A DNA stretch of 64,000 nucleotides from Sporosarcina sp. Marseille-Q4063 (GTDB lineage: Bacteria; Bacillota; Bacilli; Bacillales_A; Planococcaceae). This document shows, one piece after another, positions 1 through 64,000 of this stretch (position 1 is the first letter of the stretch; each line of letters begins with the position of its first letter). The stretch covers positions 3,715,001-3,779,000 of the forward strand of contig NZ_CP070502.1 in NCBI RefSeq assembly GCF_018309085.1. Reading direction: 5' to 3'. The notes beneath the pieces are model-generated. The model saw only the letters and a program-made list of their open reading frames with translations, was not told the DNA's origin and ran no database searches. A program made the position numbers and the translations under genes.

Positions 1-1
1 T

Positions 2-343
2 AAAGCGGTCTATTCGAATGACCTCCTTGTGAAATCGATAAAAGAATTCACGGAGATGAAAGAACGCTATGAAGAAGTACAGCGATTCGGGCGCTACCAT
101 CCGGATTATAGCCACGTCATGAAAGAGATCAGGCTGCAGAAACGAGCGCTTGATATGAATGAACAGGTTGCCGCACTACGTCTCGCTGAAAACGATGTTC
201 AATATTTATATGATGAGGTTGGATCAATTATTGCGAGATCTGTCTCAGACTCAGTTAAAGTTCCGGCTGGAAGTGCATTCTTCGCGGATTCTTCTTGTGG
301 AAGTGGTTGCGGATCTGGTGGAAGTTGTTCGTGTTCCGCGTAA
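2..343 (+). CDS. ylbF: YlbF family regulatory protein, 5' end outside window
   Basis: The reading frame is already open at base 2, and translation upstream of the first possible start (GTG at 29) still resembles YlbF, so the true start lies before the window. In B. subtilis YlbF is part of the YlbF-YmcA-YaaT (Y-complex) that acts with RNase Y in mRNA maturation and supports competence, biofilm formation and sporulation; that role is family knowledge. What is visible is the helical core (ERYEEVQRFGRYHPDY) and a Ser/Gly/Cys-rich tail (SCGSGCGSGGSCSCS), the Cys-rich C-terminus typical of this family and linked to the complex's iron-sulfur clusters. ylbG, rsmD and coaD follow as in B. subtilis, but a minus-strand gene lies between. 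Confidence 0.9.
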   Translation, partial: KAVYSNDLLVKSIKEFTEMKERYEEVQRFGRYHPDYSHVMKEIRLQKRALDMNEQVAALRLAENDVQYLYDEVGSIIARSVSDSVKVPAGSAFFADSSCGSGCGSGGSCSCSA

Positions 344-347
344 TGTT

Positions 348-391
348 ACACCTTATTTCTGGTTAAGATGACAGAAATAAGGTGTTTTTTT
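348..391 (+). terminator. Rho-independent terminator after ylbF
   Basis: A perfect 14-bp stem (ACACCTTATTTCTG at 348-361 pairing with 372-385) is followed by seven T residues. It sits just after the ylbF stop. Confidence 0.9.
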
Positions 392-411
392 GTGAAAAAT
401 ACAGTTGTTTC

Positions 412-1323
412 TTACTCACTTGTATTTTCGTGGATGACTTGCATAACGAGTTCAGGTTTACTAGTGATAAAACCAGCGGCCCCATTATTAATCATTGAAA
501 GGATAGCATTTTCATCATCAATATCCTTATAATAGATTGGGATATTTAACTTGGATAAAAAGGTAATAAATCCTTCGCTGCTAAGAGAAAAAATGCCGAG
601 CTTCTCTGGAGCTTGAAACATATCAGCTTGCGGATTATACAAATGTCCGAATTGACTTGCATAGGCTGCATATGATTTCTTCACTTCATCGTCTCCGGCG
701 CCTGTAGCAACTCGGTTTTGCGCATATAAATTAAAACGATCAATTTGTTCATCATAGGAGCTCGTAACTGCGACCCGGTCTTCTGCACTCGATTCTTCAA
801 TTAGACGCCATAATTTAGAGGGCATAAGGCTTCCTTCATATGTGTCGGGGGATTCCTTCATGTTGATACTGACAAACATATGTGGAAACCGATCCAGAAG
901 TTCTTTCAGTGAAATCAATTTCTCGCCTTTTCCGCGGAAAGGATACGCGCCATTTTCATCGGTGAATTGGTAGCCGGCATCGCTATCTTTTAGTTCTTGT
1001 AATGTGAAATCGGCTACTTTCCCAGCAAGATTCGTAGTATCATCTATATATTCGTCATGAAAAACAAGTATTTCTTCATCTTTTGTTAAACGGATATCAA
1101 CAGAAAACCCATGAACGCCAAGTGAGGCGGAATTTGTAAATGCCGATAATGTATTTTCAGGGGCACCGAACAGACCACCCCGATTTGCTAAAACGATAGG
1201 GTTATCGAATTCAAGTGCTTTTTTACTTTCGCGCACGACAGGTTTGGCAACTGCTTTAGAAGCAGCCCATGCAGCTATACCGGCAGCACCTACGGATATG
1301 GCAACTTTAGTTTTTCTACCCAA
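412..1323 (-). CDS. Glycerophosphodiester phosphodiesterase-fold membrane-anchored protein, probably catalytically degenerate
   Basis: A 303-residue protein. Residues about 5-27 form a hydrophobic Ala/Gly-rich segment after a basic N-terminus, giving an uncleaved signal anchor that places the rest outside the membrane. The body matches the GDPD TIM-barrel: APENTLSAF (54-62), a VDIRLTKDEE strand (75-84), and the second catalytic His in VFHDEYIDDTT (HD at 89-90). Three positions normally essential are changed. The HRG motif reads NRG (Asn47), the metal-ligand Glu of the ExD motif is Ser74 (only Asp76 remains), and the Glu of the inner IExK motif is Asn154. The fold is therefore clear, but hydrolysis of glycerophosphodiesters is doubtful. 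The gene is monocistronic, with its own promoter, between ylbF and ylbG, where B. subtilis has no gene. Confidence 0.85.
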   Translation of the reverse strand: MGRKTKVAISVGAAGIAAWAASKAVAKPVVRESKKALEFDNPIVLANRGGLFGAPENTLSAFTNSASLGVHGFSVDIRLTKDEEILVFHDEYIDDTTNLAGKVADFTLQELKDSDAGYQFTDENGAYPFRGKGEKLISLKELLDRFPHMFVSINMKESPDTYEGSLMPSKLWRLIEESSAEDRVAVTSSYDEQIDRFNLYAQNRVATGAGDDEVKKSYAAYASQFGHLYNPQADMFQAPEKLGIFSLSSEGFITFLSKLNIPIYYKDIDDENAILSMINNGAAGFITSKPELVMQVIHENTSE

Positions 1324-1361
1324 AATGGATCCTCCTTCATCTGAAAGTATGTACTTTTTTA

Positions 1362-1390
1362 ATTATAAGTTATAAGTCTCTACTTGTCAG
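1362..1390 (-). promoter_or_regulatory. SigA-type promoter of the GDPD-like gene
   Basis: On the minus strand CTGACA (1385-1390) is followed after 17 bp by a perfect TATAAT (1362-1367), upstream of an AAGGAGG ribosome site and the start at 1323. Confidence 0.7.
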
Positions 1391-1401
1391 CTATATGTAA
1401 G

Positions 1402-1431
1402 TTGCAGCCCATTTCTGACATATGGTATTGT
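1402..1431 (+). promoter_or_regulatory. Possible SigA promoter for ylbG-rsmD-coaD
   Basis: TTGCAG (1402-1407) and TATTGT (1426-1431) are separated by 18 bp, upstream of ylbG. Both hexamers are imperfect, so this is only a candidate. Confidence 0.45.
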
Positions 1432-1458
1432 AGGGAGTAGGAAAAGAGGGGAATTCTT

Positions 1459-1731
1459 ATGATTGATCGACAAGGTGTAATCATTTATCTCCATCACTTG
1501 AGACAGGCGAAATCGCTTCGAAAGTATGGTCATGTTCATTATATATCAAAGAAAATGAAATATGTCGTTCTCTACTGCAATCAAGAAGAGGTAGAATCCG
1601 TCATTAACAAAGTAGAGCAACTTCCGACTGTTAAAAAGGTATTGCCTTCTTACCGTCCATTTGTAAAAACAACTTACGAAAATGCAAAACCAGATAAAGC
1701 AAAGGAATATGATTATAAAACGGGACTGTAA
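1459..1731 (+). CDS. ylbG: YlbG family protein (DUF2129)
   Basis: A small 90-residue protein of the YlbG (DUF2129) family, of unknown biochemical role. The conserved N-terminal core (RQGVIIYLHHLRQAKSLRKYG, then a strand MKYVVLYCN) is a compact alpha/beta fold. The C-terminal part is charged and probably flexible. Start ATG 1459 follows a GAGGGGAATT ribosome site. It precedes rsmD by about 30 bases and likely shares a transcript with rsmD and coaD, the same order as in B. subtilis. No function can be deduced from sequence alone. Confidence 0.85.
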   Translation: MIDRQGVIIYLHHLRQAKSLRKYGHVHYISKKMKYVVLYCNQEEVESVINKVEQLPTVKKVLPSYRPFVKTTYENAKPDKAKEYDYKTGL

Positions 1732-1762
1732 GCAGCTATAATACGGGAGAGGTTGAGTAGCA

Positions 1763-2311
1763 GTGAGAATTATTGCGGGAGCAAAAAAAGGTTTGCGCCT
1801 TAAATCTTTAGAAGGCGTGCATACTCGTCCAACATTGGATAAGGTTAAAGAGTCCGTATTCAATATGATTGGTCCATATTTTAACGGCGGAATCGTAGTG
1901 GAACTGTTTGGCGGCAGCGGAGCACTTTCCCTAGAAGCTCTATCTCGAGGCGCTGAGAAAGCATATGTATTTGAAAAAAATAGAAAAGCATGTGCGGTTA
2001 TACGATCCAATGTGGAGAAATGCCAGTACGACGAAATTGTACATATTAAGCAAGCTGATGCAAGAAACGCATCCAAAATATTGCAACAAAATAATGAGAA
2101 GATTGATTTGCTTTTCATAGATCCACCCTATGCCCAAAATGAATTTTATCAACTAGGCGAGAAAATAGCGGATGCTGGTCTTCTTGCTGAAAGCGCTGTT
2201 ATCGTTTGCGAACATGATCATAAAACAGAATTACCGGAGTCTTACGGCGAATTCCGGAAAAAGAAATCTTCAAAGTACGGCAATATTGCGATATCAATTT
2301 ACGAGAAATGA
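1763..2311 (+). CDS. rsmD: 16S rRNA (guanine966-N2)-methyltransferase RsmD
   Basis: A 182-residue class I SAM-dependent methyltransferase that modifies guanine 966 (E. coli numbering) of 16S rRNA during 30S assembly. Visible motifs are the N-terminal MRIIAGAKKGLRL and TRPTLDKVKESVFNMI, characteristic of RsmD, the SAM loop VELFGGSGALSLEALSRGA (about 47-65), and the catalytic FIDPPYA (DPPY motif, about 119-125). Start GTG 1763 has a GGGAGAGG ribosome site upstream. coaD follows after only 10 bases, a coupling of rsmD and coaD that is conserved across many Firmicutes. Confidence 0.95.
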   Translation: MRIIAGAKKGLRLKSLEGVHTRPTLDKVKESVFNMIGPYFNGGIVVELFGGSGALSLEALSRGAEKAYVFEKNRKACAVIRSNVEKCQYDEIVHIKQADARNASKILQQNNEKIDLLFIDPPYAQNEFYQLGEKIADAGLLAESAVIVCEHDHKTELPESYGEFRKKKSSKYGNIAISIYEK

Positions 2312-2321
2312 GGTTTTATGA

Positions 2322-2804
<483 letters not shown>

Positions 2805-2813
2805 TAGTCTGAA

Positions 2814-2856
2814 AAAGGCTATCATGGGCATCCATTCATGATAGCCTTCTTTTATT
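2814..2856. terminator. Bidirectional terminator between coaD and ylbJ-like gene
   Basis: AAGGCTATCATG pairs with CATGATAGCCTT around a short loop, with A-rich sequence on the left and T-rich on the right. It lies between two convergent genes and can serve both. Confidence 0.85.
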
Positions 2857-3742
2857 ATAATAATAAATAAAATAGTATCGGGACGATTAAAATGCACCAG
2901 ATTCTTCCGATAAGGTAAGGACGCATTGAAACCTTAGCTGATTTAGCAATTACCGCAACTTGAATATGAATACTAAATCCGTTCATAGAAATAATAGCCG
3001 CAATTAGTAGCGGATAGATTGTTAGCCCGCTAAAATGAGTCGTGGCGGATTGCACGCCTGAAGTCATTTCGAAAATGGCCAAAGTTACTGTTTGAGCGAT
3101 TCCCGTGTCAACAGAAAAAGCGGATGCGATGACACTGGATAAAACAATTCCTAAAGCGGAGAAAAAAATAACGGTTGTTGCGACAAGAATAATAATTTCC
3201 GAGCTATCCTTTAATGAATCGAGAAGTGGCATAGTCGATCGTTTGGTTACCGGTGGTTGAATATCGCCTTTTAATTCTTGATCATTCTTTATAAATAGCA
3301 ATGTCATGAAAAAGAAAATAATATTTGCGATATGGATTGCAATTAATAACTTCCAACCAGTGTTAATATCACCAAAAAGTTCAATTCCCACAAAACCGAT
3401 AACAAACATTGGTCCGGGCGCATGGCAAGAGGCTAATAGAAGTCCGGCTTGTTTTCGAGTCAACTCTTCATTTTTTGTCATTTCCGATACAGTAACAGCA
3501 CCAACCGGAAATCCGCCAAATGAACCGAGTACATAGGCTTTCACAAATTTTTTCCATGGGGCTACTACCTTCTTGGTTGCCGGCATTTTTAATAACCATT
3601 GAGTTAAAATAATGTAGGGAAGTAAATAAGGAAGCAACGCGTGAACAAATAGTTTCGCACCTGCTTCGGCGCCGTCATGTGCAACACCCGGTTGTAAGAT
3701 AAAGAGTAGGATTAACCCCCATATAATAAAGATGTTTATCAT
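2855..3742 (-). CDS. ylbJ: YlbJ-like nucleoside-recognition (gate) domain membrane protein, short form
   Basis: A 295-residue polytopic membrane protein with about seven or eight hydrophobic segments. Landmarks of the SpoIIIAG/YlbJ-type gate domain are LGSFGGFPVGAVTVSEM (positions about 92-108, compare the GFPSGAK motif of YlbJ), LLLASCHAPGPMFVIGFVG, and the C-terminal FEMTSGVQSA plus GFSIHIQVAVIAKSA. In B. subtilis YlbJ is a sporulation membrane protein of about 400 residues; this one lacks the extra N- and C-terminal parts but shows no frameshift. Transport or scaffold activity cannot be decided from sequence. It converges on coaD and diverges from ylbL. Confidence 0.75.
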   Translation of the reverse strand: MINIFIIWGLILLFILQPGVAHDGAEAGAKLFVHALLPYLLPYIILTQWLLKMPATKKVVAPWKKFVKAYVLGSFGGFPVGAVTVSEMTKNEELTRKQAGLLLASCHAPGPMFVIGFVGIELFGDINTGWKLLIAIHIANIIFFFMTLLFIKNDQELKGDIQPPVTKRSTMPLLDSLKDSSEIIILVATTVIFFSALGIVLSSVIASAFSVDTGIAQTVTLAIFEMTSGVQSATTHFSGLTIYPLLIAAIISMNGFSIHIQVAVIAKSAKVSMRPYLIGRIWCILIVPILFYLLL

Positions 3743-3882
3743 CTAGTATGTGCATTCATCTAGTTTAGCGTACATGCACTCCGCTCCTTCCGCTTAGGGA
3801 GTAAAAAATAATGAAATTAATCCGATACACTACTATATATGTCAAAACCGTACAGGCTATTAATAATTGGAGGTGCGCAAAA

Positions 3883-4929
3883 ATGAATCCGAAAAGAATC
3901 GGCATAACTGGAATTTTACTTATATTAATCGCGATACTGTTTGTTTATCCGATGGACATTTACATATCTAAACCGGGCGGGGCATATGACCTGACGCCAT
4001 TGGTAGACGTAGAAAACGGAGATGAGAATGATGTCGGCACGTTTAGTTTAATGACGATTTCATTATCAAAAGCAACGGCTGCGTCATACGTCTATGCACA
4101 GTTTTCAGATCAACGCAAAATTCTACCGGCAAAGCAGGTTCGAAGATCGGGTGAAAGTGAAACAGAATATAATGTGCGCCAAAAGAGGTTAATGTCCGAC
4201 TCGCAGTATAATGCGATAACAGTTGCTTTTGATAGAGCTGATATCCCAATTGATGTAACCTTTGACGGGGTGTCAGTTATGAGCGTGTTAGAGGATAGCG
4301 CAGCTGATGGTATTTTGGAAGCAGGCGACAAAATTCTAGTAGTAGACGGCGTTCAATTAAAAGAATCTGGTCAGTTTGCCGACATTATTTCTCGAAAACT
4401 TAAAGATGACGAAGTAAGTCTATCGTTAAAACGAAAAGACGATGAAAAAAATGTAATCGTCAAATTAAAAGAAATACCTGATGGTGATGGACGCGTCGGA
4501 TTGGGTGTTCAATTTCTAGAAGACCGAACATTAACGACAGAACCTGAAGTAACAATGCACACATCAAATATTGGCGGACCTTCGGCAGGGCTAATGTTTA
4601 CATTAGAAATAATGAATCGACTAATTGATGAAGATCTCACAAAAGGATACAACATAGCAGGTACTGGAGAAATGTTGGAAGATGGAACGGTCGGAAGAAT
4701 CGGAGGAGCCGATTTCAAAGTAATTGCCGCATCGCGTAAAGGTGTTGAAATATTCTTCGCTCCGGATGATGAGATTCCCAAAGAAGTGTTAGACAAAAAT
4801 CCAGGGTTACAAACAAATTACGAGGAAGCAAAAGCCATGGCGAAAAAAATCGGCACAAAAATGAAAATCGTTCCAGTAAAAACGATTGATGATGCGCTCG
4901 ACTACTTGGAAAAGCAAGAACCGAAATGA
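3883..4929 (+). CDS. ylbL: PDZ-domain Lon-type (S16) membrane protease YlbL/DdcP
   Basis: The frame extends upstream to 3811, but ATG 3883 is chosen because GGAGGTG lies 7 bases before it; this gives 348 residues. After a short cytoplasmic start comes one membrane anchor (GITGILLILIAILFV), then a PDZ domain (about 110-200, with ADGILEAGDKILVVDG), then a Lon-like serine protease domain. The catalytic Ser lies in GGPSAGLMF and the catalytic Lys in GGADFKVIAA, a complete Ser-Lys dyad. In B. subtilis the homologue (DdcP) degrades the DNA-damage division inhibitor YneA outside the membrane. It stands between the ylbJ-like gene (divergent) and the xpt riboswitch. Confidence 0.93.
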   Translation: MNPKRIGITGILLILIAILFVYPMDIYISKPGGAYDLTPLVDVENGDENDVGTFSLMTISLSKATAASYVYAQFSDQRKILPAKQVRRSGESETEYNVRQKRLMSDSQYNAITVAFDRADIPIDVTFDGVSVMSVLEDSAADGILEAGDKILVVDGVQLKESGQFADIISRKLKDDEVSLSLKRKDDEKNVIVKLKEIPDGDGRVGLGVQFLEDRTLTTEPEVTMHTSNIGGPSAGLMFTLEIMNRLIDEDLTKGYNIAGTGEMLEDGTVGRIGGADFKVIAASRKGVEIFFAPDDEIPKEVLDKNPGLQTNYEEAKAMAKKIGTKMKIVPVKTIDDALDYLEKQEPK

Positions 4930-4989
4930 GCGGCATAAAGTCTTGAAAAATATAGAAGTATGTGAATTTTACATTACAATTTAAACCTA

Positions 4990-5017
4990 TTGAAAAACGA
5001 AAAACACATGTTACAAT
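4990..5017 (+). promoter_or_regulatory. SigA promoter of xpt-pbuX
   Basis: TTGAAA (4990-4995), 16 bp spacer, TACAAT (5012-5017). It is placed about 20 bases before the riboswitch aptamer. Confidence 0.7.
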
Positions 5018-5036
5018 ATAAACATTCTAATACATT

Positions 5037-5107
5037 CACTCATATAATCGCGGGGATATGGCCTGCAAGTTTCTACCGATTTGCCGTAAACAAATCGACT
5101 ATGAGAA
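5037..5107 (+). promoter_or_regulatory. Purine (guanine-class) riboswitch aptamer
   Basis: The conserved core is complete: ATAATC, GGATATGG, the AGTTTCTACC junction, CCGTAAA and GACTATGAG, closed by a P1 stem CTCATA (5039-5044) with TATGAG (5100-5105). The specificity base in GACTA is C, the guanine/hypoxanthine type (adenine switches carry T). It precedes xpt-pbuX as in B. subtilis, so guanine should switch off xanthine salvage. Confidence 0.95.
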
Positions 5108-5161
5108 GCAATGGAAGGGTCATGCAATGTTTAAGCATGTCTCCTTTTCATTTCCTTTCGA

Positions 5162-5226
5162 AAAAGCTCGAAGGACATTGCTCCACTCTAGTCATGATTG
5201 GATGCACGGTCTTTGGGCTTTTTTTG
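5162..5226 (+). terminator. Riboswitch expression-platform terminator
   Basis: AAAAGCTCGAAGGAC (5162-5176) pairs, with G-U pairs and one bulge, with GTCTTTGGGCTTTT (5209-5222), followed by a T run. GCAATGT at 5125-5131 can pair with ACATTGC at 5175-5181, a possible alternative antiterminator pairing. The folding was worked out by eye. Confidence 0.7.
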
Positions 5227-5247
5227 TCCTCAGATCGTGAAATATGA

Positions 5248-7148
<1,901 letters not shown>

Positions 7149-7161
7149 GAGGTAATTTTGA

Positions 7162-7200
7162 AGCATAGGGGAATTGGCATAATTCCTCTATGCTTTTTTA
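7162..7200 (+). terminator. Terminator of xpt-pbuX
   Basis: AGCATAGGGGAATT pairs with AATTCCTCTATGCT (one G-U pair), followed by a T6 run. Confidence 0.9.
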
Positions 7201-7210
7201 TATGGAATTT

Positions 7211-7294
7211 GCGTGAAACGTTTCCAAGTTCGATCAAAGCGTTTCCTTCTTCCGTGAAAATGTTTCTTACTTTGCACGAAACGTTTCCAAGTCA
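7211..7294. repeat. Four-copy 21-bp phased repeat, GAAACGTTTCC type
   Basis: Four consecutive 21-base units start at 7211, 7232, 7253 and 7274. The core CGTTTCC (degenerate TGTTTCT in copy 3) lies at 7219, 7240, 7261 and 7282, exactly 21 apart. Copies 1 and 4 share GAAACGTTTCCAAGT, which contains the palindrome GAAACGTTTC. The array fills the gap between the pbuX terminator and the convergent tmcAL gene and runs into the tmcAL stop codon. It is not coding. Confidence 0.8.
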
Positions 7295-8524
7295 ATCACG
7301 TATAAAAATTGGCGCATGCTGATAATCAGCGCCAATTTGGGTCTGCCCAGTTGCCTTGGCAATCCCAAGTGCATACATATCTGTTGCATGAACATCCATT
7401 TTCATAGATGGATCCGTGAAGGCGGCTACTTTACTGACAAGCGGGAGTTTTAAGTCCTTTTTATTTTCATTCAAATAAAGTCTTCCAGCTTGCGTCATGC
7501 CTAACAAACGTAAATAAGAAGGCGATTCGATTTTACGGCGTATATCATACGTAAATCCGGTGAAAATATGGGTGAGCATGCGTTGAATTCTGGTCCATGT
7601 ATACCGCTTCGATTTGACTTTATTCATAAACGCATCAAATGTCTCGCTTGTTTCGGCAGCGCGATAAAATAAGTTTTCAATGCCTTCTGTCACGTCAGCG
7701 ATTTGACTCAGTTTTTCGGGTCCTTCCCGAAGGATGGTAAATCTTAAAAAAGGATAGAATGTATCCCAGTTCCCAAATGATTGGCGTTCGGCTTGCCATT
7801 CGCGTAATGCATCATAAGTTTCCGTTGGATAAAATCCTTGTACAGCGTCAAGCGAATTTGATTCGAAAAAAGATTTACGAATTCCAGTAGCGCTTGCGAT
7901 AGAATTCCCTTCGACTGCATCATCATGATAGTCTGCAACAATACGGGATATGGTCGCAGCTTTCATAGACGATTGGATGTTCTGGGCCGCTTGTAAATAA
8001 TGAAAACCCAAAATATTATTCGGCTTCGTTAAATCAGCAAAAGTCATATCTGAAGCGGATGATTGAATGGCTTGTTGATATGCCAAATTAAGTGCTTTGG
8101 GATAACTAATCCCTTCCTGTACAGATTCTTTAACAGTTTGTTCATATTCATATTCTGCATTGGTTAATAGCTCCAAACTATTGTTAAAAGGTTCTATATT
8201 GCCGTCTTCACTTCCAAAACAAAAGGATTGACAGCGTGCGGCATCCAGAATCTGAATGGCTCCTTGTGCAAATACAGGGGCATGTGCAGTTGCGAATGCA
8301 TAAGGAAGTTCAAATACAAGATCGACGCCGTTTTGAAGCGCCATATTCGTGCGAGACCATTTATCGACAAAAGCTGGTTCTCCTCGCTGCAAGAAATTCC
8401 CGCTCATGACGGCGATTACAATGTCTGCATTTGTCGTCTTTCGTGCTTGCGAAGCGTGAAATTTATGTCCATTATGGAACGGATTATATTCAACAATAAT
8501 TCCAGTTGCTTTCAAAGCTGTCAC
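7292..8524 (-). CDS. tmcAL: tRNA(Met) cytidine acetate ligase TmcAL (YlbM)
   Basis: A 410-residue enzyme that uses acetate and ATP to make N4-acetylcytidine at the wobble position of elongator tRNA-Met in Bacillales. The N-terminal nucleotidyltransferase-like domain shows GIIVEYNPFHNGHKFH with the HxGH-type ATP motif, VIAVMSGNFLQRGEPAFVDK, and LVFELPYAFA. The C-terminal half is the tRNA-binding helical region. Length is typical. It is transcribed against the neighbouring genes, as ylbM is relative to ylbN-rpmF in related genomes, and its stop codon touches the 21-bp repeat array. Confidence 0.95.
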   Translation of the reverse strand: MTALKATGIIVEYNPFHNGHKFHASQARKTTNADIVIAVMSGNFLQRGEPAFVDKWSRTNMALQNGVDLVFELPYAFATAHAPVFAQGAIQILDAARCQSFCFGSEDGNIEPFNNSLELLTNAEYEYEQTVKESVQEGISYPKALNLAYQQAIQSSASDMTFADLTKPNNILGFHYLQAAQNIQSSMKAATISRIVADYHDDAVEGNSIASATGIRKSFFESNSLDAVQGFYPTETYDALREWQAERQSFGNWDTFYPFLRFTILREGPEKLSQIADVTEGIENLFYRAAETSETFDAFMNKVKSKRYTWTRIQRMLTHIFTGFTYDIRRKIESPSYLRLLGMTQAGRLYLNENKKDLKLPLVSKVAAFTDPSMKMDVHATDMYALGIAKATGQTQIGADYQHAPIFIRD

Positions 8525-8583
8525 TCCTTTGTTACAATGATATTATTATACCTATGGGAACGGTGAAGTGACAAGAAAATATC

Positions 8584-8612
8584 TTGACATCCCTTTGTTC
8601 CCATTATATAAT
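8584..8612 (+). promoter_or_regulatory. Perfect-consensus SigA promoter for ylbN-rpmF
   Basis: TTGACA (8584-8589), exactly 17 bp, TATAAT (8607-8612). Both hexamers match the consensus fully, suiting a highly expressed ribosomal protein unit. It lies downstream of a possible ORF start at 8568, which rules that start out. Confidence 0.93.
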
Positions 8613-8639
8613 CAAGAATGTTGTCTTGAGGTGATCGAC

Positions 8640-9173
8640 ATGAAATGGTCCATCAATCAATTGCAGAGATACAGGCAAGGGGACATGCCGTTTGACGAAA
8701 CGGTTAACCTTGATTCCGTTAAAAAACGGAACCCGGAAATCCGGGATATCAAGCCTATCCATGTAACCGGAAGTTGTACAATTGGCTCGAGTAATCTCGC
8801 GTGCCGATTCCGGCTTGAAGGAACGCTGATACTGCCTTGTGCCCGAACGTGGGAAGATGTCGCTTTTCCATTTTTAATTGAATCGACTGAACGATTCAGT
8901 TGGGATGAAACGGAACTAGCGGCCGATGATGAAATTCATCAAGTCAGCGGAGACTTTGTTGACTTAACTCCAGTCTTTGAGGAGCTCGTCCTCCTTGAGG
9001 TGCCCCTTCAAGTTTACAGCGATGATGCTGAAGATATGAAGACGGCTGAAGGTAAAGGTTGGTCATATGCGACCGACGAGGAGTACAATGCTCGGCTCCA
9101 AAAAGAACGTGAAACAAAAGTGGATCCGAGGCTTGCCGGATTGGCAAACTTATTTGAGAAGAAAGACGAATAA
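8640..9173 (+). CDS. ylbN: YlbN/YceD family protein (DUF177)
   Basis: A 177-residue protein of the YceD/DUF177 family, which is almost always encoded directly before rpmF and is linked to 23S rRNA and large-subunit maturation. ATG 8640 is chosen over an in-frame start at 8568 because GAGGTGATC precedes it and because a perfect promoter lies between the two. Conserved elements are the VTGSCTIGSSNLACRFRLEG strand pair, LPCARTWEDVAFPF, and the acidic DLTPVFEELVLLEVPLQV helix. The C-terminus RLAGLANLFEKKDE is typical. rpmF follows after 27 bases on the same transcript. Confidence 0.92.
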   Translation: MKWSINQLQRYRQGDMPFDETVNLDSVKKRNPEIRDIKPIHVTGSCTIGSSNLACRFRLEGTLILPCARTWEDVAFPFLIESTERFSWDETELAADDEIHQVSGDFVDLTPVFEELVLLEVPLQVYSDDAEDMKTAEGKGWSYATDEEYNARLQKERETKVDPRLAGLANLFEKKDE

Positions 9174-9200
9174 GGTAATTCGTTTAAGGAGGTGCCCCAG

Positions 9201-9374
9201 ATGGCTGTACCAAAAAGAAGAACATCTAAAACTGTAACAAAAAAACGTCGTACACATTTTAAACTACAAGTACCAGGAATGGCTACATGTGATAACTGTG
9301 GCGAACAAAAGCTAGCACACCGCATTTGTAAATCATGCGGTCACTACAAAGGAAAAGAAATCGTAGGCGAATAA
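9201..9374 (+). CDS. rpmF: 50S ribosomal protein L32
   Basis: A 57-residue basic protein of the large ribosomal subunit. [10 protein letters not shown] and the zinc ribbon CDNC...CKSC (four cysteines) identify the zinc-binding form of L32. ATG 9201 has a strong AAGGAGGTG site nine bases upstream; the GTG inside that site cannot be the start. It is the last gene of the ylbN-rpmF unit and is followed by a terminator. Confidence 0.97.
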
Positions 9375-9416
9375 TTAAATTCGTATACATAGAGAATGTT
9401 TTTGAACGTACTCTAT

Positions 9417-9456
9417 AAAGGCTACCGTGAGACCATGGATCTCGGTAGCCTTTTTT
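9417..9456 (+). terminator. Terminator of ylbN-rpmF
   Basis: AAAGGCTACCG...GA pairs with TC...CGGTAGCCTTT around CCATGG, followed by a T run. Confidence 0.9.
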
Positions 9457-9516
9457 CTATGCGAAAAATTCCTTCAATTGGTATACTTGATTTATCATAA
9501 CGGAGGTGCAATTTAT

Positions 9517-10269
9517 TTGGCATTCAAAATTACAATCGAAGCAAACATTGCGACATTCATGATTGATCGACCTAAAATGAGAAATGCTATAAATACAGAA
9601 GTAGTCGATGGGCTTGAATCATTTTTAGAGAAGATCGAAAATAATTCAGACATCTCATTCGTTGTCATCACGGGGGCGGGCGACCGTGCGTTTTGTTCAG
9701 GAGGAGATTTGGTTGAATACCAGGACCTTCAAACTGCAGACGATTCGTTTCCGATGCTCAGCCGAATGGCAGGCCTCTTGCATCGAGTCGCGACGCTTCC
9801 GATGCCTGTGATTGCTCTGGTGAACGGAACCGCTGTCGGCGGCGGCTGCGAGCTTGCAACAGCATGCGATTACCGTGTTGTTTCAGAAAAAGCAAAAGCG
9901 GGTTTCATACAGGGAACACTCGCGATCACAACCGGTTGGGGCGGCGCTACATTATTATTCGAGAAATTCGGCAAGCATGACCAAGTATTCCGTTTATTAT
10001 CCGAAGCAGAAGTTCATAGCGCACAAGAAATGTTAGAGATTGGATGGGCGACTGAATTGTATAGCGGGACTGCAGAAGAGGGACTGGAAATGTTTCTAGA
10101 GAAGATGTTGAAAATACATCCATCGGTCCACAGAGCCTATAAAACCATCGCGATCCGTAAATGGACTGCGGATTTTATCAAAGACCGAATGGTGGGAGAA
10201 GCTCAGCATTGCTCAATTCTTTGGGAAAGCGAAGCACATCATGATGCAGTCAAACGCTTTTTGCAATGA
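9517..10269 (+). CDS. Enoyl-CoA hydratase/isomerase (crotonase) family protein
   Basis: A 250-residue crotonase-fold protein. TTG 9517 is chosen because GGAGGTG precedes it; the longer frame from 9427 runs through the rpmF terminator. Visible features are RPKMRNAINTEVV at the N-terminus, the first oxyanion-hole loop DRAFCSGGDLVEYQ (about 58-71), and GTAVGGGCELATACDYRV with the second oxyanion-hole Gly and one catalytic-type Glu (about 113). The position of the second hydratase Glu (FGxPE in true hydratases) reads FIQGTLAITTGWGGATLL, without a Glu. The WGG loop resembles decarboxylase-like members such as ECHDC1. The substrate is unknown; proximity to the carboxylase operon suggests acyl-CoA work. 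Confidence 0.85.
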   Translation: MAFKITIEANIATFMIDRPKMRNAINTEVVDGLESFLEKIENNSDISFVVITGAGDRAFCSGGDLVEYQDLQTADDSFPMLSRMAGLLHRVATLPMPVIALVNGTAVGGGCELATACDYRVVSEKAKAGFIQGTLAITTGWGGATLLFEKFGKHDQVFRLLSEAEVHSAQEMLEIGWATELYSGTAEEGLEMFLEKMLKIHPSVHRAYKTIAIRKWTADFIKDRMVGEAQHCSILWESEAHHDAVKRFLQ

Positions 10270-10313
10270 AGCCTGATTTTAGCGAATGAAAATAGACTAA
10301 TTTCAGACAAAGG

Positions 10314-10341
10314 TTGAAAACGGTTTCACTTATCGTATAAA
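10314..10341 (+). promoter_or_regulatory. Promoter of acyl-CoA carboxylase operon with overlapping cre (CcpA) site
   Basis: TTGAAA (10314-10319) and TATAAA (10336-10341) are 16 bp apart. TTGAAAACGGTTTCA (10314-10328) matches the catabolite-responsive element consensus WTGNAANCGNWNNCW at every position and covers the -35. CcpA binding here would block transcription during growth on preferred sugars. The function is inferred from the motif. Confidence 0.75.
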
Positions 10342-10393
10342 CTAGTAAGTGAATGGGAGATTCCACTTTCAAAAAGTTTGGGGGATGAAATAC

Positions 10394-11737
10394 ATGAAAA
10401 AGATACTGATTGCAAATCGTGGGGAAATTGCAAGTAGGATGATACATACGTGCAAACGTCTTGGCATTGAAACAATTGCGATTCATTCTGAAGCTGACGA
10501 AAATATGCCGTTTGTAAAAGAAGCGGATGCAGCGTTTTTAATCGGGCCACCGCCGGTACAGCAGTCATACTTAAAAGGGGAAGAAATTTTAGAAATTGCG
10601 ATTCGCGAAGGGGCGGATGGCATTCATCCAGGGTATGGGTTGCTGTCTGAAAACGCCGATTTTGCATCTCAAGTGACAGAAGCAGGTTTGAAATTTATTG
10701 GACCGGACGCTTTGACGATTTCTGAGATGGGGGACAAAGTCGGCTCGAGGTCTACGATGAAGGCCGCATCCGTTCCAGTTGTACCTGGGACTGACGACGG
10801 CGTGGATTCACTAGAAGAAGCACTTAGTGTCGCAAAAACAATCGGATATCCGATTATGTTGAAGGCGAGTGCAGGTGGCGGCGGGGTCGGTATGGTGCGT
10901 TGTGAAAGTGAGCAAGCGCTCAGTCAACAGTTCGATTCGGTGAAAAGTCGCGCAAAAATGTATTTTGGTAATGATCTCGTTTTCATTGAAAAGTATATTA
11001 CAAATGCCAGACATATTGAAGTCCAAATTTTCGGAGACAATGCTGGAAATATAGTTCATTTATTTGAACGAAATTGTTCCGTGCAACGGCGCAATCAAAA
11101 AGTGATTGAAGAATCGCCGTCTCCGAATTTATCGGATGAAACGAGAAGTCGGCTTTATCAGGCAGCGGTGGATGCAGCAAAAGCAGTGAATTATAAAAAC
11201 GCGGGGACAGTAGAATTTATCGTCGATGAAAATGATGAAATTTACTTCCTTGAAATGAACACAAGACTTCAAGTTGAGCACCCTGTAACAGAAGAAGTTA
11301 CTGGATACGATTTGGTCGAGTGGCAAATAGAAGTTGCTCGCGGCAATGAACTTCCAGTTAAAAATCAAGATCACATTCAACTTAATGGACATGCACTGGA
11401 ATTTCGCGTTTATGCGGAAGATCCGAAAACATTCATGCCGTCTCCGGGAACAATCACGAAACTGAATCTCAAAAGCGCTTTGGACGGCATTCGAATCGAT
11501 AACGGCTACGCAGAAAACGGGAAAGTCACGCCGTTTTATGATCCATTAATTTCAAAAGTGATTGTCCATGGAAAAAACCGTGACGAAGCAATTGAAAAAT
11601 CGAAAACTTATTTTAAACAAGTTGAAATTGAAGGTTTAAAAACGAATATATCGTTATTTACAGAAGTGTTGAATGAGGAGTCGTTCAAGGCGGGTACTTA
11701 TACGACGGCGATTCTCACTGACTGGTCGAAAAAATAA
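10394..11737 (+). CDS. Biotin carboxylase subunit of an acyl-CoA carboxylase
   Basis: A 447-residue ATP-grasp enzyme that carboxylates biotin on the carrier protein using ATP and bicarbonate. ATG 10394 is chosen for the GGGGG site eight bases upstream. Domains are the N-terminal MKKILIANRGEIASRMI, the ATP-grasp loop KASAGGGGVGM, IEKYITNARHIEVQIFGD, the bicarbonate/biotin site ERNCSVQRRNQKVIEESPSP, and EMNTRLQVEHPVTE. It resembles AccC but heads an operon with a free-standing carrier and a fused carboxyltransferase, like the B. subtilis yng carboxylase rather than the acetyl-CoA carboxylase accBC. The acyl substrate is not decidable from sequence. Confidence 0.92.
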   Translation: MKKILIANRGEIASRMIHTCKRLGIETIAIHSEADENMPFVKEADAAFLIGPPPVQQSYLKGEEILEIAIREGADGIHPGYGLLSENADFASQVTEAGLKFIGPDALTISEMGDKVGSRSTMKAASVPVVPGTDDGVDSLEEALSVAKTIGYPIMLKASAGGGGVGMVRCESEQALSQQFDSVKSRAKMYFGNDLVFIEKYITNARHIEVQIFGDNAGNIVHLFERNCSVQRRNQKVIEESPSPNLSDETRSRLYQAAVDAAKAVNYKNAGTVEFIVDENDEIYFLEMNTRLQVEHPVTEEVTGYDLVEWQIEVARGNELPVKNQDHIQLNGHALEFRVYAEDPKTFMPSPGTITKLNLKSALDGIRIDNGYAENGKVTPFYDPLISKVIVHGKNRDEAIEKSKTYFKQVEIEGLKTNISLFTEVLNEESFKAGTYTTAILTDWSKK

Positions 11738-11752
11738 GAGGAGGAAATGATT

Positions 11753-11968
11753 ATGACACAATTAAAATCATCAATGGCGGGAACAGTATTCACAGTAAAT
11801 GTAGCAGTAGGAGAAGAAGTAGCGGCGGGCCAAGTCGTGATTGTTCTCGAATCAATGAAAATGGAAATTCCGGTTGAAGCAGAAACAGCAGGAAAAGTAA
11901 CAGCTATAAATGTCAATGTTGGCGACTTTGTTAATGAAAACGATGTTCTTGTTACTTTAGGGGAGTAA
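11753..11968 (+). CDS. Biotin carboxyl carrier protein, stand-alone small domain
   Basis: A 71-residue biotinyl domain. The biotin-accepting Lys is in ESMKMEIPV (about residue 36-37), inside a hammerhead fold with two GE/GD repeats (VGEEVAAGQ and VGDFVNEND). ATG 11753 is eight bases after GAGGAGG, while the ATG at 11747 is too close. It lacks the Pro/Ala-rich N-terminal extension of AccB, so it is the short carrier typical of YngHB-type systems. It lies between the carboxylase and carboxyltransferase genes and must shuttle carboxybiotin between them. Confidence 0.93.
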   Translation: MTQLKSSMAGTVFTVNVAVGEEVAAGQVVIVLESMKMEIPVEAETAGKVTAINVNVGDFVNENDVLVTLGE

Positions 11969-12017
11969 TCGCGAAGAACGTCGTCAACTCATGTTTTAAA
12001 AAGGGAAGGGGATTGGG

Positions 12018-13559
12018 ATGGTAGAAAAAGTGGAATATAATAAAAATCTTGATTCGAAACTGAAAGAAATCTTTGCGGGCGGTCATCCGAAATATCACGA
12101 ACGACTAAAAGAGCAAAAAAAAATGTTTGCGAGAGATCGTTTGGCACTGCTTTTTGATAACGGGGAATACACGGAAGATGGACGTTTCGCAAATTATGAA
12201 GCGGGAGACCTTCCAGCAGACGGTGTCGTTACGGCTATGGGGAAAGTTAACGGGCAAACTGTTTGCGTGATGGCAAATGATTCGACAGTTAAAGCTGGTT
12301 CTTGGGGTGCTAAAACTGTTGAAAAAATCATTCGGATTCAAGAAATTGCGGAAAAAAATCGTGTACCGATGCTATATCTCGTCGATTCAGCAGGTGCGCG
12401 GATCACGGATCAACTTGAAATGTTCCCGAATCGACGCGGCGCGGGGAAGATATTCCATAATCAAGTAAGATTATCTGGTTTCATTCCACAGATTTGTATT
12501 TTGTTTGGTCCATCGGCGGCGGGCGGAGCATATATCCCGGCATTTTGTGATCTGCTTGTCATGGTGGAAGGAAATGCATCGATGTATCTTGGCTCACCGC
12601 GCATGGCGGAAAAGGTTATCGGTGAAAAAGTGACACTTGAGCAAATGGGCGGCGCTCGCATGCATTGCTCGATTAGCGGGTGCGGAGATGTATTAGCTGC
12701 AAATGAAGAAGAAGCAATTGCAGAAGCGCGTCGTTACCTTGAGTACTTCCCGGCAAATTACACAGAAAAACCTGCAATTAAAGATACGATTGAAGCGAAA
12801 GCCGGGCGTACATTAGAAGCGATCATTCCAGAAAACCAAAACGCGCCGTTCGATATGTATGAAGCAATCGATGCATTAATCGATGAAGGCAGTTTCTTCG
12901 ATGTGAAAAAGCTGTTCGCACCGGAAATTATTACGGGGTTGGCAAGAATCGAAGGGCAGCCCGTAGGAATTATTGCAAATCAGCCTAAAGTAAAAGGCGG
13001 CGTATTGTTCGTCGATTCGGCGGATAAAGCAACGAAATTCATCAATTTATGCGACGCGTTTTCAATTCCATTGTTATTCCTGGCTGATGTACCGGGATTC
13101 ATGATTGGAACTAGCGTGGAACGCGCAGGCATTATTCGCCATGGTGCAAAACTGATTATGGCGATGAGTTCTGCTACAGTTCCGAAAATATCAGTGATCG
13201 TTCGAAAAGCTTACGGCGCAGGTTTGTACGCCATGGCGGGTCCGGCATTTGAACCGGATGTTTGTATCGCGCTTCCAACCGCGCAAATCGCGGTGATGGG
13301 TCCGGAGGCTGCTGTTAACGCAGTCTACTCAAACAAAATTGAGTCCATTGAAGATCCGAAAGAAAAACTTGCCTTTGTTCAAGAGAAGCACAGGGAATAT
13401 CAAGAAGAAATTGATATTTATAAAATGGCCTCGGAAATGATTATCGACGATATCATCGAGCCGTCGGACTTAAGAAGTGTCCTTGCTGATCGATTCAAAT
13501 TGTATAGCACGAAAGAAATTGCACAAGCACCGAGAAAACATCCGGTATATCCTGTATAA
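12018..13559 (+). CDS. Acyl-CoA carboxyltransferase (propionyl/methylcrotonyl-type)
   Basis: A 513-residue carboxyltransferase with both crotonase-like halves in one chain, as in PccB/MccB/YngE. It moves the carboxyl group from carboxybiotin to an acyl-CoA. The N-half has VDSAGARITDQLEMFPNRRGAG and FGPSAAGGAYIPAFCD, the C-half has LADVPGFMIGTSVERAGIIRHGAKL and VIVRKAYGAGLYAMAGPAFEPD. The two glycine-rich oxyanion loops are intact. ATG 12018 follows AAGGGAAGGGG. It closes the operon before a hairpin. Methylcrotonyl-, propionyl- or broader acyl-CoA specificity cannot be read from sequence; the B. subtilis neighbour yngF/yngE pairing favours branched-chain or related catabolism. Confidence 0.9.
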   Translation: MVEKVEYNKNLDSKLKEIFAGGHPKYHERLKEQKKMFARDRLALLFDNGEYTEDGRFANYEAGDLPADGVVTAMGKVNGQTVCVMANDSTVKAGSWGAKTVEKIIRIQEIAEKNRVPMLYLVDSAGARITDQLEMFPNRRGAGKIFHNQVRLSGFIPQICILFGPSAAGGAYIPAFCDLLVMVEGNASMYLGSPRMAEKVIGEKVTLEQMGGARMHCSISGCGDVLAANEEEAIAEARRYLEYFPANYTEKPAIKDTIEAKAGRTLEAIIPENQNAPFDMYEAIDALIDEGSFFDVKKLFAPEIITGLARIEGQPVGIIANQPKVKGGVLFVDSADKATKFINLCDAFSIPLLFLADVPGFMIGTSVERAGIIRHGAKLIMAMSSATVPKISVIVRKAYGAGLYAMAGPAFEPDVCIALPTAQIAVMGPEAAVNAVYSNKIESIEDPKEKLAFVQEKHREYQEEIDIYKMASEMIIDDIIEPSDLRSVLADRFKLYSTKEIAQAPRKHPVYPV

Positions 13560-13581
13560 TAGAAAAATAGAGTAACGAATA

Positions 13582-13606
13582 GGCCCGCTAACATGCGGGC
13601 TTATTT
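13582..13606 (+). terminator. Terminator of the acyl-CoA carboxylase operon
   Basis: GCCCG pairs with CGGGC around CTAACATG, followed by TTATTTAT. The stem is short and the T tract interrupted. Confidence 0.6.
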
Positions 13607-13628
13607 ATATGAGAGGAGAATTTGGGAG

Positions 13629-14531
13629 ATGGATGTCGTAATTGTCGGGGGTGGGTCGGTCGGATTACTACTTGGCTCATATTTATCGGAATCTGGCCTA
13701 AAGGTCACAATGGTCGTTCGAAGGGAAGAACAATCAAGCGAACTTAATAAGAAGGGAATTCGAAGAGTGAATGAAGATGGTTCTGAATCTGTATTCCGTG
13801 TTTATGCGACGACTGCTTTTCCAATGGATAATCAAGATAGTGTCTGGATAATCGCCGTGAAATATATTGATCTACAGCAATTATTAATCCAACTGGATCG
13901 TTTAGAAATCAAAAATCCCATGTTATTCATTCAAAATGGACTCGACCATTACAGCTTGGCGAACGACACATCGCTTCCGCATCTTGCATTTGCAACTGTT
14001 GAGCATGGAGCACGCAGGCTTAACGACAATACTGTGCAACATAACGGAGTAGGTCTCGTGACAATTGGAGCGGGGAGAGGTGATTCAACTGTTTTCGATA
14101 TAATTGAAAACGCGCATTCAGGGAACTTTCCAGTAAAGAGGCATGCGGATGCAGAATTTGTATTGATGAGAAAAGTTTTGATTAATTGCATGATTAATCC
14201 ATTAACCGCGATACTTGAAGTGGAAAACGGCGAACTGCTGACAAATCCATCATGTCATGAACTTTTTGTATCTTTATATGACGAACTTATCAATGCATTT
14301 CCGGAGATGGAACCCCATCTTTCGCTGGAAGCAGTGTCAGCCGTCTGCCAAAAAACTGCACATAATAAATCATCAATGTTGTCTGACCGGCTAGCGGGTC
14401 GCCCGATGGAAATAAAAACAATCATCACAGCGGTAATTGAAAAGGCTCATGCATTACATAAAAGCGTTCCCCTTCTAGCCATGTTAGAAAAAATGCTTTA
14501 TGCAATTGAAAGCAAGGGAGAAAAACTATGA
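13629..14531 (+). CDS. panE: 2-dehydropantoate 2-reductase
   Basis: A 300-residue NADPH-dependent ketopantoate reductase giving pantoate for pantothenate and CoA. ATG 13629 is chosen with GAGGAG ten bases upstream; a start at 13593 would sit in the preceding terminator. The N-terminal Rossmann motif is IVGGGSVGLLLGSYL, the catalytic Lys is in MRKVLINCMINPLTAIL, and the C-terminal domain shows SSMLSDRLAGRPMEIKTI with the conserved Glu. It overlaps the next gene by four bases. panE before bshC and mraZ is the B. subtilis order (ylbQ-bshC-mraZ). The B. subtilis genes ylbO and ylbP are not present here. Confidence 0.93.
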   Translation: MDVVIVGGGSVGLLLGSYLSESGLKVTMVVRREEQSSELNKKGIRRVNEDGSESVFRVYATTAFPMDNQDSVWIIAVKYIDLQQLLIQLDRLEIKNPMLFIQNGLDHYSLANDTSLPHLAFATVEHGARRLNDNTVQHNGVGLVTIGAGRGDSTVFDIIENAHSGNFPVKRHADAEFVLMRKVLINCMINPLTAILEVENGELLTNPSCHELFVSLYDELINAFPEMEPHLSLEAVSAVCQKTAHNKSSMLSDRLAGRPMEIKTIITAVIEKAHALHKSVPLLAMLEKMLYAIESKGEKL

Positions 14532-14920
14532 CGGCTACCATTTTATCAGTACTGTTTGGTGTTCTCATATTTTGTCCCTATATCATCACGATTCTAATCC
14601 TTATGATCTACAGACGATTAGGTACGGCGCCGGCATCTGTACTAGGCCAAGCAGCTGATTTAACTACGCCATTTCTATTTCTCTCGGTATATATTATTTC
14701 ACGAACGATTTACGGAGATTTAGTTGGCGTTTACATAGCAATCACCTCGATTATCATTATTATCATCTATTCAATTGTCGAAAAGATGAACGTTAAAGAA
14801 TTTCTGATCAAACGTTTTTTCCGAAAGGTTTGGCGATTATTTTTCCTTTTATTATCTTCTTCGTATGTTATTTTGCTACTTATCGGCCTGGTACTAAAAA
14901 TTATGGAATATACGCTATAA
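14528..14920 (+). CDS. DUF3397-like four-span membrane protein
   Basis: A 130-residue very hydrophobic protein with four predicted membrane spans (about 5-27, 45-60, 64-84 and 100-125), a short basic loop MNVKEFLIKRFFRKVWR before the last span, and no recognisable catalytic motif. The size and the position between panE and bshC fit the DUF3397 family of Bacillales; the assignment is from context and topology rather than a strong motif. Its ATG overlaps the panE stop by four bases, so translation is coupled. Confidence 0.7.
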   Translation: MTATILSVLFGVLIFCPYIITILILMIYRRLGTAPASVLGQAADLTTPFLFLSVYIISRTIYGDLVGVYIAITSIIIIIIYSIVEKMNVKEFLIKRFFRKVWRLFFLLLSSSYVILLLIGLVLKIMEYTL

Positions 14921-14993
14921 GCGTTTATTTTTAATCATGCCCTTTAAAATGATATACTTTGGATAATTAGGAACGTTAAAAAGGGGCTCGCAT

Positions 14994-16610
14994 ATGAAAG
15001 TGGAGAATATCGCATTACAAGAACAAAATAAAGTAATGCAATCATACAATCATGATAATGAATTTATACATACGTATTTCGATTATGAAAATAAAGAAAG
15101 TTCATACCCAGAAAGACTGGCTGAATTATCAACACGCAATTTTAAACGCAAACAACTTGCAGAAACGGTTCGTTCTTTTATGGAGCCGTTTGGAATTTCA
15201 CAAAGTGCCCACGAGCATTTGGTTGAACTCGAGGAAGATGCTGTTACAGTAATCGGCGGGCAACAAGCCGGCATACTTACGGGTCCTTTATATTCCGTAC
15301 ATAAAGCTATTTCAGTAATATTACTCGCAAAAAAACAACGCCAACATTTAGGCGTCCCAGTCGTTCCGGTTTTTTGGGTGGCGGGCGAAGATCATGATAT
15401 TAATGAAATAAATCATGTCTATACAAATACAGCTGGACGTGTCACAAAAGAACAAATTCAAGATAAGTTCGTTTTGAAATTAATGGCATCTGATGCTACG
15501 TATGATCAGATAGAAATGAAAAAGTATGTTGAAACGATTTTTAGCAAGTTCGGTGAGACGGCATATACCAAACCGTTGTTGGAAGAAGTTTTAGCTGCTG
15601 TGGATAAAGAAAATACGTTTACAGGTTTCTTCGTTCGATTGATGAATGGCCTATTTGCAGAGGAAGGATTATTATTCATCGATTCAGCATACAAACCTTT
15701 ACGCGAGCTGGAAAGCGAGTATTTCCAACTTCTCATCCAAGAATCGGAAACCATTGCGGCAGCAATTGTCGATAAGGAATCAATGTTCGATTCCGAAGGG
15801 TATGGGAGGCCGTTTGATGCAGAAGGAGACGCTTCGCATTTATTTTACGTGCATGAAACTGGCCGCATGTTGCTGACGCGAAGAGATGAGTATTACGTGA
15901 ACGAAAGTGCAGGACTTCGATTTACAACTGAAGAAATGTTGGAAATCGCAAAAGAGTCACCATTTCTTTTAAGCAATAACGTCGCAACGAGGCCCCTAAT
16001 GCAGGACTTGGTATTTCCCGTTCTCGCATTCGTAGGCGGGCCCGGAGAAATTACCTATTGGGCATTGCTAAAAGAAGCATTTCACCAGCTCGAAATAAAG
16101 ATGCCGATCATCATCCCGCGGCTATCGATAACGCTAGTTCCAAGAGATACGGATAAGGCACTAAAAGAGAAATCATTGACATTCCAAGATGTCATTTCGG
16201 GCGAAGTCACGGGGGCACGCGAAGAATTTATCGCGACATTGCAAAATAAACAATTTGAACAAGCAGTAATCGAAGCGGAAAAAGTTCTAAAAAAGGAATA
16301 CGAAAAAATCGGTCGTACAATCGATTCCGATGAACAAATGATGAATGATATGTTAAAAAAGAACTTGAACTTCCATAAACTTCAATTCAACTATTTAAAA
16401 GCAAAGTCCGAAGAAGCGTTACTCATTAAACATGAAGTCGCTCTTCGTAAATTTAGTCTGATAGAAACGAACTTATATCCAAACAATGGTCTTCAAGAAA
16501 GAAGTTACACGCCATACAAATATATGAATGAATATAGTCCAACTCTTATTAAAGATTTGTTAGATCTCCCATTGGAATTTGATGGAACTCATAAATTAAT
16601 TTACTTTTAA
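14994..16610 (+). CDS. bshC: Putative cysteine ligase BshC of bacillithiol synthesis
   Basis: A 538-residue cytosolic protein (YllA family) that adds cysteine to glucosaminyl-malate in the last step of making bacillithiol, the low-molecular-weight thiol of many Firmicutes. The nucleotide-binding-like core has VIGGQQAGILTGPLYSVHKAI (about 83-103) and PVVPVFWVAGEDHDINEINH, the signature of the family, plus the C-terminal coiled coil (about 390-460). Full length for BshC. ATG 14994 follows AAAAGGGG. It ends at a strong terminator ahead of the mraZ regulatory region, as in B. subtilis. Confidence 0.94.
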   Translation: MKVENIALQEQNKVMQSYNHDNEFIHTYFDYENKESSYPERLAELSTRNFKRKQLAETVRSFMEPFGISQSAHEHLVELEEDAVTVIGGQQAGILTGPLYSVHKAISVILLAKKQRQHLGVPVVPVFWVAGEDHDINEINHVYTNTAGRVTKEQIQDKFVLKLMASDATYDQIEMKKYVETIFSKFGETAYTKPLLEEVLAAVDKENTFTGFFVRLMNGLFAEEGLLFIDSAYKPLRELESEYFQLLIQESETIAAAIVDKESMFDSEGYGRPFDAEGDASHLFYVHETGRMLLTRRDEYYVNESAGLRFTTEEMLEIAKESPFLLSNNVATRPLMQDLVFPVLAFVGGPGEITYWALLKEAFHQLEIKMPIIIPRLSITLVPRDTDKALKEKSLTFQDVISGEVTGAREEFIATLQNKQFEQAVIEAEKVLKKEYEKIGRTIDSDEQMMNDMLKKNLNFHKLQFNYLKAKSEEALLIKHEVALRKFSLIETNLYPNNGLQERSYTPYKYMNEYSPTLIKDLLDLPLEFDGTHKLIYF

Positions 16611-16617
16611 CAAGTAT

Positions 16618-16659
16618 CACTCCAATCTGCATACTCATGCGGTTTGGAGTGTTTTTTTA
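16618..16659 (+). terminator. Terminator after bshC
   Basis: CACTCCAAT...GC pairs with GC...GGTTTGGAGTG, followed by seven T residues. It separates bshC from the dcw cluster. Confidence 0.9.
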
Positions 16660-16847
16660 TTGGAGTTTTTACTAAATAGGTCTATTGACTTTCATTTCCA
16701 TCAAATGAAATCGCGACGTCTGTTTTTCCGTTAAATAGGGAAACTCCCCCACAAAGTTCCTAAGTCTAAGAAATCGCGGTATTATCTCATTGAAACAAGT
16801 ACTATTTACGCATTTTCAACGAAAACATAAAGAAATACCGAATAGTG

Positions 16848-16873
16848 GTGGAGGAATGTGGGGGGATGTGGTA
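16848..16873 (+). promoter_or_regulatory. MraZ operator, three GTGGNN repeats at 10-bp period
   Basis: GTGGAG (16848), GTGGGG (16858) and GTGGTA (16868) are spaced exactly 10 bp, one helical turn, 29 bp upstream of the mraZ start. Direct GTGGN/TGGGN boxes with this phasing are the known binding site of MraZ rings at the dcw promoter in several bacteria. The promoter hexamers themselves are not convincing here. Confidence 0.8.
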
Positions 16874-16901
16874 CATTTATTTTACATGGTGGGGTGAGAG
16901 T

Positions 16902-17333
16902 ATGTTCATGGGTGAATATCAACACACAGTAGATACAAAAGGTCGCCTGATCGTTCCGTCGAAATTCAGGGAACATTTGGGTGGTAATTTCGTGTTGACT
17001 CGTGGCCTAGATAACTGTCTGTTTGGTTATCCTATGGATGAATGGAAAATACTCGAAGAAAAACTCAAAGCCTTACCTGTAACAAAGAAAGATGCACGAG
17101 CATTTACTCGATTCTTCTTTTCCGGCGCAACAGAAGTGGAATTGGACAAGCAAGGCCGCATCAACATTCCAGCATCACTGCGCAACTATGCAAAAGTCGA
17201 AAAAGATTGTGTTGTCATCGGCGTATCCGGACGTATCGAAATTTGGTCGAAACCACTATGGGATACCTACTATGACGAGTCCGAAGAATCTTTCAACGAC
17301 ATCGCAGAAAACATTATCGACTTTGATTTTTAA
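16902..17333 (+). CDS. mraZ: Transcriptional regulator MraZ
   Basis: A 143-residue AbrB-fold DNA-binding protein with two tandem MraZ half-domains. Each half has the DTKGR-type motif: [20 protein letters not shown] near the N-terminus and [20 protein letters not shown] (about 83-102). It forms rings that bind repeats upstream of its own gene and modulates the division and cell wall cluster. ATG 16902 gives the standard family length; the frame extending back to 16845 would run through the operator repeats. First gene of the dcw cluster. Confidence 0.95.
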
Positions 17334-17356
17334 CTTAAGAAAGTAGGCGGACTCAA

Positions 17357-18292
17357 TTGTTCAATCACACAACGGTATTGCTCGAGGAAGCCGTCGATGG
17401 TTTAAATATAAAAGAAGACGGCATATACGTTGACTGCACACTTGGCGGTGCGGGGCATAGTATAGAAATTGTAAAAAGGCTTTCAGAAAAAGGCCGTCTC
17501 ATTTGTTTTGATCAAGACACTTCCGCTATCGAAGTAGCAAAAGAACGACTTAAAGATTATTTGACAAACGTAACTTTCATTCATTCAAATTTCAGGTATT
17601 TAAAAGAAGAGCTTGCAAATATCGGAATTACCCATGTTGATGGCATTCTTTATGATTTAGGCGTCTCATCACCGCAACTTGATACACCTGAACGTGGATT
17701 TAGCTACAACCATGACGCGCCGCTCGACATGCGCATGAATATGGAAGCAACATTGACAGCTCATGACGTGATTAATAATTGGTCTTATGAGGATCTTGTA
17801 CGAATCTTCTTCCGCTACGGAGAAGAAAAATTTTCAAAAGGGATCGCAAGGAAGATTGAAGCAGCCCGCGAAGAATCTCCAATTGAAACAACAGCTGAAC
17901 TTGCTGAGTTAGTGAAAAGTGGAATTCCGGCCGCGACAAGACGTACTGGAGGTCATCCAGCAAGAAGAGTGTTCCAAGCAGTTCGAATCGCTGTAAATGA
18001 TGAGTTAGGGGCGGCAGAAGATTCTATATCGGATGCAATTACCTTGCTCAATCCCGGTGGTCGAGTTTGCGTGATTACTTTCCATTCATTGGAAGACCGT
18101 TTATGTAAAGCGATTTTTCGCGAGGCATCTTCTTTACCAGAAATGCCGCGTAATCTACCGATAATTCCTGAAGGAATGAAACCTTTATTAAAACAAATTA
18201 CGAGAAAACCAATTATTCCAGATCCGAAAGAGATAGAAGAAAACAAACGTGCCAGATCGGCTAAATTAAGGATTGTCGAAAAAAACAAATGA
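17357..18292 (+). CDS. rsmH: 16S rRNA (cytosine1402-N4)-methyltransferase RsmH
   Basis: A 311-residue SAM-dependent methyltransferase (formerly MraW) modifying C1402 in the decoding centre of 16S rRNA. TTG 17357 starts [16 protein letters not shown], exactly the family N-terminus. The SAM motif is [37 protein letters not shown] and [20 protein letters not shown] (with the family-specific helical insert between) are diagnostic, as is [11 protein letters not shown] near the C-terminus. It lies 23 bases after mraZ and 12 before ftsL on the dcw transcript. Confidence 0.96.
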
Positions 18293-18304
18293 GGAGGATA
18301 ACGA

Positions 18305-18673
18305 ATGGCGATAGAGCAGAGAGTGATGGTTTCACCGCAAAGAGAATATGAAACTCATGATTTACCGAAACAACAACCGAAAATCAGGCGCAGAAAAAAG
18401 ATATTTTCAACCGGAGAGAAATTCCTTTTTGTATTATTTACGGCAGTTCTCGTTCTTTTCGCATCAATGATCTTACATACTGAAAGCCAATTAAATGATG
18501 TGAACAGAGAAGTACAAGCACTTAGCGGGAAGATCGAGGAAACAACAAAACAGAATACGGAATTGTCCATCCAAGTGAAAGAGCAATCTACCTATGAAAG
18601 AGTATGGGAGAAAGCTAGAGAGCTTGGTTTGAATCTAAACGAAAAAAACGTTAAGGTTGTGCCTGGACGATGA
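18305..18673 (+). CDS. ftsL: Cell division protein FtsL
   Basis: A 122-residue bitopic membrane protein of the divisome. A basic cytoplasmic tail of about 40 residues (KIRRRKKIFSTGEK) precedes one membrane span (FLFVLFTAVLVLFASMILHT), then an extracellular leucine-zipper-like coiled coil (LNDVNREVQALSGKIEETTK) and an FtsL-family end (VWEKARELGLNLNEKNVKVV). It forms a complex with DivIC and DivIB that activates FtsW-PBP2B. Its stop overlaps the start of pbpB by four bases. Confidence 0.93.
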   Translation: MAIEQRVMVSPQREYETHDLPKQQPKIRRRKKIFSTGEKFLFVLFTAVLVLFASMILHTESQLNDVNREVQALSGKIEETTKQNTELSIQVKEQSTYERVWEKARELGLNLNEKNVKVVPGR

Positions 18674-20883
18674 AGAAGAAATTCAGATTCCAATGGGGAG
18701 CCTTTCTAATGTTTATCGTTTATGGAGGGCTCTTTTTCTTATTATTTGGAAGGATTGTTTTTATCCAAGTAACTGGCGAAGCCGAGGGAAAAGTCCTTGC
18801 TTCAATGGCTGAAAATAAATATTCCAGAGAATCGATACTTACCGCAGACCGCGGGAAAATTATTGATCGTAATGGTGAACTGATTGCTTCCGATACGTTA
18901 AGTTATCGACTTGTAGCAGTTTTAGATGAAAAATTAAGCGATTCAAGAGTGACTAGACATGTCGATGATCCCGAAAAAGCGGCCGAAGTACTTGCAAACT
19001 ACCTTCCACTCGAAAAAGATGAGTTGGTTGAAAGATTGACTAGAAGCGAAGAACAAATTAAAGAAGGGAAAAAGAAACAAGTCGAGTTTGGCAGCGCGGG
19101 ACGAAATATTAGTCACGAAACTGTTTTGGCAATCAGGGAAGAAAAGGTCCCTGGAATACAATTTATCGAATATAAAAAAAGGTTTTATCCGAATGGAAAT
19201 TTCGCGTCTTATTTAATAGGATTTGCCCAAGAGGAAGAGGATGACAAAGGCATCATTTCTACAGTTGGGAAAATGGGGCTCGAAGCGACCTACAATAAAC
19301 AATTAACTGGGGAAGATGGCAAAGTAAATTTCAAGTCTGATAGATTTGGAGTTACACTACCAAAAGCCGATAAGCAAATTGTGCCTGCTAAAGATGGTCT
19401 TGATATTAAACTTACAATCGATAAAACGATTCAAAACATAGTTGAAGATGCTATGAATGAAGTCGATAAAGAATACTCGCCGGATAAAATGTCGGTCATC
19501 GTGGCGAATCCGAAAACCGGCGCAATTCTAGCGATGAGTCAACGCCCATCATTTGATCCATCAACTCGTGTTGGATTGACATCGAATTGGCTCAATGAAG
19601 CTATCCAAAATACGATTGAGCCAGGGTCCACGATGAAAATATTCACTTTGGCCGCGGCCATTGAAGAGAATAAATGGGATCCAAATGCAACCTTTAAATC
19701 AGGACAATATACGCTTTACGACCGTACCATTCGCGATCACGTACGAGGCGGTTGGGGGACGATTTCTTTTCTTGAAGGATTTCAACGTTCATCAAACGTT
19801 TCCATGGCTTATTTATTGGAACGGTTAGGCGACCGGGAATTCATAAAGTATATGAATAAATTTGGGTTTGGAGCCAAAACAGGTATTGATTTACCGAAAG
19901 AATCTTCAGGAATCATTCTAGATCGATTTCCTTCCGAAAGGTTAACGACATCATATGGTCAAGGTTCAACAGTAACGCCGATACAAATGATTCAAGCCGT
20001 AACGGCGATTGCGAACGACGGAATGATGATGCAACCTTATGTAATCGATGAAATATACAACCCGAATACGGAAAAAGTTGTAGAAAGTAAAGAGCCGGAA
20101 AAGAAGGGGCAAGTAATTTCTAAAGAAACAGCCCAAAAGGTTAGAGAAGTTTTAGCGACAACAGTTACATCTGACGCAGGAACGGGTAAGAGATTCGCCT
20201 TGAATGGTTATACAGTCGGAGGCAAAACAGGCACTGCAGAAATACCAAGTCCGAATGGCGGTTATTTAAGCGGCGGCTCTAATTTTTTATATTCCTTCAT
20301 TGGAATGGCGCCTATTGAAGATCCGCAATTGGTAACGTATGTATTGGTGCAACATCCCAAGTTGGATGCTGGAGAATACGGCTCTGATCCCGTATCGAAA
20401 CTTTTCACTACAATTATGGAAAGCAGTTTGAAATACTTGAATATTGTTCCGGATGATATTGAAGAAGTTGAAACTAGCAATCTAGGCAATTTCCTAAAAG
20501 CAGATTCTGCGAAAGCGATTGAGAAGCTGAAGGTAGATGGTTTTTCGCCTGTACTTATCGGTGAGGGCGGAAAAGTTACTAGTCAATATCCAGAAAATGG
20601 CGCGGTACTTACACCCGGATCCGTCGTATTATTAAAAACTGAAGGTCAAACGACTTTGCCAGATTTCACGGGATGGTCGAAAAAAACATTGTTATCCTTT
20701 AAGATGTTATCAGGTCTTGATATAAGAATTACGGGGGACGGTTTTGTCACCGAACAAAGCCTCACAGCCGGAACAGTGCCAGGGGAAGACGAACCCATCG
20801 TTATCAAATTGCAAAGACCATCTGAAATTTATAAAATAAAACCGGAGGACGCGGAAGAAATGGATGATATTATCGGCGGCTGA
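18670..20883 (+). CDS. pbpB: Division-specific penicillin-binding protein 2B (class B PBP with PASTA domains)
   Basis: A 737-residue class B transpeptidase that cross-links septal peptidoglycan. One N-terminal anchor (FLMFIVYGGLFFLLFGRIVFI) is followed by the dimerisation domain (RGKIIDRNGELIASD) and the transpeptidase domain with intact motifs: active Ser in GSTMK, SSN in QRSSNVSMAY, and KTGTAEIP. The C-terminus carries two PASTA domains (about 600-660 and 665-720). The Ser motif context STMKIFTLAAAIEE is that of PBP2B/PBP1 of Gram-positive divisomes. Overlaps ftsL by four bases and is followed by spoVD, the B. subtilis order. Confidence 0.95.
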   Translation: MKKKFRFQWGAFLMFIVYGGLFFLLFGRIVFIQVTGEAEGKVLASMAENKYSRESILTADRGKIIDRNGELIASDTLSYRLVAVLDEKLSDSRVTRHVDDPEKAAEVLANYLPLEKDELVERLTRSEEQIKEGKKKQVEFGSAGRNISHETVLAIREEKVPGIQFIEYKKRFYPNGNFASYLIGFAQEEEDDKGIISTVGKMGLEATYNKQLTGEDGKVNFKSDRFGVTLPKADKQIVPAKDGLDIKLTIDKTIQNIVEDAMNEVDKEYSPDKMSVIVANPKTGAILAMSQRPSFDPSTRVGLTSNWLNEAIQNTIEPGSTMKIFTLAAAIEENKWDPNATFKSGQYTLYDRTIRDHVRGGWGTISFLEGFQRSSNVSMAYLLERLGDREFIKYMNKFGFGAKTGIDLPKESSGIILDRFPSERLTTSYGQGSTVTPIQMIQAVTAIANDGMMMQPYVIDEIYNPNTEKVVESKEPEKKGQVISKETAQKVREVLATTVTSDAGTGKRFALNGYTVGGKTGTAEIPSPNGGYLSGGSNFLYSFIGMAPIEDPQLVTYVLVQHPKLDAGEYGSDPVSKLFTTIMESSLKYLNIVPDDIEEVETSNLGNFLKADSAKAIEKLKVDGFSPVLIGEGGKVTSQYPENGAVLTPGSVVLLKTEGQTTLPDFTGWSKKTLLSFKMLSGLDIRITGDGFVTEQSLTAGTVPGEDEPIVIKLQRPSEIYKIKPEDAEEMDDIIGG

Positions 20884-20930
20884 CGAATAGCGCCCGTTGC
20901 CACTTCATAAGTTAGTAGAAAATGTGAGGT

Positions 20931-22853
20931 GTGTCGGCGCTGCGTAAAATCATAGAGTTACAGTCCAAAAAGAGATTGCGGGCAATCTTTGTCCTATTCA
21001 TTTTATTATTCGGCATGGTTATACTAAAGTTATTTCATGTTCAAATTATTCGGCATGAATTTCTAAAAAGTAAAGCGGAAGAGAATTGGGATCTTGAAAT
21101 TCCTTTTGGCGGAATGCGAGGCAATATTATCGACCGAAATGGCGAGCTGATTGTCGGTAACCAATTGGCGCCAACGCTTTATTTTATGCCTTCCCAAAAT
21201 AAAGATATAAAAGATGTTGCCACGACACTGGGAAGGATTTTGAAAACGGATGTTGCAGCTCTTGAGGAGAAACTATCAAAGAAAACTTATATGGTTAAAA
21301 TAGCTCCTGAAGGGAAAAACATTTCGAAGGATCAAGCAGATGAAATTGCCAAACTCCAAATTGCCGGTCTGTATACAGGCGTGGATTTTGTCAGGCATTA
21401 CCCAAACAAAGAGTTGTTATCAAGATTATTGGGATTTACGGGGTATGATGGGCAAGGATTGGCCGGAATTGAATATGCTTATGATGAAATACTACAAGGC
21501 ACCGGGGATCGAATTCGATTATATACTGATGCAAAGGGTGTTCCTTTACCTCATGTAGATGATGGGTTCAGGACAGGAGATAAAGGTGCTTCTATCGAAT
21601 TAACCATTGATCTTCGAATTCACAAAGTTGTTGAACGTGAATTGCGGCAAGCCATGGAGAAATTTGAAGCGACTCAAGCACTTGCCATCGTGATGAATCC
21701 CAAAACTGGTGAATTATTATCTGTGGCATCTTTTCCGACCTTTCATCCAGCAGAATATCAAAAAATAGATCCTAGTATTTATAATCGTAACTTGCCAGTT
21801 TGGATGACATTTGAACCGGGTTCGACATTTAAAATAATTACGCTTGCTGCTAGTATAGAAGAGCAATTGATTGACCTGGAAAAAGGACAGTTTCACGACC
21901 CGGGTTATACGATGGTAGCCAATGCAAGACTTCGTTGTTGGAAAAGAGAAGGGCATGGTTCCCAAACTTTTTTAGAAGTCGTTGAAAACTCATGTAACCC
22001 GGGTTTCGTAGAAATGGGCAGACGTTTAGGCGGAGACAAATTAGATAAATACATTCGGGATTTCGGATTTGGTCAAACGACAGGTTCAGGAATTGCAGGA
22101 GAATCTAAAGGTATTTTATTTTCAAAAGAGGGATTTGGACCCGTGGAACAAGCGACAACTGCGTTCGGGCAGGGAATTTCGGTAACGCCTATTCAACAAG
22201 TTCAAGCTGTTGCCGCAGCCATTAATGGCGGTAATCTATATAAGCCGTATATTGTGAAAGAAATTGTAGATTCTAACGGAAAGTCGATTCAAACATTTGG
22301 TCCGGAACTCAAAAAGAAAGTAATCAGCGAAGAAACTTCAAAAGAAGTCAGGCATGCACTGGAATCAGTTGTAGCAAACGGCTCTGGCCGCAATGCTTAT
22401 ACAGATGGACTGCGTGTTGGCGGGAAAACGGGTACCGCTCAAAAAGTGGTAGACGGACGCTATAAAGATGGTGAATATATTGTCTCATTCATCGGTTTTG
22501 CGCCCGCGGATGATCCGGAACTTCTCGTCTATGTCGCTATTGATAACCCGCACAATTCGGTTCAGTTCGGAGGCGTGATTGCCGCACCGATTGTTGGAAG
22601 AATTATCGAAGAAATAGCTCCGGTAGTCGGTATTACAAAGCGTGAAAATCAACTTGAAAAAGAGTATCGTTGGGGAGACGCGCTCACTCATCGAGTTCCG
22701 GATCTTACAGGGATGACGAGAGAGACAGTCCGAAACCAACTGTATACGTATCGAATAGAATGGCATGGTAATGGTGAAAAAGTTAAATACCAATTACCTG
22801 CGATCGATACGCTTATCACTGTTGACGATATTATTCATGTTTATACGGAATAA
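20931..22853 (+). CDS. spoVD: Stage V sporulation penicillin-binding protein SpoVD
   Basis: A 640-residue class B PBP needed for spore cortex peptidoglycan, partner of SpoVE. It has an N-terminal anchor (FVLFILLFGMVILKLFHVQII), the GMRGNIIDRNGELIVG dimerisation motif, and the transpeptidase motifs GSTFK, SCN (VENSCNPGFVEMG) and KTGTAQK. A single C-terminal PASTA domain (RVPDLTGMTRETVRNQ) marks SpoVD as against the two-PASTA PBP2B. The start is uncertain: GTG 20931 lies directly against GAGGT, and a TTG 45 bases downstream is possible. In B. subtilis murE follows; here mraY follows directly. Confidence 0.92.
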   Translation: MSALRKIIELQSKKRLRAIFVLFILLFGMVILKLFHVQIIRHEFLKSKAEENWDLEIPFGGMRGNIIDRNGELIVGNQLAPTLYFMPSQNKDIKDVATTLGRILKTDVAALEEKLSKKTYMVKIAPEGKNISKDQADEIAKLQIAGLYTGVDFVRHYPNKELLSRLLGFTGYDGQGLAGIEYAYDEILQGTGDRIRLYTDAKGVPLPHVDDGFRTGDKGASIELTIDLRIHKVVERELRQAMEKFEATQALAIVMNPKTGELLSVASFPTFHPAEYQKIDPSIYNRNLPVWMTFEPGSTFKIITLAASIEEQLIDLEKGQFHDPGYTMVANARLRCWKREGHGSQTFLEVVENSCNPGFVEMGRRLGGDKLDKYIRDFGFGQTTGSGIAGESKGILFSKEGFGPVEQATTAFGQGISVTPIQQVQAVAAAINGGNLYKPYIVKEIVDSNGKSIQTFGPELKKKVISEETSKEVRHALESVVANGSGRNAYTDGLRVGGKTGTAQKVVDGRYKDGEYIVSFIGFAPADDPELLVYVAIDNPHNSVQFGGVIAAPIVGRIIEEIAPVVGITKRENQLEKEYRWGDALTHRVPDLTGMTRETVRNQLYTYRIEWHGNGEKVKYQLPAIDTLITVDDIIHVYTE

Positions 22854-22939
22854 TATTTCGGATGCTCTTAAAAATTTTATGCGAAGTCTGAACCAGCAAT
22901 ATGTTCTTAACTGTTTCAGAAATAGAAGGAGAAAAAATC

Positions 22940-23911
22940 ATGACACTCGTTACTACATTGACGGCCATGGCTGTCGCATTTACCATATCAATATTATCAG
23001 GGTTTCTAATCATACCAGCCCTGAGACGAATGAAGTTTGGTCAGAGCATTCGTGAAGAAGGCCCGAAAGCCCATCAGAAAAAGGCGGGAACGCCGACGAT
23101 GGGCGGGCTTATTTTCCTTACTTCAATTATTCTATCAACCCTTATACTGTCATACATAAACGACGTACTGACGACGCAAACAATCGTATTGCTATTAATT
23201 CTCGTTGGCTTTGGATTGATTGGATTTTTAGATGATTTTATCATAGTTGTCTTAAAAAGAAATCTTGGTTTAACATCACTTCAAAAATTGATTGGCCAAA
23301 TCCTTGTTGCGATTATTGCGTTTTTCCTCTTGAGAATGGGACCATTTGAAACAACGGTGAACATCCCATTTACAGCGATTGATATTGATCTTGGAATCAT
23401 GTATATTGCATTTCTTATATTTTGGCTCGTGGGTTTTTCCAACGCTGTCAACATTACGGATGGACTTGATGGACTTGTTGCGGGTTGTTCGGCAATTTCT
23501 TTCGCAGCATTTGGTGTACTTGCCCTTCATTATGGGCAAGAAGATATAGCCACATTCACATTCGTGGTCACGGGTGCCATGCTCGGATTTCTTCTCTTCA
23601 ACAGCAAGCCTGCAAGAGTGTTTATGGGAGATACAGGTTCACTAGCGCTCGGCGGAGCACTTGCCATGATTTCGATTCTGATAAAACAAGAAGTATTGTT
23701 ATTATTAGTTGGAATTGTTTACGTCGTGGAAACTTTATCAGTTATTATTCAAGTCATTAGTTTTAAACTGACAGGAAAACGCGTATTTAAAATGAGTCCA
23801 ATCCATCACCATTTTGAACTATCAGGATGGTCGGAGTGGAAAATTGTACTCGTATTTTGGGGTATTGCAGCCTTAGCGGCAATCGTTCCTGTACTGTTGG
23901 AGGTGTTATAA
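22940..23911 (+). CDS. mraY: Phospho-N-acetylmuramoyl-pentapeptide transferase
   Basis: A 323-residue ten-span membrane enzyme that makes lipid I from UDP-MurNAc-pentapeptide and undecaprenyl phosphate. ATG 22940 is chosen for the AAGGAG site and gives the family length. Signature stretches are GPKAHQKKAGTPTMGGLIF, the catalytic-site GFLDDFIIVVLKRNLGLT (Asp-Asp), NAVNITDGLDGLVAG, GFLLFNSKPARVFMGDTGSL and the His-rich loop MSPIHHHFELSGWSE. It is separated by one base from murD. murE, usual upstream neighbour in B. subtilis, is absent here. Confidence 0.97.
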   Translation: MTLVTTLTAMAVAFTISILSGFLIIPALRRMKFGQSIREEGPKAHQKKAGTPTMGGLIFLTSIILSTLILSYINDVLTTQTIVLLLILVGFGLIGFLDDFIIVVLKRNLGLTSLQKLIGQILVAIIAFFLLRMGPFETTVNIPFTAIDIDLGIMYIAFLIFWLVGFSNAVNITDGLDGLVAGCSAISFAAFGVLALHYGQEDIATFTFVVTGAMLGFLLFNSKPARVFMGDTGSLALGGALAMISILIKQEVLLLLVGIVYVVETLSVIIQVISFKLTGKRVFKMSPIHHHFELSGWSEWKIVLVFWGIAALAAIVPVLLEVL

Positions 23912-23912
23912 G

Positions 23913-25262
23913 ATGAAAAGTACATTGCAATTCAAAGATAAAAAAGTACTGGTTCTAGGTCTTGCGAAAAGTGGATACGCAGTGGCTAAATTACTTAATT
24001 TATTAGGTGCTGACATCACTGTCAATGACTCGTCACCCGAGAAAGGGAATAAAGAGGCCGCTGAATTACAGTCTGAAGATATTTCAGTTATTTGCGGAGG
24101 CCATCCTCCCGGTATTTTGGACGAAGGATTTAGTTTAGTTATTAAAAATCCAGGGATACCTTATACCAATCCAGTTGTTAAGGATGCAATCGAAAGAGGA
24201 ATTCCCGTTTGGACGGAAATAGAGCTTGCTTATAAAATTAGTGAAGCGCCAATCATCGGAATAACTGGATCGAATGGGAAAACAACGACAACAACTTTAC
24301 TGTTTCACATGCTTAGTATCGGTAATAAGCGCCCATTAATTGCGGGCAATATAGGCACAGTGTCATGTACCGTTGCACAAGATGCAACGCCTGACGATGT
24401 AATTGTACTTGAGGCATCATCCTTTCAACTTATGGGGACAGAAACATTTAGACCGAAAATCGCGATTTTGACAAATATATATGATGCGCATCTTGATTAT
24501 CACGGAACTTCGGATGCTTATGCCGAGGCAAAGGCTGAAATCACGAGTAATCAACTCGAAGATGATTTTTTCATTTACAACGATGAACAAGAAGCTGTTC
24601 GGGAAATTGCGTTAAAATCACGGGCGATATTAATTCCGTTTTCTGTTAGCGAGAAAAAAGAAATCGGTATATCTGTCGATGAAACTTATATATATTGGAA
24701 CGGGACTCCTTTTATTAACCGCTCAATCATTAAATTGCCGGGACAGCATAATCTTGAAAATATATTATCTGCAACGGCAGCCGCAATATTAATGGGATGC
24801 AACAAAGAAGCGATTGAAGATGTGTTAGCTTCCTTTACAGGCGTTAAGCATCGGATGCAGTTTGTGAAAGAATTAAAAGGTAGAAAGTATTTCAATGACT
24901 CCAAAGCGACAAATACGTTAGCTACTAAAAGTGCGCTTGCCGCGTTTGATGTGCCGACTATATTAATAGCCGGCGGGTTAGACAGGGGACATTCCTTCGA
25001 AGAGTTAAGGCCTTTTATGGGGAATGTGAAAGCAGTCGTGGCACTCGGCGAAACCCGAGAAAGATTTGCCGAATTTGCATCCTCATGTGGGATTCAACAA
25101 ATTTTAGATGCCGGGACTATGGAAGATGCCGTTCGCCTCGCGCATTCCCTTTCTGAAGTTGGAGATGTCATATTATTATCTCCTGCAAGTGCTAGTTGGG
25201 ATCAATACGCAAGTTTTGAAGTTCGCGGCGATGCGTTTATAGAGGCAGTTATGTCGATTTAA
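23913..25262 (+). CDS. murD: UDP-N-acetylmuramoylalanine--D-glutamate ligase
   Basis: A 449-residue cytosolic Mur ligase adding D-Glu to UDP-MurNAc-L-Ala with ATP. The N-terminal domain binds UDP (VLVLGLAKSGYAVAKLL), the central ATPase has the P-loop GITGSNGKTTTTTLLFHM (about 115-132) and EASSFQL, and the C-terminal domain shows KATNTLATKSALAAFD and LLSPASASWDQYASFEVRGD. Canonical length. It begins one base after the mraY stop and is followed by the SEDS gene, the order of B. subtilis (murD-spoVE). Confidence 0.97.
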   Translation: MKSTLQFKDKKVLVLGLAKSGYAVAKLLNLLGADITVNDSSPEKGNKEAAELQSEDISVICGGHPPGILDEGFSLVIKNPGIPYTNPVVKDAIERGIPVWTEIELAYKISEAPIIGITGSNGKTTTTTLLFHMLSIGNKRPLIAGNIGTVSCTVAQDATPDDVIVLEASSFQLMGTETFRPKIAILTNIYDAHLDYHGTSDAYAEAKAEITSNQLEDDFFIYNDEQEAVREIALKSRAILIPFSVSEKKEIGISVDETYIYWNGTPFINRSIIKLPGQHNLENILSATAAAILMGCNKEAIEDVLASFTGVKHRMQFVKELKGRKYFNDSKATNTLATKSALAAFDVPTILIAGGLDRGHSFEELRPFMGNVKAVVALGETRERFAEFASSCGIQQILDAGTMEDAVRLAHSLSEVGDVILLSPASASWDQYASFEVRGDAFIEAVMSI

Positions 25263-25307
25263 GTAGTAAATACTGACCGTGGAAGGATGCGTTAACTGGA
25301 AAAGAAA

Positions 25308-26375
25308 TTGAAGATAGCGTTTGTCTTATCGGCAATCGCATTATCGTGTATAGGATTGGCTTTCGTCCATTCCGCAGGTTCTTATTGGGGTACCGTTTAT
25401 TACGCAAATTCTTCTCCTTTTATTATCAAACAATCGATTCATATGGTAGTATCCATGGGTATTGCATTTTTCATCATGAAAAGCCCGCTGACATCAAAAG
25501 AAAAAACATGGACGATTATCTATTGGCTAGTGATAGTAGCGCTTATAGCAGTTAAAATACCCGGTATTGGTGCTTTTCGTAATGGTTCTCAAAGTTGGAT
25601 TGTATTTGGCCCGCTGAGTATTCAACCAGCAGAATTTGCTAAAATTACTGTGATTACTAAACTAGCAAGTAGTCTTCGGTTTAGAAATAAAGGTAAATAT
25701 GTTTTCAACCTTAAGGATATCGGCATTATTTTACTGCCAGCCGGGTTGATCATGTTACAACCCGATCTTGGTTCAACTGTAATCCTAATCGTTTCGGCAT
25801 TCATCGTGTTATTTGTAGCCGGCTACTCATTGCGGTTTTTCACAATAATTGGTGTTGCGGGATTGGTTGCATTTGTCGGGTTAATTGCAGCGGCATCGTA
25901 TCGACTCGATCGAATCAAGTCATACATCGATCCGTGGAACGATCCGCTCGGTACTGGATTTCAAGGCATACAATCATTATTTGCAATTGCACCAGGGGGA
26001 CTATTTGGACACGGTTATGGGAATAGCCGGCAAAAGTATTTGTATTTGCCTGAGCCTCAAAATGATTTCATCTTCTCAATTATTGCAGAAGAGTCCGGGT
26101 TTTTAGGCGCTACGATTATAATTTCGTTATTTATAGTTCTTCTCGTAGCAACGTTTGGAATTGCCATTAGATCTAAGGACCGCTTTTCATTTCTTGCTGT
26201 AACGGGAATGGGGGCAATGATTCTTTTTCAAACCTTTTTAAATATCGGTGTAGTCTCGGGTTTATTGCCCGTCACAGGTGTAACGCTGCCGTTTATCAGT
26301 TATGGTGGTTCATCCCTAATGACGACATGGATAGCAGTAGGAATCGTCATGCATTTTATGAATGAAAAGACATAG
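25308..26375 (+). CDS. spoVE: SEDS-family peptidoglycan polymerase, SpoVE/FtsW type
   Basis: A ten-span membrane glycosyltransferase of the SEDS family that polymerises lipid II together with a class B PBP. Motifs are GSQSWIVFGPLSIQPAEFAK, MLQPDLGSTV with the essential Asp-containing loop region, SYIDPWNDPLGTGFQGIQS, YLPEPQNDFIFSIIAEESGF, and GVTLPFISYGGSS. Position after murD matches SpoVE; FtsW elsewhere is typical, but this gene could also be the sole divisome SEDS. The start is odd: an in-frame TAA at 25293 leaves only CTG 25296 (good spacing from GGAAGG) or TTG 25308. murG and murB, which follow in B. subtilis, are missing. Confidence 0.88.
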   Translation: MKIAFVLSAIALSCIGLAFVHSAGSYWGTVYYANSSPFIIKQSIHMVVSMGIAFFIMKSPLTSKEKTWTIIYWLVIVALIAVKIPGIGAFRNGSQSWIVFGPLSIQPAEFAKITVITKLASSLRFRNKGKYVFNLKDIGIILLPAGLIMLQPDLGSTVILIVSAFIVLFVAGYSLRFFTIIGVAGLVAFVGLIAAASYRLDRIKSYIDPWNDPLGTGFQGIQSLFAIAPGGLFGHGYGNSRQKYLYLPEPQNDFIFSIIAEESGFLGATIIISLFIVLLVATFGIAIRSKDRFSFLAVTGMGAMILFQTFLNIGVVSGLLPVTGVTLPFISYGGSSLMTTWIAVGIVMHFMNEKT

Positions 26376-26394
26376 CGAAATGGAGGGGAGCATT

Positions 26395-27183
26395 ATGGAT
26401 AAAGTTATCGATATAGAGGAACGAATTCCGTCAATGCGGGAAAAAAGACGCAGAAGAACCAATAAAAAATTCATCTTTATATTGTCGATTTTCGCGCTAG
26501 CTCTCCTCGTCATTCTTTATTTCCAATCACCGTTTAGTAAAATTAATAAGGTGACAGTTACGGGTGCTAATTTACATGATAGCGAATTTTACATAGAAAC
26601 GAGCGGTCTATTAAAGGACAAGTCTTTTTGGGGTTTTACAACAAAGAAAACCGAGGAAGTACTTGCAAACCTCGAAACCGTAAAAAAAGTTTCTGTTTCT
26701 CGAAAATGGCTCAATGACATTGATATTAAAATTACCGAATGGGATACAGTTGGCTATATTGAAAAGGATGGTCAGTATAGTTACTTGCTAGAAGACGGCG
26801 AAACATTTTCCTCCGATGAATTAAAACCAAGCAATCAAGCGCCTATTTTGATAGGTTTTGATAATTCAGGGAGTCGGAAGAAAGTGACGAAACAGCTCTT
26901 GGAACTGGAAAAGGATGTCTACCGATTAATTTCAGAGATCATCCTGAATGAAGAAGGACATGGCTCGACTGACTTAACCGTTTATACAGAAAATGGATAT
27001 GAAGTACGTGCAATGATTTCAACTTTCGCTGAGAAAATGGCTTATTATCCAGAAATCATCGCTCAATTGAGTGATCATGAAAAGGGCGTTATTGATATGG
27101 AAGTCGGCACATTTTTCACGCCATATAGTAAAGTATACGGTTTAAGTGAGGAGGGTGATGAGCGTGCCGAAGAAGAAGAGTGA
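26395..27183 (+). CDS. divIB: Cell division protein DivIB/FtsQ
   Basis: A 262-residue bitopic divisome protein. A basic cytoplasmic N-terminus (SMREKRRRRTNKK) precedes one membrane span (FIFILSIFALALLVILYF), a POTRA domain (INKVTVTGANLHDSEFYIE onward), a beta domain (about 110-230), and an acidic tail (LSEEGDERAEEEE). ATG 26395 follows GGAGGGG. It works with FtsL and DivIC. The tail overlaps ylxW by 20 bases. Directly after the SEDS gene, unlike B. subtilis where murG and murB intervene. Confidence 0.93.
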   Translation: MDKVIDIEERIPSMREKRRRRTNKKFIFILSIFALALLVILYFQSPFSKINKVTVTGANLHDSEFYIETSGLLKDKSFWGFTTKKTEEVLANLETVKKVSVSRKWLNDIDIKITEWDTVGYIEKDGQYSYLLEDGETFSSDELKPSNQAPILIGFDNSGSRKKVTKQLLELEKDVYRLISEIILNEEGHGSTDLTVYTENGYEVRAMISTFAEKMAYYPEIIAQLSDHEKGVIDMEVGTFFTPYSKVYGLSEEGDERAEEEE

Positions 27184-27880
27184 TGCCTACAAGAAAAAAG
27201 GTCGGCATATTTTGTTTTCAATCGTGTTTTTAGTTCTTGGTTTCATACTTGCATTTTCATATAAAACGTTGGGGAAAAGTAAGGAAACAATGAACCCTGT
27301 ATCTGATTCATTTTTACAGGAAGAAAAGTACAGAGAAGAATTAATTTTACAAAAAGAACGAAATAAGGAACTTTCCGATGAAATCGGCGTCAAGCAGGAA
27401 GGTATACGGTCATATGAACAATCATTTTCCGATAAGGAAAAAGCTCATGCTGACTTAGTTGAAGAAGCAAAAGATCTTCGCTTGCTGCTTGGTGTAATTC
27501 CTGCTACTGGTCCGGGTATCAAAATCACACTGAAAGATGCCGATTATGATCCAGTAGAACAAAATCCAAATGATTATATTGTCCATGAAAGTCACATTTT
27601 CAAGGTGATAAATGAATTAAGAATTTCAGGGGCACAAGGCTTGTCGATTAATGGTCAGCGGATTACAGCAAACTCCTTTATAAAATGTACAGGTCCGGTT
27701 ATTACGGTAGATGGAAAAACATTTCCTGCACCTTTTGTAATCGAAGCAATCGGTGATTCCGATGTACTAGCTTCCTCCTTATATTTAAGGGGAGGCGTTA
27801 TCGATGGTCTAATCCGCGATAACATTGTCGTCACGACAGAGCAAATGAAAGAAATGAAATTGGCAGCTTTAGGGGAATAA
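27164..27880 (+). CDS. ylxW: YlxW family DUF881 membrane protein
   Basis: About 238 residues if GTG 27164 is the start (AGGAGG nine bases upstream); ATG 27158 is the alternative but lies only three bases from that site. One N-terminal membrane span (HILFSIVFLVLGFILAFSY), a coiled coil (EEKYREELILQKERNKELSDE, about 50-100), and a C-terminal DUF881 ferredoxin-like domain (GPGIKITLKDAD, AQGLSINGQRITANS, CTGPVITVDG). The family sits in the dcw cluster of Bacillales and its role is not established. A DUF881 paralogue follows immediately. Confidence 0.88.
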   Translation: MPKKKSDAYKKKGRHILFSIVFLVLGFILAFSYKTLGKSKETMNPVSDSFLQEEKYREELILQKERNKELSDEIGVKQEGIRSYEQSFSDKEKAHADLVEEAKDLRLLLGVIPATGPGIKITLKDADYDPVEQNPNDYIVHESHIFKVINELRISGAQGLSINGQRITANSFIKCTGPVITVDGKTFPAPFVIEAIGDSDVLASSLYLRGGVIDGLIRDNIVVTTEQMKEMKLAALGE

Positions 27881-27909
27881 GCTAGTCGCAAGGAGGAGGG
27901 AAGGCCCAG

Positions 27910-28623
27910 GTGCGAAATCAATACAAGTTCTCGATTGTCTTGCTCATAGTAGGGTTTATGGTAGCTGTTCAGTACAATACGGTGAAAAAACCCGAAGTGC
28001 GCGATACACGAGACGTTTGGGCAATTCGGCAAGAATTAGCGGCCGAGAAGAAAATCCACTCTGAATTACTCTCCGACCTACGCGAAATGGATAAAACAAT
28101 AGATATATACGAAGCTTCAAAAGAAGAAAATGCGGGCAAGGCACTTTTGGACACAGTGGACAAGCTTTATGAACAAGCTGGAATGACCGATATGGAAGGC
28201 CCTGGGTTGGTCATTCAAATACGTCCTTCCTCGGAAAGTGTAGCATTTGGGTTGCCAATTGAGGGAGTTTCCCCTGATCTCCTAACGCGCTTCATCAATG
28301 AGATAAATCGCGTGAAAGGAAATTCAATCGAAATCGACGGGAAAAGATTTACCTCGCTAAGCTCAATCCGTGATATTAACGGCAAGACTACTGTGGATGG
28401 CTTAAATGTCTCGGTACCACCATTTAGTGTGAAGATTATAACCCAAACCTTCGCCAATGCTGAAAAAATTCTTAATACATTACATGCTTCAGAAATTCAT
28501 GATGATTTTTATCTTGATAATTTAATTTTAGAAATTAGTGAACCTGAGAAAGAAATTAAAATACGTGGCTGGAAAGAGCGATATACGAATTTGTTCTTAA
28601 AAGAATTGCCGAAAGGGGAATGA
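27910..28623 (+). CDS. ylxX: YlxX family DUF881 membrane protein
   Basis: A 237-residue paralogue of the preceding protein: a short basic start, one membrane span (FSIVLLIVGFMVAVQYNTV), coiled coil (IRQELAAEKKIHSELLSDL) and DUF881 domain (GPGLVIQIRPSS, VKGNSIEIDGKRFTSLSSI). Start GTG 27910 follows a broad AAGGAGGAGGG site. The pair ylxW-ylxX upstream of sbp and ftsA is the B. subtilis arrangement; two tandem DUF881 genes suggest a duplicated, perhaps heteromeric, envelope protein. Function unknown. Confidence 0.88.
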   Translation: MRNQYKFSIVLLIVGFMVAVQYNTVKKPEVRDTRDVWAIRQELAAEKKIHSELLSDLREMDKTIDIYEASKEENAGKALLDTVDKLYEQAGMTDMEGPGLVIQIRPSSESVAFGLPIEGVSPDLLTRFINEINRVKGNSIEIDGKRFTSLSSIRDINGKTTVDGLNVSVPPFSVKIITQTFANAEKILNTLHASEIHDDFYLDNLILEISEPEKEIKIRGWKERYTNLFLKELPKGE

Positions 28624-28625
28624 CC

Positions 28626-28997
28626 ATGTGGTTGCCTATATTGGGGTTGATACTCGGTGTAACTCTTGGACTTTTATCAGACATCCATATCCCGCAAGTT
28701 TATGGCAATTACTTATCAATCGCCGTTCTAGCTGCGCTGGATACATTGTTTGGCGGAATACGTGCCCATTTACAGCAAGTGTATGATGATAAAGTATTTG
28801 TTTCGGGATTCTTCTTTAACATCGCGCTTGCGGCGGGTCTTGCATTTTTGGGCGTACATCTTGGCGTAGACTTATATTTAGCAGCTATTTTCGCATTTGG
28901 TGTACGATTGTTTCAAAATATCGCGGTTATTCGAAGAATTCTTCTAGCCAAATGGACGGAAAAAAGACAAGATTCCAATGCGGAAAATGCCAAATGA
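28626..28997 (+). CDS. sbp: Small basic protein Sbp (DUF1290)
   Basis: A 123-residue membrane protein with about three or four spans (LGLILGVTLGLLSDI, YGNYLSIAVLAALDTLFGG, FFFNIALAAGLAFLGVHLG) and a charged C-terminus. The motifs IPQVYGNYLSIAVLAALD and FAFGVRLFQNIAVIRR are those of DUF1290 proteins found only next to ftsA in Firmicutes. ATG 28626 is seven bases after AAAGGGG; ATG 28620 is too close. Role unknown. Confidence 0.9.
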   Translation: MWLPILGLILGVTLGLLSDIHIPQVYGNYLSIAVLAALDTLFGGIRAHLQQVYDDKVFVSGFFFNIALAAGLAFLGVHLGVDLYLAAIFAFGVRLFQNIAVIRRILLAKWTEKRQDSNAENAK

Positions 28998-29038
28998 AAG
29001 GAAACATTTACATAATGCCAAAATTATTTAGACAATAC

Positions 29039-29047
29039 TGTTATAAT
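29039..29047 (+). promoter_or_regulatory. Extended -10 promoter before ftsA
   Basis: TGTTATAAT carries a TGn extension and a perfect TATAAT, 45 bp upstream of ftsA. No good -35 at 16-18 bp is visible, as allowed for extended -10 promoters. It would give ftsAZ transcription separate from the long dcw transcript. Confidence 0.6.
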
Positions 29048-29091
29048 GCAATAGAATGGTATATAACAATTGAATTTGGAGGTGCCAGTCA

Positions 29092-30375
29092 TTGAACCAA
29101 TCAGAATTGTACGTTTCATTAGATATAGGATCATCATCAGTAAAAGTACTAATTGGTGAAGTTGATGGCGGGACTCTACATGTTATTGGAGTAGGGAACG
29201 TTCAATCAGCCGGAATTCGAAAAGGAACAATAATTGATATTGACGCGACTGTCGAATCGATTAAAAAAGCTGTTGACCAAGCTGAGCGAATGACAGGTAT
29301 GCAAATTCATGAAGTGGTATTAGGCATACCAGCCAATGGAGTCGTACTTCAAGATGTTAAAGGCGTAGTAGCGGTAAGTTCAGAAAATCGTGAAATTACT
29401 GATGACGATCTTGACCGGGTCATGAATTCGGCACAAGTGATGTCTGTTCCGCCAGAACGAGAAATTGTTAATATAATCCCAAAACAATTTATAGTAGATG
29501 ATTATGGAGAAATAACAGATCCACGAGGTATGATTGGTGTCCGTTTAGAAATGGACGGGACATTATTTACGACATCGAAAACATTGCTTCATAATATTTT
29601 AAGATGCGTTGAACGCGCCGGTTTAACAATACGTGATATCTTTTTACAACCTTTGGCTGCGGGAACATTTGCGCTCTCAGATGATGAGAAAAATCATGGG
29701 ACTGCATTTATTGATATAGGTGGAGGTTCGACGACCATCTCGATTTTCGGTGATGATCGATTTATGTCTACTAGCGTAATACCCGTAGGCGGCGACCACA
29801 TTACAAAAGATTTATCAATTATTTTAAAAACACCAACCGAACAAGCAAGGAAAATTAAACATCAATATGGCCATGCATTTTATGATGATGCCTCTGACGA
29901 TGAGCTTTTCGAAGTTCCGGTAATAGGCGCCGACTCTAAAGATCAATACAGCCAAAGATACATATCAGAGATTATTGAAGTCAGGTTAGCAGAACTTTTC
30001 GAACTCATTTTGGAAGAATTATATAAGATGGGCGTTCGTGATTTGCCTGGTGGGGTAGTTTTGACTGGTGGAATTACAAAGCTTGATGGAATTCTTCAGT
30101 TAGCTAGACACATATTAAAATCGCGCGTTCGTGTGCATACACCAGAATTCATAGGTGTGAGAGAACCAATGTATACGACTGCGGTCGGGCTTATCCAATA
30201 TGCTTATATGCATGAAGCATATTTTGGTGCAACATCAGATGCTGCACCCGCTTCGATGGTCGAGACATCTGCAACAACGCATACAAACTCGAATAGACAA
30301 CCTGAAAGAAATCAAGCAAACAAACCTGGTTTATTTAATCGGGCAAAGAAAGTCTTCGATAACTTTTTCGAATAA
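29092..30375 (+). CDS. ftsA: Cell division protein FtsA
   Basis: A 427-residue actin-like ATPase that tethers FtsZ to the membrane. Start TTG 29092 follows GGAGGTG. The actin-fold phosphate loop LYVSLDIGSSSVKVLIGE, the FtsA-specific 1C domain (IIDIDATVESIKKAV, then MIGVRLEMDG), phosphate 2 AFIDIGGGSTTISIF, and the adenosine loop GGVVLTGGITKLDG are all present. The C-terminal amphipathic helix is LFNRAKKVFDNFFE after a Ser/Thr/Asn-rich linker. ftsZ follows 50 bases later. Confidence 0.97.
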   Translation: MNQSELYVSLDIGSSSVKVLIGEVDGGTLHVIGVGNVQSAGIRKGTIIDIDATVESIKKAVDQAERMTGMQIHEVVLGIPANGVVLQDVKGVVAVSSENREITDDDLDRVMNSAQVMSVPPEREIVNIIPKQFIVDDYGEITDPRGMIGVRLEMDGTLFTTSKTLLHNILRCVERAGLTIRDIFLQPLAAGTFALSDDEKNHGTAFIDIGGGSTTISIFGDDRFMSTSVIPVGGDHITKDLSIILKTPTEQARKIKHQYGHAFYDDASDDELFEVPVIGADSKDQYSQRYISEIIEVRLAELFELILEELYKMGVRDLPGGVVLTGGITKLDGILQLARHILKSRVRVHTPEFIGVREPMYTTAVGLIQYAYMHEAYFGATSDAAPASMVETSATTHTNSNRQPERNQANKPGLFNRAKKVFDNFFE

Positions 30376-30425
30376 TAGATGACTATAATAGAAAAATCTT
30401 GTAAGTAGGATGAGGAGGAGAAACG

Positions 30426-31610
30426 ATGCTAGAATTTGAAACGAACGTTGACTCACTGGCAGTCATAAAAGTGATTGGCGTTGGAGGCGGAGGAAATAAT
30501 GCCGTTAACCGAATGATAGAGCATGGTGTAGAAGGGGTAGAGTTCATCGCGGTGAACACAGATGCTCAAGCACTAAATCTATCATCTGCTGAAGTCAAAT
30601 TACAAATTGGAACGAAACTAACGCGCGGTCTTGGTGCTGGAGCTAATCCAGAAGTTGGGAAAAAGGCAGCGGATGAAAGTAAAGAACAAATTGAAGAGGC
30701 ATTACGCGGTGCGGATATGGTGTTCGTGACTGCCGGAATGGGCGGGGGAACGGGTACAGGTGCTGCTCCGGTAATCGCTCAAGTTGCAAAAGAACTTGGT
30801 GCGCTCACGGTAGGTGTCGTTACTAGACCATTTACTTTTGAAGGGCGTAAACGTCAAACACAAGCTATTGGCGGTATTACTGCGATGAAAGAATCGGTAG
30901 ATACGCTAATTGTTATTCCGAATGATAAATTACTCGAAATTGTAGATAAGAATACGCCGATGCTCGAAGCATTCCGTGAAGCGGATAATGTACTCCGACA
31001 AGGTGTACAAGGTATATCCGATTTAATTGCTGTCCCAGGATTGATCAACCTTGACTTTGCTGACGTGAAAACGATTATGTCAAATAAAGGTTCAGCTCTA
31101 ATGGGGATTGGTGTTTCAACAGGAGAAAACCGTGCATCAGAAGCAGCTAAAAAAGCGATCTCAAGTCCATTGCTTGAAACGTCAATTGACGGTGCCAAAG
31201 GTGTGCTTATGAATATTACGGGTGGATCTAATCTGAGCCTCTTCGAAGTGCAAGAAGCGGCGGATATTGTCGCGTCTGCATCAGATGAAGATGTCAACAT
31301 GATTTTTGGTTCAGTTATTAATGATAATTTGAAAGATGAAATTATCGTGACAGTCATTGCGACAGGGTTTACTGAGGAACAATTAGTTCCAACACGCCCT
31401 TCAAGAAGCGCAGGCTTCGGTGCAACGGGTCAGAGTCGTCCACAACCTCGTGAGCCGCAGATTGAACGTCCGCGTCAACAACCGCGTCGTGAGGAGCAGG
31501 AGCAGTACCAACAACACGAACCAGAACCAGTTCGTCAACAACAGAGCAACCACGCCGATGACGGATTAGATATCCCAACGTTTTTACGTAACCGTCAACG
31601 CCGTAAATAA
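30426..31610 (+). CDS. ftsZ: Cell division protein FtsZ
   Basis: A 394-residue tubulin-like GTPase forming the Z ring. The N-terminal GTP-binding core shows [16 protein letters not shown] and the tubulin signature [15 protein letters not shown]; the T7 loop [11 protein letters not shown] supplies the catalytic Asp. The C-terminal linker (about 318-378) is rich in Gln, Arg and Pro, and the conserved tail [16 protein letters not shown] binds FtsA and SepF, the latter encoded 4 kb downstream. ATG 30426 follows GAGGAG. Ends before a strong terminator that closes the division cluster. Confidence 0.98.
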
Positions 31611-31624
31611 ATATTTAAACATCA

Positions 31625-31668
31625 AGACTTTCTAGTAGGTTTCTAACTTACTAGAAAGTCTTTTTTTA
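31625..31668 (+). terminator. Terminator of the dcw cluster after ftsZ
   Basis: AGACTTTCTAGTA pairs with TACTAGAAAGTCT (with a short TAG/CTTAC-containing loop), followed by seven T residues. Confidence 0.92.
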
Positions 31669-31700
31669 TTTAATAACTAAAATTAACGACAAAAGCAGCA

Positions 31701-31980
31701 CGCGGGAATAAAACAGCGAGATACGGGAATAAGCTAGTCAGTTACGGAGCAACCGACCGCGTTACGGGAATAAACGGTCGCGTTACGGGAATAAAATCTC
31801 CGCCCCGCGCGTTGCGGGAACAAACCAACGCGATACGGGAATAAGCTTTTCCGTTACGGGAGCAATCGACCGCGCTACAGGAATAAAATCTCCGCCCCGC
31901 ACGTTGCGGGAACAAACCAACGCGATACGGGAATAAGTTTTTCCGTTACGGGAGAAATCGACTCCGCTACGGGAATAATA
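31701..31980. repeat. Array of thirteen 21-bp phased motifs (CGnTACGGGAATAA type) with a 92-bp higher-order unit
   Basis: The core TACGGGAATAA and variants (GGGAGCAA, GGGAACAA) recur with the first G of GGG at 31704, 31725, 31746, 31766, 31787, 31816, 31837, 31858, 31879, 31908, 31929, 31950 and 31971. Steps are 21 bp, with one of 20 and two of 29. The 29-bp step always follows a copy ending AATAAAA. The segment 31788-31879 is repeated in tandem as 31880-31971 (92 bp) with few changes. No reading frame stays open, since 29 is not a multiple of three. GC content is above the surrounding DNA. Confidence 0.92.
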
Positions 31981-32145
31981 TAGTCGACCGAGTGAGAAAT
32001 ATTTTATAACTAAACATACCTGTACTTAACAAATCATATAATCCCGGTATAAAAATAATTGTCGAATAATTTTTTGATTTCGTCGCTCAATCCGACAAAC
32101 ATTTCAATACATGCGTGCTATTGTAATTCATAGGGAGGGCGTCCT
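31981..32145 (+). other. Leader and promoter region of spoIIG
   Basis: AT-rich sequence between the repeat array and spoIIGA. It holds the two Spo0A-type boxes described separately and a GGGAGGG ribosome site just before ATG 32146. No further structure was recognised. Confidence 0.5.
32058..32098 (+). promoter_or_regulatory. Spo0A boxes upstream of spoIIGA
   Basis: TGTCGAA (32060-32066, forward, in ATTGTCGAATAA) and TCCGACA (32091-32097, reverse of TGTCGGA, in TTTGTCGGA) match the 0A box TGNCGAA, the second with one mismatch. The B. subtilis spoIIG promoter is activated by Spo0A~P from such boxes. Binding here is inferred. Confidence 0.7.
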
Positions 32146-33000
32146 ATGTATGGTGAGCTGATTATCGGACTTAATATGCTGTTTAATTTTGTAATTCTCT
32201 CATTCGCAAATAAAGTAGCCAATGCTGGAGCGACATATGGACGCCTACTCATAGCCAGTTTACTAGGCGCGATTCCAGTAACATTTTTTCCGTCCTCGAC
32301 AATAGCTATACTAGTTTCCTTTTTATGTATGACAATCTATGCGTTTGGAATAGGACTGGATCAGTGGAAAAATTCCGCAATCATGGTTCTAATCGGAGCA
32401 GTAGTTGCAGGTGGATTACTAACAGTGTTTCAAACTAGAATATCCACACCGAACGGAAGTATCTCAATTTTTATCTACGCGGCTGTCGCCTACATTTCCC
32501 TTTATTTAATGAAAAGTAAATGGTTAGACGTTCGAACAGTACGACGTGTTTCAGAATTAACCGCGGACTCGACACTTTGTATATGGAATGAAAAGATTCA
32601 GCTTACCGTCTTTGTCGATTCCGGAAATAGTTGCACTGAACCGCTATCAGGAGCACCTGTTCATTTTGTTTCGTTTCGCCTGTTAGAAGATGCTATCCCG
32701 GATGAATTAAAAAAAACTTTATTATCTTGGGATCCACAAGGACCTTCTACATTAACGGAATTTCCCGAGGAGTTTTTGAGGAGCATTCGACTTATTAAGC
32801 TTATGACGGTGCAGGGAAATTCATGGGCAGTCGGCATCAAATTTGAAAAATGGACAATCGAAGGAGGAAATGAACTCGAACAAGGTTATATCGTTTTAAC
32901 AAAAGATGATCGCCGCTATCCGAATGGCGCTGGAGCAATTTTACACGTTTCGGCAATGGAAACAATAATTGAAGAAAGGGGAACTGTTCATGCTGCATAA
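32146..33000 (+). CDS. spoIIGA: Sporulation sigma-E factor processing peptidase SpoIIGA
   Basis: A 284-residue membrane aspartic protease that removes the pro-sequence of sigma-E in the mother cell after a signal from the forespore (SpoIIR). Five hydrophobic spans in the first 130 residues are followed by a cytoplasmic protease domain with the active-site [20 protein letters not shown] (Asp in DSGN, about 164-167). Somewhat shorter than the roughly 309 residues of B. subtilis. ATG 32146 follows GGGAGGG. Overlaps sigE by 11 bases, so protease and substrate are translated together. Confidence 0.94.
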
Positions 33001-33703
33001 AGCAAAAAAGTGGTTGTCGATTATCACATCATTTTTAAAAAGGAAGAAAAACGCTACGTATTATATTGGAGGACATGGTGCACTTCCAAAGCCATTAACC
33101 AGGGAGGAAGAAGCGGTAACAATCCGTGCGTTTATGGAAGGAGATATGGATGCCCGCGATACGTTAATTGAAAAGAATTTGCGTCTTGTCGTTTATATTG
33201 CGCGTCGATTCGATAATACCAATACACATATTGAAGACCTTATTAGTATTGGAGCAATTGGACTTATAAAGGCGATTGAAACGTTTAAGCCAGATAAAAA
33301 CATCAAACTTGCGACATATGCTTCACGATGTATTGAAAATGAAATACTAATGCATCTTCGTAAAACAAACAGAACAAAATCGGAAATTTCTTTTGATGAG
33401 CCGTTGAACTCTGATGCGGATGGAAATGAACTATTATTGTCGGACATCCTAGGGACAGAGGCTACGATTATTATTGATAATGTCGAGCGCAAAATTGAGC
33501 GACAACATATGATTGAAGCAATTCGGACGCTGGACGATCGGGAACGATATATTATGGCTTGCCGTTTTGGATTAACTGGAAAAATCGAAATGACTCAAAA
33601 AGAAGTAGCGGAAATGCTCGGTATTTCTCAGTCCTATATATCACGTCTTGAAAAAAAGATTATATTGGAATTACGTGAAATGTTAAATCACCCAATTGCA
33701 TAA
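32990..33703 (+). CDS. sigE: RNA polymerase sporulation sigma-E factor (pro-sigma-E)
   Basis: A 237-residue sigma-70 family factor of the early mother cell. The N-terminal basic amphipathic pro-sequence ([20 protein letters not shown]) leads to [10 protein letters not shown], the region where SpoIIGA cuts. Region 2 is [33 protein letters not shown], with [19 protein letters not shown], and region 4 contains [26 protein letters not shown] 32990, inside the spoIIGA end, is preceded by GAAAGGGG. All conserved parts are intact. Confidence 0.96.
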
Positions 33704-33730
33704 TGGTTGAAATTGGAGCAATTGATTTTC

Positions 33731-33759
33731 GCATATTTCTCTTTTCTGCGGATAGACTA
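33731..33759 (+). promoter_or_regulatory. Possible forespore (sigma-F/sigma-G) promoter of sigG
   Basis: GCATA (33731-33735) is followed after 15 bp by GATAGACTA (33751-33759), resembling a sigma-F/G -35/-10 pair. It lies 39 bp before sigG, whose homologue in B. subtilis is transcribed by sigma-F and by itself. Match and spacing are approximate. Confidence 0.45.
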
Positions 33760-33797
33760 TTTCGTACAGTCATCTACAGAATGTGGAGGAAAAGCGA

Positions 33798-34583
33798 ATG
33801 GCACGTACAAGAGTTGAAATATGCGGAATCGATACATCTGAATTGCCATTACTCTCGAACGAAGTAATGCGAGAAACATTTGTCCGATTACAAAGTGGTG
33901 ACATGTCCGCGAGGGAAGAACTTGTAATTGGAAATTTACGCTTAGTTCTAAGCCTAGTTCAAAGATTCATTTACCGAGGTGAACAAGCGGATGATTTGTT
34001 TCAAGTTGGGTGTATTGGACTTTTAAAGTCAATTGATAACTTTGATTTGAAACACAATGTTCGGTTTTCAACGTATGCTGTTCCAATGATAATAGGAGAG
34101 ATCAAAAGGCATTTACGCGATCATCATGCAATTCGGGTGTCAAGATCGCTTCGAGATATCGCGTATCAAGCAATGAGAGCGAGAGAAGAATTTATAAACG
34201 AAAAACAACAAGAACCGCGACTCTCCGATTTGGAAGATGCGACAGGAATACCGGCAGATGAAATTCTTTATGCACTTGATGCAATACAAGATCCAATGTC
34301 GCTCCATGAACCAATGAACGGGGGCGAAGGTGATCCCGTGTTCTTGATGGACCAACTACAAGATAAGACTGTATCCGAAGAAAGATGGCTGACATATGTT
34401 TCGGTAAAAGAGACGGTTTCATCAATGAACGAACGACAACAAAATATCCTTTCAAAGCGATTTTACCTCGGTCAGACGCAAACGGAAATTGCTCAAGAAC
34501 TCGGTATTTCGCAAGCACAAATTTCTAGACTTGAAAAGAGTGCGATTAAGACAATTAGAGATGGGATGGAACAAGATATCTAA
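33798..34583 (+). CDS. sigG: RNA polymerase sporulation sigma-G factor
   Basis: A 261-residue late forespore sigma factor. MARTRVEICGIDTSELPLL is the diagnostic SigG start; ATG 33798 is nine bases after GGAGG. Region 2 is NLRLVLSLVQRFIYRGEQADDLFQVGCIGLLKSIDNFDL, with STYAVPMIIGEIKRHLRD, and RVSRSLRDIAYQAM begins region 3. Region 4 has QTEIAQELGISQAQISRLEKSAI. Directly downstream of spoIIGA-sigE with a 94-base gap carrying a likely forespore promoter, so both compartments' regulators are adjacent as in B. subtilis. Confidence 0.96.
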   Translation: MARTRVEICGIDTSELPLLSNEVMRETFVRLQSGDMSAREELVIGNLRLVLSLVQRFIYRGEQADDLFQVGCIGLLKSIDNFDLKHNVRFSTYAVPMIIGEIKRHLRDHHAIRVSRSLRDIAYQAMRAREEFINEKQQEPRLSDLEDATGIPADEILYALDAIQDPMSLHEPMNGGEGDPVFLMDQLQDKTVSEERWLTYVSVKETVSSMNERQQNILSKRFYLGQTQTEIAQELGISQAQISRLEKSAIKTIRDGMEQDI

Positions 34584-34638
34584 ATTCACTTATCAGATGT
34601 CTGTTACCTAGCTTATAGAATTTGGCGTAATTAATACT

Positions 34639-34672
34639 TTTAACGCAATGCAGACAATGCATTGCGTTATTT
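34639..34672 (+). terminator. Terminator after sigG
   Basis: TAACGCAATGCA pairs with TGCATTGCGTTA around a short GACAA loop, followed by TTTTCTATTT. Confidence 0.85.
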
Positions 34673-34711
34673 TCTATTTATAAGCATATATTCAGGTAAA
34701 GGAGTGTTGAT

Positions 34712-34957
34712 ATGAAGTTTTCCGAAATTCAAAAAAAAGAAGTGATTGACGCTACGAAAGGTTCTTTTCTTGGTTATGTTCAAGACGCGACAATTGATGT
34801 CGCGAACGGGAAAGTAGAATCTTTACACGTTAACATTGGAGAAAGAAGTCTTTTTTTCGATTCGAAACAAAAAAACGTGAAGAAAATTCGCCTGAAGGAT
34901 ATTTCAATAATCGGGAAAGATATTGTGCTCGTTGGCAAGAAAGGTGGAAAAGAATGA
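34712..34957 (+). CDS. ylmC: YlmC/YmxH family PRC-barrel sporulation protein
   Basis: An 81-residue PRC-barrel domain protein. The fold signature is the MKFSEIQKKEVIDATKGSFLGYVQDATID beta hairpin (split here around the Gly turns) and the closing IRLKDISIIGKDIVLVG. YlmC/YmxH proteins occur next to sigG in endospore formers; their molecular task is unknown. ATG 34712 is preceded by AAAGGAG. In B. subtilis ylmA precedes and ylmD follows; neither is found here, and ylmE comes next. Confidence 0.88.
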   Translation: MKFSEIQKKEVIDATKGSFLGYVQDATIDVANGKVESLHVNIGERSLFFDSKQKNVKKIRLKDISIIGKDIVLVGKKGGKE

Positions 34958-35026
34958 TATTTCATTGAAAAGTGAAGCTTGGCTTGGTACAATGAAATGA
35001 AAGATATATGAAAAGTAGTGATTAGA

Positions 35027-35722
35027 ATGGGCAATCTTCAAAAACGTATACAGGAAATTAAAGAAAATATTTCAGAAGCATGTAATAAAGTTGGAAGAGA
35101 GCAATCCGAAGTTACTGTTGTTGCTGTAACGAAAAGTGTTTCCGTGCAAAGAGCGGCGGAAGTCGTTCATGAAGGAATCATAAATCTTGGTGAAAACCGC
35201 GCCGAAGGTCTCGTCCAGAAACAGCGAGACATGCAAGATTCAGATGTCTCATGGCATTATATCGGGAATATTCAAAGCAGAAAAGTTCGGGATATTGTTG
35301 GAGACATAAGCTACCTGCATTCATTAAGTAGAAAAAGCATCGCAAAAGAAATTCAAAAGCGAGCCTCCAAACCGATTAATTGTTTCGTGCAAGTAAATGT
35401 TTCGGGAGAAGAGTCTAAATCGGGTGTTTCACCGGAGAATCTAGAAAGCTTTATAAATGAACTAGCTGATTTTGATAAGATTCGCGTCGTCGGTTTAATG
35501 ACAATGGCACCAAATACTGAAGATGAAGCATTAATTCGTTCGGTTTTCAGTGAGATGAAAGTTCTCCGAGATCGATTCATGGAAAAAAATATGCCGCATG
35601 CGCCTTGCACAGAACTTTCAATGGGCATGTCGAATGATTATACGATTGCAATCGAGGAAGGCGCGACGTTCGTACGAATTGGAACTGCACTAGTCGGATT
35701 AGAAAGTGAGGGTGTCAGATGA
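35027..35722 (+). CDS. ylmE: YggS family pyridoxal phosphate homeostasis protein (YlmE)
   Basis: About 231 residues from ATG 35027 (GTG 35018 is an alternative; both ribosome sites are weak). A single-domain PLP-binding alanine racemase-fold protein controlling free PLP and amino acid homeostasis. The PLP Lys is in VTVVAVTKSVSVQRA; LGENRAEGLVQKQ, WHYIGNIQSRKVRDI, VGLMTMAP, and the phosphate-binding SMGMSNDYTIAIEEGATFVRIGTALVG are family landmarks. Its stop overlaps the sepF start by four bases. Close linkage to sepF is conserved in Firmicutes. Confidence 0.94.
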   Translation: MGNLQKRIQEIKENISEACNKVGREQSEVTVVAVTKSVSVQRAAEVVHEGIINLGENRAEGLVQKQRDMQDSDVSWHYIGNIQSRKVRDIVGDISYLHSLSRKSIAKEIQKRASKPINCFVQVNVSGEESKSGVSPENLESFINELADFDKIRVVGLMTMAPNTEDEALIRSVFSEMKVLRDRFMEKNMPHAPCTELSMGMSNDYTIAIEEGATFVRIGTALVGLESEGVR

Positions 35723-36168
35723 GTCTTAAAAACAAATTCCAAAACTTCTTTTATCTAGATGAAGAAACTGAAGATGCAGAACCAGGGCAAAGGAAGCAAG
35801 AAGAACAGCGTCCGATTGAAACCCCGAAAAGGACAAAAGCACGTCCGCAACAACCAGTCAAAAATGAGCAGCAATCGAACAGAGTTGTCAGCTTACAAAG
35901 TGTTCAAAAGTCATCAAAAGTAATTCTTATTGAACCGCGTGTATATGCTGAAGCACAAGACATTTCCGAACACTTGAAAAACAAAAAGGCAGTGGTCGTT
36001 AATTTGCAACGAATTGAACGAGATCAAGGCGTTCGCATTATTGATTTCCTAAGCGGTACAGTTTATGCACTTGGCGGAGATATTCAACGTATCGGGACAG
36101 ATATTTTCCTCTGTGTGCCAGATAACGTTGAAGTTGCTGGAGCCATATCCGATTATTTCGAACAATAG
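35719..36168 (+). CDS. sepF: Cell division protein SepF
   Basis: A 149-residue protein that anchors and bundles FtsZ filaments. The N-terminal amphipathic membrane-binding helix (MSLKNKFQNFFYLDEE) is followed by a charged linker rich in Glu, Gln, Pro and Lys (about 17-62) and the C-terminal SepF domain (KVILIEPRVYAEAQDISEHL, AVVVNLQRIERDQGVRIIDFLSGTVYALGGDIQRIG). It partners the FtsZ tail encoded about 4 kb upstream. Start overlaps ylmE. Confidence 0.96.
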   Translation: MSLKNKFQNFFYLDEETEDAEPGQRKQEEQRPIETPKRTKARPQQPVKNEQQSNRVVSLQSVQKSSKVILIEPRVYAEAQDISEHLKNKKAVVVNLQRIERDQGVRIIDFLSGTVYALGGDIQRIGTDIFLCVPDNVEVAGAISDYFEQ

Positions 36169-36194
36169 AAACTAGATGAGGTGTACGATTCATA

Positions 36195-36482
36195 ATGGTT
36201 CAATTTATAGTAATATTAGCTGATTTAATAAGCAACGCAATTACATTATTTAGTTTCCTGCTTATCGCCTATATTTTAATGTCTTGGGTACCATCAATGC
36301 GGGAAGGTAAATTCGGTCAATTATTGGGTAAAATTGTTGATCCGTATTTATCTTTTTTCCGGCAGTTCATCCCGCCGCTCGGGATGATTGATATTTCGCC
36401 GATTGTCGCGATCTTTGCTTTGCGTTTTATTGACAGGGGCGTAGCAACTATTTTTAATATGATCATTCAAGCAATTTATTAA
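36195..36482 (+). CDS. ylmG: YggT family membrane protein YlmG
   Basis: A 95-residue protein with two membrane spans (FIVILADLISNAITLFSFLLIAYILMSW and a C-terminal one) and the YggT motif MSWVPSMREGKFGQLLGKIVDPYLSFFRQFIPPLG, here split by the loop. Homologues in bacteria and plastids influence division or nucleoid arrangement and envelope processes; the mechanism is unsettled. ATG 36195 follows GATGAGGTG. It sits between sepF and ylmH in the standard order. Confidence 0.93.
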   Translation: MVQFIVILADLISNAITLFSFLLIAYILMSWVPSMREGKFGQLLGKIVDPYLSFFRQFIPPLGMIDISPIVAIFALRFIDRGVATIFNMIIQAIY

Positions 36483-36490
36483 CAACTTTT

Positions 36491-36520
36491 AAATCCTCAC
36501 TGTTGTGGGGGTTTTTTAAA
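36491..36520 (+). terminator. Short terminator after ylmG
   Basis: CCTCAC pairs with GTGGGG (one G-U pair) around TGTT, followed by TTTTTTAA. The stem is short. Confidence 0.6.
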
Positions 36521-36598
36521 CAACAAAGAAATAGCTAATCAAATTAGACAATTACTTTTTTTGGATAGTTTTTGCAGCGTAGATGAGGAGTATAGGCC

Positions 36599-37375
36599 GT
36601 GGATTCAATCATGCAGCATTTTAGAAAAGATGAACAACCTTTCATTGAAATGGCTATGGGATGGGTACGAGAAGTGGAAAACTCATATGCGCCTAAATTG
36701 ACTGATTTTCTAGATCCTAGGGAGCGCTTTATCATGGATTCGCTAATTGGCGGAACTGATATTTTAGTCGAATCTTACGGTGCTTATCCAGAAAGCGAAA
36801 GAATGAGGGTATTACTATTTCCAAGTTATTACGTTCCAGAACCAACTGATTTCGAAGTGACGGTATTTCGCGTGAAATATGCAACGAAATTTCTAACGCT
36901 CGAGCATAAGGATGTTCTTGGATCACTTATGTCGCTTGGAATCGATCGTGCGAAATTTGGCGATATCCAACTGGCAGGGGATGAAGTGCAATTTGCCGTA
37001 GTCTCCGATTTAAAAGATTATATAACAGCAAACTTTAATGCGATTGGAAAGGCAAAAGTTTCTGTTGAAGAAGTTGAAAACAAGGAAGAGTTGATTGCTA
37101 CACTTGATACATGGGTTGAATCGCTGCAAATAGTTAGTTCAATGCGACTTGACGCTGTTATCGCATCGCTATTAAATCTTTCCCGACAAAAAGCTTCAGT
37201 ATTAATCCGTAGCGATAGAGTAAGAGTGAACTGGGCAACACAAAATGATCCATCAGCCGAGCTATATGAATCGGATATGTTATCAATTCGAGGTTCGGGG
37301 CGATTCAAAATTATTGCGGTAGAAGGAAGAACACGAAAAGATAAAGTTCGACTTCTAACGGGGCATCTAGAATAG
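36599..37375 (+). CDS. ylmH: YlmH, S4-domain RNA-binding protein
   Basis: A 258-residue RNA-binding protein. The N-terminal part (MQHFRKDEQPFIEMA, APKLTDFLDPRERFIMDSLIGG) is YlmH-specific, and the C-terminal S4 domain (about 180-240) reads RLDAVIASLLNLSRQKASVLIRSDRVRVN. In B. subtilis YlmH binds stalled 50S subunits and can assist ribosome quality control, which links it to rqcH in this window. Start GTG 36599 follows GAGGAG; ATG 36611 is an alternative. Confidence 0.93.
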   Translation: MDSIMQHFRKDEQPFIEMAMGWVREVENSYAPKLTDFLDPRERFIMDSLIGGTDILVESYGAYPESERMRVLLFPSYYVPEPTDFEVTVFRVKYATKFLTLEHKDVLGSLMSLGIDRAKFGDIQLAGDEVQFAVVSDLKDYITANFNAIGKAKVSVEEVENKEELIATLDTWVESLQIVSSMRLDAVIASLLNLSRQKASVLIRSDRVRVNWATQNDPSAELYESDMLSIRGSGRFKIIAVEGRTRKDKVRLLTGHLE

Positions 37376-37472
37376 TAATCACAAACTATATGTGAAAATA
37401 CTGATAATTGATGTCATTTTGACTCGTTTTATGTATAATGATATTTACTAAGGTAATAGGAGGATTCGACAT

Positions 37473-37982
37473 ATGGCATTATCACCGCTTGATATACATA
37501 ATAAAGAGTTTAGTCGATCAATGTTTCGTGGGTATGATGAAGATGAAGTCAATGAATTTTTGGAACAAGTACTTAAAGATTATGAAAATGTACTTGAAGA
37601 AAAAAAGACGTTGGAAAATAGTTTAAAACAATCAACAGAGCAAGTGACTCATTTCAATACAATTGAAACGACACTCCAAAAGTCGATTCTCACGGCGCAA
37701 GAAGCTGCAGAAGACGTTCGACGCAACTCAATGAAAGAAGCAAAGTTGATTATTAAAGAAGCGGAGAAAAATGCAGACCGCATTGTTAACGAAGCGCTTT
37801 CGCGTGCACAGAAAATTGCCGTGGAAATTGAAGACTTGAAAAAACAGTCCAAAGTTTTCCGAAATCGTTTTAAAATGCTCATTGAAGCGCAATTGGATTT
37901 AGTCCAGTCAAGTGACTGGGATGAGTTGCTTGAGTACAAGGTAGATGCGGAAAAACTTCATAAAGTCGCAGAAGAGCGATAA
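37473..37982 (+). CDS. divIVA: Cell division initiation protein DivIVA
   Basis: A 169-residue coiled-coil scaffold that binds curved membrane at poles and septa and positions division-site and sporulation proteins. The N-terminal lipid-binding domain MALSPLDIHNKEFSRSMFRGYDEDEVNEFLEQVLKDYE contains the exposed Phe and the basic residues typical of the family. Long heptad regions follow (about 28-60 and 75-150). ATG 37473 is preceded by AGGAGG. A TATAAT at 37434-37439 lies upstream but without a good -35. Last gene of the ylm block. Confidence 0.96.
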   Translation: MALSPLDIHNKEFSRSMFRGYDEDEVNEFLEQVLKDYENVLEEKKTLENSLKQSTEQVTHFNTIETTLQKSILTAQEAAEDVRRNSMKEAKLIIKEAEKNADRIVNEALSRAQKIAVEIEDLKKQSKVFRNRFKMLIEAQLDLVQSSDWDELLEYKVDAEKLHKVAEER

Positions 37983-37994
37983 GATCAATAAAAC

Positions 37995-38023
37995 TTGACT
38001 CCTTTTCTGTTCGCAATTATAAT
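37995..38023 (+). promoter_or_regulatory. SigA promoter of ileS leader
   Basis: TTGACT (37995-38000), 17 bp, TATAAT (38018-38023). Confidence 0.88.
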
Positions 38024-38072
38024 TATGGGCATATATTGTAATAAACAATTATGTGCATATATTGTAAGTAAC
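38021..38072. repeat. 26-bp tandem duplication at the ileS leader start
   Basis: AATTATGGGCATATATTGTA at 38021 recurs as AATTATGTGCATATATTGTA at 38047. The period is 26 bp and 24 of 26 positions agree. The first copy begins inside the -10 element, so the repeat covers the transcription start and first transcribed bases. Confidence 0.85.
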
Positions 38073-38089
38073 AGATTTTAAATTTCATG

Positions 38090-38330
38090 TAGATGACAAG
38101 CAATGATAGAGATAGTAATTTTCTGATGTTGTATAAAGCGATTCAGGGACGGTGAGAGCCTGGAATACACACTGAAAATGAAAATCACTCTTGAGCTGGT
38201 TTGCGGAATTTGAGTACGCAAACCCGGATATACCTCCGTTATGGTATCTGAGTGGCAGCTTTTTCAAAGTTGCAAGTAGGGTGGTATCGCGAGTATTCCT
38301 CGTCCCTTTTTAGGGACGGGGTTTTTTTAT
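38090..38330 (+). promoter_or_regulatory. Isoleucine T-box leader with terminator
   Basis: Stem I runs from about 38090 with the GATAGAGATAGTAA-type AG region and GGTGAGAGCC (38151-38160). The specifier loop reads AAAATCACTC with codon ATC (Ile) at 38184-38186. The T-box core GGGTGGTATCGCG (38279-38291) binds the uncharged tRNA acceptor end. A terminator CCTCGTCCC/GGGACGGGG (38298-38321) with a T run follows and competes with the antiterminator. Uncharged tRNA-Ile should allow ileS expression. Confidence 0.93.
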
Positions 38331-38354
38331 TTTATTTTACAAGGAGGATTTTTA

Positions 38355-41117
38355 ATGGATTACAAAGATACATTATTGATGCCGAATACAAAATTCCCGA
38401 TGCGCGGGAATTTACCGAACAAAGAACCGGAAATGCAAACGAAATGGGAAGAGATGGACATTTACGGCAAGGTGCAAGAACGCACCAAAGATCGACCGTT
38501 TTTTGTTTTGCATGACGGACCGCCGTATGCAAATGGTGATTTACACATGGGTCATGCGCTAAACAAAGTGCTGAAAGACATGATTGTTCGTTTTAAATCG
38601 ATGACTGGATATAACGCACCTTATGTTCCGGGTTGGGATACGCATGGTTTGCCAATTGAGCAAGCGCTCGTTAACACTGGCGTGAAAAGAAGTGATCATT
38701 CAGTTGCTGAGTTCCGAAAAATGTGTGAAGAATATGCACTTAAACAAATTGATAACCAACGCACACAATTTAAACGTATTGGCGTGCGTGGAGATTGGGA
38801 TAATCCATACATCACCCTAAAACCTGAATTCGAAGCACGTCAAATTGAAGTTTTCGGTGAAATGGCTAAGAAGGGCTATATTTATAAAGGGTTGCGCCCG
38901 GTATTTTGGTCTCCGTCAAGTGAATCAGCATTAGCCGAAGCGGAAATTGAATATCAAGATAAAAGATCACCTTCTATCTATGTTAGTTTCCCGGTTAAAG
39001 ATGGACGCGGCGTACTTGAAAATGATGTACAGTTTTTAATCTGGACGACGACACCTTGGACAATTCCGGCAAACCTTGGAATTACAGTCCACCCAGAATT
39101 TAATTATATTATTGTTAAGGTCGGGGAAGAAAAATTCCTGATTGCGGAAGACTTACTGTCATTCGTGGCAGGAGAAATCGGTTGGGAAGACTATACGGTT
39201 GAACATGTGATAAAAGGCGTTGAATTAGATCGCATCAAAGCTAAACACCCATTGTACGATCGCGATTCACTGATTATGCTCGGCGATCACGTTACAATTG
39301 ACGCTGGTACAGGTTGTGTTCATACAGCTCCGGGACACGGGGAAGAAGACTTTTATGTTTCTCGTACTTATGGTATTGACGCATTATGTCCAGTCGATGA
39401 TCGTGGAGTTATGACAGATGAAGCACCAGGATTCGAAGGTCTTTTCTACGATGATGCAAATAAAGCAGTTTCAGAAGCCCTGGATAAAGTCGGCGCACTT
39501 GAAAAATTATCATTTGTGACTCACTCGTACCCGCATGATTGGAGAACGAAAAAACCTGTTATTTTCCGTGCAACTGCACAGTGGTTTGCTTCCATCGAGA
39601 CATTCCGCGACGACTTGCTAACTGCAATTAAAGAAACGAAATTCACGCCTTCATGGGGAGAAACACGCCTTTACAATATGGTCCGCGACCGCGGAGACTG
39701 GTGTATTTCACGTCAACGCGTTTGGGGAGTCCCAATTCCTGTTTTTTATGCAGAAAATGGCGATTCAATTATTACAGAAGATACGATTGCACGCGTGTCC
39801 GAATTGTTCCGCGAACACGGTTCTAATATTTGGTTTGAGTGGGATGCGAAAGACTTGCTGCCAGAAGGATTTGTGCATGAAGGCAGCCCGAATGGCGCAT
39901 TTACTAAAGAAACGGATATTATGGATGTTTGGTTTGACTCGGGTTCAACACATCAAGGCGTTCTTGAAGAAAGAGATGATCTTGTCTATCCTGCTGATTT
40001 GTACTTGGAAGGATCCGATCAGTACCGCGGATGGTTTAACTCTTCGCTTACAACGAGTGTAGCGATTAACGGTCATGCGCCTTACAAAGGTTTATTAAGC
40101 CACGGATTTACGCTTGATGGCAATGGACGCAAGATGAGTAAGTCTGTTGGTAACGTAATCGTGCCAGAAAAAGTAATGAATCAATTTGGAGCGGAGATTC
40201 TTCGCTTATGGGTATCTTCAGTAGATTATACTGCGGATGTTCGCGTTTCGGATTCAAACTTTAAACAAGTCGGGGAAGTATACCGGAAAATCCGTAACAC
40301 CTTCCGTTTTGTTCACGGAAACACATCTGACTTTAATCCAAATACAGACAGCGTTGCATTTGAAGATCTTCGCCCGGTTGATCAATATGTCTACGTCAAA
40401 CTACAAGGTTTGATCAAAGAGGTTCGTCAGGCATATGAAGACTATGAATTTGCAGCTGTATATCATGCGGTGAATAATTTCTGTACGGGAATTTTAAGCT
40501 CATTCTATCTAGATATTGCAAAAGATGTTGTTTATATTGAAAACAAAGAACACCCACATCGTCGTGCAATGCAGACGGTCATGTATGAATCATTGTTTGC
40601 TTTGGTAAAATTATTAGCACCAATTCTACCGCATACTGCAGAAGAAATGTGGTCGCATCTTGAGCATGTCGAAGAAGAAAGTGTTCAATTGACAGATATG
40701 CCAGAAGCACAGGACTTAGGTGAGAAAGTTGCGCAATTGGAAGAGCGTTTCGCAACATTGATGACTGTTAGAGACGATGTACTGAAAGCTCTTGAAGTGG
40801 CGCGAAGTGATAAAGGTATCGGGAAATCATTAGAAGCGAAAGTGACGGTTTTCGTTCCTGAAGAATTAAACGATATCTTTAAAGCAGACGATATCGATTA
40901 TGCACAATTCTTCATCGTTTCGAAATTCATCGAAGGCGAGTTCGCATCTACACCGGAAAATGCGCTTAAACTAGATACAGTAAGTGTCCTAGTTGAAAAA
41001 GCAGACGGTGAAAAATGCGATCGTTGCTGGACAATTTCTGAAACAGTCGGTAAGGATGAAACACATCCAGAAATTTGTACGCGCTGTGCAGAAGTTGTTA
41101 AGAAATATTATTCTTAA
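38355..41117 (+). CDS. ileS: Isoleucine--tRNA ligase
   Basis: A 920-residue class I aminoacyl-tRNA synthetase. The ATP-binding HIGH-type motif is [16 protein letters not shown], the CP1 editing domain (about 200-390) includes [14 protein letters not shown] and [16 protein letters not shown], and the second signature is [12 protein letters not shown]. The C-terminal zinc site is [12 protein letters not shown]...CTRC. ATG 38355 follows AAGGAGG and the T-box terminator. This is the bacterial-type (mupirocin-sensitive class) enzyme by its length and zinc finger; that class call is an inference. Confidence 0.97.
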
Positions 41118-41137
41118 AAATAACGAATTATAATCAG

Positions 41138-41188
41138 ACAGTTGTGGCAGTCTTTCTATGACGATTGCTGCAACTGTTTCTTTTTTTG
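41138..41188 (+). terminator. Terminator after ileS
   Basis: ACAGTTGTGGCAGTC pairs imperfectly with GATTGCTGCAACTGT, followed by TTCTTTTTTT. Confidence 0.85.
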
Positions 41189-41230
41189 TGGTAATATTAA
41201 AAGTGAATCTGTTGACGGGAGTTGTCGGTC

Positions 41231-41707
41231 TTGCTTATTTATTATGCATTGGCAATAGTTGTTATTTTAATCGATCAAATAACGAAATGGCTTGTTGCAA
41301 CCAATATGCAATTGGGTGAAAGAATTACGATTATCGAACCATATTTTGGTCTGCTTTCGCATCGAAATAGAGGCGCGGCATGGGGCATGTTAGAAGGTCA
41401 AATGTGGTTATTTTACATTGTTACAGTGATTGTTGTTGCGGGAATTATATACTACTTTCATAAAGAAGCACGGGGACATAAACTTTTTAGCATCAGTTTA
41501 ATGTTACTTCTCGGCGGCGCAATCGGTAATTTTATCGATCGTTTATTGCGCGGAGAGGTTGTTGATTTTGTTTCTGTTTTAATTCCAGTTATCAATTACG
41601 ATTTTCCGATATTTAATGTCGCTGACGCCGCATTGTCTGTGGGCGTAGCCATACTCATTATCCATATTATTTTGGATGAAAAAAAGAATAAGAAAAAGGT
41701 GTCGTAA
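41231..41707 (+). CDS. lspA: Lipoprotein signal peptidase (signal peptidase II)
   Basis: A 158-residue aspartyl protease with four membrane spans that removes signal peptides of prolipoproteins. TTG 41231 is chosen, ten bases after GACGGGAG and matching the family N-terminus; TTG 41222 is the other option. Catalytic aspartates are in GGAIGNFIDRLLRGEVVDF and FPIFNVADAALSVG, with the conserved SHRNRGAAWGML. It abuts rluD (one after the other with no gap) as in B. subtilis lspA-rluD-pyrR. Confidence 0.95.
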   Translation: MLIYYALAIVVILIDQITKWLVATNMQLGERITIIEPYFGLLSHRNRGAAWGMLEGQMWLFYIVTVIVVAGIIYYFHKEARGHKLFSISLMLLLGGAIGNFIDRLLRGEVVDFVSVLIPVINYDFPIFNVADAALSVGVAILIIHIILDEKKNKKKVS

Positions 41708-42634
41708 ATGGAAATTATTCGAATCGAAATACAAGAAGAAGACGAAGGCAGTCGTATTGATAAAGTTTTGTCGACGAGTCGACCGGATTTATCACGAACT
41801 CAAATCCAACAATGGATAAAAGACGGCGATGTTTTGGTCAATACGAAAACAGTTAAACCTAATTATCGTGTGAAAACTGGCGATCTTTTAACGGTCGATG
41901 AACCAGAACCTGAAGAACTCGACATCACAGCTGAGGATTTAGAGTTAGATATTGTTTATGAAGATGGAGATGTCCTCGTTGTCAATAAACCGCGCGGCAT
42001 GGTCGTGCATCCAGCAAAGTCACACGCGAGCGGCACGCTTGTGAATGGCCTAATGTATCATTGCAAAGACTTGTCCGGAATAAACGGCGTGCTGCGACCT
42101 GGCATTGTCCACCGTACAGACAAAGACACATCAGGACTCCTAATGGTGGCGAAAAATGATAAAGCACATATTTCGCTCGTCAACCAACTCGTTGAAAAAT
42201 CCGTGAAAAGAGTCTACACAGCACTCGTGCACGGGCATATCCCACATGATAACGGGACAATAGACGCGCCGATCGGCCGTGATACTCGCGATAGACAAAG
42301 CATGACTGTAACGGATAAAGGGAAAGATGCGATTACTCACTTTAAAGTGCTTGAACGATTCGGTGAATATACACTCGTTGAATGCACACTCGAAACGGGA
42401 AGGACGCATCAAATCCGTGTCCACATGAAATATATTGGTCACCCATTAGTCGGGGATCCAAAATATGGTCAAGCAGAAACATTCGATTTCGGCGGTCAAG
42501 TACTTCATGCGGGAACGCTCGGATTCAAACATCCAGAAACATGGGAGTTTATAGAGTTTACAGTAGAGCCTCCAGCAGATTTTCAAAAGTTGGTTGAAAA
42601 CATTCGTAATAACGTTGACATTCCAGAAAAGTAA
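41708..42634 (+). CDS. rluD: RluD-type ribosomal large subunit pseudouridine synthase (YlyB)
   Basis: A 308-residue pseudouridine synthase of the RluA/RluD family. The N-terminal S4 domain (GSRIDKVLSTSRPDLSRTQIQQWI, about 15-60) binds RNA and the catalytic domain has the invariant Asp in GIVHRTDKDTSGLLMVAK (HR-x-D-x-x-T-S-G). KPRGMVVHPA and TLETGRTHQIRVHMKYIGHPLVGDP are further family blocks. Substrate U in 23S rRNA is inferred from the family. The promoter -35 of the pyr operon is inside its last codons. Confidence 0.94.
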   Translation: MEIIRIEIQEEDEGSRIDKVLSTSRPDLSRTQIQQWIKDGDVLVNTKTVKPNYRVKTGDLLTVDEPEPEELDITAEDLELDIVYEDGDVLVVNKPRGMVVHPAKSHASGTLVNGLMYHCKDLSGINGVLRPGIVHRTDKDTSGLLMVAKNDKAHISLVNQLVEKSVKRVYTALVHGHIPHDNGTIDAPIGRDTRDRQSMTVTDKGKDAITHFKVLERFGEYTLVECTLETGRTHQIRVHMKYIGHPLVGDPKYGQAETFDFGGQVLHAGTLGFKHPETWEFIEFTVEPPADFQKLVENIRNNVDIPEK

Positions 42635-42643
42635 AAGTATACT
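42615..42643 (+). promoter_or_regulatory. SigA promoter of the pyr operon
   Basis: TTGACA (42615-42620), 17 bp, TATACT (42638-42643). The -35 lies inside the 3' end of rluD. Confidence 0.9.
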
Positions 42644-42659
42644 ACTAAAAAGTAATCAA

Positions 42660-42800
42660 ATAAGCGACACCTTTAAAATCAGTCCAGAGAGGCTGGGAAG
42701 GTTGCACGGAAAGTACAGCGGCATAGCTGCGCGCATTTTGCTGTACAATTTTTCTGCAAGTCTACCCTCCCGCCTTAACTGGCAGGGAGGGTTTTTATTT
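42660..42800 (+). promoter_or_regulatory. PyrR-controlled attenuator
   Basis: The anti-antiterminator carries the PyrR recognition sequence AGTCCAGAGAGGCTGGGAAG (42681-42700). Downstream, GTACAGCGGCATAGCTGC / TTGCTGTAC sequences can form the antiterminator region, and CCCTCCCGCC with GGCAGGGAGGG plus a T run (42765-42797) is the terminator. UMP-bound PyrR should favour termination. Confidence 0.93.
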
Positions 42801-42803
42801 TGA

Positions 42804-43373
<570 letters not shown>

Positions 43374-43397
43374 AGAAACTGTATGGGGGAATTATGA

Positions 43398-44684
43398 ATG
43401 AGCGATAAGGTATTAGATGTACACGAAAAACCAACGGCAGGTAAATGGCTGACACTTAGCTTGCAGCATATGTTCGCAATGTTCGGGGCAACGATTCTTG
43501 TTCCGCAACTCGTCGGTTTAAGCCCAGCGATTGCACTATTAACAAGTGGAATCGCGACGATTATATTCATATTGGTTACACGTTTTCAAGTTCCCGCATA
43601 TCTAGGTTCTTCATTCGCTTTTATCATACCGATTCAAGTAGCCACAGCGAGTGGCGGTATCGGAAGTGCAATGATCGGAAGCATGTTTGTCGCGCTCGTC
43701 TATGCGATTGTCTCGCTACTGATTTGGAAAACTGGTTACAGATGGATTATGAAATTACTTCCGCCTATCGTTGTAGGTCCAGTTATTATGGTCATCGGAC
43801 TCGCGTTGGCTCCTACAGCGGTTGGAATGGCAAGTACAATTCAAGTAGACGGAGAACCTGTTTACAACTTGCTTCACTTTTCTGCCGCGCTTGTAACGTT
43901 AGCTGCAGCCATCATATGCATTATGTTTTTTAAAGGGGTAATAAGCTTGATGCCGATTCTGATAGGTATCGTAGTTGGCTATCTATACTCGGCGGCAATC
44001 GGAATCTTGGATTTTTCAAAAGTACTAAAAGCAAAGTGGTTTGAGATTCCTGAAATGCTTATCCCGGGTATCGATTATGAATTCGTGGTAACACCAACGC
44101 TTCTCTTCATTATGGTGCCGATTGCTATCGTTACGATATCTGAACATATCGGGCACCAACTTGTTCTAGGTCGTATCGTTGACCGAAATTACATAGAAAA
44201 TCCAGGATTGAACCGCTCATTACTCGGTGACGGTCTTGGTACATTAATCAGTGGATTGATCGGGGGTCCGCCGAAAACAACATACGGTGAAAATATTGGT
44301 GTTCTTGCGATAACACGCGTATACAGCATTTATGTCATCATAGGCGCAGCGGTTTTCGCTATATTGTTCTCATTCTTAGGAAAAGTGATGGCGATAATTG
44401 CCACAATTCCTACAGCAGTTCTCGGCGGAATATCCATTCTCTTATTCGGAATTATCGCTTCATCAGGGCTCAGAATGCTCGTAGATCATAAGGTCGACTT
44501 TGGGAATCAACGCAATTTAGTTATCTCATCTGTCATTCTAGTGATCGGAATTGGAGGAGCGACAATAAAGTTCAGTGAAACATTCGAAATTGAAGGAATG
44601 GCGCTTGCGGCAATCGTCGGTGTATTGCTAAACCTGCTGCTACCCGGAAAAGCCGAGGAAAAGTTAACGGACGAAACAGAGTAA
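43398..44684 (+). CDS. pyrP: Uracil permease PyrP
   Basis: A 428-residue NCS2/NAT family uracil-proton symporter with about 14 spans. Key stretches are LSLQHMFAMFGATILVPQLVG, PAYLGSSFAFIIPIQVA, the IAIVTISEHIGHQLVLGRIV helix with the proton/uracil Glu, and GGPPKTTYGENIGVLAITRVYS, the uracil-permease signature. It lies only 24 bases after pyrR, leaving no space for the second PyrR attenuator found in B. subtilis. Confidence 0.96.
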   Translation: MSDKVLDVHEKPTAGKWLTLSLQHMFAMFGATILVPQLVGLSPAIALLTSGIATIIFILVTRFQVPAYLGSSFAFIIPIQVATASGGIGSAMIGSMFVALVYAIVSLLIWKTGYRWIMKLLPPIVVGPVIMVIGLALAPTAVGMASTIQVDGEPVYNLLHFSAALVTLAAAIICIMFFKGVISLMPILIGIVVGYLYSAAIGILDFSKVLKAKWFEIPEMLIPGIDYEFVVTPTLLFIMVPIAIVTISEHIGHQLVLGRIVDRNYIENPGLNRSLLGDGLGTLISGLIGGPPKTTYGENIGVLAITRVYSIYVIIGAAVFAILFSFLGKVMAIIATIPTAVLGGISILLFGIIASSGLRMLVDHKVDFGNQRNLVISSVILVIGIGGATIKFSETFEIEGMALAAIVGVLLNLLLPGKAEEKLTDETE

Positions 44685-44708
44685 AGCGGTACAAGGAGGA
44701 TGAGTCGG

Positions 44709-45587
44709 ATGAATGATTTAGTATCGATGCAACAATTAAGTGAAACAGAAATACTAGCACTTCTGGACCGCGCTCAAAACTTTGAAGAATACGGCGCACG
44801 TGAACTACCTAAAAAATATACGGTTTCAAATTTGTTTTTCGAACCGAGCACGAGAACAAAAACGAGTTTTGAAGTTGCAGAACGAAAACTTGGACTGGAC
44901 GTAGTTCCATTTGAAACAGGGCTTTCTAGTACGATAAAAGGCGAAACGCTCTATGACACTGTCAAAACCCTAGAGTCGATTGGACTCGATGCGCTCGTCA
45001 TACGTCATCCTGATGTCGGGTATTACGATCAGCTAATAGGCAAGACAAACATCTCCATCATTAACGGAGGGGACGGATCCGGTCAACATCCGACGCAGTC
45101 ACTGCTCGATTTATATACAATTCGCAAAGAGTTCGGTTCATTCGAAGGATTGAATATTGTCATTGCAGGGGATATTGCTCATAGCCGTGTGGCAAGATCG
45201 AATGCTGATGCTTTAACCAGACTGGGTGCTCATGTTACTTTCCTATGTCCAGCGGGATGGTGCGGTGAATTTGACGCAGTTCATGAGTGGAACGAGAATC
45301 TACTAAACTCGGATGTCGTGATGCTTCTCCGAGTCCAACATGAAAGACATAACGAAAAATCAATATTTACGAAAGAAAGCTATCATAACCAGTTTGGACT
45401 TACACTGGAACGCGCAAAAAGAATGAAAGAAAATGCGATTATCATGCATCCTGCACCATTCAATCGTGGTGTTGAAATAGATGAAGCTTTAATTGAATGT
45501 CCGAAATCAAGGATTTTCAAGCAAATGGAAAACGGTGTGTATATTCGAATGGCCGTACTAGAATTAATTCTAAATGGGAGGAATTAA
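44709..45587 (+). CDS. pyrB: Aspartate carbamoyltransferase catalytic subunit
   Basis: A 292-residue ATCase catalytic chain joining carbamoyl phosphate and aspartate. The carbamoyl phosphate loop is [16 protein letters not shown], the 80s-loop region [16 protein letters not shown] holds the conserved Lys, [12 protein letters not shown] supplies His and Gln, and [12 protein letters not shown] is the aspartate-side motif. No regulatory chain gene (pyrI) is present. ATG 44709 is nine bases after AAGGAGG; ATG 44700 overlaps that site. Confidence 0.96.
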
Positions 45588-45588
45588 C

Positions 45589-46866
45589 ATGGGAAAACTA
45601 ATTCAGGAAATACAATTACTAAATGGTGATGGGGAATTGATTACAAGAGATGTAAGAATAACGGGTGACAAAGTATCGGAAATCGGCGAGCAACTAGAAG
45701 TCGGAGGTTCGCAAGTCATTGACGGAAAAGGCCTGTTTCTTTCACCAGGATTTGTAGACGTTCATGTCCATTTACGCGAGCCGGGCGGAGAACATAAAGA
45801 AACGATTAAAAGTGGAACACTAGCAGCAGCAAAAGGCGGCTATACAACTATCTGTCCAATGCCAAATACAAGACCTGTACCGGATACGATAGAAAACCTG
45901 ACACTCGTAAATAAACTTATAGAAGAAAATGCACTCATTCGAGTACTCCCATATGCATCCATTACGATTCGCGAAGCAGGAAAAGAACGCACAAATCTGT
46001 CGGAATTAAAAGAACACGGCGCATTCGCATTTACAGATGACGGGGTAGGTGTTCAACAAGCAGGCATGATGTACGAAGCGATGCAAGACGCGGCGAAAAT
46101 CGGGATGGCAATTGTTGCACACTGTGAAGACAATACATTAATTTACGGCGGTGCGCTGCATGAAGGAAAACGAAATATGGAACTTGGCCTTCCTGGAATT
46201 CCATCCATTGCAGAATCCGTTCACATTGCACGCGATGTTCTGCTCGCAGAAGCTGCAGGCGCGCATTATCATGTTTGCCATGTAAGCACGAAGGAATCCG
46301 TCCGAGTCATTCGCGACGCAAAAAAAGCAGGCATTCATGTAACCGCGGAAGTGAGTCCTCACCATCTTCTATTATCGGAAAATGATATTCCGGGAGATGA
46401 CGCAGATTGGAAAATGAATCCGCCACTTCGCGGGGAAGATGACTTACAAGCACTTCGTGAAGGGTTACTAGACGGTACGCTAGACGTTATTGCAACGGAT
46501 CACGCACCGCATACAGCAGAAGAAAAAGCTGCAGGAACAAAAACAGCGCCATTCGGAATCACAGGGCTGGAAACAGCATTCCCGCTGTTGTATACAAACT
46601 TCGTGAAAAAAGGTACTTGGACACTTCAGCAACTGGTGGATTGGATGACGAAAAAACCAGCTGAAATTTTTGACTTGCCATACGGCACACTTGAAGTCGG
46701 AGCGACGGCAGATCTTGTTCTCATCGATTTGAATAAAGAACTAGCGATTGACCGAGAAACCTTCGTGTCAAAAGGAAAGAATACGCCATTTGACGGGTGG
46801 GTATGTGCTGGTTGGCCTGTGACAACAATTTTCGAAGGAAAAGTCGTTTGGGAGGATGGACAATAA
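45589..46866 (+). CDS. pyrC: Dihydroorotase
   Basis: A 425-residue class I zinc amidohydrolase forming dihydroorotate. The metal ligands are in [13 protein letters not shown] (HxH), [23 protein letters not shown] and IATDHAPHT, and the [11 protein letters not shown] loop is family typical. ATG 45589 follows GGGAGG one base after the pyrB stop. The stop codon shares an A with the carA start (TAATG). Confidence 0.96.
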
Positions 46867-47966
46867 TGAAGAAAAGAATGCTCATTTTGGAAGACGGCAC
46901 GACTTTTATTGGAAAAGCATTTGGTTCAGATGAAGCTTCAATAGGTGAAACAGTTTTCACGACAGGGATGACCGGCTACCAAGAAGTGATTTCAAATCCA
47001 TCCAATTGCGGACAAATGATTGTCATGACGTATCCGTTAATCGGGAACTACGGCATAAATCGCGATGATTTTGAATCGATCGAACCAGCGATGAACGGCA
47101 TTATCGTCCGAGAACTTGCCGACGAACCATCGAATTTCAGAAGCGATATGTCTTTGGATGAATTGCTGACTATGAAAGGCATTCCAGGAATTCAAGGCAT
47201 CGATACTCGAAAGTTAACACGCATTCTCCGCGAAAAAGGTCCGTTAAAAGGAATTCTTACGGCAACGGGTGAAGAAATCGACACCGCGGGAGAAATTGAG
47301 CGAGTAAAAGATTTCCAACTCCCGACAAATCTCGTTGCCAAGGTTTCAACCAAACGACCGTATCCAAGTCCAGGCCGCGGCGAACGTGTTGTCGTCATCG
47401 ATTACGGCATGAAACATGGCATATTAAGAGAATTGAACAAACGCGACTGCGACGTTATCGTCGTTCCGTATAATTCCTCATCCTTGGAAGTTCAGTCCTT
47501 GTATCCGGATGGCATCGTGTTAACGAATGGCCCGGGAAACCCAGAAGACGTTGCAGGCGCGGTTGATACAATAAAAGATTTGCTCGGTACAGCGCCGATC
47601 TTCGGCATCGGACTGGGTCACCAATTACTGGCGCTTGCATGCGGGGCTAGTGTTGTTAAATTGAAAAATGGCCATAGAGGCGGCAATTACCCGGTAAAAG
47701 ATTTACAAACGGGAAGAACAGAACTTACAGCGCAAGGTCACGGCTATGCAGTTGACGAGGCGACATTGGAAGGAACGGGTCTCCATGTAACGCATAAAGC
47801 GCTCAACGACGATTCAATTGAAGGTTTGGAAAGCACCGAGCACACAGCATTCTCAGTCCAATTTTATCCTGAAGCTTCACCTGGACCAGAAGATGCCAAT
47901 CATGTATTTGATCGTTTTACTGAACTAATGAAAACGAACAACCGAAAGGAGCAATTCAATGCCTAA
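46866..47966 (+). CDS. carA: Carbamoyl phosphate synthase small subunit with inactivated glutaminase site
   Basis: A 366-residue CarA/PyrAA. The N-terminal domain ([20 protein letters not shown] to about 165) and the class I amidotransferase domain (about 180-350) are both complete. The nucleophile motif, GICLGHQ in active CarA, reads GIGLGHQ: Gly249 (codon GGA, 47610-47612) replaces the Cys. The catalytic His of QxHPEAS is Tyr334 (TAT, 47865-47867), although Glu336 is kept. QNHG is QGHG and NHPVKD is NYPVKD. Glutamine hydrolysis therefore looks impossible. The frame is intact and the gene overlaps carB by eight bases, so a structural or ammonia-using role is likely rather than decay. Confidence 0.93.
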
Positions 47967-50900
47967 ACGAAACGATATCGAAACGATTTTAGTAATAGGT
48001 TCTGGACCGATTGTAATTGGCCAAGCGGCTGAATTTGATTATGCGGGGACGCAAGCTTGCCTTTCTTTAAAAGAAGAAGGTTACCGTGTGATTTTGATTA
48101 ACTCGAACCCTGCAACAATTATGACAGACACAGAAATTGCCGACAAAGTATATATCGAGCCAATCACGCTTGAATTCGTCAGTCGAATCATTCGAAAAGA
48201 ACGTCCAGATGCGCTGCTTGCAACATTAGGCGGTCAAACGGGACTAAATATGGCCATTGAGCTTCATGATTCTGGCATATTGGATGAGTTAAATATCGAA
48301 ATACTAGGAACGAAATTAGATGCCATTCACCAAGCGGAAGACCGTGATTTATTCCGCACGCTGATGAATGACCTCGGAGAACCCGTTCCGGAGAGCGATA
48401 TTATCCACAATCTTGACGAGGCGTTCGCATTTGTTGAACGAATTGGTTATCCGGTCATTGTTCGACCAGCCTTTACACTCGGTGGAACAGGCGGCGGGAT
48501 TTGCGAAAATGATGAAGAATTAAAAGAAATTGTTGCGAACGGATTGAAAGCGAGCCCGGTTACACAATGTCTTCTTGAAAAGTCCATTGCAGGTTTCAAG
48601 GAAATCGAATATGAAGTCATGCGTGACTCCGCAGATAACGCAATTGTCGTTTGTAATATGGAAAATATTGATGCAGTGGGGATTCATACTGGCGACTCAA
48701 TCGTAACAGCGCCATGTCAAACATTAACAGACCGTGAAAATCAAATGTTGCGAAATGTTTCCTTGAAAATCATTCGCGAATTGGGGATTGAAGGCGGTTG
48801 TAACGTTCAACTTGCGCTCGATCCGCATAGCTTTAACTACTATATTATCGAAGTGAATCCGCGTGTAAGTCGTTCTTCGGCACTCGCTTCCAAAGCGACT
48901 GGTTATCCAATCGCAAAATTAGCAGCGAAAATCGCAGTCGGCTTGACGCTAGATGAAATGATGAACCCGGTGACTGGAACAACATATGCCTGTTTTGAAC
49001 CGACACTTGATTATGTCGTGACAAAAATTCCGCGTTGGCCTTTTGATAAATTTGAATCTGCTAAACGAAATCTTGGCACTCAAATGAAAGCTACAGGAGA
49101 AGTCATGGCCATCGGGCGGACGTTTGAAGAGTCGATTTTGAAAGCGGTTCGTTCCCTAGAAGTTGGTCAATTTGACTTAGGCTTAAAAGATGGCGCTGGT
49201 ATGACCGATGAATGGATTGAAAAAAGAATCCGCCGTGCAGGTGACGAACGACTATTTTTTATCGGCGAAGCTTTGCGCAGAGGGGTTACAGTTGAGACCC
49301 TTCATGAGTGGAGTATGATCGATAAATTCTTCCTTCGTAAATTCGAAAACATTATTACTCATGAAGATGTTGTTGGTGCAGATCCATTCAATCCAAAAAC
49401 ATTATATGAAGCGAAACGCATGGGCTTTTCCGACGTTGCGATTGCAAAACTCTGGAATACAAAAGAAATCGAAGTATATAACTTGCGTAAAGAACTGGAC
49501 ATCATTCCAGTTTATAAAAAGGTTGATACATGCGCAGGTGAATACGAGTCCGATACACCTTATTTTTACGGAACTTATGAAGAAGAGAATGAATCGATTC
49601 GAACCGATAAAAAAAGCGTCATCGTATTAGGTTCTGGGCCGATACGAATCGGTCAAGGCGTCGAATTCGATTATGCGACGGTCCACTCTGTTTGGGCAAT
49701 CCAAGAATCAGGCTACGAAGCGATTATTGTTAATAATAATCCAGAAACAGTTTCGACGGACTTCTCCATATCAGATAAACTTTATTTTGAACCGTTAACG
49801 TTGGAAGATGTTATGAATATTATCGACCTTGAACAGCCAGAAGGCGTCATCGTTCAGTTCGGTGGACAAACCGCTATCAATCTCGCGGACGGACTTGAAG
49901 CACGCGGCGTGAAAATTTTAGGAACATCGCTTGAAGATACGGACCGTGCGGAAAATCGAAATAAATTCGAAAGTGCACTTCGTGAAATTAGTATCCCGCA
50001 ACCGCTTGGAAAGACGGCAGTCTCTGTTCCAGAAGCAATTGATATCGCCAATGAAATTGGGTATCCGGTTTTAGTTAGACCTTCTTACGTACTCGGCGGC
50101 CGTGCGATGGAAATCGTTTATGCGGAAAAAGAACTGATTTATTATATGGAACACGCGGTTGAGGCAAGTCCAGAACAACCCGTTTTGATTGACAGATATT
50201 TAACAGGAACTGAAATTGAAGTAGATGCAATCAGCGATGGGGAAAATGTTCTTATCCCAGGAATTATGGAACATATCGAACGCGCTGGCGTTCACTCCGG
50301 GGATTCAATCGCCGTGTTCCCGCCGCAAAATTTATCTGCTAAACATGTAGAAACAATTACGGATTACACAACAAGGCTTGCACAGGGTTTAAATATTATC
50401 GGGCTCCTTAATATCCAATACGTTATTTCAAAAGATGAAGTATATGTAATCGAAGTGAATCCGCGTTCAAGTCGTACCGTGCCGTTCTTGAGTAAAATTA
50501 CGAATATCCCGATGGCGAATATTGCAACGAAAGCAATCCTTGGACAATCAATTATTGAACAAGGCTATCCATCCGGACTTGCAGTAGCGCCAGAAGGGGT
50601 CTATGTAAAAGTTCCCGTGTTTTCATTTGAAAAACTTGGACGTGTGGATATCACACTTGGCCCTGAAATGAAATCGACTGGTGAGGTTATGGGGAAAGAC
50701 GTAACAATTGAAAAAGCGCTTTATAAAGGGCTTGTTGCAGCAGGTATGGAAGTAAAAGAATATGGATCGATATTAATGACAGTTTCCGATAAAGATAAAG
50801 AAGAAATTGTCGGGATTGCGAAACGATTTACGAATATCGGTTATCGAATTCTTGCAACAGAGGGAACTGCAACTGTGATAAAAGATGCGGGAATTCGCGT

Positions 50901-51152
50901 GGAAATGGTCGACAAAATCGGTTCGGAAGGGCCGACGCTTCTTGATGTCATACAAAAAGGCGAAGCTCAACTTGTTATTAATACACTGACAAAAGGAAAA
51001 CAACCGGAACGCGATGGTTTCAGAATTCGCCGTCAAACAGTCGAGAACGGAATCCCATGTTTCACATCACTGGATACTGCGATTGCAATGCTTCGCGTCA
51101 TCGAATCCATGACGTTCCAAACTGAAGAAATGATAAAACAAGAGGTGCGCGT

Positions 51153-51156
<4 letters not shown>
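47959..51156 (+). CDS. carB: Carbamoyl phosphate synthase large subunit
   Basis: A 1065-residue two-fold ATP-grasp synthetase that makes carbamoyl phosphate from ammonia, bicarbonate and two ATP. The two homologous halves begin [22 protein letters not shown] and [34 protein letters not shown] and [15 protein letters not shown] are the two grasp loops, and [20 protein letters not shown] with [17 protein letters not shown] the metal/ATP loops. The C-terminal allosteric domain (about 935-1065) is present. Nothing looks damaged, so ammonia-dependent activity should be retained despite the altered CarA. Confidence 0.97.
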
Positions 51157-53547
<2,391 letters not shown>

Positions 53548-54174
53548 ATGGTCAAAAAAGAAATTGCAGAAATTCTATTGAATGTCGGTGCCGTTGAAAT
53601 CAATCCCAACGAACCATTTACTTGGGCATCCGGCATTGAATCCCCAATTTATTGTGATAACCGACTAACGATGTCGGACCCGGTTGGTCGCAAACAAATT
53701 GCTGAAGGTCTTGCCGATTTGATCCGTACGAAATACCCGGAAACGACGATCATTGCTGGTACCGCAACAGCCGGAATTCCACATGCTGCATGGGTGGCAG
53801 ATATTCTTGGTTTGCCAATGGTTTATGTCCGATCATCAGCAAAAGGGCACGGAAGAAGTCGTCAAATTGAAGGGAAAATCAATCACGGCGATAAAGCGAT
53901 TATTGTAGAAGATTTAATCTCAACAGGAGGTAGTAGCTTAAACGCTGCCGCTGCGCTTCGCTCTGAAGATATTGAAGTTACGGGGATTGTCTCAATCTTT
54001 ACATATGAATTGAAGAAAGCTGATGAAGCCTTCGAAGCTGAAAAATTAACATACGAAAGTTTAACGAATTTCGGTGCACTAATTGAAGTATCGAAAGAAA
54101 AAGGTGTAATAGATGAAAACTCAATCAGCAGCTTGCTTGATTGGCATGGTAAATTAAAAGAAGGTAGATTATAA
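53548..54174 (+). CDS. pyrE: Orotate phosphoribosyltransferase
   Basis: A 208-residue type I PRTase forming OMP from orotate and PRPP. PRPP motif: DKAIIVEDLISTGGSSLNAA (about 112-131). TWASGIESPIYCDNR and the catalytic loop VRSSAKGHGRSRQIEGK are intact. It is the last gene of the operon, starting the base after pyrF stops and ending at a hairpin before the repeat array. Confidence 0.97.
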   Translation: MVKKEIAEILLNVGAVEINPNEPFTWASGIESPIYCDNRLTMSDPVGRKQIAEGLADLIRTKYPETTIIAGTATAGIPHAAWVADILGLPMVYVRSSAKGHGRSRQIEGKINHGDKAIIVEDLISTGGSSLNAAAALRSEDIEVTGIVSIFTYELKKADEAFEAEKLTYESLTNFGALIEVSKEKGVIDENSISSLLDWHGKLKEGRL

Positions 54175-54184
54175 ACGAGTAGAT

Positions 54185-54212
54185 GGGCGTCTGAGATTGT
54201 TCTCAGACGCCT
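54185..54212 (+). terminator. Hairpin after pyrE
   Basis: GGCGTCTGAGA pairs with TCTCAGACGCC around TTGT. The stem is perfect but only CTAAACTT follows, so termination may be partial. Confidence 0.65.
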
Positions 54213-54310
54213 AAACTTATTCATTCATGATATCCTTTCCCCGGCGTTCGAACTCCGTGCTTCATCTTCTGAGCGCGTCGTGTAAAGGTAATAAAAAACG
54301 AGATCATTCC

Positions 54311-54505
54311 GATACGAGAATAAACGTTGGAGCACCGAGAGCAACCGGACCCGCAGCGAGAGCAAACCGCTACGCAACGAGAATAAAAAACGGATTCACC
54401 TCGATACGAAAATAAACATTGGAGCAACGAGAGCAACCGAACCCGCATCGAGAGCAACCCGCACCGCAACGAGTATAAAAACGAATTCGCTGGCGCTACG
54501 AGCAG
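54311..54505. repeat. Array of nine 21-bp phased motifs (CGnnACGAGAATAAA type), same family as the array after ftsZ
   Basis: The core ACGAGAATAAA or CGAGAGCAA recurs with the G of CGAG at 54316, 54337, 54358, 54379, 54408, 54429, 54450, 54471 and 54500. Steps are 21, 21, 21, 29, 21, 21, 21, 29. The long step again follows copies ending in ATAAAA, and the super-unit is again 92 bp. The consensus differs from the ftsZ array mainly in GAG for GGG. It lies between pyrE and rqcH, which converge. The 29-bp steps break any reading frame, so it is not coding. Confidence 0.9.
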
Positions 54506-54538
54506 AACTCCACTCCACTCTCTTAATTCTAAAAGCCC

Positions 54539-54578
54539 CAAAAAACGCAAGCAGCTAATTGACTGCTCACGTTTTTTC
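54539..54578. terminator. Terminator of rqcH (works on both strands)
   Basis: AAAACGCAAGCAG pairs with CTGCTCACGTTTT (small internal mismatch), flanked by A and T runs. On the minus strand it follows the rqcH stop region closely. Confidence 0.8.
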
Positions 54579-54584
54579 ATCAAT

Positions 54585-56276
54585 TCATTTCCGCAATTTC
54601 CGAACTAAATCTTCTTCAGGGGTTACAAATAGCGTTTTTTGTTCAAAGTAGATAACAAACCCCGGTTTGGAACCGTTCGGCTTTTTGACATGCTTCACTT
54701 CCGTGTAATCGACTGGAACAGATGATGATTCACGTGCTTTACTGAAGTACGCTGACAACATGGCTGCTTCTAAAATTGTATTTTCGTCTGGTTGGTCGTC
54801 ATGAATGACGACATGTGAACCAGGGATGTCTTTCGTATGGAGCCAAATGTGATTTCGGGAGGCTACTTTAAATGTCAAGTAGTCGTTTTGTTTATTATTT
54901 TTCCCAACGGAAATTGTTATTCCGGAAGATGAAATATACGTTTCCGGTTTAGGCTTTTTGGGTTTTCTGCGTTTCTTTACATTGCGTGCTTTCATAAATC
55001 CAAGTTCAGCCAATTCTTCACGTATTTCTGCGATGTCATCGGGGGAAGCTTGAATGACTTGCTGTTTCAGCATTTCGAAATACTCAATGTCTTCCGCTGC
55101 TTTTGTGAGTTGCTCGGCAATCATGACCAAAGCATTTTTCGCTTTCGAATATCTCGTGAAAAATCGTTGCGCATTTTCAATAGCTGATTGTCGTGGATCC
55201 AACGGGATTGTAACTGTTGTTCCTTGTTCATAATAGTTGTCAACAACTGCTTCGGATGCACCTTTTTTAATCGCATGACTATTTGCCGTTAATAACTCGC
55301 CGTACAACTGGAAAGTATCAAGTTTACTTGCGGACTCTTGTTCTTTCTGCAACTTCTTGACTTTTGAATTAATTTTGGCAATCTCATTGTCAAGCCAACG
55401 TTCCAAGTCAGCAGCTTGCGATTTAACCCGTTCCCGATCTGCACGTTCAAAATAAACTTTGTCGAGTAACTCGCTGACTGTGTTAAATTTAGCGATAGAT
55501 TTGTCAGTATGTGTCAAAGACGTTGCCGAAAAAACAGTTCGATTTCCTTTTTCAGAAATATTCGGGTGTGCATTCTCGCTATTAAATGAAGACAGAAAAT
55601 CTTCGAATACCGTAAAACCTTCATTTGAATCGCCATTTTGAATACGGAATAATAATTCCTCGCCGTTAATGGGCGAAAATCCGGAGAAAATCCGTACAAA
55701 ATCGCGACCCGTTTCGATCTCAGGAAGCAAATCAATAAATTCTTGTTCCGTTATTTCGAAGGGATTAAGTTTATCTTGCGGTGGCGCCGGTATATAAGGC
55801 TGACCCGGTAATATTGTGCGATAACTATTAACTGAAGGAGGCAGATGCTTCATACTATCAACGATTAGTTCTCTATCAGGATCAACAAGTATTAAATTAC
55901 TATGCCTACCCATAATTTCAACATACATTGTTCGACGGATATCATCTCCGATTTCATTTTTCGCTCGGATAGCAAATGAAATTATTCTGTCCGTTCCATA
56001 TTGTTCGATAGAGGAAATAAAACCGCCTTCTAAATGTTTTCGCATGACCATACAAAACATAGGAGGTTCCGGAGGGTTCGTAATCGCTTCATCCGTCAAT
56101 TGAATTCGAGAATAGGACGGATGGACGGAAATAAGAAGCCGATGATTTTGACCGCCTGACCGAATGAGAAATACGAGCTCTTGGGCGTTCGGTTGATGTA
56201 CTCTCGAAATACGTCCCCCTTTTAATACTTGTAGTTCTTTTACCATTGCTGTAGTGAATAAACCATCAAATGCCAT
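54585..56276 (-). CDS. rqcH: Ribosome quality control protein RqcH (NEMF/Rqc2 family, YloA)
   Basis: A 563-residue protein that binds obstructed 50S subunits and recruits tRNA-Ala to add C-terminal alanine tails for degradation. NFACT-N domain: MAFDGLFTTAMVKEL and KGGRISRVHQPNAQELVFLIR. A long coiled coil (about 285-450) contains ERWLDNEIAKINSKVKKLQKE. The C-terminal NFACT-R domain has TISVGKNNKQNDYLTFKVAS, WLHTKDIPGSHVVIHD and AAMLSAYFSKARESS. Older annotations call it fibronectin-binding protein. Transcribed opposite to gmk, with the promoter region shared between them. Confidence 0.95.
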   Translation of the reverse strand: MAFDGLFTTAMVKELQVLKGGRISRVHQPNAQELVFLIRSGGQNHRLLISVHPSYSRIQLTDEAITNPPEPPMFCMVMRKHLEGGFISSIEQYGTDRIISFAIRAKNEIGDDIRRTMYVEIMGRHSNLILVDPDRELIVDSMKHLPPSVNSYRTILPGQPYIPAPPQDKLNPFEITEQEFIDLLPEIETGRDFVRIFSGFSPINGEELLFRIQNGDSNEGFTVFEDFLSSFNSENAHPNISEKGNRTVFSATSLTHTDKSIAKFNTVSELLDKVYFERADRERVKSQAADLERWLDNEIAKINSKVKKLQKEQESASKLDTFQLYGELLTANSHAIKKGASEAVVDNYYEQGTTVTIPLDPRQSAIENAQRFFTRYSKAKNALVMIAEQLTKAAEDIEYFEMLKQQVIQASPDDIAEIREELAELGFMKARNVKKRRKPKKPKPETYISSSGITISVGKNNKQNDYLTFKVASRNHIWLHTKDIPGSHVVIHDDQPDENTILEAAMLSAYFSKARESSSVPVDYTEVKHVKKPNGSKPGFVIYFEQKTLFVTPEEDLVRKLRK

Positions 56277-56331
56277 AACGATTCCTCTTTCATTACATTT
56301 TGCTCCATTTTAGCACTCTATCATCCATTTA

Positions 56332-56340
56332 TGCTATAAT
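56332..56340 (+). promoter_or_regulatory. Extended -10 promoter of gmk-rpoZ
   Basis: TGCTATAAT has the TGn extension and a perfect TATAAT. No clear -35 at the right distance. Confidence 0.6.
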
Positions 56341-56352
56341 ATGAACACGAAG

Positions 56353-56368
56353 TTTATTTCGAAATAAA
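56353..56368. promoter_or_regulatory. Perfect 16-bp palindrome just downstream of the gmk promoter
   Basis: TTTATTTCGAAATAAA is fully self-complementary and lies 12 bp after the -10, where a repressor would cover the transcription start. No regulator can be named. Confidence 0.6.
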
Positions 56369-56418
56369 TTTGATCTAACTAAAAATTGACAAGTATACCA
56401 AACAAAAAGAGGGATTAA

Positions 56419-57039
<621 letters not shown>

Positions 57040-57264
57040 ATGTTATATCCATCGGTCGATTCAATGAAAGCGAAAATTGATTCAAAATACATCCTTGTCA
57101 CACTTGCTTCTAAACGTGCGCGTGAAATCCAAGAAGAAGGGAACAAGCTGCTCTCATCTTATAAAGCGAAAAAAGACGTAGGTAAAGCTTTGGAAGAAAT
57201 CGTGGCGGGTGTTTTGACAAAAACAACACAAGATGAATCGATTATTTACGAAGACGAAGTTTAA
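57040..57264 (+). CDS. rpoZ: DNA-directed RNA polymerase omega subunit
   Basis: A 74-residue omega subunit assisting assembly of RNA polymerase. MLYPSVDSMKAKIDSKYILVTLASKRAREIQ is the conserved fold (the KYxLV and KRAR motifs are clear), followed by GKALEEIVAGVL. It begins immediately after gmk, giving the usual gmk-rpoZ pair. Confidence 0.95.
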   Translation: MLYPSVDSMKAKIDSKYILVTLASKRAREIQEEGNKLLSSYKAKKDVGKALEEIVAGVLTKTTQDESIIYEDEV

Positions 57265-57286
57265 TTTCAATAAAATTAAAATAGTG

Positions 57287-57338
57287 ATGACAACATACTC
57301 CCTAAGAAATTTGTTTTTCTTTGGGAGTTTGTCATTTT
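57287..57338 (+). terminator. Long hairpin between rpoZ and coaBC
   Basis: ATGACAA...ACTCCC...AAGAAA pairs with TTTCTT...GGGAGT...TTGTCAT, followed by TTTTAG. The stem has small internal loops and may terminate only part of the transcripts. Confidence 0.65.
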
Positions 57339-57354
57339 AGAAAGGAAGAGTTTA

Positions 57355-58611
57355 GTGTTAGCAGATAAAAAAATTCTTATTTGTGTAACGGGTGGCATTG
57401 CGGTTTACAAAGCAGTTGCGCTCGTTAGCAAGTTATCCCAAGCGGGAGCAGATGTGAAGGTTGTTATGACAAAATCAGCTATGGAGTTTGTGACGCCACT
57501 AACTTTTCAAGCAATGTCGCGAAATGACGTTTTTTTCGATACGTTTGATGAAAAAGATTCTCGTGTGATTGCACATATCGATTTAGCCGATTGGGCTGAT
57601 TTGGTCATCGTTGCACCGGCTACAGCAAATATTATCGGCAAAGTAGCAAATGGCATTTCGGATGATATGGTGTCAACCGTTCTTTTAGCTACAACAGCTG
57701 AAGTTTGGTTCGCGCCGGCCATGAATGTCAATATGTATGAAAAACAAGCGGTTATCCGAAACATTGACACGTTAGCTAAAGACGGCTATCGATTTATCGA
57801 ACCATCAGAAGGTTTTCTAGCTTGTGGATATGTCGGAAAAGGACGCCTTGAAGAACCTGAGAAAATTGTCGCACTTGTTGAAGAGAATTTCCTAGGTGAA
57901 AATTCACCTGAGAATTTCCTAGGTGAAAAATCTCCTGAAAATTTGCCGCTAGCAGGGAAAAAAGTTGTGATTACAGCGGGACCGACACGTGAAAGAATCG
58001 ACCCTGTTCGATACGTGTCGAACTTTTCAAGCGGGAAAATGGGGTATGCGATGGCCGAAGCAGCGGCTAAACTTGGTGCCCAAACAATACTCGTGTCTGG
58101 TCCGGTCTCGCTTGATGCTCCAGCGGGCGTCCAAGTGATTCATGTGGAAAGCGCAGCTGAGATGTTTGAAGCGGTAATTCGAAATTATGATGATGCGGCA
58201 ATTGTTATTAAAGCAGCCGCGGTCGCTGATTATCGTCCTGCTGAAATTCATACGCAGAAAATCAAAAAATCGGATGATGATTCAGTCATTAATCTAGAAC
58301 GAACGACTGATATTTTGAAAACACTCGGAGATCAAAAACATCAACAACTTCTTGTGGGCTTTGCGGCCGAAACCGAAAATGTCATTGAAAATGGCATAAG
58401 CAAGTTAAACAAAAAAAATCTGGATTTCATTATCGTAAACGATGTAACGGATCCTGATGGTGGTTTTGGGAATGAAACAAATGTCGTCACGTTATTATCA
58501 AAAAACGGAACGAATAAATCCTATCCCGCAATGCCGAAAAATGATCTTGCAACTCTTTTACTGGAGACAATAATTGAAGAGGAAAAGGTCGGCGCTTCGC
58601 ATGATTGCTGA
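57355..58611 (+). CDS. coaBC: Bifunctional phosphopantothenoylcysteine decarboxylase / phosphopantothenate-cysteine ligase
   Basis: A 418-residue enzyme for two CoA steps. CoaC (1-175): FMN-binding KILICVTGGIAVYKAVALVS, substrate PAMNVNMYE, and the catalytic Cys loop FLACGYVGKGRL. CoaB (200-418): VVITAGPTRERIDPVRYVSNFSSGKMGYA, AAVADYRP, and FAAETENVIENG. The linker contains the nine-residue unit ENFLGENSP twice in tandem (177-194), probably expanded by slippage. Start GTG 57355 follows AAAGGAAGAG. Its end overlaps priA. Confidence 0.95.
   Translation: MLADKKILICVTGGIAVYKAVALVSKLSQAGADVKVVMTKSAMEFVTPLTFQAMSRNDVFFDTFDEKDSRVIAHIDLADWADLVIVAPATANIIGKVANGISDDMVSTVLLATTAEVWFAPAMNVNMYEKQAVIRNIDTLAKDGYRFIEPSEGFLACGYVGKGRLEEPEKIVALVEENFLGENSPENFLGEKSPENLPLAGKKVVITAGPTRERIDPVRYVSNFSSGKMGYAMAEAAAKLGAQTILVSGPVSLDAPAGVQVIHVESAAEMFEAVIRNYDDAAIVIKAAAVADYRPAEIHTQKIKKSDDDSVINLERTTDILKTLGDQKHQQLLVGFAAETENVIENGISKLNKKNLDFIIVNDVTDPDGGFGNETNVVTLLSKNGTNKSYPAMPKNDLATLLLETIIEEEKVGASHDC
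57883..57936 (+). repeat. 27-bp tandem duplication inside coaBC linker
   Basis: Two adjacent 27-base copies start with GAGAATTTCCTAGGTGAAAA at 57883 and 57910. They encode ENFLGENSP and ENFLGEKSP, in frame. Confidence 0.85.
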
Positions 58612-61012
58612 AGTGATTGTTGACGTCGCGGCCTTTCCGATTGATAGGCCGTTTGATTACATAGTTCCTGAACCGTTGATGTCAATAATTGAACTGGGCG
58701 CGCGTGTTAAAGTTCCTTTCGGGCCTCGGAAAGTCATTGGCTATATAACGAAGTTGAAAGAGGAAAGTGATCTAGAAGCAAGTAAATTAAGACCAATCCA
58801 TGAGTTAGTCGATTTGGAACCAGTGCTAACGAATGAATTGTTAGACCTTTCCAAGTGGCTAGCGGAACAAACCTTATCTTATGAAATTGACGCGATGCAA
58901 GTGATGTTGCCTGCTGCAATGCGCGCAAAATATGAAAAATTTATTATCGTAAATGAACCTAAAGAAATTGATGACATAGAATTCAGCTTGTTCTTAGCTG
59001 GTAGAAATCGTGTTCCGATGAAAGAAGCGGAATCACGCAACTTGCTTGGGGTATTGAAAAGCTTAGTCAAAGATGGAGTCGTGACAGTCGATACAACAGT
59101 TAGTCAACAAACAGCCATGAAAAAAGTCCGGATGATTCGGATGGAAGAAGAAGTAGAACTTGAGCGCATTAAAGAAACATTGCATCAAAATGCGACGCGT
59201 CAAATTGAATTGGTGAATTGGATGATTGAAAATGCCGGGAAAACAGTTCCCGCGAAAACCATCACTGACGCATTAGGGATACAAAGCACGGTCATTAAAG
59301 CGCTTATTGACCGAGGGGCGGCGTATGAAGCATACGAAGAAGTATACCGGGAACCTGAAGCACCCGGACTAAAAGATGTGCCAATTCCGGTGCATTTAAC
59401 AGATGAGCAGGAAGTTGCCTTGGAGAGTATTTCCGCTTCGATAAAAAGTGAGAAGCCAGAGACTTTTTTATTGCACGGTGTCACGGGCAGCGGAAAGACG
59501 GAAGTCTATTTACGCGCTATCCAAGAGGTTTTGGCGAATGGGAAAGAAGCAATTGTTCTTGTCCCCGAAATTTCATTAACGCCGCAAATGACTGCCCGGT
59601 TTAAGGCGCGTTTCGGCCCGCTGGTAGCAGTGATGCATAGTGCGCTTTCTTCCGGTGAAAAATATGATGAGTGGCGAAAAATTCGACGAGGCGAAGTGAA
59701 AGTTGTCGTTGGCGCCAGATCAGCTATTTTCGCACCATTTGAAAATGTTGGAATCATCATTTTGGATGAAGAACATGAGGGAACATATAAACAAGAAGAT
59801 AATCCCCGATATCATGCTAGAGATGTGGCGATTAAAAGGGCTGAATATTATAATTGCCCGGTTATTCTCGGAAGTGCAACTCCATCACTTGAATCTTACG
59901 CACGTGCTTCAAAAGGAGTCTATACATTACTCACTTTAATGAACCGGGCAAAAAATCAAGCGCTTCCTGAAGTAGCTATCGTTGATATGCGTAATGAATT
60001 GAAATCTGGAAATCGATCAATGTTTTCAGTCGCGCTAGCAGAAGCAATCCGAAAACGTTTAGAAGTAGGCGAACAAAGTATTTTATTTCTGAACCGCCGA
60101 GGATTTTCTTCTTTCGTTCTCTGCAGGGATTGCGGAACAACAGTTGAATGCCCGAATTGCGATATTTCATTAACTTATCATCGGGCAAATGAGCGTTTGA
60201 AATGTCACTATTGTGGTCATGAAGAACGTGTTCCTTTAATATGTCCAGAATGTGAAAGTGAACATATTCGTTTTTTTGGAACGGGTACGCAAAAAGTAGA
60301 AGAAGAAATAGCGAATCTCGTTCCAGAAGCACGAGTGATTCGTATGGACGTTGACACGACAAGACGTAAAGGATCTCACGAGCGTTTACTACGGCAATTC
60401 AGTGAAGGGAAAGCCGATATTTTACTGGGGACTCAAATGATTGCGAAAGGGTTAGACTTTCCGAACATTACGCTAGTCGGCGTTCTCGCAGCCGATACGA
60501 CGCTCCATTTGGCAGATTTTCGCGCTGCTGAAAAAACATTTCAATTGATGACTCAAGTAAGTGGACGTGCCGGACGACATGAACTGCCCGGCGAAGTATT
60601 CATTCAAACGTATTCTCCGGAACATTACGCGATTGAATTAGCGAAAGAGCATCATTACGAACCTTTTTATAATTTGGAAATGGCTGCGCGAAGGCAATAT
60701 GGCTATCCGCCATTTTATTTTGTGACGCTTATCCAATTTACACATGAAGATGTCTTGAAGGTTGCAGACTATGCGAGTCGAGCCGCAACCTTTTTACAGT
60801 CGAATTTGTCGCCTGAAACAGTAATTATCGGACCGACAGCAGCTGCGATTAGTCGAGTGAACAATAGATATCGATACCAATGTTTGTTAAAATACAAAAA
60901 AGAGCCTAAGCTAACCGAAACGTTACAACAACTGATCAGATTATACCGTACGGATTGGATTAAGGCAGGCCTTACAATGAGCGTAGATGTAGATCCAGTA
61001 TCTATTTACTAA
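58601..61012 (+). CDS. priA: Primosomal protein N' (replication restart helicase PriA)
   Basis: An 803-residue superfamily 2 helicase restarting stalled forks. ATG 58601 (MIAEVIVDVAAFPIDRPFDY) matches the family N-terminus and overlaps coaBC by 11 bases. The DNA-binding domain is followed by Walker A HGVTGSGKTEVYL, DEEH box IILDEEHEGTYKQ, GSATPSLESY, eight zinc cysteines (CRDCGTTVECPNCDIS to CPECESEH) and motif VI QVSGRAGRHELPG. Complete. Confidence 0.96.
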   Translation: MIAEVIVDVAAFPIDRPFDYIVPEPLMSIIELGARVKVPFGPRKVIGYITKLKEESDLEASKLRPIHELVDLEPVLTNELLDLSKWLAEQTLSYEIDAMQVMLPAAMRAKYEKFIIVNEPKEIDDIEFSLFLAGRNRVPMKEAESRNLLGVLKSLVKDGVVTVDTTVSQQTAMKKVRMIRMEEEVELERIKETLHQNATRQIELVNWMIENAGKTVPAKTITDALGIQSTVIKALIDRGAAYEAYEEVYREPEAPGLKDVPIPVHLTDEQEVALESISASIKSEKPETFLLHGVTGSGKTEVYLRAIQEVLANGKEAIVLVPEISLTPQMTARFKARFGPLVAVMHSALSSGEKYDEWRKIRRGEVKVVVGARSAIFAPFENVGIIILDEEHEGTYKQEDNPRYHARDVAIKRAEYYNCPVILGSATPSLESYARASKGVYTLLTLMNRAKNQALPEVAIVDMRNELKSGNRSMFSVALAEAIRKRLEVGEQSILFLNRRGFSSFVLCRDCGTTVECPNCDISLTYHRANERLKCHYCGHEERVPLICPECESEHIRFFGTGTQKVEEEIANLVPEARVIRMDVDTTRRKGSHERLLRQFSEGKADILLGTQMIAKGLDFPNITLVGVLAADTTLHLADFRAAEKTFQLMTQVSGRAGRHELPGEVFIQTYSPEHYAIELAKEHHYEPFYNLEMAARRQYGYPPFYFVTLIQFTHEDVLKVADYASRAATFLQSNLSPETVIIGPTAAAISRVNNRYRYQCLLKYKKEPKLTETLQQLIRLYRTDWIKAGLTMSVDVDPVSIY

Positions 61013-61036
61013 CCAGAAAGAAATGAGGAACCTAAG

Positions 61037-61555
61037 TTGGCAATAAAAGAAATTGTGGAGCATCCATCTCCCATCCTGTTAAAGAAATGCAAGGAAGTCG
61101 TGAAGTTTGATAAAAAACTTGCTGAACTTCTTGATGATATGTATGAAACGATGAAAGAAGTTGACGGCGTTGGATTAGCAGCACCTCAAATAGGCGAATC
61201 AATCCAAGTTGCTATCGTTGAAGTAGATGAAGAACAAGAGGTAATTGAACTTATTAACCCCGTTGTAACCGCAGTAGGAGGGTCTGAGATTGAAATCGAA
61301 GGATGTCTTAGTTTTCCCGGTGTTTACGGTGAAGTCGAACGTCCTTTTTATGTGAAAGTTGAAGCACAGGAGCGGGACGGCTCACTTTACGAACTTGAAG
61401 CAGAAGGCTATGAAGCGCGTGCAATCCTTCATGAGATAGATCACTTGAATGGTGTTTTATTTGATTCGAAAATTATTCGTATTGTGGATCTTGAAGAACT
61501 CGAGGCGCTTGAGGCTGAGGAAATTGAAATGAGCAGAGAAGGTGAAGAAGTTTGA
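61037..61555 (+). CDS. def: Peptide deformylase
   Basis: A 172-residue iron/zinc enzyme removing the N-terminal formyl group. All three motifs are present: [18 protein letters not shown] with the metal Cys, and HEIDHLNG with the two metal His and catalytic Glu. The acidic C-terminal tail ([17 protein letters not shown]) is longer than in the minimal enzyme. Start TTG 61037 follows ATGAGGAACC. It overlaps fmt by four bases, linking formylation and deformylation. Confidence 0.96.
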
Positions 61556-62493
61556 CGTCTATTATATTTATGGGGACACCGGATTTTTCAGTGCCGATTT
61601 TATCGATGCTTCGAAGTGAAGGATATGATGTGATTGCTGTCGTCACGCAACCGGATAGACCTGTTGGAAGAAAACGAGTACTAACACCGCCCCCGGTAAA
61701 AGTAGAAGCAGAAAAGCTGGGAATACGCGTCATCCAACCGGAAAAATTAACCGGCTCTGCTGAACTCGATGAAATTATATCCTTGAATGCGGACCTAATA
61801 ATTACCGCAGCATTCGGTCAACTATTGCCAAATGAATTGCTCGATGCACCGAAGCTCGGATGCATTAACGTCCACGCGTCGTTACTGCCGAAATATCGAG
61901 GCGGTGCGCCAATTCATAAGGCAATCATGGACGGTGAAATGGAAACTGGCGTCACGATTATGTATATGGTCGAAAAATTGGACGCAGGCGATATTATCTC
62001 GCAAGTCAGCGTGCCAATCAATGATACAGATGATACGGGAACTTTGTTTGACGTCTTGTCAGAAGCTGGTGTAGATCTACTGAAAAATACACTTCCATCA
62101 ATTCTAAATGAAACGAACGAACGAATTGTTCAAGACGAATCTCTTGTGACGTTTGCGCGTAATATTTCAAGAGAAGAAGAACGCATCGACTGGACAAAGG
62201 GCGGTAAAGAAATTTATGACAAAATCCGTGGTCTACATCCATGGCCAGTCGCCTATTCTGTATTTCAAGACGCCAATGTGAAAATATGGTGGAGCGAAAA
62301 AGTAGAAACCTCGTCCGATGCTGAACCCGGAACGATTATCGATATTGAAACTGATCGTATTATTGTAAAAACGGGTGATAATACCGGAGTAGCAATTACC
62401 GACATCCAACCTGCCGGAAGAAAAAGAATGCCAGCTGAAGTATTTATCCGTGGAATCGGTGCGGCATGGAATAAAGGAGATCGGTTTGAATGA
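61552..62493 (+). CDS. fmt: Methionyl-tRNA formyltransferase
   Basis: A 313-residue enzyme adding a formyl group from 10-formyl-THF to initiator Met-t[17 protein letters not shown] at the N-terminus, the hydrolase/transferase core [13 protein letters not shown], and [33 protein letters not shown] with the catalytic Asn-His. The C-terminal OB-like domain starts near 206. Start TTG 61552 overlaps the def stop; rsmB overlaps its end by four bases. Confidence 0.96.
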
Positions 62494-63842
62494 CCAGGCC
62501 AACTAAAAAAATATGGAACGGGAATGTGCGCGACGCAGCCCTTTCCATATTGATGGAAATAAACAATAACCAAGCTTATAGCAACCTTTTACTTCATCGA
62601 ACGATAAAGAAATACAATATCGAAACAAAGGATCGTGCGCTATTAACCGAACTAACTTATGGAACTCTCCAACACCGAATGACCCTTGATTATTATTTAG
62701 AACCTTTCGTTCGCGGGAAACTGGATGGTTGGGTACGTGAGCTACTCAGAATGTCGTTGTATCAAATTGTTTATTTGACCAAAATTCCACCTCACGCCGT
62801 CGTTCACGAAGCAGTTGAAATTGCGAAAAGACGCGGCCACAAAAGAATTGCGCCGACAGTTAACGGAATTTTACGTTCCGTGCTACGTAAAGGCGTTCGG
62901 TCGCTTGATGATCTCGAAGATGGCGTCGCCAAGATTGCCATCGAAACGAGTCATCCTAAATGGCTAATCGAACGTTGGATTGACTTGTACGGAGAAGAAG
63001 ACGCAGTTGCAATGGCGCATGAAAATAACAATCCAGCTTCAGTCACGATGAGAGTCAACACTGCAAAAACGACTGTCGATGAGGCGATTGCCGCGCTTAA
63101 GTCTGAAGGAATTGAAGTCCGACGCGGGGAAGTCGTTCCTGAAAGCTTGATTAGTGAATCAGGAAACCCTAGCAACACAGAAAGCTTTAAAAATGGACTC
63201 ATCACCATCCAAGATGAAAGTTCAATGTTGCCTGTTAATGCACTTGATGTAGAACCGGGTATGAAGGTGCTTGATATGTGCGCAGCACCCGGCGGGAAAT
63301 CAACCCATATCGCAGAAAAAATGAACGATGAAGGCGAAGTGTATGCGCATGACATTCACGAGCATAAAATAAAACTGATTCAGTCGAATACAGAAAGACT
63401 CGGTCTCCGTTCGATAATTCCCAAAAGCGGCGATAGTCGAGAGTTAGTAAACTTATACGGTGAATCATCGTTTGACCGAATTCTCCTTGATGCACCATGC
63501 AGCGGATTTGGCGTTATTCGAAGAAAACCGGAAATAAAGTATGTTAAAAATGAGAAAGATATTAAAGGTTTACTGACCATTCAATCAGAACTATTGGACA
63601 CTGCAGAAAAACTTCTAAAACCAAATGGTGTTATCGTGTATAGTACATGTACAGTTGAACATGAAGAAAATCGCGGGATGGTTGAAAGGTTTCTAGAAAA
63701 ACATCAAAATATTGAGCTGATTCCATTGCCGAATTTACATGAAAATGAAAAACTTTCGATTGAAAATGATACACTTCAAGTATTGCCTCAACACTTCGGG
63801 GGAGACGGTTTTTTCGTCGCAGCTTTTAGAAAAAAACTTTAA
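62490..63842 (+). CDS. rsmB: 16S rRNA (cytosine967-C5)-methyltransferase RsmB
   Basis: A 450-residue RNA m5C methyltransferase. The N-terminal NusB-like domain (about 8-140) is followed by a catalytic domain with SAM motif [36 protein letters not shown] with one catalytic Cys (DAPCSG) and [16 protein letters not shown] with the second (TCT). Ends 33 bases before the phosphatase gene. In B. subtilis rlmN lies in that gap; it is missing here. Confidence 0.96.
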
Positions 63843-63875
63843 GATATAAATAGACAAGATAGAATGGGGAGATGG

Positions 63876-64000
63876 ATGGTGCAATTTGAAGTTCTTTCAG
63901 ATATTGGGAAAAAAAGAACAGTGAATGAAGACGGCGCGGCGGTCTTTACACTTCCCGAAGGAATAACACTTGCGGTCATTGCAGATGGTATGGGGGGACA
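63876..64000 (+). CDS. prpC: PP2C-type serine/threonine protein phosphatase, 3' end outside window
   Basis: The first 41 codons of a PP2C phosphatase, cut by the window edge. FEVLSDIGKKRTVNEDGAAV carries the RxxNED metal-site motif and ITLAVIADGMGG the DGMGG motif. Start ATG 63876 or GTG 63879 lies just after GGGGAG. In Bacilli prpC is followed by the PASTA kinase prkC, which acts on division and wall proteins; that gene would lie beyond the window. Confidence 0.9.
   Translation, partial: MVQFEVLSDIGKKRTVNEDGAAVFTLPEGITLAVIADGMGG

Follow-up and report, generated by a model that had tools for sequence, protein, structure and literature searches.

The carbamoyl phosphate synthase (CPS) encoded by carA and carB in the pyrimidine operon of Sporosarcina sp. 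Marseille-Q4063 is in all likelihood an ammonia-dependent enzyme (probability about 0.88), the small subunit of which would have lost the nucleophilic cysteine of its glutaminase before the genus arose, as one of several enzymes in which ammonia would have taken the place of glutamine. The original prediction, made for CarA from the letters of the operon, understated the scale of the phenomenon. Indeed, CTP synthase and asparagine synthetase are also affected, and carA or both carA and carB are missing from 22 of the 68 Sporosarcina genomes considered here. One genus and one operon thereby display, in living relatives, three states of the enzyme (glutaminase dead, small subunit gone, both subunits gone), and both the evolution of an ammonia-dependent CPS and the purpose of a retained but dead amidotransferase domain become directly testable. 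These observations also bear on the metabolism of the ureolytic Sporosarcina used in biocementation.

CarA and the pyrimidine operon of the window

The window, i.e. the whole stretch of DNA analysed (64,000 nucleotides; contig NZ_CP070502.1, positions 3,715,001 to 3,779,000), carries on its plus strand the intact operon pyrR-pyrP-pyrB-pyrC-carA-carB-pyrK-pyrD-pyrF-pyrE (table 1). Judged by its sequence, the product of carA belongs to the CarA family: it exceeds the cut-offs of NCBIfam NF009475 (469.8 bits against 221) and of the Pfam GATase model PF00117 (153.2 bits against 22.8), matches PF00988 (CPSase_sm_chain) with 168.9 bits, and displays the domain order CPSase_sm_chain, then class I GATase. 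When it is aligned in two stretches with Escherichia coli CarA, however, Gly249 occupies the place of the Cys in GICLGHQ and Tyr334 that of the His in GHPEAS, so that the glutaminase triad of the window's CarA reads Gly249, Tyr334 and Glu336. These two replacements had been predicted, together with QGHG for QNHG and NYP for NHP, and all four were found in the codons, while the complete operon order, the length of CarA and the strong profile match of CarB agree with the further claim that frame, length, operon position and CarB are intact.

A second, intact carA, for which a search had been proposed as a check, is lacking: the PF00988 profile returned a single match in the window's genome (one contig of 3,978,257 bases, 99.98% complete), and no more than one carA was found in any of the 46 carA-bearing genomes of the genus.

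Table 1. Pyrimidine operon genes and glutaminase residues of CarA in the window (positions counted from the first nucleotide of the window).
Feature	Position	Strand	Basis or remark
pyrB, aspartate carbamoyltransferase, uses carbamoyl phosphate	44700..45587	+	ORF and profile match
pyrC	45589..46866	+	directly before carA
carA (pyrAA), CPS small subunit, 366 aa	46866..47966	+	glutaminase triad broken
Gly249, codon GGA, at the catalytic Cys position (E. coli Cys269)	47610..47612	+	direct read, within FGIGLGHQ; alignment
Tyr275, codon TAC, replaces the His of GGNHP (GGNYP)	47688..47690	+	direct read
Gly291, codon GGT, replaces the Asn of QNHG (QGHG)	47736..47738	+	direct read
Tyr334, codon TAT, at the catalytic His position (E. 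coli His353)	47865..47867	+	direct read, within QFYPEAS
Glu336, codon GAA, triad Glu, kept	47871..47873	+	direct read
carB, large (synthase) subunit, 1065 aa, intact	47959..51156	+	NF003671, 1618.7 bits
pyrK, pyrD, pyrF, pyrE, remaining operon genes	51153..54174	+	

Distribution of Cys-less CarAs

Among 68 Sporosarcina genomes (64 of which reach 90% completeness with no more than 5% contamination), PF00988 matched one carA in each of 46 (43 of the 64 better-quality genomes). Every one of these 46 CarAs has Gly at the Cys position and retains the triad Glu, as well as the counterparts of E. coli Ser47, Gly241, Gly243, Gln273 and Glu355 (numbered, like all E. coli positions used here apart from Cys269 and His353, partly by counting from Cys269). 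The other positions vary: Tyr occupies the catalytic His position in nine CarAs and His in 37, only six retain the Asn of QNHG while 40 have another residue there, and the His of NHP is replaced in 28. In other genera, by contrast, the Cys is present in 66 of the 72 CarAs read (73 loci, minus the truncated L335), and all 66 of these also keep the catalytic His, the Asn of QNHG and the His of NHP. The alignment of related CarAs that had been suggested as a check thus gives a clear answer: loss of the Cys marks a clade and is fixed across Sporosarcina. A sequence error is excluded, because all 46 genus CarAs share Gly at the Cys position; Tyr replaces the catalytic His in the nine just mentioned. 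Within the best 120 listed CarA homologues (of approx. 8000 scored), the Cys is absent from 80 and present in 37, three being unreadable by pattern; where the Cys-less ones bear listed names, these are Sporosarcina and Filibacter tadaridae.

Outside Sporosarcina, Cys-less CarAs number at least six: five of 61 loci in named genera, from a scan that covered the best 80 of 583 relatives, namely three species of Lederbergia (L318, L327, L330), Edaphobacillus lindanitolerans (L333) and Bhargavaea massiliensis (L341), and one of 12 class-level loci (L184 of genome G092). The catalytic His is also gone in five of these six (Gln, Glu, Glu, Asn and Asp), and is kept in G092. In a tree of seven other pyr proteins (99 taxa, with 31 of the 73 outgroup loci chosen and genes of less than 50% coverage omitted), some deeper nodes of which are weakly supported, Edaphobacillus and Bhargavaea together form the sister group of Sporosarcina (support 1.00), Lederbergia stands beside the Cys-bearing G094 (support 0.98) and G092 beside the Cys-bearing G098 (support 1.00). 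Since Lederbergia and G092 each group with Cys-bearing lineages, the tree, read by eye, suggests that the Cys of CarA was lost at least three times. On the main reading, the loss seen in Sporosarcina would be older than the genus.

The equivalent of E. coli Gly293 was also considered, as a possible sign of a blocked ammonia tunnel like that of human CPS1. This position is Ser in six of the 46 genus CarAs, and is uninformative on the tunnel because Cys-bearing relatives vary there too (Ala or Ser in 24 of 66, Cys in one).

Selection on CarA and a proposed mechanism

In the GATase domain of Cys-less Sporosarcina CarAs, dN/dS lies between 0.016 and 0.091 (median 0.05; 14 pairs, not all independent), about equal to that of the N-terminal domain (median 0.06), as compared with 0.017–0.068 in Cys-bearing outgroups (median 0.03; 10 pairs, an eleventh being not computable). 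The Cys-less CarAs of other genera gave GATase-domain values of 0.040 and 0.122 for Lederbergia and 0.075 for Edaphobacillus/Bhargavaea (three of four pairs computable), and Sporosarcina CarB values of 0.014–0.046. The dead GATase domain is thus under strong purifying selection, somewhat relaxed with respect to intact outgroups. Values this far below 1 rule out a carA pseudogene and, together with the invariant Gly, lend support to the view, already put forward in the original prediction, of a selected loss of glutamine amidotransfer. CarA thus still has a job, which would presumably be to hold CarB in working shape.

According to the ammonia-dependent reading that we favour, CarA would be unable to hydrolyse glutamine, because its nucleophile Cys is gone, and would persist for its structural role beside CarB. 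Free NH3, likely to be abundant in the ureolytic and alkaliphilic life that we assume from the genus, and that the original prediction had also suggested in its ammonia-rich form, would reach the carboxyphosphate site of CarB directly, bypassing glutamine, and CarB would combine it with bicarbonate, at the cost of two ATP, to give carbamoyl phosphate. We infer ammonia as the actual donor, as we do the scaffold role of CarA, the order of events and the synthetic direction of the carbamate kinase discussed below. In E. coli, glutamine hydrolysis is described as requiring Cys269 and His353 of CarA, and carbamoyl phosphate as being made from ammonia by the large subunit (PMC6245113). The same source regards the use of ammonia by the E. 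coli enzyme as possible only if its concentration is very high and likely unphysiological, which counts against the ammonia reading.

Other amidotransferases and nitrogen assimilation

The same switch of donor would extend to CTP synthase and asparagine synthetase, and would be matched by a near-absent glutamate synthase and an often absent glutamine synthetase. In CTP synthase (PyrG), the catalytic Cys is replaced in all 69 sequences, from all 68 genus genomes (by Ala in three, Ser in 32 and Gly in 34), the His and Glu being kept in all 69; the window genome's enzyme reads GIALGMQ instead of GICLGMQ. CTP synthase would thus be the second enzyme of pyrimidine synthesis to have lost its glaminase function. 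Among 120 listed PyrG homologues (of approx. 8000 scored), 72 have the Cys and 48 lack it, and the eight Cys-less ones with an organism in their listed name are all Sporosarcina. One genome (G025) has a second CTP synthase (L253, contig C209), 56% identical to that of the window's genome and Cys-less as well (GVGLGMQ), which is probably contamination of a fragmented assembly.

For asparagine synthetase, the reading covers the window's genome, in which a PF13522 search retrieved two AsnB-like proteins (L254, C1:1409994; L255, C1:30541) without Cys2: one starts with MGGFVGG and the other with (GTG)NGFTGF in place of MCGF, so that residue 2 is Gly in one and Asn in the other. This search did not return GlmS and is thus not exhaustive, so that this genome may contain more class II proteins. 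In a list of 120 homologues of the MGGFVGG protein, itself included, Cys2 is present in 112 and replaced by Ser in three, Thr in one and Gly in one, three being unreadable.

As for nitrogen assimilation, a profile search of the window's genome for the catalytic domain of glutamine synthetase found nothing. Throughout the genus, this domain is absent from 27 of the 68 genomes and matched at length in 40 (three of these matches being weaker, at 330–340 bits), and the central domain of glutamate synthase was detected in two of 68; control genomes were positive for the two profiles in 14 of 14 and 13 of 14 cases, respectively. The one further genome, G017, holds only glnA-like fragments (C1:1289519-1289887), one of them with a stop, as if mid-decay.

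Glutamine has not been given up everywhere, because PurF and GuaA of the window's genome keep their Cys, as does L143, another class I protein (GICRGLQ); these three proteins, the 40 genomes with a long glutamine synthetase match and the somewhat relaxed constraint on the dead domain of CarA count against the ammonia reading. Our best reading is nevertheless that the CarA Cys was lost as the whole genus moved from glutamine towards free ammonia.

Loss of carA and carB in relatives

Both carA and carB are missing from 18 of the 68 genomes, and four more (G004, G036, G038 and G053) have lost carA and kept carB, whereas pyrB is matched in all 68 (67 over cut-off). In these 22 carA-less relatives, the next operon gene lies 36–112 nt after pyrC (measured between alignment ends), except for the 382 nt of G022, the assembly of which is frameshift-ridden and 83% complete. 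Read by eye on the assumption that lost genes do not return, the tree shows three lineages that lost carA and approximately six losses of carB, one of which rests on G022. Pyrimidine auxotrophy of the carAB-less genomes is unlikely because pyrB and the remaining operon are kept.

The CarBs of carB-only genomes are changed at 42 of the 593 positions that are invariant in the 53 other CarBs used for comparison, versus 0–9 positions in eight control clades (48 of the 50 genus CarBs were taken, two incomplete ones being omitted). Of these 42 positions, 27 are in residues 1-403, nine in 404-553, five in 554-627 and a single one beyond, a contrast at residue 627 with a Fisher p of 5e-8 for a split chosen after seeing the positions. 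Residues 1-403 and 404-553 correspond approximately to the carboxyphosphate and oligomerisation domains of CarB. These are the two domains that E. coli CarA is described as contacting (PMC6245113).

A CarA reduced to a scaffold would have become deletable, which may be the state of the four CarB-only genomes, and CarAB as a whole would finally have been deleted, as in the 18 others; on the ammonia-dependent reading, deletion of CarA would have been possible because it was only a scaffold.

Carbamate kinase in carA-less genomes

Once CarAB was lost, carbamoyl phosphate would perhaps have come from carbamate kinase. Each of the 22 carA-less genomes has a strong arcC match, 21 of these matches being over the TIGR00746 cut-off of 358.25 bits and the last one, in G022, split into two frames of 212 and 176 bits; among the 46 carA-bearing genomes, six have such a match (four over the cut-off, those of G030 and G008 just under it). 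The association between arcC and the absence of carA reaches a Fisher p of 9e-13 over 68 genomes that are not independent. Indeed, 24 of the 28 arcC genomes fall into three clades, within which all 22 carA-less genomes are found, and the effective sample is small because of this clustering. The window's genome has no arcC above the cut-off, with only a 21.5-bit match. The presence of arcC is not explained by an arginine deiminase pathway: arcA exceeds the TIGR01078 cut-off (489.1 bits) in none of the 68 genomes, the weak matches found in 65 of them reaching 56 bits at best.

That the carAB-less genomes obtain carbamoyl phosphate from a carbamate kinase acting on carbamate (ammonia plus bicarbonate) has, in our estimation, about an even chance of being correct. 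The more comprehensive proposal that Sporosarcina gave up glutamine stepwise as its main nitrogen currency, with CarA, CTP synthase and asparagine synthesis running on free ammonia and with anabolic carbamate kinase in the endpoint lineages, is tentative and falls somewhat short of such a chance.

Less probable, but to be taken seriously, is a supply of carbamoyl phosphate from allantoin or oxalurate breakdown through an oxamate carbamoyltransferase-type operon, instead of a synthetic carbamate kinase. In 25 of the 28 contexts fetched, arcC adjoins FdrA-like and AllG-like genes in an operon of this type, and one type of arcC operon also includes a gene of the malate/lactate-dehydrogenase family, putatively AllD-like. 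Pfam names AllG and AllH in two representative contexts, the labels FdrA and AllD being our own assignments, and the FdrA/AllG-like neighbours in G026 are only 40–52% identical. A cluster fdrA-ylbE-ylbF-ybcF is described in E. coli (PMC9843812). Such a route fits less well with G038, the arcC of which (L167, 4777-5715) has no fdrA or allG neighbours within 11 kb and lies near cytochrome oxidase-like genes, although this genome still has carB. Moreover, a supply derived from purines would be expected to be conditional, whereas the demand for pyrimidines is presumably constant.

An origin of carbamoyl phosphate from citrulline or arginine via ornithine carbamoyltransferase, or the import of pyrimidines, appears unlikely to a further degree. 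Thermococcus kodakarensis is described as lacking CPS and obtaining carbamoyl phosphate via the arginine synthetase pathway (PMC13260591, 2026), and most genus genomes have a second, weaker carbamoyltransferase match in addition to pyrB; yet no genome of the 68 has an arginine deiminase over the cut-off, and pyrB is retained with the remaining operon.

Alternative readings of CarAB

Two other explanations concern CarAB itself, and both are highly improbable. CarA could be a decaying relic of an enzyme that contributes little, pyrimidines or carbamoyl phosphate being obtained elsewhere, which would fit the 18 genomes devoid of carA and carB and the greater divergence of CarB where CarA is absent; however, dN/dS is far below 1 for both subunits, the operon with pyrB, pyrC, pyrD, pyrE and pyrF is intact, and the window's genome has only a sub-threshold match to the arcC profile. 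Still less credible is a CarAB that depends on glutamine after all, either through another CarA residue acting as the nucleophile or through another glutaminase of the cell docking on CarB, since the five residues conserved in all 46 CarAs and the strong constraint on the GATase domain are outweighed by the decay of the QNHG Asn and the NHP His, by a candidate Cys (in ALACGA, ten residues past Gly249) that is not conserved (Ser, Tyr, Leu, Asn or Gln in other CarAs), by the absence of carA from 22 genomes keeping pyrB, and by the parallel loss of the Cys of CTP synthase.

Comparison with known systems

The closest parallel is vertebrate CPS I. That it also lacks this Cys, as had been pointed out in the original prediction, agrees with PMC4655335, in which Ser is given as its replacement. 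In human CPS1 the triad Cys is replaced (Ser294), the dead domain is kept and ammonia is used as the donor (PMC4655335, PMC7657897); the window's CarAB likewise has the Cys replaced with the GATase domain and the synthase half kept, and its donor would be the same. However, human CPS1 is one long chain that serves the mitochondrial urea cycle and needs N-acetylglutamate, whereas Sporosarcina has CarA and CarB encoded separately in a bacterial pyrimidine operon, Gly in place of the Cys, and relatives without the small subunit. Because CarA and CarB are separate ORFs, and glutaminase and synthase are thus not joined in one chain, the window's CarAB is not filed as CPS I, even though it may work like CPS I in donor use.

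With bacterial CPS II, as represented by CarAB of E. coli and PyrAA/PyrAB of Bacillus, the window's CarAB shares subunits, domains, operon and equivalog families, but its CarA has no glutaminase nucleophile and lacks the triad by which a glutamine-hydrolysing CPS is defined. E. coli Cys269Gly and Cys269Ser proteins reportedly keep ammonia-dependent activity. The E. coli CarA mutants with Ser at Cys269 (PDB 1c30, 1c3o) were made in the laboratory, whereas the change described here is natural and fixed in a clade.

The arcC of the 18 carAB-less genomes may resemble the anabolic carbamate kinase (CK-like CPS) of Pyrococcus, in that carbamate would be phosphorylated to carbamoyl phosphate, although the latter enzyme comes from hyperthermophilic archaea and most arcC genes here are located in an allantoin-type operon. 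According to the title of a study by Alcantara from 2000, carbamate kinase can reportedly replace CPS in vivo. An anabolic role for this enzyme has been described as possibly limited to thermophilic archaea (PMC6022934), and the present proposal, if true, would place one outside hyperthermophilic archaea. The NAD synthetase family has likewise been studied for its use of glutamine versus ammonia (PMC3376133); it is a different enzyme from CarAB.

In the descriptions of PMC6245113 and PMC4655335, glutamine is treated as the donor of all bacterial CPSs, and ammonia as a speciality of vertebrate CPS1. Among the open-licence PMC papers listed, we found neither a report of a bacterial CarA or CTP synthase that is Cys-less by nature or depends on ammonia, nor a paper on the CPS of Sporosarcina. 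The enzyme families are known, and what seems to be new is a natural, genus-wide, putatively glutaminase-dead bacterial CPS with intermediates leading to the loss of the enzyme. Automatic annotation is also concerned, as the Cys-less CarA of the window scores over the cut-off of TIGR01368, a model named 'glutamine-hydrolyzing', even though its nucleophile Cys is absent.
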